This document shows, piece after piece, positions 1 through 64,000 of a DNA stretch of 64,000 nucleotides. The stretch spans positions 1 through 64,000 of the forward strand of contig CAMPDV010002117.1 in the NCBI GenBank assembly GCA_946699065.1. Direction: 5' to 3'. Positions within the stretch are counted from its first letter, which is position 1; each line of letters opens with the position of its first letter. This DNA is from Loxodes magnus. Taxonomy: Eukaryota; Ciliophora; Karyorelictea; Loxodida; Loxodidae. A program made the translations under genes and the position numbers. A model generated the notes under the pieces. That model saw only the letters and a list, made by a program, of their open reading frames with translations, did no database searches and was not told the origin of the DNA.

Positions 1-989
1 TATCCTCTCTTGTAATGTTTAAATTATTTGCGTTTTATAGATTTGTATATAGCTTTAATAGAAATGTCTAATTAGCTTGCTTTATCATAAAGAAGATTCA
101 TAATAGTTTTAAATCTTTTAGTCTTTTATTTTCTTTAATCTATTGAGTTTTATTCTTGAATCTTTATTTATAAATTTAGATAAATTTTAATCTCCTTATA
201 TTGGAATACTAACTTCATCTTATGTTTTGCTTTACTATAAGTTTAATATACTTATCTTTTCTTCTTCTTAGTTGGAATAACATTTTTCTTGTTGATTAAT
301 GATAAAATTGATGCTATTTTATTGGATCCACTGAGAATTATCTCTTAAAGTACTTAAATATTGATATTATTTAATGGAAAGTTCACTATGAACTAAGTTT
401 CTTAAGTTGCTTTATTGCTGCTTTTGCTTTCATTTTTTTCTCTCTTTGCATTCCTGAATAAAATCCATAATTGCTGCATAGCAAAAGAAAAAGAATCCAA
501 TATAAGTTAAGAATATATTAACTGAAAATATAAAGAATCCATACTATCGAAGGCAGTTCTTAGTAGTCTTGACTAAGTTTGTCCATGATCCCAAATATAA
601 AAGATAAGATTAAAGAAATTCAAAACTAAGATTCAAAGCTCTATAATGGCTTAACTAATTTACGTAACTTTTTTTTTAAAAGGTCTATGTTTGATCAAAT
701 AGATGGTCTAGTAAAGATTTATTTAAATTAGAAGAACTATTTATAAAATAGTGAAATCTCTAAAAATACAAATCACTATAGATAATAAAAACCTTCTTAT
801 AACAAATATTAAGTAATAGTACAAAGCATATTTGCTTGCATTGTTCAATTCATCAAATAATGGTCTATAAGAGAAAAATAATTAACCTAGCTCACATTCT
901 TCATCTAAATGATTCATGCCTTAGCTTTGAAGGGATAAAAATTTTGAAATTACTTTTTTTATTCTAAAGAGGAAATAAATTTGAAGGAT

Positions 990-1006
990 CTATATAATTA
1001 GCTTAC
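990..1006 (-). other. 17-nt GT-AG intron in copy 1
   Basis: On the minus strand this reads GTAAGCTAATTATATAG, identical to the intron of copy 3. It lies after two ATG codons between membrane segments. Removal is needed to keep the downstream frame, which encodes the conserved multipass C-terminus. Confidence 0.75.
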
Positions 1007-1304
1007 CATCATAGCTAGAGCTAAAACTAAATTAAAAATATTGTAAAAAGATTTGGTATCAATACAACTTATTTGAAGGAATGCTGCAAAGCAGAAGTCC
1101 AAAGTTTTATTAAGCAAGTTAGATAAAATAAGTTTGTATTTAATTTGTTCATTCATAAACTATTTGATTTTAAGTCTCCAGCATTTTAGAATTCACATCA
1201 ATAAATAAAATAAAGGTAGTATGCTAATGATTGCTGAGATTATAATCAAGTTAGTGAAGGAGTTGCAAAGAAAAGAAAAATTATAATATCCTTAAATAAA
1301 TAAA

Positions 1305-1754
1305 AAACTTAAATAAAATGATAATTAAATTTAGAATTAAGTTTTAGCTAATATATACTTCTTTTTAAAATAGCCAGTTTATCTTATTACATTTTTAATT
1401 AACCTAGTAAATTTTAAAGTTTTTATTATATTAAGATAAATATAGTTTTTATTTGTTTTTTCTCTAAATCTTCAGCATTAATTTTAAAATTTAATAAATT
1501 TAATATATATCGAATATGCATGTAATACCTCTAACCTTTTATACTGAGGATGGCTTAGAATATAATTGAAATAAATAATAATGCTAATATATGTAATACA
1601 ATACATTGATAATAAAAATTCATAATTAGATATACTTAAAGGCACACTTATAAGCGATTATTAAAAGTAAATTATTCAAAATTGTTGGATAAATATTTTT
1701 CTTTTGCTTGGCTTTTTTAAAAGATTTATTAACCATTTAATGTTTCTAAATTTA
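1305..1754. other. AT-rich filler at deletion site of copy 1
   Basis: This stretch separates the two preserved ends of copy 1. It matches neither copy 2 nor copy 3, and no coding pattern is apparent. The match to copy 2 resumes exactly at 1755 (copy 2 position 26968). Confidence 0.6.
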
Positions 1755-2932
1755 TAATGTAATTTTCTTTGTTGCTATCTAGGAGTTATAAAACCTATCT
1801 ACTTGAAAGGTCAAATAAGTTGAATTTACTTAAAACACTGAAGAAATATGGAAAAGTCCCTGGCAGTTTGTATTTGATGCTTGGATTCCTAGAATAAAAG
1901 AGTTAGAAGTACTAATGGTACTGGTACTTAGATCTATGGAATAAATTAATGTATAAGGTTTATTAGGAAGTTCATAGTAATTGTTCTAGAATTATTCAGC
2001 TAAGGTAACAAACCCTTCATCTTTAATATTAGATTTAGTTAAAAGCTTTCAGTTTAAAGTTAGTTCATAAAACTCTTTTTATAAGGTTGGTTCTATCCAA
2101 GCATATAGTCCGTTTTTTATTAAGTCATCAGTACATAATTTATCACTATATTAGAGACACTAAGAGTTAGTTCATTTATCTTAAAAGAAATCTTAGTTTA
2201 GTATAAAGTCTTAAGGTTAATGGTTGGAAGTGAATAGTTGTAAAAGGAATATTTTTCAAGTGCTTGGGTAAGTTTGGTAGCTTTAAAATTAAATTAACTA
2301 GATATCCTATAGAAATTTATTTTTAACCTGGAAATCTTAGCAATTAGCACTTAGAAATATTGAGCTAAAGCAAATTCTAAGGGAAATTTGTTAAGAGTAT
2401 TTATTTATTCAATAGGACATTGTAATAAAGTAATTCATAGAGGAATTCATATTCTACCTCACTTATAATGTTTCTAGGGAGTCTGTTAAGATTTATATTT
2501 TCATGTATCAAGCATAAGTTTCTTACTATTTAAAGGAAGCTGCTGAAAAATTAATAAATTGAGATTGATTTACTCCTAAAACTTTGAATATATCTAGCTG
2601 CTATTCTTACGTAAAGTTGACTTATAAATAGAAGCTGAAAGAATAGCCTATTTCATCTGAAGAATAATTAAAGTCGCTATTTATAAATTTGTCTAAGTAA
2701 AATGTTAAAGTTGTGTTTTTAGAGGAAATAGGTGAGGTAAGAGGAGTAATTAAATATCCATATGACTATAAAAATAATATTTAAAAGCTTAAGAGGACTA
2801 GGAGTCTTATAAAAGACATTTTATAATTTAAATTTAAGAATAAAAGAAAAATTAATAGTTAGACTTTATCTTTAGTTAACTATTAACTTTATTTGAAAAA
2901 TTAGATTTAAAAATAATAAATTAATTAATAAG

Positions 2933-5900
2933 CTATTTACAGAGAAAATGCTAAGAATTTTATAAATACTAAAGAAAATCTTTTTAAAAGAAGTTTAGAA
3001 GAAGTTTATAAATACTCAAAAAGTATAGAAAATCAAACTTATAAAATTTTAAACCTAATAAAAGTAAAAGGCATCTTAAAATTTGGCATCCTGGCAAGAT
3101 AAATAAATGTAAATAATTAAAATGAATATCTCTTAAATAAAGTTATTATTATTGAAGAGTTATACTTCCAAATAATATTAAAGTAAATTATTAAATGTAA
3201 ATCCAATGCATTTAGGGGATTATATGATCTTCGATATTAATTTTTAGAAGTTTTATAATAAAAGAGAGTCTAGATTATTGTTTAAAGAATGAAATTGAAA
3301 AGAAAGGCAAATAAATAAAAAGATATAGCTTCTAAAATATAAAATTTTAATAATTTACCTTGAATTAAAAAATTAGAAAAACAATTTCCTTGGCAAATTA
3401 AGAACTTAAATTCGAAAACTGGAAAAAGCGACATGAATATTTATTCTTCAATTTTAACAAAAAATATAAAAGAATCGGAGCAAAAAAAATAATAAAAATA
3501 GCAAAAATCAAATTATCTTGAGTAAGAAGCTTAAACAAAGAAATTTGAATTTAAAAAATAGCAGTTTATAAGTTTTACAATGAAAAGGTTCATATCATAA
3601 GCAAAGGTTATAAGTCACTTAATAAATTTAAAATGGATTTATTATTTAGTTAAGCAAAATGATTTTATAAGTTTTATTAAAAAGTGATAAACTAAATAAT
3701 TGTAAACACTTAAAATTATATTTGATTCATGATAAATTTTAAGTTTAACTAAGTCCCTCTAATTATAAAAATTAAAGCTAAGTTTATTATTAAGAGACTG
3801 AAATTAATTTTTGAATTAAGTTCAACAAAATAAAAATAAGATTCTTGACTTTCATCCATATAAGCAATATACTTAAATAGAAAAATTGCTTAAAATATTA
3901 ATTTGGATGATAATTACAACTTGAAAAATAAAAATCCACCTAAATTATAAAAAATAAATACTAAATAATTTTTGATTTGACTGAAAAGATGAGAATAGCT
4001 TTAAGCTATTTTTAGATAATTTCTTTTATTTTACTCAAATATTAACTTTATTAATATAGAATTAAAAGGGAAGACATAGCATTTTTATGAAGAAAAGGTG
4101 TCATAAATGAAATACAGAGAAATTGAAGCTTCAAAAAGGAAAATTCTTGATATATGAAATGAATAATTTTAAATAGTTAGTAGCAAATGGCTTTGTAGGT
4201 AGTTAAATAAAATGGGATAGTTCTATCTTTAACCTTGCTGATGATATATTGATGTTTCGTATAATAGTTAAAACTTAAATGAGGAATGATATATGAAAAT
4301 GTTATAAAATGATGTCTAAATTTTAAGAAATAGTTATATAAAAGATTTAGAAAACTAAGATTATATTAATACTGATTTTAATTTTTAGTTAATAATTATA
4401 TTACAATAAATAAAACTTTTATCAACATTTTCTAAATTAAGTTTCCTTAAATTAGATCTAAAAGCTTTTAAATAAATAATTAATACTCTACCCTCTATTC
4501 TAGGTTGTATATAAACTCTTATTCTTTTATGGGAAACTTAAATTTTAAGTAAATTTAGAAGTTAATAATCAATTTTTTATTAATGAAAAGCTAGAAAAAG
4601 TATTTTATTTATAAGTAAAAAGGAGAGTATAGAAGCATAATATTTAGAAAAGGAGTTTTGGGTGATCTGCTGTTTAGATTAATAGATGCTAATAATTTGA
4701 ACTAGTAAAGTCTAACTAAATTTGCTAAGAAAATAAAGATCTAAATTAATAATTTAAATTTGATGGAATAAATAAGAATAATAACTCAGTTTAATTATAA
4801 ATCTATTAAAGGAGATATAATTTAAAAATATTTAGCAATTCTGAATTATTTGTGATTATTATATCTTAAAAGAAAATTTTTTCTATTTTATCTTAAGTTA
4901 TATACTTTAAGACCTTGAGGTGTGCACTTTTGATATAAACAAATATGAAAATCTATTATTAGATTAAAAAATTTTAAAAATAAATCTAAAGTCCAAACAC
5001 TTTACATTTTCATTTAAAAACAAAGAAATATAAGAAAATATAAATAATCAACTTAAAAAATAAACTTAATCATTAAAAATAGATAATTAGAGGATATTGC
5101 TTATTATATTATTCTTTTTAACATATTTAAACCAACAAATCATAAACTTAAAGTCTTTGCTTTTATCATATGAAATAATTAAAATTTGCAGATAAATATA
5201 TCTAAAAGCTTTAAGAATTCTAAATGTTTATTAAAATGTTTTAAGTGTATAAAACTTAATTGTTTAGTTTAGAAAATTTGAATTTAATTCTGACTTTATT
5301 ATTTAAACTTATTCCTTTAAAATCTAACTATGATTGTATTTTAAGTTTTGAGCTATTTATTATGTTTCTCCTAATATTTTTAGTTATTTTTTATTTATCA
5401 TCCTTAAGCATGTTTAGTGATAACCATATTCCTTATAAATTAAAGCAAATTGAGTAGATAGCAAATTAAATAGAAATATATTAGCTAAAGATTTAATTTT
5501 TGTCTTTCTTTTTAAAGTGAAAGTAGCTTAAAGAAAATAAATAAATAGAGATAGCATTCTAAAATATAAAAGAATGCTCAAATAAATAAACTATGATCAT
5601 AATGTTTTATATTTGAGAAAGTTCTACTTTAATGTCCTTAATTCAATAATTTATATTAGAAATATTTTGAAGAAAAATATTCAAAATCCAAATACGCTTT
5701 TGAACAATTTAACTTTTAAGACAGAATATCTTTAAGTAAGAAGTTGGATTATAAACTATTGAAGATAGAATAGAGTTTTAGTTTTCATTGGATGTATTAA
5801 ATAATAGAATTTGCAATAATGTTTAAAGGTAAATTTTAAAGTTATTAATGCTTAAATAATAAGAAAAGAATAAAGACAATTTTAAATCTAAGAGATAAAA

Positions 5901-8350
5901 TAATTGTTTAAGTATAATGGATATTTTCTTCATAATCATAAATTTAATGGATAAAACAAAGAGGAATCGAGTATAAGTTCTTCTAACTACAAGAAAACAG
6001 ATAATTACTAAAATAAACATGCTTTTCTTCATTTTCTTGCTTATTTATATAAGTGAAAAGAATTGAAAAATCTAATAGATGAAATGTTTTATTAAATTAA
6101 GTAGCAAGAAAATAATAAAATGAAATTATATTTGATTTAATTTATAAAAATCAGAGGTATCTTTATCAAATCATAATTATAAAACAATTTAACTATCTCT
6201 AAAGAATAATTTTTTAATTTAAGCATTTATATATTTTTCCTGAGTTAGAAACTTTATTGGATAAAAATGTATTTGCTTTTTATAAAGCTTCAAGCTATAA
6301 ATATAGATATTATTCTACGTAGAATCCAAGTAAATATAATAACCTTTTTCATAGTTATTAAATTCTAAAATCAGCTTGCTAAAGTTATCTATATTCTAAA
6401 ATAATTTTAAAAATCTTTAGATCTAAAATAAATTATATAAAAGTAAATAGTTTTTTCTTAAGTTTATTAGCAAATGGATATAATAGAAATATTCAACCTT
6501 AAATAAACATTTTTTAATTCTTAAGATTATAAGTTTCTGACTATTCTTATATAGTAACTTAGCCTAATTTTTTGGTTGATATTAAAAGAAAATGTTTATA
6601 GTTCTAAGCAAAAATAGATAAATAATAATAATGAAATAAATAAATATATAGATAATTGATATAATTCTAGATTAAAAGATAATATAGTTATTAATAAATT
6701 TTAATAATAATTATTAATTTTTCTTTAGCATTCCTTAAAACCCTTATTTAATATATCAATTATTTTAAATTTTAGATATATAAATAAATATTATTATAAT
6801 GCATAAATGCTTATTATTGGCTTTACTGATATTTTTTATATTTTTTAATTCTTTTTATTTAGATATTTTATGTTTTTCTTAAAAGTCTTTAAATCTAGTG
6901 AAATTTGATTTGATTGAGTAAACTTTAAAAGAAAAATAATAATCTGGAATAAAATGCTAAATTTAAATAAATAAGTTAAAACAAATTTAAAAGCTTAATT
7001 AAACATTAAAGTTATAAGAAGAAAGATCAAATTTAGGTTTATTTACTAAAATAAATAAAAAAGAGTTACCTAATATTTAATAGACTTATTTTATAAGGGG
7101 AGATATGCTTTGTATTTATTTTTTAGATAAAAATAAATAATTGATGATAGATTGTAAAATAAATGATTATCTTAGTGCTTTAATTATTATATTTATATAT
7201 CATACATTTAATTAAATTAGAAGATATTTTAACTTTAGAACTTTTTATTTGAGAAACTATTCATTCCTAAATTTCACTAAAAACAACTTAAATTTCTTTA
7301 TGAGTATTTTAAATTTTTAAAGCTTTTAGATAAAATTATTTTATAAAATAAATTACTTTTAATAGTGATAATTGAGTTAATACAGGCAAAATAAAATAAC
7401 CCTTATTTTTACAATTGCAAGATATATAATAAATTAAGATACTTGATTCTTTATTTTAAAAATAAATCTATTTTTAAGTTTTCTTATATTTCATGATAAT
7501 CATTCTACCAGTTTTTTAGATCAATATCAAGAGTCTTAGAATTTAAATCTATTTTATTTATTAGTGCTATTAAAATTTTTATATACTTATGAAGGAAAAT
7601 CTATTACACAAGAAACACTAAATAACTTCTATTAATTATCAAATTAATTCTGGAGTTAAAGCAGATTAAAATATCTTACTAGTTAAACAAACTAAAATTA
7701 TCAATAAATTGCTAAGGCAAATCCTTTCAAATAATAATTCATTATATATGATACCTTATTATTCTAGCAAATATAAGAAACATAGAACTAATTACCCAAA
7801 TATTTCTAGTTTGAGAAATCATTTTAAATATTATTTTATTTTGTTTCAAGTTCTCAATTACTTTAGAATAAGTCAAAATAAACGATAATTAAAATTATAC
7901 AGAGATATAGAAAGAATTTATTATAATAGATGCTTAAATAATTTTGTAATATTTTATCAAACATCTTTTGATTTTATCTTCTAAAGTTTTAAAATTTTTA
8001 TGTCTGCTAAATAAATTAAGTTTGCATACATTTTATTTATTTAAGAAAAAGAACAATTATTTATTTCAAATTTTTATAATGATTCATCACAACCAAATTA
8101 AATGTTTCCAATTTTAATGAGATCTAAATACTTAAAAACTAATAAAATGCTGAACATAGTGTATCTAGTTACTAAGATTACTTATTAGTGTGTTCTAGTA
8201 ATTAAAGTTATTAATATATAATTGTTGATAAATAAATGAAAAATAAAAAACTAAAAATAAATAGATAATTTATTTTATTATTATTTTATTCAGTTGATAC
8301 GCTACAAAAGTCTTTTGAATAATCTTTTATTTATTATTTCTATGAAGATA
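2933..8350. repeat. Diverged duplicated flank, unit 1
   Basis: Landmarks here recur in the same order and orientation at about 28146-32800: near 3400 and 28580; near 3830 and 29010; near 4100 and 29250; near 5300 and 29660; near 5940 and 30280; near 7040 and 31740; near 7530 and 32190; and near 8290 and 32730. Similarity is patchy, with many indels, in contrast to the near-identity of the adjoining gene segment 1755-2932. Apart from the family A relic, I see no convincing gene. A short frame at 5260-5457 has a hydrophobic run, but its counterpart near 29660 does not keep the frame, so I do not call it. Confidence 0.7.
3360..3700 (+). pseudogene. Family A relic, copy at 3.4 kb
   Basis: This is one of six diverged copies of an unrecognised, Lys/Gln/Asn-rich coding block. 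Here the readable parts are ELKFENWKK, followed by a Gln/Lys-rich run containing ESEQKKQQKQQK. The matching copy at 51.1 kb reads NSETWKS, then NNRRNFEQKQNQQIKEQL. No known domain was recognised. The block lies about 550 bp upstream of the giant gene start on the opposite strand, as in copies 2 and 3, so it belongs to the same duplication unit. Alignment to the other copies needs frame changes, which suggests decay. Its true start and stop cannot be fixed because TAA, TAG and TGA are all read as sense. Confidence 0.5.
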
Positions 8351-8879
8351 AAACTTTTGGAAAAAGCTAAAAATAATGAATGAATATTTAGAATAAAGTT
8401 AAAGTTTGATTATTGTCTATTAAGTCTCTCAAATTAATAAAAGTTAAAGAATTAATGATTTTCATAAGTTTTATAATTTATTTAAAATGTAAATCTAAGC
8501 ATCCTATAAATATTAGTTTTAAATAAATTATTAAACATGCTTAAATAGGAAAGGGATTTGGTTAATGATAGAAGAAATTAGAAAAATAATAATATAGCAA
8601 GTTAAAATATAAATAAATTTAATAATTAAGCATCTTTTAACTTTATTCTAGTAAGTTTATCTTTATGCTTTTTTAATTTTAGCTTACTTTATATACTCAT
8701 ATATGCTTTGCAAATTCTTTCAAACATGTTTAGTTATTAAGTTTTTTATTTTTATAGTAAGAAAGAAGCTATATATGAATAAAAATAATAATTATAGCTA
8801 AAACTTAAATAAAAAGTTATGATATAAGTATATTCCTTAAAAATAACTAACTTACAAATCTTTATTTAATAGCTTCTAT

Positions 8880-9130
8880 TTGAAGCTAACTAAGCTTTTA
8901 AAATTATTATTTGCTATTAAATATCCTTTAAAATTTATCTGATGATAAATCGTTCACTAGTGCAATTTTAAATATTTTTACATTGATAAAGGATATAAGA
9001 AAATATCTTTAAATTTAGTCTAAATTTAGGTAAAGACAAGTATTAATATCCTAAAATAATTTTATTTATTAATGATGAAATTTGAAATGCTAGCTAATTA
9101 TATATATAAAGGTCATGTGTATGCTTACTT
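8880..9130 (+). pseudogene. Family B relic, copy at 8.9 kb
   Basis: This block is homologous to the reverse strand of 50100-50480. The best-kept part reads HWQRIQENIFKFSLNLG here and NWQRILEKIDKCSLNLG there, with the Trp encoded by TGA in both. Similarity continues for about 100 nt downstream, through ATTAATGATGAA and GCTAATT motifs. No domain was recognised. Spacing to the giant gene differs between units (about 6 kb here, about 1.3 kb at copy 3), so much DNA was gained or lost between them. The stretch at 9260-9450 reads as a plausible continuation (KFSKIKENIIANERKNIGTG), but I have no second copy to confirm it. Confidence 0.4.
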
Positions 9131-9459
9131 TTTTAAATTAAGCTAACTTAAAATAGCTATAAAGATTTATTAAAATTATTATTAATATAAATTTAATCTT
9201 TAGTTATATATCCTTATTACTACTTTATGAGCACTACTTTTTCCTTAAGTTTAATTTTATCAAAGTAAGGAGGGAGTATAAGAATTCTATCTATTATTAA
9301 AATTTTCCAAAATCAAAGAGAACATTATAGCAAATGAAAGAAAGAATATAGGAACAGGGAATTAAATAAAGATATTAGATAAATTTGACTCTTAATGAAC
9401 AGAGAATAACTATCTTAATATAATAAAGAAAATTGTTTAAATTTATAAAATATTTTATA

Positions 9460-12400
9460 ACTTTAATATTAAATTTATTTTAAGTTAAGATCCTTAATCA
9501 ATTAAAGCATCTTAGTTTAACTTTTAGATTTATTATTTAATTATTAATTTATTATATGATGATATTAATTGATAATGATCTTACATAACTAAGAAATATT
9601 AGTTAATATTATAATTAATTTAGAATATTCAATTATTATAATTTATACCTCCTTTAATTTTTTATTTCTCTTTAATAGATAAAAAGTTTGCAAGCAGCAT
9701 AAAACTTTTAATCATAAGAATATAATAAATTATTTAAACTTATAACTAAAGATAATTTTATTCCTCTTTTTAATATATTTATTATAAATTAAGCAATATA
9801 AATAATTAATTATTAACTATATTTGCATCATCTCCTAATAAATTAATTATATTCAAATGCAGTTAGTGTTTACTTTGTTGGCTAATTATTTAGAATAATA
9901 GAGATTTTAATATTTTGTAATACTAATTTATAATTAACTTAAGGCATTTAAATATAGTAGCTATCATGGATATTATGAAGTTTTTAAATTTAATTGCCTT
10001 TTAATTTATTCTTTTAGCTATAAATCAATTAAGATACTATTATCTTAATTTTTAAATATTGGACTTATTAATAAAATATTCATCAGTTTAAATAAACCAG
10101 ATTAATGAGTAAAAATGTAAATAAAAAATAAAAAGTTAAATATTAGCATTAATCTTTAGTATATTTATCTCTCTTCTATCTAAATATAATATCAATTTAA
10201 TTTAAATTAAACAACTATAAAATAATTATAAATAAAAATAGTAACTTTACTAAAATAAATAAACTAATAATAACTATATTTATAGATTTATTACATTAGA
10301 GCATCTTATACTAGAAACTTAAATAATTCATTTTATATATTCTAAAGACAAAACAAAAGAGGTATTAAAATTATTTTGTAACAAATATAAATTTTATAAA
10401 TTAATTAATTAAAAATTAAATTTAATTACTATATTTTAAAATAGCTATTCTCTTCTATAACAATTATAAACATACAGAAATTTACTAAGAACTTTTTTAA
10501 AATTTGTTTTTATTTTATTAAGTTAAAAACATAAACTAAGAAAATAAAAATAAAAAGTAAATAACTAAGTTTTAGATATTTATTTTTTAATAAATTTATG
10601 ATTAATAACTAAAAGTTTATTAATTGACTTAAAAGGAGAAGTGTATCTTATTTTTTAATATTTAAAAGAAGATTATAATTATTTTTTATAGAAAAAACCC
10701 TAGAAATTTGGAATAATTGAAAATTAATATAAAAATAGATGGTTACTATTCTAAAATAAGTTTAGTAATTGAGATTGGTTATTTTAGTAAAAAGTAAAAG
10801 ATAAATAATAATTTTAAGATTTAAATAAAAGTTAATAATCATTTTAGTAATAATTAAAGAAATAATTATTAATTAGCGAAATTAAATTATTTAAATTATA
10901 TATTTAATTTCTCAGCTATTTTTATAATTTTTTTATTTTCATGATAAAGTTTTCTTTTTTATAATCTTTTTAATAAAAATAGAAAGAAAAAAAAATTACA
11001 AATAATCTAAATAATTATTAAAAGTTGAAAAATTAAAAGGAAAAGGTTTAAAATTATTTTCTATAAAAAAAGATGATTTAAAAAAGGTTATTAATACTAA
11101 AATTATAATATTAAATTTAAATAAATAATTAAAAATATTTAATCATATTAATGCTTAAATAGCATTTATGATTTTACGAAAAATTTAAGAAATATTTTTA
11201 ATTTAAATTAAAAAGAAAAGTAAAATAGATCTATATTTGGAAAAAGTCTCAGTAATAATTTTAAGCACTTTTTAATTAACTTTAAGCTTATCTCTTTGGC
11301 ACATTAATTAAATTTAAATAAATTTACAAGCAAATTTACAAATTAGAATTTTAATTTAATTATTAATTATAAACTCAGACTATAATAAAAATAATAAATA
11401 AAAGATTAATTATATCTTAATATAATTATTAGATGCTTATGGATTAAAATTTATTTTCAATCAGTTTTTTAAATTTTGAGATTATTAAAATTTTATTAAT
11501 TTCAAATTTATCATTATCTAAAGATATTAGAAATAGTTATTGTTTAAATAAATATCACTAATATTTTCAGGATTGATAAAAAATTATAAATCATTTAGTT
11601 ATAAGACAATAAAATAACCTTTATCTAAGAGCTTCTTTTGGATAGAATATTTTGCTTTAATTATGACCCACCACCACACCTTCATTTATGTAATTTAACT
11701 TTTTTATTAGTTCCTTAATAATTCTTATATTGCTATTGCTATTGATAAAAGACAAATTAATCTAAATAAAGCAAGAGACAAAAATTATTTTTTAGGAAAT
11801 AATTTAAATATTAAATTTAAAAAATTAACTTATAAGAGAATTAAGTACCTTTATGTAAGGAAAACTAAAAGACTTTATCTTAAAATTATAAAGAAATATT
11901 AGAAATTTAATTGATTTTTTTATCTGTTACTTTGTCTCCAAGTATAAAAAACGATTCGTAAATGTCTTAAATAATTCCATAAAGTTCTGTAGTATTATAA
12001 AAATTTAAAGTATTTGGCATTATTTATCATTACTATTATTATAATTTTAGTTGATACTAATTTATTTTAAGTTAAGTCTTTAATCATTTTTATGAAAAAT
12101 TATAAAGTTAAAGCTTATTTTTTAAATCATAATTACTGCTACTATTATCTTTAATTATATTTTAAAGGCAGCTAAGTTATTTTTTCTTAAATTAAGATCA
12201 TAATCTAAAAGAAAATTTAATTAAAGTTATGTTCTGTCTTGTATTTTAGATAGAAAGGTATAGAAATAAATTTAAATAAAGTTGCAAATGTAAAAATTAG
12301 TTTTAACTAGATTCTTTTAAGAAATAGCAAATTTTTATAAACTTATCAATATAACTTTCCATTGTAAGTTTTTAATCTCTTTTATAGTTAATTTTTTATC

Positions 12401-13285
12401 CTGGATTTACAAGTTTAAAATAGAATTCATAAAAAATCTAATCATTTTATTCTCTAATTTAGGATTATTAATATATTTATGATTTAGTTTACTTTCAATC
12501 ATTAAATATTAGACTTATAAGGTTATTCTAATAAGATAATTTAAAATTTACTAAGATATATAAAAGGCTTCTATGAGTTCTTATGAAGCGAATAAAATTT
12601 AGTAAAATGAATTCATAAAATAGTAATAATGCTTAAATCTTAAATAAAGTAATCTATGATACTCTTATTAATAATATGATGAGATATCAATAGTTGAAAA
12701 AATTAAATAAAACTTATAATTAAAAATTATTAAGGAAAACAAATATTTATTAATCTTTATTATAATTTTAAGTTAAAATCTTATTTTCGCTTATTTTATT
12801 ATTCATAATCTAAAAATATCTCTACTCCTATATAATTTACATTCTCTAAACATTTCCAATGCAATTTAACTCTAAAAGATTAAAGCTTGTATAGCTAATT
12901 TTAAGTAAGCCTTTGAATGAAAAAATTTGTAGATTATGAAATTTCTTTATAAAATAAAAATTTATCATCTCTCATTAAAGTGAGGAATATATGATTATTG
13001 ATATAAGTTAAATAAATCCTCTTTGGATGATTTTTAAACATTTCTATAAAAGCATGATTGTATTTGATATATTTGAGATATTTTATTGAAATAAAAACTT
13101 TTAAAATTCCTATTTAGCTTTATTTAATTATAAAGCATAGATATCTATTTTTAAGTCTAAACATTTTGTATTTTTTATTTTTTAATATTCATCTATTAAA
13201 AATAAAACTCTGCCACATAATCTATCGCAACCCTAATATATCTAATATAATAATCAAGCTTTTTAAATGAATATAATTTTAATCC
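9460..13285. other. AT-rich stretch, no supported gene
   Basis: The sequence is dominated by short A/T runs with no repeat partner I could recognise elsewhere in the window. A C-rich patch near 11664-11680 (ACCCACCACCACACC) is isolated. A slightly richer stretch at 12780-13080 might be old coding DNA, but I could not find a supporting copy. Confidence 0.5.
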
Positions 13286-13287
13286 AT

Positions 13288-13385
13288 TAAGCTTAGGTAG
13301 TTTTTTTATTATCTAAATAGCTAAATTAATTTATATAAGTTTTAAAAATAAATAAATATCATTAATAGATTTTTTTCCTATTTGT
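13288..13385 (+). repeat. Dispersed ~95-bp repeat, copy 1
   Basis: It begins near AAGCTTAGGTA and runs through TCTAAATAGCTAAATTAATT to TTTCCTAT. The same segment recurs at 44168-44262 in the same orientation. Both copies abut the 5' side of a family A relic, but those two relics are on opposite strands. Confidence 0.65.
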
Positions 13386-13389
13386 TGTC

Positions 13390-14130
13390 GAAAAAATAAT
13401 GAAAAAATTTAATGAAAGAGAAATAATCGATTCAAAATACATTCACAAAAATGCTATATAAATATCTTTAGAACTTCTTAGTTAAAATAGCTGATTTATT
13501 ATTATGTTCAAAAGCAAAAATAATAAATAAATAGCATAAAAGTAGTGAGAAATATTTAAAAAAAAGCTTTATGATATAAGAGGAATTAGACACAATTAGA
13601 GGAAATATATATCGAAAAGATTTAACTAAGTTATTTTTTTTTGGAATTTAATGAAGTTCCTTTACAAAATCTGAAAAATTCGGATTTTAAATAAATAAAA
13701 AAATTAGTGAAAAAATAAAATTAAGAAATAATACTGAAAGATTATAAAGATAATTCTAGAAGCCATTCTGCATATATTTAAAATAAATTTATAAGAATTA
13801 AACTAATCAATTCTGGTAAAGAAATAATCATTAGAGGATATCAAAATTGAAAGAAACAGGCAAATACTACTAAAAAATTTTATTATTCGCCAAAAAATTT
13901 TGGAAATTGCAAAGAAAAGGATTGAAATGCCTAAAAAAACCAAAATTCAAATTTTTATTATTATAGTTAATAGAAGAATCGAATTAAAGAAATTCATATA
14001 AAATAAATCATTAAAATTTTAAGAATTTAAAATAAATAAAGAGTTTTTAAACTACATTACTTAAAGTTTAATTAATAAGATACAAATTAAATTATATTTA
14101 TTAGATTTAATTATGAAATAAAAATTATAT
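13390..14130 (+). pseudogene. Family A relic, longest copy, 13.4 kb
   Basis: The ATG at 13399 opens a Lys/Ile/Asn-rich frame of about 240 codons that keeps one frame through the section shared with other family A copies. The shared part near 13905-14060 reads KKRIEMPKKTKIQIF and then VNRRIELKKFIQNK. This parallels KQKIEIQSQKNQKFKIY at 44.1 kb and NNRRNFEQKQNQQIK at 51.0 kb. Five in-frame TGA codons would be Trp. No catalytic motif or known domain is visible, and with no usable stops its openness is weak evidence. It could be an intact small gene, but absence of a clear end and the decayed state of its relatives make a relic more likely. It starts immediately after the 95-bp dispersed repeat. 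Confidence 0.45.
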
Positions 14131-14212
14131 AAAATACTTTTCCTTAGTTCTAGTTTCATTTAAATGACCTACTATTAATGAAGTTCAGATTTTATAAATG
14201 AAATTTAATAAT

Positions 14213-14960
14213 AATAATAATAGATTAGCGTAATTCCTCCTTTATAAGGATTATTACGGTTTAAGTTAAATCTTAAAAGAATCTTCCTTACTTGAGAAAT
14301 TTTGATGGCTTCTTCTATTCTTTCTGCTTAGCTCAGTTTTTTTCTGTTAGTCAGTCCTCTTTTTGCTCTTTTTAGAATTATGCATCTATTGCTCCTTTAT
14401 CAATTTTCTATTATTACATTATTTGCTTCCTTTTTTTTGATTCATATAATCCCATTTCTTAATACCTTTTTTCTATACCTTCTCTTTAAATATATTTAGT
14501 GCATTTTGGTCCATTTTTTCTCTATTCTTTACTTTTATCTAAACTATTAGCCTTTTCTTACTATATGTTCTTTCCTTTTGCAGAAGCAATATTTAAAAAT
14601 TTTTCCTATTATAGACATAAAATAGTTTTAGCTCTTTCTCAATATCCTTAAGGCTTCCATTGATCTAATTTTGCTGGACTATTTTGTGACTATAAGGTAA
14701 ACAGACTGAATAATTTTTCTATTTATTATAATAGGAAATTTACTTTTTACATTTTCGATTTGCTGCTAATTTCAGTTTTTAATTAATTATTTCTTGTCTT
14801 AATTGCGGTTTATAGCAAGGCTCTAATTTTAATTTAATTCAGTGATTTATTTTTAGGATATGCTTTTCCGAGAAAGGTTACTAGATCTCTTGTTAGTAAT
14901 TAATTGTTAAGATTGCTCAATTTTTTTTAGAAGAGGTTTAATAATTTTTTATCTAAATAT
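14213..14960 (-). pseudogene. Gag-like family, truncated N-terminal fragment
   Basis: This minus-strand fragment is homologous to 61885-62600. Shared landmarks on the plus strand are AGATTAGCGTAATTCCTCC here against AGATTAACATAATTTCTCT at 61882. Another is a CTCTTTCTCAATATCC block at 14634 against CTCTATATCCATAGAG at 62320. The protein is strongly basic and Gln-rich; SEKHILKINHW here corresponds to SENQILASQIL at 61-62 kb. The part carrying the zinc knuckle and C-terminus in the 61-kb copy is missing: similarity stops at 14213, next to a short AAT microsatellite (about 14205-14221). It is therefore a truncated relic of a Gag-like element protein. Confidence 0.6.
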
Positions 14961-14964
14961 TACT

Positions 14965-15345
14965 TTTTATAGCTTCGAAATAATAGTAATGATTAAAATC
15001 AGATTAGTTACAAAAAGTTAAAAATCCCAATATTTTCTATTAAAAATATTAAAATTCTAAAGTTACTTAAACTATAAAGATTTATCGTAATTTTTATTTT
15101 GGTATCTTAAGATTATAAAACGAAGATTACTACTTCCAGAAATGTCTTTTTTGTTCAAAAATATTAGTTAATTTGATTGTTTAAATTGTAAATATTTTCC
15201 TAAAATTGGTAATTATTGATGGCTTTATGAATATAATAAAATAGATTTGTATACTAGATATAATCTGTTTATAGTATAAATTTTATAGCTTTATTATAAT
15301 ATTTCTATATAAGATTTAATTTAATATAGAATCAAATATATATTA
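14965..15345. other. AT-rich stretch, nothing recognised
   Basis: No repeat partner, coding pattern or structured RNA was seen. Confidence 0.4.
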
Positions 15346-15349
15346 ACAG

Positions 15350-16080
15350 TTTTTATTAGTTATGTCTTCCTTTTATTTTATCTCCATTTGTTAAGTTAAA
15401 GAATTATTATCTTAACAATGTTTAGTCTTTTCTAACTTAGTTAGAATGGAAGTTTGTTTTTATTTACTTGGAGCTGGTAAAAATAATTTGTTCAATCTAC
15501 TAATAAACTGGTCTTGTATATTAGCATTAACTAATTAATAAAATACTAAAGCAATAAACTTGCTTCTTTTTCTAAATAATAAGAGCAGCTATTTTATTTT
15601 TCCTATTAATTGGATAAAAGCTGAAGGTATGCTAAGTAAACTAGTTATAGTCTTAAAACTGGTATATTAGAAAGCTTAATTTTAAAGTATACTAGCTAGA
15701 ATAATAAGAATTATTAAAGTAGAAGTACATTTAGGTTCATTAAATTTAATAATCTAATTATGTCATCAAAGTTAAGTTTAGAACTTGCTATTTACAAAAT
15801 TGCTATTATTGTAGATATGAAGACAAAATAGAATCTCGGGATTCTTTTGAGTTTGTTTAAGAAGCAATTTATCAAGGAAAGGTATAAAAAGAGGGATTGA
15901 AATAAATTAAACTAGATAGGCTGCTTATTAATATTAAGAATAATTTAGTGTATAAAATGAGAAATTATTAGCTACTAATAAAAGAAAAGTTATGCTTATA
16001 TCATATACTACTATATATCATCCTAATTATCAAGGAACTTATCATAAATTTGATGAATAAACACTTTAGTAATTAAAACT
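15350..16080 (+). other. Coding-like block, frame unresolved
   Basis: Base composition is richer and less repetitive than the neighbouring DNA, suggesting present or former coding sequence. Frames differ in quality along the block. Around 15770-15900 one frame reads FRTCYLQNCYYCRYEDK followed by ESRDSFEFVQEAIY, with three clustered Cys; another frame has an ATG at about 15761 followed by SSKLSLELAIYKIAII. No second copy exists in the window to choose between them and I recognise no family. It may be a frameshifted relic. Confidence 0.3.
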
Positions 16081-16099
16081 TAAGATAACTAATATAAAC

Positions 16100-17295
16100 T
16101 TAAGGAAATAAAGTATATAATTAAATAAATATAGCAGCTAAAACATATAATAGATAGATAAAATATTAATATTAATTTTAATAATTAATATAGAGTCATT
16201 ATTTTCTAAGTTAGTTTAATATTCTTTTTAATAAATTATAAACACAAGCTTGCATACTAGTTTATTACATATATACCAAACTTCCTTTTATTATTGTTTT
16301 ACTGAATAAAATCAAATAAGTATTTTGTTTTATAATCACATCCATAAACTTAGCTATATTTTAAGAAATTGAAAAGCAAAAGAAAAAAGCTTATAATCAT
16401 ATTGATTGATAAATGAAATAGAAATCTAAGAAAATATAGCTCAAATGTTAATAATATAGTAAAATAGAAATGAATATGAATTGATTTATTATAATATACT
16501 ATTAATATTCATTATATCTATCTAACCATTTCAGTTTTCTTTTATAAATTATGCAATTATTTAAGAATAAAAATGTTTAACTGAATAAATAGTAAAATCT
16601 AATATTTTGCCTAACTAAAAATAGCATTAGCATTGTCATTTAAAGATTATCTTCTTTAAGTAAACATCATTTTAATAAATTTAAGAATGTAAAAAAGAAT
16701 TTAGAGAATCAAATTTATCACTGAACAGTTATCATTCACTAAAAAATAAATTTCTATTTTAATGATGAACTAATACTAAAGTTATGATTTATAATTTCCT
16801 AAAATAAGCAATATAAGTGATATATTAAGTTTATAAATATATAATATGCTCTTTATTTTTATTCATATATGCAAAACTAAAGAAGCTTATATATTTTTAA
16901 AATAGTTAATATGTAAATCTTTTATAAAGCATTTTAAACTAATTTCTATTTATTGTATAAAAGTTCTAATTTAAATCTAAATTTAAATCTATTTTTAAAA
17001 GTTAATATAGGTTATATAAGCTACTTTCTAATTTTAATTCTAGCTTAAATACCATTTTATTAATATTTTATTAATTTAAATATTCTAAATTTAGTTACTT
17101 TTAAATGTATATAATCCTTTTATTTAGAATGCTAATTTACTTAGTACATCTCTTAACTTTATAAGCTTAAATATAATTAACCATATAAATAAGTTACTAT
17201 AATATAAATAACTAACCAGATATTTAATCATTATTATTTTGCTAAACTTTATTATATTGTAAAGTATTTATATTAATAACTAAAAGTTAAAATCT
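16100..17295. other. AT-rich DNA 3' of copy 2, no gene seen
   Basis: This lies beyond the 3' end of copy 2. I found no coding pattern and no counterpart beyond the end of copy 3. Confidence 0.5.
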
Positions 17296-18410
17296 TTTCA
17301 TTCATCTATTTTTAGGATGTCCAAGAAATACTTTTCTAACTCCTAAATCTTATAGAGCCATTGTGGATTTTCTTACTTGATTTATCTTAAATGCATCAGT
17401 ATAAAATCCTTCATCTTTTGCTAATAATCTATTTGATCTTCTCTTTTGTAATGTTTAAATTCTTTGAGTTTTATAGATTTATATATAGTTTAAATAGAAA
17501 TGTCTAATTGGCTTGCCTTATCATTAAGTAGATTCATAATAGTTTTAAATCTTTTAGCCTTTTATTTTCTATCATCTATTGCATTTTTCTTTTGTATCTT
17601 TATTTATAAATTGGATAAATTTTGATCTCCTTATATTAGAATGCTGCTATCATCTTGTGTTTAACTTTATTTTTAGTCGACTCTACTTATCTTTTCTTCT
17701 TCTTAGTTGGGCTAGCAATTTTCTTGCTAATTAGTGATAAAAGTGATTCTATTTTATTGGTTGCACTAAGAATTATCTCTTAAAGTACTTAAATCTTAAT
17801 ATTATTAAATGGAAAGTTCACTGTGAATTAAATTGTTTTATTGTTGCTTTAGTTTTTTTCTCTCTTTGCATTCCTGAATAAAATCCATAATTGCAGTATA
17901 GAAGAAGAAAAGGAATCCTAGAATTGTTAAAAAAACATTAACTGAAACTATAAAGATGCCGCATCTATCAAAGGTAGTACTCAACAGTCTTGGCTAAGTT
18001 TGTCCATGATCCCAAATATAAAAGATAAAATTAAAGAAATTCAAAACTAAGATTCAAAGCTCTATAATGGCTTAACTGATTTAAGTGGCTTTTCTTTTAA
18101 AAGGTGCATACTTGATTAAATAGATGATCTAGCAAAGATTGATTTAAATTAGAAGAACTATTTAGAAAATAGTAAAGTCTCTAAAAATACAAATCACTAT
18201 AGATAATAAAAACCTTCTTATAACAAATATTAAGTAATAGTACAAAGCATATTTGCTTCCATTGTTCAACTCATCAAATAATGGTCTATAAGAGAAAAAT
18301 AATTAACCTAGCTCACATTCTTCATCTAAATGATTCATGCCTTAGCTTTGAAGGGATAAAAATTTTGAAATTACTTTTTTTATTCTAAAGATGAAATAAA
18401 TTTGCAGGAT

Positions 18411-18427
18411 CTATATAGTTAACTTAC
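18411..18427 (-). other. 17-nt GT-AG intron in copy 2
   Basis: Minus strand GTAAGTTAACTATATAG. It differs from copies 1 and 3 only inside, keeping GTAAG at the 5' end and TATATAG at the 3' end. Splicing joins ATG ATG to ATC CTG and restores the membrane-domain frame. Confidence 0.85.
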
Positions 18428-19074
18428 CATCATAGTTAGAGCTAAAACTAAATTAAAAATATTGTAAAAAGATTTGGTATCAACACAAATTATTTGAAGG
18501 AATGCTGCTAAGCAGAAGTCCAAAGTTTTAGTAAGCAAGTTAGATAAAATAAGTTTGTATTTAATTTGCTTGTTTATAAACTATTTGATTTTAAGTCTCC
18601 AGCATTTTAGAATTCACATAAATAAATAAAATAAAGGTAGTATGCTAATAATTGCTGATATTATAATCAAGTTAGTGAAGGAGTTGTAAAGAAACGAATA
18701 ATTATCATATCCTTATAAGTAAAAACTAAAGTTCTCAATCTTCTATTCTTCAGGCTTTATATCAAAAGGAATTTTATTATTATCACTAGAAATAAATGGA
18801 GCAAAGCTAATTCCAAGTTTATAGTAATAATAATTTAGAACATCAGGACGAATTACATTAACCAGACCGTTTATTCTTACTATCTAAAGAGCTATAATTA
18901 ACTAAAAAACTTTGTTAAAAGATTAACTTGTTCCTAAAACTAAAATTACAGCTTAAACTCCTGCAACAGCTAATGATGCTATTACTAAAGTGCCTACCAT
19001 TCCCTAATTAACATCTACGAACTGCTTCTCTTATTCTGAAATTTCAATGTAATCAAATATAGAATTATCTTATT

Positions 19075-20985
19075 AATTTGGATTCTAATTTGCTATAAAA
19101 GTGCATTTTTCTTCTGTTGATATCATATAATTATCAGTATTTTTAGTGCATTCCTGTGTGCTATTACATTGTGAGCAATTTTAATTCTTGATGCACTTTT
19201 AGCATTAAATTGATTAATTCTAACTAAGATCTTAGGAAGAATAAAATACTAGAATATCATATTCCTACTCGCATTATATGCATTAAACATTTTTAGAGCA
19301 AATTTTATTTATTTTATCATATAAAGTACCATTTTAACATTCAGTACAATTTTATTGGAGCTAACTACATGCTACACAATTTTCTATAGCTTAACTACAA
19401 TTAACACATTAATTATCACTTTACATCTATCCCTATAAGCAAGTTACTTATAAACATTCCCTTGAGGTCTGATTAATTTCAAAATAATCTAAGCAAGAAA
19501 GACAATTAGAATTATCACACTCTTTACAATGACTTTCTTTTGTGTAGCAAGGAAGACATTTTTAGGAATTATCATCATAAAATTCATAATTACTGCCACA
19601 GTCTTTTGTACATTTATTATCAGATAATTTAAACTCTTCACTACAAGATATGCAGCCAAATCCATCAAATGAACATCTACTGCAGTTTTAAATACTACTT
19701 TAACATTCAATGCATTTATCTTCATTTAAAAAGAACCCTTAACTACATAGATTGCATTAAGAGTTACTACATAAAGCACAATTTGTCAAATTGCATGCCT
19801 CACATGCTTAGTTATAATTATTTTAAAATCCTTCATTACATTTACATTCATCTCCTACTGGGCTGCTATTTTCAAAACATTGAAGGCAAGATCCAGTATA
19901 AGTGCAATACTAGCACGAAAATTATTTTTCAGGACAGAAGAACAATTCATCATAATCATTTTCATCTATTACTTTAGAAATATTTTCACAACTACCTGAT
20001 GCATTGCTATAAATCAAATAAGTGTCATTATTTATTTCACATCTGCATTAGCCTTAAACTTCTTGGAGAGGAAAAGAACACTCATCAACTATTTTTATTG
20101 GATGATAAATGATTAAAGATTAATTTTATGGAACACATATAGAATATCCTCTAAAATTTAAAACTTCTCTTTCATACTTTTCACATTCCTCTACACACTA
20201 CCAACTTTAAGTAGATTAATTAAAATGGCTTTTAAATTATCCTGAACAATAGCAATTTAAACCAATTTCACATAGGCTTCCATATTAATCACATTTTTCT
20301 CCACAAGAAACCCATTCCTTAAAGAGTTTAGTATAATCTTCTAAATTATGGTTACTCTTAATGCATTGCTCATTTAAAAGCCTCGCTTCGTCTAAGCAGC
20401 TTTCACATATTAATTTCTATTTTTCAAGACTGATATAGCAATTCTTACAGTAAGCTGGACACTTCTGACACTATTATAATCATTCGTCATAAAATTAAGT
20501 TTCAGGACATTATCATTTTCCTTAATCAATAATCATTTCATTTGAAGTTTGGTTGACACATTTTGTATTATATTTACCTAAAATATAGCTTTGATTGCAT
20601 TTAATGCATTAAATATAATAAATATCTTTTTCTTGTTTTTCTTCATATTCTAAGCAGTTTTCTATTTGATAAGAAATACATTTTTTAAGTATTTAAGAAT
20701 AGTAAAATCCCTACTTGCATATACAATATTTAGTATTCTCTTACTATGTCTAGTTAAATAAATCATCACAATCACTTTAACACTCCTTACCATCATTTAA
20801 GAATCATCCATCCTAGCACTATTTACATTATGTAACCTCACATATTTAGCATTTATTAAAGTGATCACTACAATTTGAGCAACTAGAATTCTCAGAAGTT
20901 CTTACTTATCCTTAAGGGCAAGGCTCAATGCATTCTGTAGATTGACTCAAAATGTAAGTATCTTGTTGATTGATTAAATAGTAAA
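19075..20985 (-). other. Furin-like cysteine-rich repeat domain of copy 2
   Basis: Read on the minus strand, Cys occurs in dense CxxC-type repeats, for example CIECQSSIQNCSRCSFDGF and CTKDCGSNYEF, then CKECDNSNCLSCLDYF. This is the growth-factor-receptor/furin-like cysteine-rich pattern common in ciliate surface proteins. The domain lies immediately outside the first membrane segment, so it is extracellular and membrane-proximal. Copy 3 keeps only its first ~40 residues (to about 59020) and then joins directly to the sequence before the membrane segment, an in-frame loss of roughly 560 residues. Confidence 0.85.
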
Positions 20986-23900
20986 GTTAATATTGTTGAT
21001 TTGTAGTGAAAATTTAAGAATAATCATATGTATAAATATTTAATTAGTTTATACTAAATTAGCTATTCTCTAAGCTACTTATTTTTAAATAGCTTTCTTG
21101 TTATAACTTAATAGTTTCATTTACTATAAAGTCTTTACATAATGGTCATTGCAAAGAACTAAACTATATGCAAAATCTTATATTACATTAGGATTAATTA
21201 ACTATTTCAGTTTTTATAAACACTTTTGCCTAAAACTATTTTAGTCAGCATTATAAACTAAAATTTTAATTAGTTAATTATTTATCTCCAACAACTATGC
21301 TAAAATTAACTGCAAACTATTATTATTTCCACTCTATTGTAAAAGAAATATTTTTATTTCCTTCTTATATAAGTATGCATAAGTTAACTCCTGTAGAAGA
21401 TTTATTCTAGAGTATAAATTCAATTATCTAAATCTTTTATAAAAACTAATCATAGTAAAATATACTAACATTTGATCCATTTATTATAATATCATTATCC
21501 TTAGAAATATTTACTCATTCATCAACATATAAACTATGCATTCCCTTATTTAGAAAGCATGTCTCATTTACTATATATAAAGGATTATCTTCTATACACT
21601 AACCTAAGCAATTTTGCTAGCACTCGGTGTAGTGAGTTCATACATCCATCAACCTTTCTAAATCTAATAGTGATTCTTAAATATATAAATTACTTATTTT
21701 TACATCAAATATCCATTTATAAAATTCTATTTCCTATCCATGTTTCACATGAGAAACTGGAGAATTCCTAAAACTTAAATTTCACTATGGTTCAGTATAG
21801 AATAAAAGTGAGTAGTTTTGTATGGAATTATAGCATTATGATCTATATGAATAAGCTCCTCAACAATAGATTAGCATGGAAGAATTAAAACTTATAAGTA
21901 AGTGATTTCATTATACTTTATCATAATAAGGATACTTAATTTCTATATCTTACTATATCAATTGTATTACTCTCTTCTCTATTTCTATTACACCACTTAA
22001 AAATGATATTGGCTTTAATTTTTCATAGCTTCATATATCAAATAGCACATAACTATCATTTTATGTTTAATTTTCTAATTTAAATCAAAAGTCTAAATTA
22101 AAAGTTGTATTCATAGATAATTTTATTGCTTCATTTGCTTACTTATAGTTTATAAATGTTTCATTTTAATATACAAGTTATTATCCAAATCTCTCTAACT
22201 ATTATTTACCAATAGGATATCTATCTTTATAAAGCTCTAAGTGCTATAGCTAACTTTCCTTACAATAATAAGTGTTCTTATTATGATCTGGCTAAGCTTC
22301 AAGAACATATCCTAAAGAGCAGAAGCAGAACTATTAAATAGATGAATGGTTTATTTGTAAATAAGTTGCACTATTATTATATTAGTCACAATCAGGATAA
22401 ATTACTGAATGATAAAGGAAAAGAGAATTGTAAGTAAAGTTAGATTCTTATATAAATTACAAGTAACTTTAAGAACTCTACTCAATGTTGCAATTGACAG
22501 ATGAGTTAAATGATGCTTGTACAAATTTGCTGATTAAACTAGACTAAATTCTTACTTGTATTTGATATACCATGTTTGATAGCTATTTTTGTTATATTAG
22601 AATAAAATAGTAAAACTGATTATGTTCTAAGTCTAAAGCTATTGTTGATTAGTTTCCTAAGGCTTTTATCTCTTTTAACGTAACATGAAGTTAATTAGGG
22701 AATTTAGAGAATGATAGAGTGCAATATTGGTTTAGTATTGAGAAGAATTAGAATGGATAGCTATGTAGTGAATTAAAGTTGATCATAAATGCATAAGATA
22801 TTGTAGTTTATGTAAATAAATCATACTCAAATAACTAAGAATCATTTCCATACCAATATTTATTTCCTTATTAGTTGTTTATTTCTTTATTAACTACATA
22901 CTTATAACTATCATCACATCCTTCATCTAATTAAGGATCATCATTTATACAACTTCCCTTACAATTAAGTCAGCATGGAGTTAATAAACCTCAACAATCT
23001 ATCAATTTCTCTCCTTATTCAGAAATTAAACTATATTAACTACTAAATCTGATTGCCATTATTCAAGCATCTAAACTATCAACATTAGTCTCATTTGAAT
23101 ATGCTATATAAAGTTAAGACTAAAGTAAATTAGAGAGAGATAGTTAAATTAATTAGTATCTAAGACATTTAGAAGGAAACTTATAACTGGAATAGCAATA
23201 AATGGTGTCGTTAGTTTCATGGAAAGCAAATATTAACTAATGTCATTCTATTGTATTACATATACTAAATCTTGCCTTATTAGTTACATTTCATCTAGCT
23301 TGTATTTATGAAGTTTATCCAAGTAAGTATAAAGAGAATTGCTACTGATTATTGTTTATAAAGGATAGAATAAACATATTTTAGTTTTAAGTTTAATTAA
23401 ACTTGATTCAAAAGTAAAATACTAAGCTTTTGGAATTTGAGAAACTCTAGAGTTATTAAGTAAGATTATTAATAATAAAAGAGCTTTAAGGCTTTTAGAA
23501 ATACATTTACCTATCTTTATTTATTTAACCTATAAATACTTCATCACTTGGATACCTACATTTTTAAACAGGATACCTTTATCCTAAATCACCTGTTTAA
23601 TAAGTACATCAAACATTATCCTATTAACCATATTATCTTATATAGCATACACTGCAATCACAAAGGCTATTATAATTAGGGTATATTTAATTGTACTAAT
23701 TAGTAGAGTCGCATTATCACTCAAAATTCTAATTCTATTAGTTTATTTATAAATTGCGTATAGAATAACTTACTTAACTATAGCCAAACTATATAAATGA
23801 CTTCTCACCATGCTTTAACTTTATTATATTAGGACTTTAGATATTTAACATTGCAGAAACTCATTAATCATTTAAACTTCTTATAAATACTAATAAATAA

Positions 23901-24822
23901 GGATAGCTTGCTTAAGACTAAATAATCCATCAAAATATTTTTTAGCCTAAATCTTAATAGTCAGCTACTTAAATTAGTTTAGTATCTTTAATAGTGTTAT
24001 TTTCATAAAGATTTATAATAAATTAGTTGCTTTAATGCTATATTTCTATATAATATCCTTATTATGCTTATAACTAAACAACTTTATATTCTTATATCGA
24101 ATAATTAACCATTCACTATCCACTTATAGCTTAGCTATCTTTATCAAATAAATCACCTTAAAAACCTTAGCTATAACCATTTATTTAATACTATATATTT
24201 CTATTTATTTACCATCAATTTCCCTTAAACAGTTCATGACCCTCATTTCTACAACTAGAGACTGGACTATCAAAACTGCATATTCCATTACAAGATTATC
24301 AGCATGGAGTTTTAAAAGTTAGGTAATCATACCAAGAATCATTCATTCTTAAGTTATTATAGAATGTTAGATTGTATATTAAGCCTGAATAGTTAGCTAC
24401 ATTTTAAAAATTCACTTAAGATTTAACTTCTCCAACATTAAATATAGTTGAGGCATTTACCAGTTAATACAGAGGTTTTCCCTAATCTATTATTGAAAAG
24501 CATTGGGATTTAAATCAAAAGCTTGAATAGCATAATGTTGTATTATACTTTGCGTTTTAATATTTAACTTCTAGATAAATATGATGTCATTCAGCTTTGT
24601 AATAATAAGGATAATTATATCATTAGGTATTATTTCATTATACCTATAGAAAATTATAGTCATTTTATATAGTTACTGATAAAAGTATTTTATTTTAATT
24701 ACTTGTATCTTCAAATGAAAAAAGAGCAACATTAGAAATATTTTTTATAAAAGGTTTAATTCAAAAATCTAGTGATCAGTCATTAATTAAATTAGAAGAA
24801 GCTAAGTAATTAGTAAGTTTTA

Positions 24823-24827
24823 CTTTT
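24823..24827 (-). other. Single-base deletion in A-run of copy 2
   Basis: Copy 2 reads CAAAAGTAAAACTTAC on the minus strand where copy 3 (near 54965) reads CAAAAAGTAAATCTTAC. The change removes one base and shifts the frame upstream of a laminin-G-like module. Confidence 0.8.
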
Positions 24828-27800
24828 GATTATTTTATTCAAATAAGTTAGTGATTGGAATTTATATTCCTATTGGTTAAATAAATTAAGAAACGGGTAG
24901 TAAATTTTCAGTGGTTTTAATTGATTCTATACAATATTTACTTTAATTTATTACTAATTACTCAAATCCTATTTTACAAGTACATTTATCTGGTCAAGGA
25001 TATCTAGGAACGTAAACATTTTTTTTAATACATAATTTGCAGTTTTTTATCTCAAAGCAACTTTTGCACTCTTATTAACATCTTGGACATTTATTTCCAA
25101 ATTATGACTCTCAACAATATCAACAACTCTTTTTATTTTCATAAAAATTGGAAGGACATTCTTTAACACATTAGTAATTATATAAATGAAAGCCTGGTTT
25201 ACAATAAAGGGCCCTATTTACCGAAAGTCCATTACATCAAATCTAATTATATTAGCAAGGATAGCAAAAAGGCTAATTTATTGATAGCTTATTAGCTAAT
25301 GCAAACCCAGATTTACATGTATTATTACATTTCGTCTAAATTTAATGTTTATCGCAATCTAACGTTTATTATTAGATGCATCCTTCTTCAGTTATATAAT
25401 TACAACTTCCTGATTGACAAATCTCTGAACATCGAGATTTAAAATATTAGCTATATCAATTCAGTAAATCTATAGTATTAGATAGCCCAAAAGCTCTTGG
25501 AAATAGCTTCATATCTAAGAGTGGTATTTAATCTACTTAGTTTCAAGTTATTTTAAAATTAGTAGAATTTATTTAAATTCCTCCACTAAAAGGAGTGCAA
25601 CTATATTTTATACCAGAACTAAATGTATAAAATAAGGTAGTGGGTTAGCTTCATTTAGCTATAGTATGTTATCTTCATAGATAAGTTTTAATAGGACTTT
25701 AATGATAAGAAAGTAGAACTAGATAAACTTAGTTTTATATATAGTTAGTACTGATATTGATCTAACAATTACTATCATCTTAGAATATTAGTTAGTTAGT
25801 GTCTATAGTAAATTTAAATAGATTCTTATTTTGAGAGTTTGTAACTGTAAAGTAATTAAATTAGCCAGTCTTAGTTTACTTATATACAAATAATAAAGTT
25901 AAAACATCATCAGGAGTTTAAATATCTCTTAATCTATTTTAATCAAAAGCTTCATTTATTTAAATATAATCAGGATCCGTCAATTACAGATATTCTAATT
26001 AATCATACCAACAGTCATTTAATCCAGGACCAATACACTAGTTATAGCAAGATGGATGACAAATTTCATGATAATTGGTAAAAATATAATCAGCTTCATT
26101 CTGTGATAAGGCTATATAAGGAAAAAACTTAATCTTGTAATAAATTCCTTTAAACTTATTTTGATAATTATATCAGGAATTAATCAAAAAATATACATTT
26201 TAGGATAGTATTTACTTAATATTATCAGTACGAGTATAAATGGTAGAACTTTATTTTCAGGATTTTAAAATTAAATGAGATTAGCTAGAAGTATAATTCT
26301 TAATTAGTGCTATATGTAAGTATCCTTAGTTATAAATACTTTATTAGTTTCAATTTTCAGCTCCGTTTCTATAAAATCCATTTTAATAAATAACTTCTAG
26401 ATAATAATCATCTTATTGATTTCAGATATTTAAAATACCAGTTATTTCATTTTAAAAATAAATATCTCAATGAATTGTAAATAAAACTGATCATTAATTC
26501 CAATCAGAAACTCAGTCAAAATTTCCAAAAGAGCTATTTGAACCTAAAATTATATAATCACCTTCCCAATTAAATGTAATTTCTTCAATTAGTAAAAAGT
26601 ATAAATATTATTATTCCTCTCTATAGCACTAAGCTTATCCTCCAAATTTTATTTTTAAAGTTTCACAGTCAGTTAAGGTCTCATTTTGTATAATATCTTA
26701 TAAGTTATTATAGTTATATCCTATATGTGGATAATATTTTACTATATTTACTTTAAGTTCCATTTATTAAAAGTTAGTTAAACCAGATGGAGTACCTCCT
26801 ATGTATATTCTAGAATTTCCCTAGTCTAAAGTACAAAATGAGTTATTGGTAAACTCTTAGAAATCACAAATTATGTTAGTATTTTATGATTTAATACAGA
26901 ATATATCTTCATACCCACCTATATATTCTCTTATGCTATGACCTAGTAAATATTTTCCACTCTTTTCTAATGTAATTTTCTTTGTTGCTATCTAGGAGTT
27001 ATAAAATCTATCTACTTGAAAGGTTAAATAAGTTGAATTTACTTAAAAGACTGAAGAAATATGGAAAAGTCCCTGACAGTTTGTATTTGATGCTTGGATT
27101 CCTAGAATAAAAGAGTTAGAAGTACTAATGGTACTGGTAGTTAGATCTATGGAATAAATTAATGTATAAGGTTTATTAGGAAGTTCATAGTAATTGTTCT
27201 AGAATTATTCAGCTAAGGTAACAAACCCTTCATCTTTAATATTAGATTTAGTTAAAAGCTTTCAGTTTAAAGTTAGTTCATAAAACTCTTTTTATAAGGT
27301 TGGTTCTATCCAAGCATATAGTCCGTTTTTTATTAAGTCATCAGTACATAATTTATCACTATATTAGAGACACTAAGAGTTAGTTCATTTATCTTAAAAG
27401 AAATCTTAGTTTAGTATAAAGTCTTAAGGTTAATGGTTGGAAGTGAATAGTTGTAAAAGGAATATTTTTCAAGTGCTTGGGTAAGTTTGGTAGCTTTAAA
27501 ATTAAATTAACTAGATATCCTATAGAAATTTATTTTTAACCTGGAAATCTTAGCAATTAGCACTTAGAAATATTGAGCTAAAGCAAATTCTAAGGGAAAT
27601 TTGTTAAGAGTATTTATTTATTCAATAGGACATTGTAATAAAGTAATTCATAGAGGAATTCATATTCTACCTCACTTATAATGTTTCTAGGGAGTCTGTT
27701 AAGATTTATATTTTCATGTATCAAGCATAAGTTTCTTACTATTTAAAGGAAGCTGCTGAAAAATTAATAAATTGAGATTGATTTACTCCTAAAACTTTGA

Positions 27801-28145
27801 ATATATCTAGCTACTATTCTTACGTAAAGTTGACTTATAAATAGAAGCTAAAAGAATAGCCTATTTCATCTGAAGAATAATTAAAGTCGCTATTTATAAA
27901 TTTGTCTAAGTAAAATGTTAAAGTTGTGTTTTTAGAGGAAATAGGTGAGGTAAGAGGAGTAATTAAATATCCATATGACTATAAAAATAATATTTAAAAG
28001 CTTAAGAGGACTAGGAGTCTTATAAAAGACATTTTATAATTTAAATTTAAGAATAAAAGAAAAATTAATAGTTAGACTTTATCTTTAGTTAACTATTAAC
28101 TTTATTTGAAAAATTAGATTTAAAAATAATAAATTAATTAATAAG

Positions 28146-31100
28146 TCTACTTACAGAGAAAATCAAAGGAGAAGCAATATAATATCAATTAAAGTAGAAA
28201 TTTATCAAACTCAAAAATATAGAAAAATCATGTTTATAAATTTTAAAATTTATAAGAAATAGAAAGCTTCTTAAAATCTAGTTTCCCGGTAAAATAAATA
28301 ATTAAATAATAAAAGGAAAATCTCATAAATAAAGAAGTTATTATAAAAGGGATACTAAAATAATATCATGCCTAATAAAAAGAGTAGATTCAACACATTA
28401 AGTGAGTATTTAGAATTTTCATTTTTAGAAGATCAATTATTAATTAAAGAAGTCCAAGAAATGGTTCGAAAATAAATTTGAAAATAATCAATTAAATTAT
28501 AAATGTAGCTATTAAAATTTATAGATTGAATATTTTACTCATGATAAAAAAAATTATAATAATACTTTCTTAGCCGAAAGTTAGAACTTAAATTAGAATA
28601 ACTGGAAAATCTACAAAAATGTTTATTCTCAAAGATAAACGAAAAAACAACCTAGCAATTCAAAAAAAACATTAAAATTAGGCATAAGTTAAATTAATTT
28701 GTGTAATAATCGAAAGGATTAAATAAAGAAATAAATGAGATTAAAAAATAAAAAATTTTAAGATTTTTTCAAAAGGGGGATTCATATCATATCATGAAGG
28801 TTTCTTATAAGTTTCTTGCTTAACTTTATTTATACAAATAACTTAGTAAAATAAATAATTTTTATAAATTTTGGTCAAGAATACATAAATAGATAAAAAT
28901 CAGAAAAACACTAAAAATATATTTGATTCATACTAAAGTTAAAGTTTCTTATAAAACAAGTTGGTATATAAAGAGACTTGTTTAACTTTTAAATACAAAC
29001 TCAACAAAAATAAAAATAAAATGCTTGTTTTTCATAATTTAAGCAACATACTTAAAAAGAAAAATAAATTAAATGATTTATTAAAGATAATTTCAACTTT
29101 AAAAATAAATTCAACCTAAAATATAAAGAAAAACTAAATTATTTTAATCTTAAGATCAATTGAGAACAACTTTAAGATTTCTTTGATTCCACTCTTTTTA
29201 TATACTTATACATTAATTTTTTAGTAAAGCTTTAAGAGGAGAGACGAAATTTTTTATAAAGAAAAGATGCTATAAATGAATAAAAAAAATTTGTGCTTAT
29301 ATTAATTTAATAATTTTATATCTTTAGTAAAAAATTGGGTTTGAAGCTTTAATCTAAATTAGAAGAAATCTTTAAATTATTCGATGATATACAATCACTC
29401 TTTCAATTTTAAAATTTTAAACTGAAAATCAATAAAATTATGAAATTTTAAAATTAGAGAAATTTACATTCTTTCCTGATTCTTTGTCTTATATTTTTAA
29501 ATCTAATAAATAAAAATTAAGATTCTTTGCTTTTATTTTATGAAAATGATCTTAGTTTAGGATAAATAAATTTAAAATAATTAAAAGTTTTAAAAAAGAT
29601 TATTTATTTAAGGATTTTTAAAGGAAATTAAGAATTTAGTATTATATCTTTCTCTTTCAAGTCTGACTGTGATTTATATTTGAAGATTGAGTAATTTATT
29701 ATATTCTCGTATAAATTTTAACTTTATTAACCTTAAATAGTGAAATGAAAAATCTTCTTTATATATATGCAATAAACTTAAGATTAAGATTTGAGTAAAC
29801 AATAGAAATAAAAATAAAATAATAAATTAAAATTTTATCCCTTATTCTTTCCAAAACTTGAAAGTTGTTTAAAGCAAATGAGTTAATTGAGATAGATTGA
29901 TGAATAGGTATAAATACCATGTAAAATAAATAAACTAAGAATAGCAATGTATTATATTTGATAAAATTAAGTTTTAATTATTTTATTTAGATAAAACAAT
30001 CATTTTAGGTATTTTTGGAAATTATTCTAAATGTAAATATTCTTTTAAGCAAAATTAACTTTTTAGATGTAATAATTTAAGCAAAAAATTTGATTCTAAG
30101 TTTTTCAGCTAGTATAATTTTTCAAATGGATGAATTAAATGGTAGTACTTACAACAATTTTAAAAGGAAAGCTTTTATAATTATTAAATTTAAAAAATAA
30201 AAAACATAATAAAAGGATATAGGAAATTTAAAATATTAGAGATAAAAAGATTTATTTAAGTAAATGGATATTGTCTTAATAATAATAAGTTAAGAAAATA
30301 AAATAAAGAAATGAAAAGGTAAACATAATCTCTTCTAACACATGAGACTAGATAATTTTTATAGTAATTTCAATTAAAGATTTTCTTAATTATTTATATA
30401 AGTGAGAAATTTCTGAAAAATAAATAAATATCATCATATTTCTATTTAAGAATATTTATTTATTTTAGTAATAAAAATAAATAAAATTTTAATTAAATTA
30501 TTTTCAAAAATACTAGTGAATTTTTCTATTTAAAACTATAAAATGAATAATTATCACTAAAGAAACAATTCTAAATTTAATCATTTAATTTTTAATTCTG
30601 AGTTTGGCTTGGATAATATATCATATTTAGGTTTATTAAATCTCTAAAAATGTAAAAATATAAACACAACTTAGAATCTAAAAAAAGAAAAAGTAGTTGT
30701 TATCTAAATAAAATAGATAAAATTTAATTTAATAAAATTAAGTTACCAAAAATGTTTATTATATTAGATATAATCTTAAAATGGTTCTAAACAAATGAAA
30801 TCAAAGAAATAAATTTTAAGCATGAAATAATTTTTCTTAAGTTAGTAAATGAGTAAATCCTAAAAAGAATTTTTAATCATAACTAAGCAAATTTTTATTT
30901 AAGATCTTAAGATAAAATCTTATTAATATGCTTTGCATAATTAACTCAATTTAATTTAATTTCTTTTAATAAATTTAAATTAAATTTAAATTAGTTTCCA
31001 AATTACAAAGAATAGATAAATTGTTAATAATTAACTAAAATAAATTTAGAAAATTTGCTCTAAAAATTGATAAAATGCTAAGATAAAGATAAATTAGACT

Positions 31101-32800
31101 TTAGTAAAGTTTAATTATTACTATTAATTATATTTAGCAATCATTTATAACTCTTTTTAATATTATTTTAATTTTAGTTAATAAATAAATATTATAAATA
31201 ATTTAGAAATATTTTCATTTTATTTATCTTTTCTTAGTGAAATTTCTTATATTTTAAAATAGCTCTCTATTGCTTTAGTTAGATATCTTTCCTTATTATA
31301 AACTATTTAAACTTAGGGAGATTTTAATTTGTTGTATTATATATGCTCCAAAAGATAAATAATGATAACTTGAATTAAAAGCTTAATTTAAATTAAAATA
31401 ATTATAATGCTTGCTTAAAAAAAGAAAATCTTTTTAGTGTTAATTCATTTTAAATCATTACCTATCTTTCTATTTCTGTATTTATTAAATCTCTGAAGTA
31501 TTTTTAAATTCTCTAGTTTCTAAATTTTTCACTACATTTCTTTTGGCTTATCTTATCTTAAAATTTATAAATTTTTATTTTTTTTATTAAGTTTAGTTTT
31601 TCTTTTTATTTTGCTTCCTTCTATTAATTCTGATTTTTATTTATATTTGTTTATAAGTATTTGAAACGCTTAATTTAATAAATTATAAATACTTTTATAA
31701 GCTTAATTAAGCATTAAAGTCATATAAAGAAAAATTAAATGTAGGCTTATTTACTAAAATAAATAAAAGTGCAGGTGATATTTCAGCAAATAGAACTATT
31801 TAAAATAATAAGCTTTTTTGTTTATTTTTTAGATAAAATAATTGTAAATTAAATGTATAAGCAATTGACTATCTAAGTGCTTAAATTATTTAATTTCAAT
31901 TAAAAAATACTTTATCTCTAAAATGTTTACTTTTAAAGAATATTCATATCTGAATTTCACATAGAAGTATCTACTATTGCTTTATAATATTTAATTAATA
32001 AAAAATTCTTTATTTGTTAAAAATGTTTAATAAAGTTTTTTATTATTTTGCTTAAATAGGCTACTAAGAAAATAATTTAAATTTATATATTTCTTTATTT
32101 TTTAAATATAACTATTTTTAAATTTCTTTTATTTCAAAATATTTATTCTTTTACATCAATGTGTAAAATCAAATCAAGAGTCTTAAAATCGAAATCTATT
32201 TCATTAATATATTCATCATTTTTTATACTTGTAAAGGAATAAAGATTCTCAAGAATTATTATAGAGCTTTTAATAATTATAGCTAATTATTTCAAGTAAA
32301 TTTGAAAAAATAGAATTAATAGCCAAATTTTTTATTTTGGAAAACTATTAGAAAAATTTTATATAATCCAGTTTCAAGTTCTACTATGAAGCTAGCTATA
32401 AATAAAAAATTTAAAATAAAGAAAAATAATTTTCGTTAAGCAAAAAAATTTTGCTATATCTCAGTCTGCTTCAAAAGATCTTTTTTATCTTATAATTTTT
32501 TATATATGGCAAAAAATAAATGTTTGAATACATTTAAACTTTTATAAGGAAAAATTATTTATTATAAATTTTAAAATTATTTTTCATAGCCCATTCGTTT
32601 TTTCACCTGTATTGACATCTAAATAATAAAAAATTTAATATAAAATAGATAAAAATATATCTAGCTTATTTATAAAAAATGCTTATTATGTTCATATAAT
32701 ATAAATAAAAAATTTATAATTTTTGATTTATTATTTCATTCAGTGGATATATTACAAAAACTTTTAGTAGAATTTTTTTCATTATTTTTATAAAATAAAA
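28146..32800. repeat. Diverged duplicated flank, unit 2
   Basis: Colinear with 2933-8350 through at least eight landmark blocks, about 750 bp shorter, and strongly diverged. It begins at the exact base (28145/28146) where near-identity between copies 1 and 2 ends. Apart from the family A relic I see no supported gene. Confidence 0.7.
28540..28830 (+). pseudogene. Family A relic, copy at 28.6 kb
   Basis: Positioned about 500 bp upstream of the copy 2 start on the opposite strand, like its counterparts at 3.4 and 51.1 kb. One frame reads ESQNLNQNNWKIYKN, then ISQINLCNNRKDQIKKQ, matching NSQINLILGNNRRNFEQ at 51.0 kb. The protein is Lys/Asn/Gln-rich, with no recognised domain. The divergent arrangement with the giant gene, kept in all three units, could mean a shared promoter region, but decay of the frame makes present function doubtful. 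Confidence 0.5.
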
Positions 32801-34540
32801 TGTAGGAAAAGCTGAGAAAAGTTAAAGAATTTGAATAAAATAAAATTTCAGATTACTATTTTAAAAGTTTGGCATAGAAATAAATAAAATTTATTGAATA
32901 ATAAATTTAAATAAATAAATAATTTAAATTCTTTTTAATTAGCTTAATAAGAGAATAAAACTAAAAATAAAGATTTAACCTATGCATATAAAATTTAAAT
33001 TAAGATTTATATTATAAATAAAATTGACTAGCTTCTTTTTATATTTAATATTTAGAAGTTATATGGTATTTTATTTTTATTTTATAATTTAAAGCAGCTG
33101 CTTTTAGTAACTTTAATATTTAAGACCAGGAAATGTTTATTACTATTGCATTATTTAAATTTTTAGCAACTCAAATGTTTTTAAAAAATAAAATTTAAAG
33201 ATAGAAATATTAACCAGGAAATAAATTTGGTTTGTAGCTCTTTGCTAAATAATGTAAAATTAATAAAATAAATTTAAACTAAATTTATAAAAGTTAATAG
33301 CTATATTTCTAAAATAATTTAGTTATTTATCATCTTTATATTTTTCTTTTAAATTTATATCTTTTTATTTAACTTTAATAACAAAAAGATATAATGACTC
33401 TTTTTTACAAAATTTAAGTTGCTTAAATAAAACACATCCTTTAAGAAAAGTTGCTAATATAATTATTTTTGGACTAAAATAGAGATCTAATTAAAAAAGG
33501 TATTGATAATAATAATAAGGATGACTTATTTAAATAATTAGTTAATTTTATAATTATATTAGTATTTTAATATTTTATGATTATATTATATTTTATATAT
33601 ATTAAATTATTAATGCTTCTATTTATAGTTATCTATTAATTAAATTTAAACCTCAACTTATTTTCATTTTTGCTTCAAGTATTAAATTAAAAAGTTAAGT
33701 TGTGCAAGCTTATTTTTTAAAATTAAGGAAATAATTTTTCCTACACTTTTAATTTTTTTAATAAATAGTTAGCTTGGAAACTAATTTCTAAATTGAACTA
33801 TTGCATAAAGGGATTAAGTTAAGATTAAATATAATTTTGTTAAATGATTAAAGTTTATTCTAAATAGTCTAGTTAAATTGTTTTAAGTTATTAAATTTAA
33901 CATTATACTTATTTATTTCATAAAAACTCTACAAGTTAAACAAAAATATATATAATAATCAAATTTTCCTACCCAACTACAAAAATATTAAGCTCTAAAA
34001 ATAAAAATAACGTATGCAAATAAATAAATACACAAATTAAATTTAATCTAATAGTTCTAAACACAAAATATGAGTAATATCAAATATAAATAATTAAAAA
34101 TAAAGCAAAATATAATATAAGCTAAGCGTGTAAAATAAAAATTTCAATTATAATATTTTATATATTGACCATATTATTAAATTCTATCTTATTTTATTAA
34201 CTAATACTTACAAAAGGTTTAGGTGTTTGGAATTTTTATTTTTTTAAATAAAATTTATTTGAGATCATAAATTAATAAATTTAAACTAAAAATTTAAAAT
34301 TTTTTTCTCGCTTGATAGTAAGAAATTTAAAAGTATCAAAAAAATATTAAAGAAATTAAATTTAGTAATTAAATTATATTAATTTAATAAAATCTTATTA
34401 ATTATTTATATTTTTGCAAATTTGCAATTAGAATTAATAAATTAATTTAAGTCTAGAAATATTCATAAAAGATATCAAAATAACAAATTAATAAAAATTA
34501 ATTTTTAAATTATATAATAAATGATAAGATACATTTAGAA
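32800..34540. other. AT-rich stretch, no supported gene
   Basis: No coding pattern or repeat partner recognised. Beyond about 32800 the colinearity with the first unit fades. Confidence 0.45.
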
Positions 34541-34546
34541 TATAAT

Positions 34547-34800
34547 GCACAAGTTAAGGTTTGCTCTATCGAAAAAATACTCCAACTTAACAAAGAAGCT
34601 CCAAATATACACCAAACAAATTACGAATTCAATAAGAAATTAACGAGATTTGACCTATCGGAAACACTCAGAAAAAACAAAGTAAAAATCCTTAGGACTT
34701 ATGGTAAACAAAATCCAAGCAAATATGAAATTTCTTTGATTTAGCATAAAATCTTGATTTTTGATTAACCAAATAAAGGTGAATCACGTAAATTAATTAT
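34547..34800 (+). pseudogene. Gag-like family, isolated C-terminal fragment
   Basis: About 80 codons in one frame correspond to the C-terminus of the 61-kb Gag-like relic. They read CSIEKILQLNKEAPNI, then KKLTRFDLSETLRKNK, ending ILIFDQPNKGE; the 61-kb copy has YEKKLQLNKQAPYI, EFDLSEKIKKNN and LICDKPNKGE. Codon use includes more C and G than the surrounding DNA. Nothing upstream resembles the rest of the protein, so this is a detached 3' end, perhaps a 5'-truncated insertion. Its function is unknown. Conservation of LxLNKxAP, FDLSE and DxPNxG across copies suggests these residues mattered in the active element. Confidence 0.65.
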
Positions 34801-35088
34801 TATTATTATATTTATGGAATTTTTTTAATATTCTGTCCATCTTAATCAAGTAAACATAAGTCTAAAACTCTACTAAATGAAAATTATATAAGTACAATTT
34901 TATATAAGATTTTATCATAAATTAAAATATAGAATTAAGTTATTTAGTTAAATATAATAATAAATATTTAAAGGAGAATTAATTAAATCTTGACAATTAT
35001 TAGATAATTTAATATAAATTAATTTTATAACAAACTATTAATAAACTAAAAATAACATTTTTTATTATTAAGATTATATTTTACTAAT

Positions 35089-35275
35089 CCGGCGCAGTGT
35101 AGACTTCATTACAAGTACTCTTATAATAGATGTCACCACAAGGTAGTAAGTCGTGTCCTTGTGTGATAAGGCCTTACTTATTTGAGGATTCTCTCTAAGA
35201 GTTGAGAATCTGGCTAGGGTGCTTAAGTCCAGATCTCAGTGTTATCCTACCTCTACATGTCTTTATTCTGGTCGA
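35089..35275 (+). ncRNA. Putative structured noncoding RNA, class unknown
   Basis: About 185 nt of markedly GC-richer sequence stands alone in AT-rich DNA. On the plus strand it folds by inspection into a closed multibranch structure: an outer helix TGTAGA (35098-35103) with TCTACA (35252-35257), stacked on GGTAG (35142-35146) with CTACC (35247-35251). Inside are a hairpin TAAG/CTTA with CCTT/AAGG (35147-35176) and a perfect 7-bp hairpin GATTCTC/GAGAATC (35187-35210). A third helix, ATCTGG (35208-35213) with CCAGAT (35229-35234), competes with the 3' edge of that hairpin. I compared it mentally with SRP, RNase P, spliceosomal and 5S RNAs and self-cleaving ribozymes without a match. The helices also exist on the complement, so the strand is tentative; no open frame pattern is evident. 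Confidence 0.5.
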
Positions 35276-35839
35276 AAATTTGAAAAACATAAAAAAACAA
35301 GCTAAAATATATTAACTTCTATTCTTTAGATTTAGTTAATTTATTTAATGGTTTGAAAAGTAATCATACGAACAAATTAGCAATTTGCTGCTTATATAAA
35401 TATATTCACCGTTAGTAGCAAAAGTATTATAATATGCTTTGAATGAAACTTACAAATCTTCTTAAAATTAGAATTTATTCCTTTTGGTATATATTAAGAA
35501 TTTTTTAATTAAATGAATCTCTAAAATTAGAAAGAAAAAGTACTAATAGATAACATAAGATTAAGTAGATATAACATTTTATAAAGCTTAAAAATATAAA
35601 AATTTGAAGAAATTAAGGAATCTTACTCAAATTTGAAAATAAAATATTATATCTCAATTATTTTAAAAAGGAGATATATTGCTTAATTTTATCATAATCT
35701 CAATAAGCTAAAGTCCAAAAATTATTATATGAAGTAGAGTATTAAAGAAGATATAGCAGAAATACAAACATGCTTTCATCTAATATATTTTCTTATTATC
35801 AATTTAGCATTATTTAAAAAAATCTTTATTAAGATAATA

Positions 35840-36601
35840 TTAATAGTATATTAATGTGACGTCACCATTGTTAGGCTTGTCAAAAATTAGAGTTTTTAGA
35901 AGTTTTTATTAAGCAATAGGTTTCGAAATCATATTCCTCCTGTTTTTAGGAACATAAATTCTTATAAATTGCTTTTTTGTTTTTTTCCAAAACTTGCAAA
36001 TCATTATTGCCATATTGTCGGTTCTTAAATCTTCTAAGTGCATCCATAATTTTTGGATCTAATTAATATGGCTTGAATATTTTTTTCTTGATGCATCTAC
36101 TACTTGACGAGCATTAAACCTTGATTAAGATTTAGATTCCTCTTTCTGTATTTTAAGATTATTTAATCTCAAGTCCATAATATTATATTGCCTTATATCC
36201 ATATTTTTTGCAATATCAACATCTAATTTTTCTTTTCTATCAGGAGAAGCTTAAAGACGGATAATATTTTCCTCTTGGTTCTAGATCTAATTGTTAGTTG
36301 AGTTAGGCATGCTCCAATTAACAAAATCTCTGGTAAAAATTTTACCTTAAATTGCATTCGATTTGAATAGCCTACCTTACCATCTCTTAGGAGACAGTCT
36401 ATCATTTGACTTCTTGCTTAGGATTCTATTTATTTATTAATTTGTTAGATGTTAGCATAAGAGATTTAATCATTTATTTAAGGTCTTAAACATCTTTTGC
36501 TAGCTTCTAAAATTATCCAATTATAGCAAATAAAAATCTCTAGAAAAGTCTGATTAATTATTAACTTTTGTTGAAGATATCTGCTATATCTTAGATACCA
36601 T
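35840..36601 (-). pseudogene. Gag-like family relic, 3' part, frameshifted
   Basis: A minus-strand frame from the ATG at 36601-36599 is open for about 250 codons, but homology shows it is not one native frame. The part aligning to the 61-kb copy lies in another frame (LDPKIMDALRRFKNRQYG, then EYDFETYCLIKTSK), entered through the A-run near 36090. The final motif LIFDKPNNGD (near 35870) returns to the first frame after a second A-run. The 61-kb copy has FEVETYI and LICDKPNKGE at the same places. No zinc knuckle is visible upstream. Composition is richer in C and G than neighbouring DNA. The two A-run indels point to decay or homopolymer errors. Confidence 0.6.
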
Positions 36602-36609
36602 TTTTATCT

Positions 36610-39600
36610 TTTAATATTATAATATTATAATATTTAAAAATAAAAATTGATTTATATAAGGAAATATAGAAATGAGGCTTACAAAACTAATAAAAGCAAG
36701 ATTAAAGTTTAATGTTTTTTAATAAAATATTTCTAAATAATAAATAAATTGAATATCTATAAAAGAAATAAATTCTAAAAATAAATCCTTCAAGTATTTA
36801 AGAATTAATTATAAAAATTTAAGTTTTTTATTATTATCCATTATATAATTTTACTAGTTGCAAAAGATTAAAAAATAATAAATTTGATATTAAATCTTAT
36901 AATTATTTAATAAAATAAGAATTAATAATTTTAAAGCTACTTATTGTAATTCTCTGATTTTTTTAAATAAACTTTTTTAGTTTTGAACTTCAATAGGAGC
37001 TAAATAATTTGTATTTTAGTAAATTCTACCTCATTAATATTTAAATAAAATTTATTATTTTATAAATATTTTAATATGCTTTTTCAATATAATTTAAATC
37101 CCCCTAAGAAGTTTTGAATAAAGATAAGTTCATTAGTTGGCTCTTTTCTATTAATGTTTTGAACAACCATAAAAATTTTAATTTAAGTTACTAGATAATT
37201 ATTCTTCCTTAGTCTGAACTATTTAATTATTTATATTTGTTCTAAGTAAATGAGAAATTTAGAGCAAATGTAAGCAAATAATTTCCTAAAGCTCTTACTA
37301 TAATAGATTATTTTATCTTTTTATATATAGCTCTATTTAACTAGAGAATATTAAAAATTTATAATATTTCTTAATAATAATAAAAGATAGCCAATCTAAA
37401 CAGTGCTTCAATAGTTAATTATTAAGTTAGTCCAACCTTTTAAATTTTGTATGATTGTATCATTCTATATCATCAAAAGATTAAGGAACTATTTTCTTAT
37501 CTTTCTACTATTAGTTAGGAATAATACTTAAATAAATGCATTAATCTAAGAGACTAAAATAATTAAAGAGTGATAAATAAATGGCATATAAGAGTAAGGA
37601 AGAATTAAGATTTGGAAATTAAATAATTTTAAAGTTTAGATGAATTTAGAATATTTAAAAGTGTTATTTTATTTAACTATTATTTATAACTGTAATAAGC
37701 ATCAAATCTTTAAATTTAGCCAGCATCTATATTAATTATTAATAGTTAACTATAATTATTTATGCTTCTGAAAATTTAAATTCTTCATTAATTATATAAT
37801 AATTGATTATGTATAAATCATATCAAATAGAACTTAAATGAAATTTTCTAAGATACAAAATTTCATAAATTTAAAACTTATAATTAGAAAATACTTAAAC
37901 TTTAAGATAAATAATGAGTGATATTAGTTTTAAATTGGTAAATAAATTAATAAATACTTCAAGCATATATTTGATTATTTATTATTTTGATTATTTATTT
38001 TATTTGTTAAAGCATAAGCAGCACTTTTATTTTAATTTGGTAATTAAATATTAGTTTATAGCTTTCCTTTTTATACTTAAGCATTAAATAAAAACTAAAG
38101 AGTAACTCTAATTAATAAACTTATATTTCTATTTTAGTTATATTTATATTTATATTTTTAAATTTAATTTTAAACTATTAAATAAAGTTATTTTATATAT
38201 TATATCTTTTAAAATAGTTAAAGATATCTAAATTAAATAAAAGAAGAAAGCTAGTTTAAGAAATGACAAAGTTCATTAGAATTAAGTAAAAATAAATAAA
38301 AGTTGCTTAAATCTTAGTTGCATTTGAAATTCAAATAAAATTAATTTAAATAAAGCAATGCATCTATTTTATCTAAGATTTGGATCTAAATCATTTTTAA
38401 GTTATTATAATAAATTATTTCTTAATCTTTCATAAAACTTTGCAGGATTTTCTTATTTTTAATCTGTCTAATTACCACTAAATAAACTCTCACATAGCCA
38501 AAAAATAATTATTTATCTGAGATTTAATAGTTATCTATTATTAGTGGAAAATAAATAATTTTTAATTTATTTTAGATTAGAATAAATAATAGAATGTTAA
38601 ATAAAATTTTAGATATTAATTATACAATTTCTCACTTTAAAATTTAAAGCAAGTAAATCCAATCTCATAAATAAGGATTTTCTTTTAATCTTTGTATGAA
38701 TATTTAATAAATTAATAAACTTTATTTATCTTTATAAATAGAGCTACTCTATTTTAGAATTTTATATTCATATTATATTGCAGTTCAATATCTCTTTTTA
38801 GAAGTTTTCGTTTTTTTGTTTATTTGAGGATAAATTTTAAGCTCTTTTTATTCAATTAAGCTTTTTAGATAGAATTATTTTAGAAGCTATAAAACTTATT
38901 TTCTGTTGTATATTTTTAAGGATAAGAAGAACCATAACTTTTCTATAATTATAATAATCCAATTTAATAGCTTAGAATTATAATTCTAGAATTTTGAATA
39001 TATGACTTAATTTATTTTTATTTTTAGGTTTACCTGAACAAATATTACGATTTTAATAATCTTTCACTAATAATTTTAAAATTTTTTATTTCTAATCCAT
39101 TTCTCTAATAAAGTTGTTTCAATTGCAGAGCTTTTTAAAGCTTCTAAAATTTTACTATTGTTTAGACTCTTTATTTCTTAATTAATCATGCAAAGTATAC
39201 ATGAAATAAAATTGTTTAGTTTTATTCCCCAATTAATATTTTTAAGCTAAGTTAGACTCTTTTTTATTTAAATCCCTTAAATTATTTTCACTAATAAATA
39301 ATTACTTATTTTAAAAGGATAATATCAATCTTAAGCTAAGCATTTATTATCAACCTCTTATTATATTTTAATATTTTTTAAATGTAAATTAAATCATATT
39401 AATATATAATAAATTTGCTATGTCTTTATGACTTTATTTCAATTAAATAAAATGAAATATTTTCTAAATATTTATGGTCTCATATGATAAAATATAAAGT
39501 TATCAATCAATCTTTATCAAATTATGTTTATTTTAGAATTTTTAAAGAAAATCTTAATTAAAAAAAATGTTCTTAAAGCCTTAATGTATAGGATTAAAGC

Positions 39601-42000
39601 ATATTAAATATATATATACATTTATTTATTTTCAATCATCCACTCATATTACTTAGATAAGTTTTATTATTAGTTGCTCTTTTAAAATCATATGGACTTT
39701 TATATATTTTGAGAATAAAAGCTAATTAAAACGCTATAAGGATATTTATTCTTTTATAATCTGCTTTTAGATATAAAAAGGTTATTCATTATACTAAGGC
39801 ATACAAATTTATTATTAATTTGATTTAATTTAATAAATTTAGAAGCAAGAAGGAAACTTCTTAGTTTTATAATATAAATCATTTTTAAAACTTAAAAGTA
39901 TATATAAATAAAATTAAGGCTTTTTAAAATTGCTAAACTAAATTAAATTACCTCTATCACATAAAATCTTTTAAAAGCAATAAAATTAGAATAATGCTAT
40001 TTTTAATTTCTCTTTAATCTAATGACAAAACCATTTTACTTTTAAAAATAATAATAATAATAAATTAAATTTAAAGCATATAAAATTATAGAAATAAAGA
40101 GAATATTATATCTACTAAGTATTGAGATTTATTTATTTACTTTTTTATAGTTAAGATTAAGAATTTTCTAAAGATTTAATACTTCTTTAATTTAAAGAAA
40201 GAGAAAATTATATAAGCAATTTTTTAATAGAAGAATAATCTTAGTAAATTTGAAATAATTTATAATTTCTTTGCTATAGAAAGTTTTATTCTTCTAGATA
40301 TATTAAAAATTAAAAGTTGTAAGTAAATTTTATTATTTATCTTATAATTTAAAAAATTAAATTTTTACTATGAAAGTATTGTCAGCTTAAATTAATTATT
40401 TATAAGTTTTAAATTATAGATAATAAAAAGTTTTATATTAAATAATTCTATTTTAATTAATGTATACATTTCTTAATTTAAAAAATGATTTAAATTTTAT
40501 TTATTTTTAGTATTAAAGTTATATATCTATTTTTTATTTATTATATAAATTTAATTTATTTTTATTTAATTTTTATGTGGTATGTATTTATGAAATTATT
40601 TTCTTTTAACAAATAAGTGATAAATAAATTTTTGCCTTTCTTTAATTTTTTTTAATTTCAGCAATTATTTAAATTTTTAAAATTGCAAAATGAGGAATCC
40701 TGGTAGCTTTTGCACTCTTTATGATTTAAAATAATTTTTAAATAAAAGTTATATAAAAATTTCCTCAAATTAGTAATTTTCATCTGACTTTTCTATTAAT
40801 TTATTTTTATAATTTATTTATAATTATCAATAAATCAAATATAGTGTCCTTATCAATATTAAAAATCTCTCTAAAAGTCTTTGTTTTTTTGTTTATAAAT
40901 GATCTAGTAGATTAAGCAAATATTAAGTTTCAAAGATTTCTATTTTTTTGTTTTTAAATTTTTTTATATGTATTATGGTTTTTTAATTGAGTTGAGATAT
41001 AATAAATTAATATCTATTATTCGATAGAATGGAAATTTCTTAGTATCACTTTTATAAAATGATTTAAAGAGTGTTAAAGAGCAAACTGTTTATAGATTTA
41101 ATTTTATTTCATAAAAGTTTATTTAGATTTATTGAGTTAAAAAACATTACAATTATACCTAGCAAAAAGAAAATAAAATGATTTTATTATTTATCTATAC
41201 ATATTATAGCTTTATATTGCTTTACAATCTAAATTAAATTATTTCCTTATATCAACAATTATTTTAATACCTTTAATCCTATTAAAGCTCTTGTCATTTT
41301 GATTTGACTTTTCGATTTATTTTATAATAGCTTTACTTTAAAGAATCTAAAGTGATTATTTTAACTCTTGCTGAATAAATCTTAATGAATGAAAATAATT
41401 AAAGTTTAGCTATAAAGCTTTTAGCTTAGAATATAAAATTTAAATAATGAATTTTATAATAATCATAGAGGCAGCTATATAACTTTTTAGGAAATTAGCT
41501 ATCCTTTTATGGCTTATGGTTTATTAGATATTTTAATAAATAAATGTATTATTTTATTTTAAATTATACAATAAAATTAAGCATTTGTTTATTCTTTAGC
41601 ATCACATAGCCTTTAATCAAAATTACTCTTCAAAATTCATTATAAATTCATTTTATTACTCTGGAAATATTATTAGATAGGTTATTAAATTAAGAGCCAC
41701 TTAAATTTTGTGAGCTTTAGTGATAACTTGCTTACTTTATAATTAATATATAAAATTTTATAGCTAAGAAAGCTTTAGTTATTATGCAGCTTGCACTCAT
41801 TCAAAAATAAATAATTGTTAATTAAAATTTAATAAGATATAACTAGTTTAATTAGAATTAAAGGGAAAAAGCCTAAACATTAATAATAATTGTTAACTAT
41901 TCTCTTTCTTAATTTTATAACTTAAGAATTTAAAAGATTATCAAGAGTATGCTGTTTTAATTCAATTTTTAACAAGAAACCAATACTTTTATTTTAAAAT
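36610..42000. other. AT-rich stretch, nothing recognised
   Basis: About 5.4 kb dominated by A/T runs. No coding pattern, internal repeat pair or structured RNA could be supported. The 42002 target-site copy marks its right end. Confidence 0.5.
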
Positions 42001-42001
42001 T

Positions 42002-42019
42002 ATTGATTTAGTGGATTAT
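42002..42019 (+). repeat. 18-bp target-site duplication, left copy
   Basis: ATTGATTTAGTGGATTAT, repeated exactly at 42989-43006, flanking the insertion. The bases outside the two copies differ, as expected for a duplication made on integration. Confidence 0.9.
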
Positions 42020-42988
42020 ATAAAATATGGTAGAAGGTTTCAAAAAGGGCTTCTATACCACCTCTTTCTAAGCTAAAAAGGAAGAGAGGAAGCAGGAAAC
42101 CTAAATTTCTAAACACCACACGTCATCTTCCAAAACCAAACCTTCTTCTTAAACCATATAGGAGCAACTCTAAACAACACCCCCCAGACAACCCTAGAAA
42201 CACTAACATGCAACAATATCGACTGAGGACCTTCCCAAGAAGCAAAAGATTAGTAACTTTCAGGCCTAGATTAGGGCATTCAACCCCTACATGGACCTCG
42301 GAGATCTCAATAAAGAACAAATCTTAGGAATGACGAAGGAGGAAATGGCTAAGCTTATCTTAGCATTAATAGGAAAAAATAAAGACCTGGAAAAACAGAT
42401 TGAAGAACTAGCTTAAGAATAGCAAGAGCATTTAGAAGATGAGGAAACCCATGCTCCTAGAAACAAAAACAAAGCTGCCATGAATATTCGAATTGACGAA
42501 TTCGACAGGCAGTTGGAATAGCTATATGATATGAACGAGAACATGCACATCAAGTTAGAGAAAATTGAAAACAATATTAACCTTAAAATGGAGAACATCA
42601 AGAATGATATCAAGATCTAGACAGCACACTCCGTTCCAATGGAGTTGGAAGAGGTCTAGAATAAACAAATTGAATTAACTAAAGGAAGATACTTTAAGAA
42701 AAAATGCTTTATCTGTGGAAGAATAAACCATCTCTGAAGGAAATGCAGATAAAGAAAAGAGATACAAAAGAAAATTTGAAACGAACTAACCTAATTCTAC
42801 CCAACTAGCAGTGGGAATATTTACAGGAAGAAAAGCAATATTCGGAGCAATCCACTGCGAAGACTTGAAAGTGACTGGAGGAACAGACCACCAAGAGTTC
42901 AAGTACCTATCAGTTGGATAGGGAGTAGGAAACTATTAAGAAAACAATCCCTTCTCTGAATAACTTTAATTTAATTTAATTTAATTTA
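42020..42988 (+). mobile_element. Short non-LTR-type retroelement insertion
   Basis: A 969-bp insertion is bounded by perfect 18-bp direct repeats. Its body is far richer in G and C than the flanks. It has no terminal repeats and ends in five TTTAA units (42965-42989), resembling the simple-repeat 3' tails of LINE-like elements. It encodes a nucleic-acid-binding protein with a CCHC zinc knuckle but no reverse transcriptase or endonuclease, so it is either non-autonomous or internally deleted relative to an autonomous parent. Its start codon lies only 7 bp inside the left boundary, implying a very short leader. The alternative of a retrotransposed host mRNA fits less well, because the tail is not poly(A). 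Confidence 0.8.
42027..42959 (+). CDS. Retroelement Gag/ORF1-like zinc-knuckle protein
   Basis: About 310 codons from the ATG at 42027; the TGA at 42957-42959, just before the TTTAA tail, is a candidate stop. Gln is written as TAA, TAG, CAA and CAG. The order is: a polar Ser/Thr/Pro/Gln-rich N-terminus, an acidic-basic coiled-coil-like region (42310-42620, for example GKNKDLEKQIEEL and MENIKNDIKI), then a CX2CX4HX4C knuckle, CFICGRINHLWRKC (42705-42746), whose Trp is TGA. This is the RNA-binding motif of retroelement Gag/ORF1 proteins. After about 42780 the +1 frame looks more protein-like (STQLAVGIFTGRKAIFGAIH, then EDLKVTGGTD, ending NNPFSE). There may therefore be a frameshift, programmed or mutational, between 42750 and 42810. 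Codon use (AAG, ATC, CTC, GAG) is unlike the host-type genes. Confidence 0.75.
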
Positions 42989-42989
42989 A
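42965..42989 (+). repeat. TTTAA pentanucleotide tail (5 units)
   Basis: Five tandem TTTAA units close the 3' end of the insertion and abut the right target-site copy, overlapping it by one base. Confidence 0.85.
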
Positions 42990-43006
42990 TTGATTTAGTG
43001 GATTAT
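42989..43006 (+). repeat. 18-bp target-site duplication, right copy
   Basis: Exact repeat of 42002-42019, directly after the TTTAA tail. Confidence 0.9.
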
Positions 43007-43009
43007 TAA

Positions 43010-43735
43010 AAACATAATTAGTAAAGCAAATTAAGGTTCATTGTATAATCTTTTTGTCTTAATTAACAAATTATAAATGTTTAAAGGAGTATTATGAAAT
43101 ATTTCATTTTTACATAATAAAAGGCTTCTTTTAATTTCTACTATTCTATTTTTCTATAACTCTAAATAGGATTGAGTTTAGCTATTAATAGTCTTTTTTA
43201 TTTAAATAGCTTATCTAATAATTTACTTTTTAAATTTTTAAGCAAAAAGTAAATTTACAATTCTTAAAGTATTCAGATTATTATTTTTATTCAAATATCA
43301 TTAACACATTTGTATATGTTTAAAAATAAAAGAAATATTCTGTTTTAAATTTATTTGATAAATAAATAATCTAATTTATTTTAAGGTTTTCTTTCAGCTT
43401 ATTTTTAAATAAGCTTATCTTTATAATTGTTTCATAATTATTAAGCTTTAATTTAATTTTAAAGTATTGATTTAATAGCCATTAATACTCTTAATATTTT
43501 CTTTGTCAAATATAATTTTATTGTTATATTAAATAAGTATTTAGCTATAATCAACTATAAACTAATTTTAAGTCTTTAATTTAAAACTTTTTTATAAGCC
43601 TTAGCTACTGCAAATCCTATTTAATTAATTATTTATTTAGTCTTTTTAATTTATTTAAGTTGTCTAAGTCAAAAACTTGAATAAATTCAACTTAAAAGAA
43701 TTTTTATTAAGATATAAATAGTTTTTTTAAAAAGG
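43010..43735. other. AT-rich stretch, nothing recognised
   Basis: No coding pattern or repeat partner seen. Confidence 0.45.
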
Positions 43736-43739
43736 AATG

Positions 43740-44165
43740 CAAAGAATTCCCTTTTAATTTTTTAGTAAAATGTTTCTTAAGAATCTCTAATGCTATTAAA
43801 ATAAAATCTTTCTCATCACTTTATCGAAATACTTATTCTATAACTTTTGAGATTAGCTTTTTGAAGTTTTTTCATCAATCTTTTATTTATGCCCTAAACT
43901 TAAAGGATTGTGGTTAATTTCTTCCAATCTTTTATTTTATCTTTTTTCTGCATTTATTCCTAAAATTACTTAAATTCTAGCATTCAGCACGCCGTTTAAG
44001 AAAATTTTTTCTTTTAAATTTTTATTTCTATTAATTTTATAATTTTCAATTATTTTATCTCTTAATTCTTCCATTTTTGCATGTAGATTTTAAATTTTTG
44101 GTTCTTTTGTGATTATATTTCTATCTTTTGCTTTTTTATTGAATTTTATTTTTTATACTTGAGAA
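43740..44165 (-). pseudogene. Family A relic, copy at 43.9 kb
   Basis: Read on the minus strand, this copy gives KQKIEIQSQKNQKFKIYMQKW and, after a frame change, IQVILGINAEKRQNKRLEEI and KNQKGILCI. These match the 13.9-kb copy (KKRIEMPKKTKIQIF) and the 51-kb copy (INLILGNNRRNFEQKQN). The 5' side abuts the 95-bp dispersed repeat at 44168-44262. Unlike the copies at 3.4, 28.6 and 51.1 kb, no piece of the giant surface gene adjoins it, so family A can move or be copied independently of that gene. No known domain was recognised. Confidence 0.5.
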
Positions 44166-44167
44166 TT

Positions 44168-44262
44168 TAAGCTTAGGTAATTTTCATATTGTCTAAATAG
44201 CTAAATTAATTTATAAAAGTTTAATAAATATCATTAATACATTTTTTATTTCCTATCTACAT
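44168..44262 (+). repeat. Dispersed ~95-bp repeat, copy 2
   Basis: Matches 13288-13385 on the same strand (AAGCTTAGGTAATTTT through TTTCCTAT), with a few substitutions and small indels. Confidence 0.65.
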
Positions 44263-44269
44263 TTAAATG

Positions 44270-45580
44270 AATGTAATTGAAGATAACTTTATGCCTATTA
44301 AATAAAATAAATATTTTTATTATGAAGCATGTATATTTTTACCTTATTTCCATATCTAATTGTTTATTTATCTAAAGAAGTTTAAGTTTTATTAGATGAT
44401 AAATTTTATGTGTTTTAGAACCTATAATAGTTTTTATATAGTATAATTAAATTCAGAGAAATAAAGCAGGAAAGAAGAATATATATCCACTAAATTATCA
44501 AACTTTCAACTGCTAAAGTTATTTAATTTAAAAAATTAGGTATTTTAAATATTTTAGATAACTATATCATATGAGCGAAAATATATTTCCAAACTAAACT
44601 AAATTATCTCAGATATTAAGGGCCAATTTTTTATTGTAAATTAGTTTTTCCTTCAATAATTTAAAGTTATTAGGGAATTTTTATACATTAGATAGTTTTT
44701 TATAATTGATATTACACTTTATAAGGGACATGTATTTTATTCTTAAGAGGTAGAGAAAAGCTTTATAAATTTCTCTCTTTTTTAAATAAAAAGCAATGAT
44801 TATAATTTTGAAATAAAGAAAATAGGGTTTGATTTGAGTTTTGATATAGTTGAATTGATTATTTATTAATGGTAGAATTGAAATAATTAAAAATAATAAT
44901 TATAATATATCTTTAAACTATTAAAGTGCTTATATATATGGAAATAAAAATGTATTCTTTTATTTTATTTGGAGTCTTTTAAGTTAAATAATTTTAAAGT
45001 TTTAGCCAATAAAAGATAAATAAAAGGCTATTAAACTTTTATTGATTTGATAGATATTTATTAATATTGTTATTACATTAAATTCTTAATAAATTTATTT
45101 GTTTTTTTAAGTTATTCTAAATATTTGAATCTGAGGTTAAACAATTATTTTTTTAATAAGCTATCTAGATTTTTTTAATCTTTGCTTATGAACTTTTGTA
45201 TTTATTATTTTTTGTATTTTAAAGAAAAAACATTTAAAGTTTGAAAATGTTTAAAAGAAAAGCTTTCATAAATTAAAATAAAGTTTAGATTTTCTTAGCC
45301 AGAAAAGCATTTGGTCTTTAGATAAATAATATAGATCTATCAATTTTATAATAAGGATTTAAGTTATTAGTTTACTTTTTAGGCAATTAGTCATTCTCTC
45401 ATGCTTATTTATATATTATAAGATAGGAAACTTATTATGAAGTTTAATACTTATAATTAATATGAAAACCTTTTATTTACTAAACCTTCAAATTCATAAC
45501 AAAACAAGCTCTTTAAATCCTAAGCAACTTACTTATGCCTAAAGAAAAATAGATAAAGCATATAATAAATAAAATGTGCT
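44270..45580. other. AT-rich stretch, nothing recognised
   Basis: No coding pattern or repeat partner seen. Confidence 0.45.
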
Positions 45581-45584
45581 ACCT

Positions 45585-46030
45585 TAAATATAACGCACTA
45601 AATTGAAAAATACCTTATTCAGGAGATTACTTCCATTTATATTGAGAACTTACTCTTATCATTTCTATTATGAACTCATTTAGAGTCAATTTGATACCTA
45701 ATCAAGTGCAATTTGTTTATGCGAATTAGATTTTGACGAATCCGAGTGTATCTTTAGTTGCCTTTACTATTAAGAATTTTCTAATAATTAGTTATTTTGA
45801 GAAAAGATTAGATTAAATCTATGTGATAAGACTTCTATCAATTAGAATTATCGAGAGCAATATTTCTTAAAGTTGGTAAATTAGTAGAAATTTTAATAAG
45901 AAACTATTGAAGAGAAAATTAGAAATATTCAAGTTAAAAAAGAAAATAAATTTCTTAAACAGAAAATAAAAACTTCTTAAGTATATTTACAAGAAGAAGT
46001 AGAACAAAGAGCATGATTGAGTGCTATAAG
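45585..46030 (+). pseudogene. Probable decayed RING-H2 finger protein fragment
   Basis: One frame (codons starting at 45705) reads SAICLCELDFDESEC, then IFSCLYYQEFSNNQ, IRLNLCDKTSI and, downstream, a coiled-coil-like KENKFLKQKIKTSQVYL. Spacing recalls a RING-H2 finger of E3 ubiquitin ligases: CxIC, an acidic stretch, C.H..FH..C...W and CP.C+..I. Several metal ligands are changed: Ser for the first Cys, Tyr for the first His, Ser for the second His, and part of the last Cys pair is gone. Composition is richer than the surrounding DNA, which supports a coding origin. I infer a dead relic. The RING assignment is by pattern only, and a second frame from the ATG at 45573 is also open. Confidence 0.35.
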
Positions 46031-46034
46031 GAAA

Positions 46035-47245
46035 TAAAAACTTTATTTAAACTAAATTTGCAAACTGCATTCAATGTATCTATATAATTATGCTAAAATA
46101 TAAAAAGCATGGAATTTTAAAGCTATTATTATTTTATTATAATTAGTTAAAGATATCACATAGCTTTAGATCTTATAAATATTAAAGATTCTATATAAAT
46201 TTAGCTTATTATTTATCAATTCTATTTTTGTAGATGATAACTAAAGACTCTCTAAAACATTGTCTGTTTTATAATTTAAATCTATTTTATATTAAAATAA
46301 AATTAAAATAGAATAAAGCTTAGAATAGCTATACATTCTTTATTTCTCCAAATTATTTTTAAGAAATATTAAAGAGTCTCTTTCTTAATCCCATGAAAAT
46401 CAATAGTTTAAAAATTATCCATAGCTTTTTGATTTAAAAGATTTATTTGGAATACTCGTATATAGCAAGCATTAATATTAAAATAAATAATTAAATGATA
46501 AACCTTAAGTAAACTTAGACTTACTTAGATAATCTGCTTTAATCATTTAGAATTTATATTATTTTAAATGAGAATTAAGAAATACTTTATCATTATATTA
46601 TTAAAGGGCTAACTCTAAATTATTATTAATCCTTTTTATTATAGCAAGAGTCAATTTTAGTTAAATTTATAATTATTATATTTGCTTTCAAATAAGTCTA
46701 TTAATCATTTCAACTTGTAAATACCATATAAAAGGAACTGCTTAAGCTTAATATATAAAAAAATTGCTATTATTTATTTTAACAGAAAAGAATAAAAAAT
46801 TATTTGAGATAAGTATAAAAATACCTAACTTAATTAATTTAATAACTGTGTAATTTTGCTTTATTTTTAGACTCAAGCAAACTTGACAATAAAATTTAAT
46901 TTTTTAGTTTTTATGTTTGAAGCCTTTTGTTTATGATTATTATCAAATTGTTATTTAAATAAATACTCATAGCTAATTTCTCTGTATATATGATTTATAT
47001 TTTGCTTAGACAAAGCAGCTTTGGATGTTTTGATAATTATTCTAGTTAAATAAGAAATTTAGATATTAATTCTTTTTGATTTAGTCAAATTTTTAATTTT
47101 AAGTGAAAAGATAATATCTACTTCTAGTTAGCTTGTATTTTTTCAAACTTTTCTTTAAGTGAATTCAATTAAGCTCATTAATTTGGAAAACGTAATTTAG
47201 AATTTTTATGATATAGTTTTAAATTATGATTTCAAAAGATTTTTA
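46035..47245. other. AT-rich stretch, nothing recognised
   Basis: No coding pattern or repeat partner seen. Confidence 0.45.
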
Positions 47246-47249
47246 AACT

Positions 47250-47665
47250 TTTTTTAGAGAAATTATTTTTTAAGAATTTTTAGCTTCTATCAAATCTTAC
47301 AGTCTTCCTTATGATTTTATCGAAAAATTAATGTAAACATTTTGAGGTACATTTGCAAAACCTTTTCTGTATTTTTTCTTTAATAATAGAAGAATTGTGA
47401 TAAATTTAATTAAATTATTTTATTCAAACTTTCTTCCCCGATTTTTATAAAAATTTATTTAACCGTTCATCACATCTTTTAAGAGAATACGTTTTGAAGA
47501 AATTTTAAGCCCAAACTTCATCCAAATGTTCCTTTTAATTTTCTTTAAATTTTTTTATCAATATTTTTCAATTATTTTCACATTTTGATTTGGAACTTTT
47601 ACTTTTAAGATGTGATTCTATCTTTTGCTTCTTTTTATTGCATTTTTATATAAAAAATGAGCATT
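47250..47665 (-). pseudogene. Family A relic, copy at 47.4 kb
   Basis: On the minus strand the copy starts with KQKIESHLKSKSSKSKCENNW, close to KQKIEIQSQKNQKFKIY at 44.1 kb. It continues in another frame with NGQINFYKNRGRKFEQNN, matching NSQINLILGNNRRNFEQ at 51.0 kb. The frame change between the two conserved parts marks it as decayed. It does not adjoin any surface-gene segment. Function is unknown. Confidence 0.5.
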
Positions 47666-47669
47666 TAGT

Positions 47670-50095
47670 TCTAATTCTCGTCCCTGAGAATCTATTTTGT
47701 GTAAAAATTTTAGAATTATTTATATTGTTGTATATCTTAAGATGTAATGATGAAATTATATAAAATTTTTAAAGAAAGTTTAAAAAGAGAAGAAAGTCCT
47801 GATTTATTAAAATTTGCTATGATTATGCAAAAATACGCTAATTATACAATTATTATCTTAAAAATTAAATAGGAAAAGTCCTTTTAATATAATATTTTAG
47901 TTTATAAGTAAAATTAGAAATTAATGAGGATTAAAATTAGCAAAATTAAGTTAGATTATGAGCTTAGAAATAAATAAGACAATGAGAACATGAATATTGA
48001 GTTCTGTATAGTTTTAATCATGTTTTAGTGTTTTCAAATTTAAAATGATTTAATTATTTTTAAAATCTGATTGAATAATCAATATTCATATGAAATAAAC
48101 TATATACAGAGATTATAATTTAAATAAAGATAAAAATAACAAATAAATATATTATCAAGCTTTAATTTTATTTTAATTTATACAGTTCATAAAGAATTAA
48201 ATAATTTCTATCAAACAAACTTAAGCAATTTTGATTTCTTTCCTTTTTAAGAATCCCTTAATTTTAAATATCTGAACTTAATTAAATTGAATAAGCAGAA
48301 GATAAAAAAGTTTGCTTGCTTAAATAAATAAATAATATAACAATTAATAGCTATAATGCTAAGATAAATTTAAATGAAGTGAAATTATTTTATTTAACTT
48401 TAAAATATTCGTTTAAGAGTCTATTTAGAATCTAAATTTTAATTATTTTAGGCAAATTTATTAAATTCAATGAAAATAAAAATTTAAACATTTTGGAAAA
48501 ATTAAAGTCAAATAGATATATTTTATTTCTAGTTTGCCAATTTTTTTTAATCTAAAAAATAATTTAAAATAATAGTGACCTTTTAAAGAAAAAATAAACC
48601 TCTAGACCTTATACCTTTATTTAATTTATATAACTAACTTTATTTACTTAAATATAATTGTTTTCTATCTAAATTTAAACAATTTATTAAGCAAAAAATT
48701 TATTTTTAATATATAAATTTATTTAATAAATTGATAGAGTTTTTTACTATTTAATTATTTAACTTTTAAAATTATTAAATTTTTCTTAATTTAATAAAGA
48801 ATAACTTTTAAATAAAATTTATAATATTAAAATTTAAAATTTTTAAATTTCTTAAATTTAAATAACAAAATTAAAAATATAAATGTATTATTTAATTAGA
48901 TTAAATCAAATCTACAGCTAGTTAAACGTTTATTATTTAGATTTATTTTCAAAATCATTATATTAGTTTATAAATGAGCTTACTCTTTAATTTCTAAGTA
49001 TTTATCCATATTAATTATTAAAAGAAATTCAAAGTAGTTTATTAACCATAAATAACTTTGCTATTAAAGAATTTGATTTATCTCTTTGTTTTGATTTATT
49101 TAAAAACAGTCTAAAATATTACATAATTTGTATCCTTTTGTTTTTTTAATTTTTAATTTAATAAATGATTATTTTTTCGATTATTTTAAGAAATTGCTAA
49201 AATATAAGAAGCTTAATTAGAAATTTATAATAAACTATAATCTTCTAGCTTTTATATCTTTAATAAATCTAAATATAATTTGTCCTTTAAAATATTAAGG
49301 TTTATTAAATTAAAAATAATTTGCTTAATTTAATTAAATAAATCTATTTAGATTTGCAAAACTAAAAATAACTAGATATATTTATTTTTCTTAAAGTTTT
49401 ATCTAAATAAAGCATAAATAATAATTAAAATAAAATAAGTTAAAAAGAATCTTTCATTCAAAGTTTATAGGAGAACTATTTAGTGAATAAATAGTATAAT
49501 TAGATTTTAACTAATAATTTTTATTATTATTTGGTATTAATTAAATTATTTATTTAATTAATTAATTTTATAAATTATAAAAATATTTAATTATTTAATC
49601 ATTCTTTTATTTTTTTTAAGCCTTTTAAACCAATTTAATAAATTTTGATTATAATAAACTTTAAAATATTAGTAAGTCATCTAAAATATTAAAATGACAA
49701 ACAATTGTTAAAAAAGAATTGAATATCACTAAAATAAAAAAAATAGAAAATTTTAACCTCTTAAATAGATTAATAATAAATTTTAAAATCGACAAGATAA
49801 ATCTTTTTTTAGATAATATCACAGATTCAACTTTAGAAGGAAAATATTTCAAAAATTATAAAAATTTTACTTTAACTCTATATATTTGCATAATTTTAGT
49901 TAGATTATTATATTTTTATAATTTAGGAAATTGTTTTTCAATTTTTCTTAAAATAAAAATATAATAAAGAATAAAAATTTAATATTTTATAAAATAATTT
50001 AGGAATTAATTAATTTTAAATAAAAAAAGGAAAGTTATATTAATAACCATGCTTCTTTTTTAATTGTTTGCTATTAGTTACTTATAAAATTATAC
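47670..50095. other. AT-rich stretch, no supported gene
   Basis: Very AT-rich. Overlapping short frames near 49661-49964 on both strands are low-complexity and have no partner elsewhere; I do not call them genes. Confidence 0.45.
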
Positions 50096-50099
50096 ATAA

Positions 50100-50480
50100 G
50101 TATCATCTTTATATATAGAATTAGCTACCACGCTAAACTTCATCATTAATCAATTATATTGCTTCAGAATTTTAATACTTGGATCACCTAAATTTAGACT
50201 ACATTTATCTATTTTTTCCAAAATCCTTTATCAATTTAGAATTTTTAAATTGTACTAAGGCACTTTTATATCAGATAAATGTAAAAGGAACTTTAATAGT
50301 AAATAATCATTTTATAAATTTATATACATTTCATATTCAACTTAGATAAGGTATTAAAGCTTCTTAATTTTAACCAAATATACTTATATCATTATTCCCA
50401 TTTCTGAAAATACAGATATAAATAAATACTTCAATTCAGGCATAACACTACTATACAAGTTAATATCTAATTAACTAAAC
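50100..50480 (-). pseudogene. Family B relic, copy at 50.3 kb
   Basis: On the minus strand, from an ATG near 50441, about 115 codons read in one frame (MPELKYLFISVFSEMGIM; NWQRILEKIDKCSLNLGDPS; MMKFSVVANSIYKDD). The middle part is homologous to 8880-9130, including a TGA-encoded Trp. This copy is better preserved than that at 8.9 kb. No domain was recognised. It lies beyond the family A relic that precedes copy 3, the same order as in unit 1, so families A and B and the giant gene are parts of one old duplication unit. Confidence 0.5.
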
Positions 50481-50929
50481 ATGTTGCTAAAAATTATACA
50501 GCAATATATGGATGTAAAAGAAAGCTTAAATCAAAAAGCTCAAAGCTAAAATTTGCTTAGACTTTAAATAATAAAATATATAATTTCCCAATTTATTTTG
50601 TAACTTGAGTTGTCTGTTTTTTATTTGCCTAATACTATCTATCATTTAAATAAATCACTTATTTCATTTTTCTATTTACGTATGTTGATTATTTGGATTA
50701 AAGCTAAGGATTTTATTCATAATACGTTGAAGCTTGTATTTTAAAGCAAATTTCAAATAATTATTAAGATTTTATTTTTATAATTTGGGTGATTTAATAA
50801 ATAATAATCAAACTTAAACTTTTTACAAATCATTGTATTTACATGTGCCTTGCTAAATTTGATTTAGCTTAGCCAATTTTGAAAATACGCAGAAAAAATA
50901 TTTTTCAATTGAGTACTTAATTTAAATAA

Positions 50930-51260
50930 ACTTTATTAAGAAACTTAATAGCTGCATTTAGGATATTGAGTTCTTTCTCGAATATCCCCTAAAGTTGCTC
51001 CTTAATTTATTAATTCTATTTTTATTCGAAGTTTCTTCTATTATTACCTAAAATTAAATTTATTTATGAATTATTAAAATACATTTTTTGCTAAAATTCA
51101 TTAAATTTTGATTTAGCTTGCTGATGGACTATTCTAGTTGACTTTTCCAGGTTTCCGAATTTTAATTCTTAATTTTACCTTTAAAATATGATTCTATAAT
51201 TTTTTAGAAAGTAGTAAAGCATTCGGATTTTATATTTTAAGTTGTTTAATCTTGATATAC
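50930..51260 (-). pseudogene. Family A relic, copy at 51.1 kb
   Basis: Minus strand, about 500 bp upstream of the copy 3 start and divergent from it. It reads NHILKGKIKNQNSETWKSQ, then NSQINLILGNNRRNFEQKQ and FEKELNILNAAIKFLNK, all in one frame. It is the best preserved of the short copies and was used here as the reference for family A. The protein is Lys/Asn/Gln-rich and probably helical. I recognise no domain. Conserved features across copies are a Trp-Lys pair, the SQIN run and the NNRR run followed by Gln-rich sequence. Confidence 0.5.
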
Positions 51261-51756
51261 TCTTCAATTATTTTCTCAAATTAAATATTTTAGATAATAA
51301 TCTTAGACAAATTTGTTAAATATTTACTTATAAAAGTGAATACGAAAACTCTATAATTATCCCTAAACTTGTTAGGCCTACATTTATATTTGAATCAAAT
51401 ATTATTTGAAAATATTCCTTTTTATAATATCTTTAATTAAGAGATTTCATTTTAACTATTTGTATTTTCTAATTTTACTTGGAAACTTTCTTTTAAGGAG
51501 CCTTCTATTTCCAATTAATTTAAAAGCTTTCTTTATTTTATTTTTCTATATTTTTCAGCATTAATAAGCTTCTAATTAATTAATTAAAAATAAATTTTTC
51601 TTTGCTAGTTTTAAATTTCTTAGCATTTTCTCTGTAAATTAACTTATTAATAAATTTATTATTTATAAAATCTAATTTTTCAAATAAAGTTAATAGTTAA
51701 CTAAAGATATAATCTAACTATTAATTTTTCTTTTCTTTTTAAATTTAAATTATAAA

Positions 51757-54700
51757 ATGTCTTTTATAAGACTCCTAGTCCTTTTAAGCTTTTAAATATT
51801 ATTTTTATAGTCATATGGATATTTAATTACTCCTCTTACCTCACCCATTTCCTCTAAAAACACAACTTTAACATTTTACTTAGACAAATTTATAAATAGC
51901 GACTTTAATTATTCTTCAGATGAAATAGGCTATTCTTTTAGCTTCTATTTATAAATCAACTTTACGTAAGAATAGCAGCTAGATATACTCAAAGTTTTAG
52001 GAGTAAATCAGTCTCAATTTATTAATTTTTCAGCAGCTTCCTTTAAATAGTAAGAAACTTATGCTTGATACATGAAAATATAAATCTTAACAGACTCCCT
52101 AGAAACATTATAAGTGAGGTAGAATATGAATTCCTCTATGAATTACTTTATTACAATGTCCTATTGAATAAATAAATACTCTTAACAAATTTCCCTTAGA
52201 ATTTGCTTTAGCTCAATATTTCTAAGTGCTAATTGCTAAGATTTCCAGGTTAAAAATAAATTTCTATAGGATATCTAGTTAATTTAATTTTAAAGCTACC
52301 AAACTTACCCAAGCACTTGAAAAATATTCCTTTTACAACTATTCACTTCCAACCATTAACCTTAAGACTTTATACTAAACTAAGATTTCTTTTAAGATAA
52401 ATGAACTAACTCTTAGTGTCTCTAATATAGTGATAAATTATGTACTGATGACTTAATAAAAAACGGACTATATGCTTGGATAGAACCAACCTTATAAAAA
52501 GAGTTTTATGAACTAACTTTAAACTGAAAGCTTTTAACTAAATCTAATATTAAAGATGAAGGGTTTGTTACCTTAGCTGAATAATTCTAGAAAAATTACT
52601 ATGAACTTCCTAATAAACCTTATACATTAATTTATTCCATAGATCTAAGTACCAGTACCATTAGTACTTCTAACTCTTTTATTCTAGGAATACAAGCATC
52701 AAGTACAAACTGTCAGGGACTTTTCCATATTTCTTCAGTGTTTTAAGTAAATTCAACTTATTTAACCTTTCAAGTAGATAGATTTTATAACTCCTAGAAA
52801 ACATCAAAGAAAATTACATTAGAAAAGAAAGAAAAATATTTACTAGGTCATAGCATAAGAGAATATATAGGTGGGCATGAAGATATATTCTGTATTAAAT
52901 CATAAAATACTAACATAATTTGTGATTTCTAAGAGTTTACCAATAACTCATTTTGTACTTTAGACTAAGGAGATTCTAGAATATACATAGGAGGTACTCC
53001 ATCTGGTTTAACTAGTTTTTAATAAATGGAACTTAAAGTAAATATAGTAAAATATTATCCACATATAGGATATAACTATAATAACTTATAAGATATTATA
53101 CAAAATGAGACCTTAACTGACTGTGAAGCTTCAAAAATAAAATTTGGGGGATAAGCTTAGTGCTATAGAGAGGAATAATAATATTTATACTTTTTACTAA
53201 TTGAAGAAATTACATTTAATTGGGAAGAAAATTATGTAATTTTAGGTTCGAATAGTTCTTTTGGAAATTTTGACTGAGTTTCTGATTGGAATTAATGATC
53301 CATTTTATTTACAATTCATTGAGATATTTATTTTTAAAATGAAGAAACTGGTATTTTAAATATCTGAAATAAATAAGATAATTATTATCTAGAAGCGAAA
53401 TACTTAAACGGATTTTATAGAAATGGAGGTGAAAATTGAAACTAATAAAGTATTTATAACTAAGGATACTTACATATAGCACTAATTAAGAATTACTCTT
53501 CTAGCTAATCTCATTTAATTTTAAAATCCTGAAAATAAAGTTCTACCATTTATACTCGTACTGATAATATTAAGTCAATATTAGCTTAAAATTCTGCAAT
53601 TTTTTCAATTAGTTCTTTCTATATTTTTTAAAATAAGTTTAAAGGAACTTATTACAAGATTAAGTTTTTTCCTTATATAGCCTTATCACAGAATGAAGCT
53701 GATTATATTTTTACCAATTATCATGAAATTTGTCATCCATCTTGCTATAACTAGTGTATTGGTCCTGGATTAAATGACTGTTGGTATGATTAATTAGAAT
53801 ATCTGTAATTGACGGATCCTGATTATATTTAAATAAATGAAGCTTTTGATTAAAATAGATTAAGAGATATTTAAACTCCTGATGATGTTTTAACTTTATT
53901 ATTTGTATATAAGTAAACTAAGACTGGCTAATTTAATTACTTTACAGTTACAAACTCTCAAAATAAGAATCTATTTAAATTTACTATAGACACTAACTAA
54001 CTAATATTCTAAGATGATAGTAATTGTTAGATCAATATCAGTACTAACTATATATAAAACTAAGTTTATCTAGTTCTACTTTCTTATCATTAAAGTCCTA
54101 TTAAAACTTATCTATGAAGATACCATACTATAGCTAAATGAAGCTAACCCACTACCTTATTTTATACATTTAGTTCTGGTATAAAATATAGTTGCACTCC
54201 TTTTAGTGGAGGAATTTAAATAAATTCTACTAATTTTAAAATAACTTGAAACTAAGTAGATTAAATACCACTCTTAGATATGAAGCTATTTCCAAGAGCT
54301 TTTCCATTATCTAATATTTAAGGTTTACTGAATTGATATAGCTAATATTTTAAATCTCGCTGTTCAGAGATTTGCCAATCAGAAAGTTGTAATTATATTA
54401 CTGAAGAAGGATGCATCTAATAATAAACGTTAACTTGCAGTAAACATCTTGTATAAAAGGCAATCTGTGATAATACATGTATATCTGGATTTGCATTAGC
54501 TAATAAAACTTCCGTAAATTAGCCATTCTGTTATCCTTGCTATTATAAATAGTTAAAATGTGATGGAATTTTACCAAATAGTACTCTTTAATGTAAGTAA
54601 GGCTTTTATTATAACACAAAATAATGTGTTAAAGAATGTCCTTCCAATTTTTACGCTAACATTAATTGCATATAATGCTATGAGCCATAATTAGGAAATA

Positions 54701-57700
54701 AATGTCCAAGATGCATATAAGATTGTAAAGGTTGTTAATCCATAAATAAATGTAAAATATGCATTAAAAAATAATTTTACAATCAAGTATTTCCTGTAGC
54801 GGGTCTTTGCGTTTGTAAGATAGGATTTGAGTAATTAGAAATAAATTAAAGTAAATATTGTATAGAATCAATTAAAACCACTGAAGATATACTACCTGTT
54901 TCTTAATTTATTTAACCAATAGGAATATAAATTCCAATCACCAACTTATTTGAGTAAAACAATCAAAAAGTAAATCTTACTAATTACTTAGCTTCTTCTA
55001 ATTTAATTAATGACTGATCACTAGATTTTTGAATTAAGCCTTTTATTAAAAATATTTCTAATGTTGCTCTTTTTTCATTTGAAGATACAAGTAATTAAAA
55101 TAAAATACTTTTATCAGTAACTATATAAAATGACTATAATTTTCTATAGGTATGATGAGATATTAACTAATGATATAATTTTCCTTATTATTACAAAGCT
55201 GAATGACATCATATTTATCTAGAAGTTAAATATTAAAACACAAAGTATAATACAACATTATGCTATTCAAGCTTTTGATTTAAATCCTAATGCTTTTCAA
55301 TAATAGATTAGGGAAAACCTCTGTATTAACTGGTAAATGCCTCAACTATATTTAATGTTGGAGAAGTTAAATCTTAAGTGAATTTAAAAAATATAGCTAA
55401 CTATTCAGGCTTAATATACAATCTAACATTCTATAATAACTTAAGAATGAATGATTCTTGGTATGATTACCTAACTTTTAAAACTCCTTGCTGATAATCT
55501 TGTAATGGAATATGCAGTTTTGATAGTCCAGTCTCTAGTTGTAGAAATGAGGGTCATGAACTGTTTAAGGGAAATTGATGGTAAATAAATAGAAATATAT
55601 AGTATTAAATAAATGGTTATAGCTAAGGTTTTTAAGGTGATTTATTTGATAAAGATAGCTAAGCTATAAGTGGATAGTGAATGGTTAATTATTCGATATA
55701 AGAATATAAAGTTGTTTAGTTATAAGCATAATAAGGATATTATATAGAAATATAGCATTAAAGCAACTAATTTATTATAAATCTTTATGAAAATAACACT
55801 ATTAAAGATACTAAACTAATTTAAGTAGCTGACTATTAAGATTTAGGCTAAAAAATATTTTGATGGATTATTTAGTCTTAAGCAAGCTATCCTTATTTAT
55901 TAGTATTTATAAGAAGTTTAAATGATTAATGAGTTTCTGCAATGTTAAATATCTAAAGTCCTAATATAATAAAGTTAAAGCATGGTGAGAAGTCATTTAT
56001 ATAGTTTGGCTATAGTTAAGTAAGTTATTCTATACGCAATTTATAAATAAACTAATAGAATTAGAATTTTGAGTGATAATGCGACTCTACTAATTAGTAC
56101 AATTAAATATACCCTAATTATAATAGCCTTTGTGATTGCAGTGTATGCTATATAAGATAATATGGTTAATAGGATAATGTTTGATGTACTTATTAAACAG
56201 GTGATTTAGGATAAAGGTATCCTGTTTAAAAATGTAGGTATCCAAGTGATGAAGTATTTATAGGTTAAATAAATAAAGATAGGTAAATGTATTTCTAAAA
56301 GCCTTAAAGCTCTTTTATTATTAATAATCTTACTTAATAACTCTAGAGTTTCTCAAATTCCAAAAGCTTAGTATTTTACTTTTGAATCAAGTTTAATTAA
56401 ACTTAAAACTAAAATATGTTTATTCTATCCTTTATAAACAATAATCAGTAGCAATTCTCTTTATACTTACTTGGATAAACTTCATAAATACAAGCTAGAT
56501 GAAATGTAACTAATAAGGCAAGATTTAGTATATGTAATACAATAGAATGACATTAGTTAATATTTGCTTTCCATGAAACTAACGACACCATTTATTGCTA
56601 TTCCAGTTATAAGTTTCCTTCTAAATGTCTTAGATACTAATTAATTTAACTATCTCTCTCTAATTTACTTTAGTCTTAACTTTATATAGCATATTCAAAT
56701 GAGACTAATGTTGATAGTTTAGATGCTTGAATAATGGCAATCAGATTTAGTAGTTAATATAGTTTAATTTCTGAATAAGGAGAGAAATTGATAGATTGTT
56801 GAGGTTTATTAACTCCATGCTGACTTAATTGTAAGGGAAGTTGTATAAATGATGATCCTTAATTAGATGAAGGATGTGATGATAGTTATAAGTATGTAGT
56901 TAATAAAGAAATAAACAACTAATAAGGAAATAAATATTGGTATGGAAATGATTCTTAGTTATTTGAGTATGATTTATTTACATAAACTACAATATCTTAT
57001 GCATTTATGATCAACTTTAATTCACTACATAGCTATCCATTCTAATTCTTCTCAATACTAAACCAATATTGCACTCTATCATTCTCTAAATTCCCTAATT
57101 AACTTCATGTTACGTTAAAAGAGATAAAAGCCTTAGGAAACTAATCAACAATAGCTTTAGACTTAGAACATAATCAGTTTTACTATTTTATTCTAATATA
57201 ACAAAAATAGCTATCAAACATGGTATATCAAATACAAGTAAGAATTTAGTCTAGTTTAATCAGCAAATTTGTACAAGCATCATTTAACTCATCTGTCAAT
57301 TGCAACATTGAGTAGAGTTCTTAAAGTTACTTGTAATTTATATAAGAATCTAACTTTACTTACAATTCTCTTTTCCTTTATCATTCAGTAATTTATCCTG
57401 ATTGTGACTAATATAATAATAGTGCAACTTATTTACAAATAAACCATTCATCTATTTAATAGTTCTGCTTCTGCTCTTTAGGATATGTTCTTGAAGCTTA
57501 GCCAGATCATAATAAGAACACTTATTATTGTAAGGAAAGTTAGCTATAGCACTTAGAGCTTTATAAAGATAGATATCCTATTGGTAAATAATAGTTAGAG
57601 AGATTTGGATAATAACTTGTATATTAAAATGAAACATTTATAAACTATAAGTAAGCAAATGAAGCAATAAAATTATCTATGAATACAACTTTTAATTTAG

Positions 57701-60700
57701 ACTTTTGATTTAAATTAGAAAATTAAACATAAAATGATAGTTATGTGCTATTTGATATATGAAGCTATGAAAAATTAAAGCCAATATCATTTTTAAGTGG
57801 TGTAATAGAAATAGAGAAGAGAGTAATACAATTGATATAGTAAGATATAGAAATTAAGTATCCTTATTATGATAAAGTATAATGAAATCACTTACTTATA
57901 AGTTTTAATTCTTCCATGCTAATCTATTGTTGAGGAGCTTATTCATATAGATCATAATGCTATAATTCCATACAAAACTACTCACTTTTATTCTATACTG
58001 AACCATAGTGAAATTTAAGTTTTAGGAATTCTCCAGTTTCTCATGTGAAACATGGATAGGAAATAGAATTTTATAAATGGATATTTGATGTAAAAATAAG
58101 TAATTTATATATTTAAGAATCACTATTAGATTTAGAAAGGTTGATGGATGTATGAACTCACTACACCGAGTGCTAGCAAAATTGCTTAGGTTAGTGTATA
58201 GAAGATAATCCTTTATATATAGTAAATGAGACATGCTTTCTAAATAAGGGAATGCATAGTTTATATGTTGATGAATGAGTAAATATTTCTAAGGATAATG
58301 ATATTATAATAAATGGATCAAATGTTAGTATATTTTACTATGATTAGTTTTTATAAAAGATTTAGATAATTGAATTTATACTCTAGAATAAATCTTCTAC
58401 AGGAGTTAACTTATGCATACTTATATAAGAAGGAAATAAAAATATTTCTTTTACAATAGAGTGGAAATAATAATAGTTTGCAGTTAATTTTAGCATAGTT
58501 GTTGGAGATAAATAATTAACTAATTAAAATTTTAGTTTATAATGCTGACTAAAATAGTTTTAGGCAAAAGTGTTTATAAAAACTGAAATAGTTAATTAAT
58601 CCTAATGTAATATAAGATTTTGCATATAGTTTAGTTCTTTGCAATGACCATTATGTAAAGACTTTATAGTAAATGAAACTATTAAGTTATAACAAGAAAG
58701 CTATTTAAAAATAAGTAGCTTAGAGAATAGCTAATTTAGTATAAACTAATTAAATATTTATACATATGATTATTCTTAAATTTTCACTACAAATCAACAA
58801 TATTAACTTTACTATTTAATCAATCAACAAGATACTTACATTTTGAGTCAATCTGCAGAATGTATTGAGCCTTGCCCTTAAGGATAAGTAAGAACTTCAG
58901 AGAATTCTAGTTGCTCAAATTGTAGCGATCTATTTTATAAATGCTAAATATGTGAGGCTAAAAGATGCAAATAGTGCTAGGATGGATGATTCTTGAATGA
59001 TAATAAGAAGTGTTAAAGTGATTAAAACAATTCTGTATTTAATTACATTGAAATTTCAGAATAAGAGAAACAATTCGTAGATGTTAATTAAGGAATGATA
59101 GACACTTTAGTGATAGCATCATTAGCTGTTGCAGGCGTTTAAGCTGTAATATTAGTTTTAGGAACAAGTTAATCTTTTAACAAAGTTTTTTAGTTAATTG
59201 TAGCCCTTTAGATTATAAGAATAAACGGATTGGTAAATGTAATTCGCCCTGATGTTTTAAATTATTATTACTATAAACTTGGAATGAGTTTTGCTCCTTT
59301 TATTTCAAGTGATAATAATAAAATTCCTTTTGATATAAAGCCTGAAGAATAGAAGATTGAGAACTTTAGTTTTTATTTATAAGGATATGATAATTATTCG
59401 TTTCTTTGCAACTCTTTCGCTAACTTGATCATAATTTCAGCAATCATTAGTATACTACCTTTATTTTATTTATTGATGTGAATTCTAAAATGCTGGAGAC
59501 TTAAAATCAAATAATTTATGAACGCGCAAATTAAATATAAACTTATTTTGTCTAACTTGCTCACTAAAACTTTGGACTTCTGCTTAGCAGCATTTCTTCA
59601 AATAAGCTATATTGATATCAGATCTTTTTATAATATTTTTAATTTAGTTTTAGCTCTAATTATGATGGTAAGCTAATTATATAGATCCTTCAAATTTATT
59701 TCATCTTTAGAATAAAAAAAGTAATTTAAAAATTTTTATCTCTTCAAAGCTAAGGCATGAATCATTTAGATGAAGACTGTGAGCTGGGTTAATTATTTCT
59801 TTCTTATAGACCATTATTTGATGAGTTGAACAATGAAAGCAAATATGCTTTGTACTATTACTTAATATTTGTTATAAGAAGGTTTTTAACATCTATAGTA
59901 ATTTGTATTTTTAGAGACTTTACTATTTTCTAAATAGTTCTCCTAGTTTAAATAAATCTTTACTAGATCATCTATTTGTTCAAGCAAAAACCTTTTAAAA
60001 GAAAAGCCACTTAAATTAGTTAAGTCATTATAGAGCTTTGAATCTTAGTTTTGTTTTTCTTTAATTTAATCTTTTATATTTGAGATCATGGATAAACTTA
60101 ACCCAGGTTATTAAGTACTACCTTCGATAGATGTGGCATCTTTATAGTTTCAGTTAATGTATTCTTAACTGTTCTAGGATTCCTTTTCTTCTTCTATGCT
60201 GCAGTTATGGACTTTATTCAAGAATGCAAAACGAGAAAAAAACTAAAAGAAAACTAGTAAAAACAATAAAAAAGCAATATTATTCATAGTGAACTTTCCA
60301 TTTAATAATATAAAGATTAAAGTACTCTAAGAGATATTTCCTAATGCAACTAATAACTAACACATAAAATAAATTTCATCACTAATCAAGAAGAAGAAAA
60401 GATAAGTAAATTCGATTTATAGCCAAACGAAATAAAAGATGATAGCAGCATTCTAATATAAGGAGATTAAAATTTATCTAATTTATAAATAAAGATACAG
60501 TAATAAAAAGCAATAGATAACAGAAAATAAAAGTTTAAAACTATTATGAATCTTCTATATGAAAAGGCAAAACAATTAGATATTTCTATTAAAACTATTC
60601 ATAAATCTATAAAACGCAAAGAATTTAAATATTATAAGAGAAGAGACCAAATAGATTACTAGCAAAAGATAAAGGATTTTATACTAATGCATTTAAGATA

Positions 60701-60785
60701 AATAGAGTAGGAAAATCCATAATGGTTCAATAAGATTTAGGAGTTAAAAAGCTTTTTCTTGGAAATCCTTAAAAAAATAGACTGA
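51757..60785 (+). CDS. Intact giant cysteine-rich, LamG-like multipass surface protein
   Basis: join(51757..59667,59685..60785), about 3,003 aa, TAA/TAG read as Gln and TGA as Trp. By hand count exon 1 has about 46 TGA and 11 TGG codons in frame. It starts MSFIRLLVLLSFQILFLQSYG, a signal peptide. Several laminin-G/ConA-like modules follow (WSLDFWIKPF near residue 1088, FNLDFWFKLE near 1979), separated by linkers such as NDCWYDQ, CWQSCNGIC, CWLNCKGSC and CQQNCLGQC. Cys-rich stretches occur near residues 870-1030 and 2360-2420. From about residue 2450 the protein has six or seven membrane segments (TLVIASLAVAGVQAVILVLG; GIFIVSVNVFLTVLGFLFFF), then a basic, Gln-rich cytoplasmic tail. Likely a plasma- or ciliary-membrane adhesion or sensing protein; ligand unknown. 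The final TGA aligns with that of copy 2 and is taken as the stop, but could be Trp. Confidence 0.9.
59668..59684 (+). other. 17-nt GT-AG intron in copy 3
   Basis: GTAAGCTAATTATATAG. Unspliced, the frame beyond it loses the conserved membrane domain; spliced, it gives ILQIYFIFRIKKV and later YIWDHGQTQPRL. It is present at the same site in all three copies. Confidence 0.9.
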
Positions 60786-60789
60786 AAAC

Positions 60790-61125
60790 ACTTAAACTTT
60801 TTGATTTTAATATTAATATATAAATATCATATAAAAGTTTAGTAAAATAATTAAATTTTAATTTGAAGATCTATTTAATTGTTTATATTTATAATAGCTT
60901 ATATATTTTTAAATCAGTATTAAGTAAATTAATATTTTAAATAAAATATATATAAATATAGATAATTAAATTTTAATTTTATAAATTAATTAAAATTAAT
61001 TTATATTGTATTTTTTATTTAATATTTGAATGAGAAATAATATTATATGAGTTATATTATTTTTAATATTAATATTAAAACTAAATTTTATTTTTAAATT
61101 ATTATAATTATAATATTATATTGAA
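60790..61125. other. AT-rich gap between copy 3 and Gag-like relic
   Basis: Presumably contains the 3' ends of both convergent genes. No terminator or polyadenylation signal could be singled out in such AT-rich DNA. Confidence 0.5.
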
Positions 61126-61129
61126 GTAT

Positions 61130-62632
61130 CTTCACCTTTATTTGGTTTGTCACATATTAGTTTGCTAGTTTTTTTTTAATATAAGTCTCGACTTCAAATA
61201 TGCTAGAGTCTTCACTGTTATATTTCTTGATAATTTCAAAATTATTTTTCTTGATTTTTTCCGATAGGTCGAACTCCAATCATTTTCTATTGAAATAATT
61301 TACTGCTTTTTAGATATAAGGAGCTTATTTGTTTAGTTGAAGTTTTTTTTCATATACAGAAAACCTTCACTTGTACGGTATATTCTAAATATATTTTACC
61401 ATTTATTCATCATTATTCTCTTATATTTTTATTAAAATTGGAAGCAATTTCTTACTTTATGTTCGGAGCACTTGCAACATCAGCATATCATTATTTTCTG
61501 ACAAGAAATATATTTTGTTACAGGTGTTATACTATTTCCATTGACTCCATTTTTATTAAGTTTTATTCTGGTTTGCATATTTTCTAATTTTAAATTTCTT
61601 TTTACTATTTGCTTAGCCTGTCAAATTTTTCTTTATTTTTTGTAAGTGTGGGCTTAGAGCTAATTCCTATCGTAGTGTTGAATTTTTCGATTTTAGAATT
61701 TCCATAAAGTTTAATAATTAATTAATTTGATGATAAAGATCTTTAATAGCTTTTGATAATTCTTAATTCTCTATCTAAAGAAGGTATATATAATTGACTA
61801 CATCCTACTAAGTGTTATTAGTTTTTTTGGGTGAAGTCTGCTAATTCTTAGGCACCTTTTACATCAATATTTATCAAAATAGATTAACATAATTTCTCTT
61901 TTAATATGATCCTTACGGTTTTATTTATTTTTAATGACATTATTGTTTATGGAAACTTCCTTACTTGCGAAATTATTGACAGTTTCTTTTTATTCTTTCT
62001 CTTCAGTTCAATCTTCTTCTTTTGACTGCTAGTTATCCTCTTCTTGCTCTTTTAAAAATTTATGTCATATTGTTTCTTTTATAATTTTTCTCATTATTAT
62101 GCCATTTGTTTCTTCTATTGATTTATGTAATTCCATTCCTCATTCGGTTTTCTTCTATAAATCTTATCTTCTCTTGACCAGTTTGGTTGATATTTTTTTC
62201 CTCTTCTTTTTAATTTTATTTATGCAATTAATAATGCTTTATTAGGAATCTTTTCCTCTTGCAGAATCAACATCTTATTATATTTCTCTTTTATTGTGTA
62301 GTCAGGTTTTTAATCCTTCTCTATATCCATAGAGTTTCCATTACTCTAGTTTTATAGGATTTTATTGTGTATATAAGGGAAACTAGTTGAAAATAATTTC
62401 TATTTATTTAGTAAAAAGTTTATCTCTTATAATTCCGATTTACTGCTAATCTCCCTTTTTAATAGTTACTTTCTTTTTTAATCTTCACTGCTGTTTATAA
62501 CAAAGTCCTACATTCCTCGTTAAATTCTAAGATTTAAGAGGCTAGGATCTGATTCTCCGATAAATTATCTGCATCTCCTTTAATTAACCTATGGTTAAGT
62601 TTTTGGTATAGAAGAAGTTGAATCCACTGCAT
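61130..62632 (-). pseudogene. Gag-like zinc-knuckle protein, longest copy, frameshifted
   Basis: A minus-strand relic of about 1.5 kb, ATG at 62632-62630 (MQWIQLLLYQKLNHRL). The first half is highly basic and Gln-rich. A middle part reads well in a second frame (DVKGAQELADFTQKN; SLDRELRIIKSYQRSL). A third frame carries a CX2CX4HX4C zinc knuckle, CWCCKCSEHKVRNC (about 61490-61450), preceded by NGNSITPVTKYISCQK. The C-terminal part (LQLNKQAPYI; EFDLSEKIKKNN) is in yet another frame, and the last motif LICDKPNKGE again after a run of nine A (61170-61178). The knuckle is typical of retroelement Gag proteins. Fragments of the same protein occur at 14.2, 34.5 and 35.9 kb, so this is a dispersed element family. 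No reverse transcriptase or integrase was seen next to it. Confidence 0.65.
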
Positions 62633-62639
62633 ATAAATA

Positions 62640-64000
62640 GTCTTTTATAATAATGAATTGATAATAAAGCATGAATTATAAATTAATAAACTAAGTCTCT
62701 TTCTATCTTTATTTGTATTCCCTCTATATTATAAATCCAAATTTTAATCTATTACTTCTTTAATTTAGCTTTACTTTCTTTATTAATTTATTAGTCTTAT
62801 TACATATATTTGGTTCTCTTAATATTTTTATAATATCTAATTTATTAAAATATTAAAGGTTTAATAAAAGAAGAAAGCCCTAATAGATTTAGATTAAATT
62901 TATTATAAACTAAGAAAGCAATTAATTTACTATTAAGCTGCTTAATTATTTCTATTATTGTAATTTAAATAGATAAAGTAAGATATTTAAAGATAAGATA
63001 AACTAAGCAATTTATTTAAATATATGAAATTTATTATAATTAACCAGTTAATAATTATTTCTACTCTATTATTATTTATATTGCTATATTCACTATATTT
63101 GCTTTATATTCCATCTTTTATTTTATCATATTTTCATAGTAAAATAATATTATTCTGTGCAGCTCAATCTAATTCTTTTAATGATTTAGATAATATAAAT
63201 AAAGAATCTATTTGAATAAGTTAATAAATTTGAGAAATAAAGAAACATACTATATATGCATAGTTAATAATTTACTTGCTTAAATTACTTATTTAAATAT
63301 ATTAAATAATACATATATAAATAGTGCTTTTCTTTATTTAATAAGAGTATTATAATTAATCCTTTCTATTTATAATGAATTAAATTATACTATATTAATA
63401 TATTTATACTTAGACTATTATTAATTATTAATTAATTTCTATTATAAGTAAATAAATTAAAGTATATCTTAATTATTATATCATTATTTAATAAAGTTAT
63501 TACTATAAGTTTATTAATACTTAGTAAATACCTAAAACCTTAAATCTCATTTTATTCCTATTTATTTTATTTCACTTCTTATACTTAATCCTTTATTTAT
63601 TCTTATTTAAACCTGCTTTCAACAATTTATCCAAAACTACTCTAATTATAGTCAAATTATTAAAATTCAAAGTTACTTTCTTAGCTTAGGAACTAAATAA
63701 ATATACTTAAATATTAAAAAATCATATCAAAAGCTAGCTTAATGGAAATAAAAAGCACTTAACTTATTTAAAGAATCAAAATATATTATTTTAAAGCAAA
63801 TATAAAATAATACAAATTGTATTTATAATATTAGAATTATCTAAGATAACTATTTGCTAATAGGACCATTAGATTATCTACTAAAAATACATTTTTATCT
63901 AAAAAAGTTTGCTAAAAAGGTAAAATTAAAGTGAAATCACATTTTTAAGTTAAAAAAACTTTTCAAATAGAAAAAACTTATTTTTAAATGCTTAAAAAGC
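62640..64000. other. AT-rich end of window, no supported gene
   Basis: A hydrophobic frame at 63024-63215 is open even in the standard code, with an ATG and about 63 codons. It has no relative in the window and its composition matches the surrounding noncoding DNA, so I leave it uncalled. Nothing else was recognised. Confidence 0.4.

Follow-up and report, generated by a model that had tools for sequence, protein, structure and literature searches.

At positions 51757..60785 of the window, by which we mean the whole stretch of 64,000 nucleotides analysed here, a large gene can be read through only if TAA, TAG and TGA are all permitted as sense codons. What do these codons specify, and how does such a gene end? 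The original prediction was that all three stop codons are reassigned, TAA and TAG to Gln and TGA to Trp. The sense meanings held up, but TGA was found to serve as a stop as well, in this gene and in those for alpha-tubulin and eRF1. With high confidence, we read it as an unexceptional nuclear gene from a karyorelict ciliate, very likely Loxodes magnus, that uses NCBI table 27: TAA and TAG stand for Gln, and TGA stands for Trp within the gene but terminates it at the 3' end. This code is already published for this ciliate group, so the result is real, expected and not new; the analysis shows a published ambiguous code from genome sequence alone and adds detail at the level of the gene and of the tRNA.

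Structure of the gene and its copies

The gene model of copy 3 comprises two exons:
51757..59667, + strand: exon 1 of a large surface-protein-like gene, 2637 codons, with 46 TGA (Trp) and with TAA/TAG as Gln
59668..59684, + strand: intron GTAAGCTAATTATATAG, 17 nt, of the same length in window copies 1-3 and in paralogs L033-L036 (7 copies)
59685..60785, + strand: exon 2, coding for hydrophobic segments plus a charged tail, with two internal TGA (60039 and 60081)
60783..60785, + strand: terminal TGA, 234 codons past the last in-frame TGA of the gene

The exon 1 length, the intron and the end at 60785 agree with those predicted; the intron count leaves out paralog L032, which is unaligned at that site. 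With the stop counted, the coding sequence has 3004 codons, including 49 TGA (48 internal plus the stop), 12 TGG, 198 TAA, 62 TAG and 49 CAA/CAG. TGA thus accounts for 48 of the 60 Trp codons, and for 46 in exon 1 against 11 TGG. Window copies 1 and 2, like L034, carry TGG at the position of the 60081 TGA.

The original prediction took the long open frame of exon 1 as proof, an argument that is vacuous since any frame is open when no codon stops; coding status had to be established by other means, and support for the reading comes from its paralogs and from conserved genes at other sites of the genome. Over exon 1, the coding frame contains 46 TGA and the two alternative frames 24 and 102; the expectation is 37 from background and 55 from position-specific composition, indicating that TGA is not strongly avoided.

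The product is most likely a membrane protein of 3,003 residues, with a signal peptide and several C-terminal transmembrane segments, whose extracellular part most likely combines concanavalin-A-like (LamG/pentraxin-like) and Cys-rich repeats. Three internal repeats share 23-26% identity:
54901..55545, + strand: concanavalin-A-like / LamG-like repeat 1, Trp at 55030 and 55204 encoded by TGA, invariant among the three internal repeats
56341..56850, + strand: concanavalin-A-like / LamG-like repeat 2, Trp at 56383 and 56548 encoded by TGA
57622..58239, + strand: concanavalin-A-like / LamG-like repeat 3, Trp at 57706 and 57883 encoded by TGA

Each repeat has two invariant Trp residues, all six encoded by TGA in the window. 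The repeats show the beta-sandwich fold of the concanavalin-A-like / LamG domain. Neither Pfam scans of the gene and repeats, in which all matches fell below family cut-offs, nor searches of PDB sequences using a single repeat and its profile (best E 0.38) returned a LamG-type match; with no curated-family sequence match, the label "LamG-like" is one of fold alone. The TGA codons singled out in the original prediction are present at 57931 (CWGAYSY), 55015 and 55030 (WSLDFWIKPF), 55492 (CWQSC) and 56821 (CWLNC).

Two further copies lie in the window:
17300..28032 (approximate, from repeat arms), - strand: copy 2, inverted, defined by inverted repeats I1, I2, I4, I5, I7, I8 and I10; C-terminal part read
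1..2913, - strand: copy 1, incomplete, with pieces from the C- and N-terminal regions joined and the middle absent

Over the two longest stretches of copy 2, identity to copy 3 reaches 99% and 97%. Copy 2 is therefore not an independent witness, and the TGA codons that it shares with copy 3, offered earlier as support, add little. It has an apparent change of frame near 24.83 kb. The C-terminal part of copy 1 diverges from the other copies in reading frame. A search of the genome, which has 705,730,643 bases, listed 54 paralog matches, each with in-frame TGA, TAG and TAA, a number that includes the window's own copies and, in places, separate pieces of a single copy. Certain paralogs are incomplete or match in more than one frame.

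Termination at TGA

A TGA closes the frame at the corresponding place in window copy 2 and in L033-L036. The alpha-tubulin (L001) and eRF1 (L030) genes likewise terminate at TGA, and their Trp codons (three and four, respectively) are all TGG. Every end that was read (the copy 3 gene, five copies, alpha-tubulin and eRF1, a small sample) is thus TGA, and no termination at TAA or TAG was seen among these few genes. In the copy 3 gene, and in this one gene only, the last 233 codons ahead of the stop contain no TGA; the last TAA lies 21 codons and the last TAG 15 codons from the stop. This pattern agrees with the depletion of UGA and UAA ahead of the stop reported for L. magnus in the consulted part of PMC11441545. 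The same part of that paper gives table 27 for L. magnus, with UAA/UAG as Gln and UGA as Trp and sole stop, and a modal intron length of 17 nt in L. magnus, with introns of 15-16 nt in heterotrichs. Compared with table 27 as described in the consulted parts of PMC11441545 (L. magnus) and PMC4967479 (Parduczia sp.), the copy 3 gene shares the codon meanings, the UGA stop, the scarcity of UGA before the stop and the 17-nt intron, and no differing feature was found.

A Condylostoma-type code (table 28), under which UAA and UAG would also act as stops in context, has sense meanings identical to those of table 27, Gln, Gln and Trp, and the consulted part of PMC4967479 describes context-dependent termination in it too. 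UAA and UAG terminate there, however, whereas the copy 3 gene, its five copies, alpha-tubulin and eRF1 all end at TGA, and the 17-nt intron stands against the 15-16 nt published for heterotrichs. We consider table 28 very improbable here.

Meaning of the internal codons

Four paralogs were used for codon alignment with copy 3. The 20 shorter loci L009-L028 (L009 being the window itself) were left out, and L034 was excluded for matching in several frames. L033, L035 and L036 keep the exon 1 frame, and L032, the paralog with 48% amino-acid identity to the copy 3 gene, keeps it for most of the way. Of the 43 TGA codons aligned ungapped to L032, 32 face TGA (26) or TGG (6); the other 11 face Leu (3), Tyr (2), TAA (2) and Phe, Thr, Ile and Pro (one each). 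Counting sense partners of TGA in both directions, Trp made up 8 of 28 for L032, 52-fold over the base rate, and 6 of 28 for L033, 40-fold.

For TAA, Gln was the most enriched sense partner (5.4-fold in L032, 6.1-fold in L033), as it was for TAG (8.1-fold and 6.5-fold, respectively). In raw counts, Lys exceeds Gln opposite both codons in both paralogs, as does Ser opposite TAA in L033. TAA and TAG are also found within tubulin, kinase and eRF1 genes. A single pattern for tRNA-Gln(UUA/CUA), possibly unsuited to this species, gave no match, so that the Gln reading draws on the alignments. Homologous alignments that do not assume these meanings thus support TGA as Trp and TAA/TAG as Gln.

We also examined conserved genes, choosing 18 kinase and two tubulin loci for their in-frame TGA, a sample that probes the meaning of TGA and not its frequency. 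With TGA written as X, one kinase and one beta-tubulin were aligned blind to solved structures. The X faced Trp at 4 of 7 positions (2 of 3 in beta-tubulin L057, 2 of 4 in kinase L049) and other residues at the remaining three. At the Trp of the kinase motif D-[IVL]-W-S-x-G, 11 of the 18 loci have TGA and 7 have TGG.

A further site lies in a second protein of the window:
42735..42737, + strand: TGA in the retroelement protein's zinc knuckle; in 18 relatives, 12 TGA, 2 TGG, 1 TTA, 1 TAA and 2 out of frame

The TGA placed in this knuckle by the original prediction is present, and relatives mostly carry TGA or TGG there. The 18 fragments were selected for lower identity among 150 scored. The label "retroelement" reflects the earlier reader's call together with the CCHC pattern; Pfam scored the knuckle below cut-off (E 0.047). 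Two of the fragments, L081 and L082, appear to be close relatives of each other.

Were TGA a true stop, as in code 6 of Tetrahymena, the family would consist of decayed genes read through by eye. Copy 1 is plainly broken, and the apparent frame shift in copy 2 and the partial or multi-frame paralogs would fit such decay. Against this, the 32 of 43 TGA sites are kept as TGA or TGG at 48% identity with TAA opposite only twice, dN/dS of the copy 3 gene does not exceed 0.50 (0.46 with L035, 0.50 with L036, 0.41 with L033 and 0.29 with L032), and TGA occupies Trp positions in kinase and tubulin domains encoded elsewhere; we give a pseudogene family hardly any credence. Least credible of all is that TGA encodes Cys, as in Euplotes, or selenocysteine: the protein is Cys-rich, some TGA adjoin Cys, and L033 and L032 each have a single TGA opposite a window Cys codon, but window TGA codons never face Cys (0 of 43 in L032, 0 of 45 in L033), window Cys codons stay Cys at 94% (L032) and 98% (L033), dN/dS rises with all four paralogs under the Cys reading, and 48 selenocysteines per protein are implausible.

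Candidate tRNA for internal UGA

For table 27, internal UGA would be read as Trp by a short-stem tRNA-Trp, with the choice between Trp and stop presumably depending on how close the codon lies to the 3' end of the mRNA, a rule already published for karyorelicts and for Condylostoma. The original prediction had called for a tRNA able to read UGA as Trp. Two patterns and one similarity search found no tRNA-Trp(UCA), and ARAGORN and Rfam gave no matches in the window, but candidate genes with anticodon CCA were recovered. One pattern matched 76 tRNA-Trp arms, all 76 with CCA; in 72 the anticodon stem has 4 bp, U27 and C43 being unpaired, and ARAGORN drew L059 and L060 as short-stem tRNA-Trp. Three tRNA-Trp genes have the normal 5-bp stem.

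Short-stem tRNA-Trp has previously been published for Loxodes, with the same CCA anticodon and broken top pair 27-43. The difference is that most of the short-stem genes seen here sit in a single tandem array, with units of 241-242 nt, on contig C148; Swart et al. (eLife 2024) aside, we found no description of this array in the literature, including the main text of PMC11441545. The short-stem tRNA-Trp(CCA) is likely to be the decoder of UGA. More tentatively, and we think doubtfully, the roughly 70 near-identical short-stem genes on one contig might outcompete eRF1 at internal UGA by dosage, leaving the few normal-stem genes to serve UGG. If so, array length would determine how often UGA gives Trp and how often termination. 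Of the elements described here, the array alone could make it easier to test how UGA is decoded and nonetheless terminates.

The large surface-protein-like gene and its copies

The surface-protein-like gene at 51757–60785 consists of two exons, and rereading of its frame, its 17-nt intron and its closing TGA reproduced exactly the coordinates and codon count of the original prediction:

51757–59667 (+), exon 1, ATG start at 51757, 2,637 codons
59668–59684 (+), intron, 17 nt, GT-AG
3′ end of the intron to the terminating TGA at 60783–60785 (+), exon 2

The spliced frame comprises 3,004 codons, including 49 TGA (the last being the stop), 12 TGG, 198 TAA, 62 TAG and 49 CAA/CAG, in a window, contig C2117 positions 1–64000, that is 79% A+T. 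The prediction that TAA and TAG encode Gln and TGA Trp had been based in part on the uninterrupted length of exon 1. This is no test of the code, because every frame is open once all three stops count as sense. When exon 1 is extended to 59719, its coding frame holds 46 TGA and the other two frames 24 and 102, against 37 (background) and 55 (position-specific composition) expected in the coding frame, which is neither cleared of nor enriched for TGA relative to expectation. The sharing of the same TGA codons by the inverted copy 2 (~17300–28032, −), also invoked originally, carries little weight as evidence, since this copy is 99% and 97% identical to the gene (copy 3) over their two longest stretches. 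Copy 2 has an apparent frame change at ~24815–24850 (−), where identity to copy 3 falls to ~80%, possibly a gene-conversion edge, an intron or a break. Copy 1 (1–2913) joins a C-terminal piece (to ~1304) to an N-terminal piece (1751–2913) with the middle missing, and its C-terminal frame deviates from the other copies.

We searched the genome (705,730,643 bases, 7,843 contigs) with a 900-residue piece of the gene. At least 54 places were matched among the matches listed (51 of 500 candidates scored), the window's own included, as well as some that are fragments of a single copy, and every one of the 54 contains in-frame TGA, TAG and TAA. The gene has no Pfam match; with its concanavalin-A-like repeats it belongs to a family that is large and amplified, several places per contig and in both orientations (e.g. 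C394, C1083, C990, C1657 and C843). Five longer paralogous stretches (L032–L036) were fetched for comparison. The exon-1 frame matched L033, L035 and L036 as a single unbroken piece and aligned with L032 over 2,340 codons; L034 was omitted from the codon alignment because it matched in several frames. Values of dN/dS between the window gene and its paralogs were 0.46 (L035, 89% amino-acid identity), 0.50 (L036, 89%), 0.41 (L033, 67%) and 0.29 (L032, 48%).

Meaning of TGA, TAA and TAG within genes

All three codons were entered as X in the paralog codon alignment, which therefore presupposes no code. Of the 43 ungapped window TGA codons, 26 are opposite TGA in L032, 6 opposite TGG and nine opposite codons for other residues (three Leu, two Tyr and one each for Phe, Thr, Ile and Pro); only two are opposite TAA, a change that would be expected to be common under free decay of AT-rich sequence. 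Counted in both directions, Trp makes up 8 of 28 sense partners of TGA in L032 and 6 of 28 in L033, 52-fold and 40-fold over the base rate, the runners-up being Phe (1.9-fold) and Leu (2.1-fold), respectively. In these two paralogs Gln is the most enriched sense partner of both TAA (20/192, 5.4-fold; 15/148, 6.1-fold) and TAG (9/58, 8.1-fold; 4/37, 6.5-fold), a lead by enrichment: by raw count Lys exceeds Gln opposite both codons in each, as does Ser opposite TAA in L033. Three internal repeats, 23–26% identical, share two invariant Trp columns in which all six Trp are TGA in the window. Window copies 1 and 2 and L034 carry TGG at the position of the TGA at 60081.

Elsewhere in the genome, about 91 of 136 scored kinase domains (hand count) have at least one in-frame TGA listed. 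Across 18 kinase loci fetched from those with listed TGA, the Trp site of the kinase motif D-[IVL]-W-S-x-G is TGA in 11 and TGG in 7. One TGA-bearing kinase (L049) and one beta-tubulin (L057) were translated with TGA as X and aligned to solved structures. Two of the three X in the tubulin lie opposite Trp and one opposite Gly; in the kinase two of four lie opposite Trp in both alignments shown, and the other two face residues that do not agree between them. The best-matching tubulin genes cluster on C64 with no TGA listed within the searched domain, whereas many other copies have one to three, so the use of TGA for Trp varies between genes. The predicted TGA in the zinc knuckle of the window retroelement protein (42735–42737, +) is present, and the site is TGA in 12 of 18 fetched relatives, TGG in two, TTA in one, TAA in one and out of frame in two. 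In relatives L081 and L082, TGG stands opposite each of the two TGA sites of the window copy.

These paralog, internal-repeat, kinase, tubulin and retroelement comparisons indicate that the predicted codon meanings are correct. The finding is not new, as TAA/TAG as Gln and TGA as Trp or stop is already published for Loxodes magnus (PMC11441545; PMC4967479).

TGA as the terminal codon

The frame is closed by TGA at the corresponding place in copy 2 and L033–L036, and TGA is the terminal codon of alpha-tubulin L001 (in which all three Trp are TGG) and of eRF1 L030. The latter, identified by Pfam and by a match to solved eRF1 1dt9 (E 8e-159), has a frame from 1456 with its stop at 2764, followed by two further in-frame TGA within five codons. 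L030 (and L031) has RAQNIKS as its TASNIKS-like motif. The window gene has no TGA in the 233 codons ahead of its stop, and its last TAA and TAG lie 21 and 15 codons ahead. PMC11441545 describes depletion of UGA and UAA, and not of UAG, over the ~20 codons ahead of L. magnus stops.

A tandem array of short-stem tRNA-Trp genes

In the first two tRNA-Trp genes located, the anticodon was CCA and the stem 5 bp long. An array on contig C148 then emerged from a similarity search in which 40 of 131 candidates were scored:

L084 (G000:C148:155300-165299) and C148:155453-209571, tRNA-Trp(CCA) genes repeated in tandem, anticodon stem 4 bp, unit 241–242 nt

At the tRNA-Trp loci L059 and L060, the anticodon stem is 4 bp long and U27 and C43 do not pair. 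ARAGORN finds 34 tRNA-Trp genes in the 10-kb stretch, which holds 35 arm copies, 34 on one strand at a spacing of 241–242 nt, with identical stem and loop in all. The short-stem tRNA-Trp(CCA) is the probable UGA reader; it is already known in Loxodes, according to a NAR 2026 paper citing Swart et al. No description of the tandem array was found in the literature searched ("tRNA" is absent from the main text of PMC11441545), and we regard this array as the feature most worth pursuing. A genome search with a pattern permitting either CCA or UCA, which more diverged tRNA-Trp genes would escape, matched 76 arms, none with UCA. Short stems account for 72 of them, all on C148; three have 5-bp stems (C110) and one, on C7736, an altered stem.
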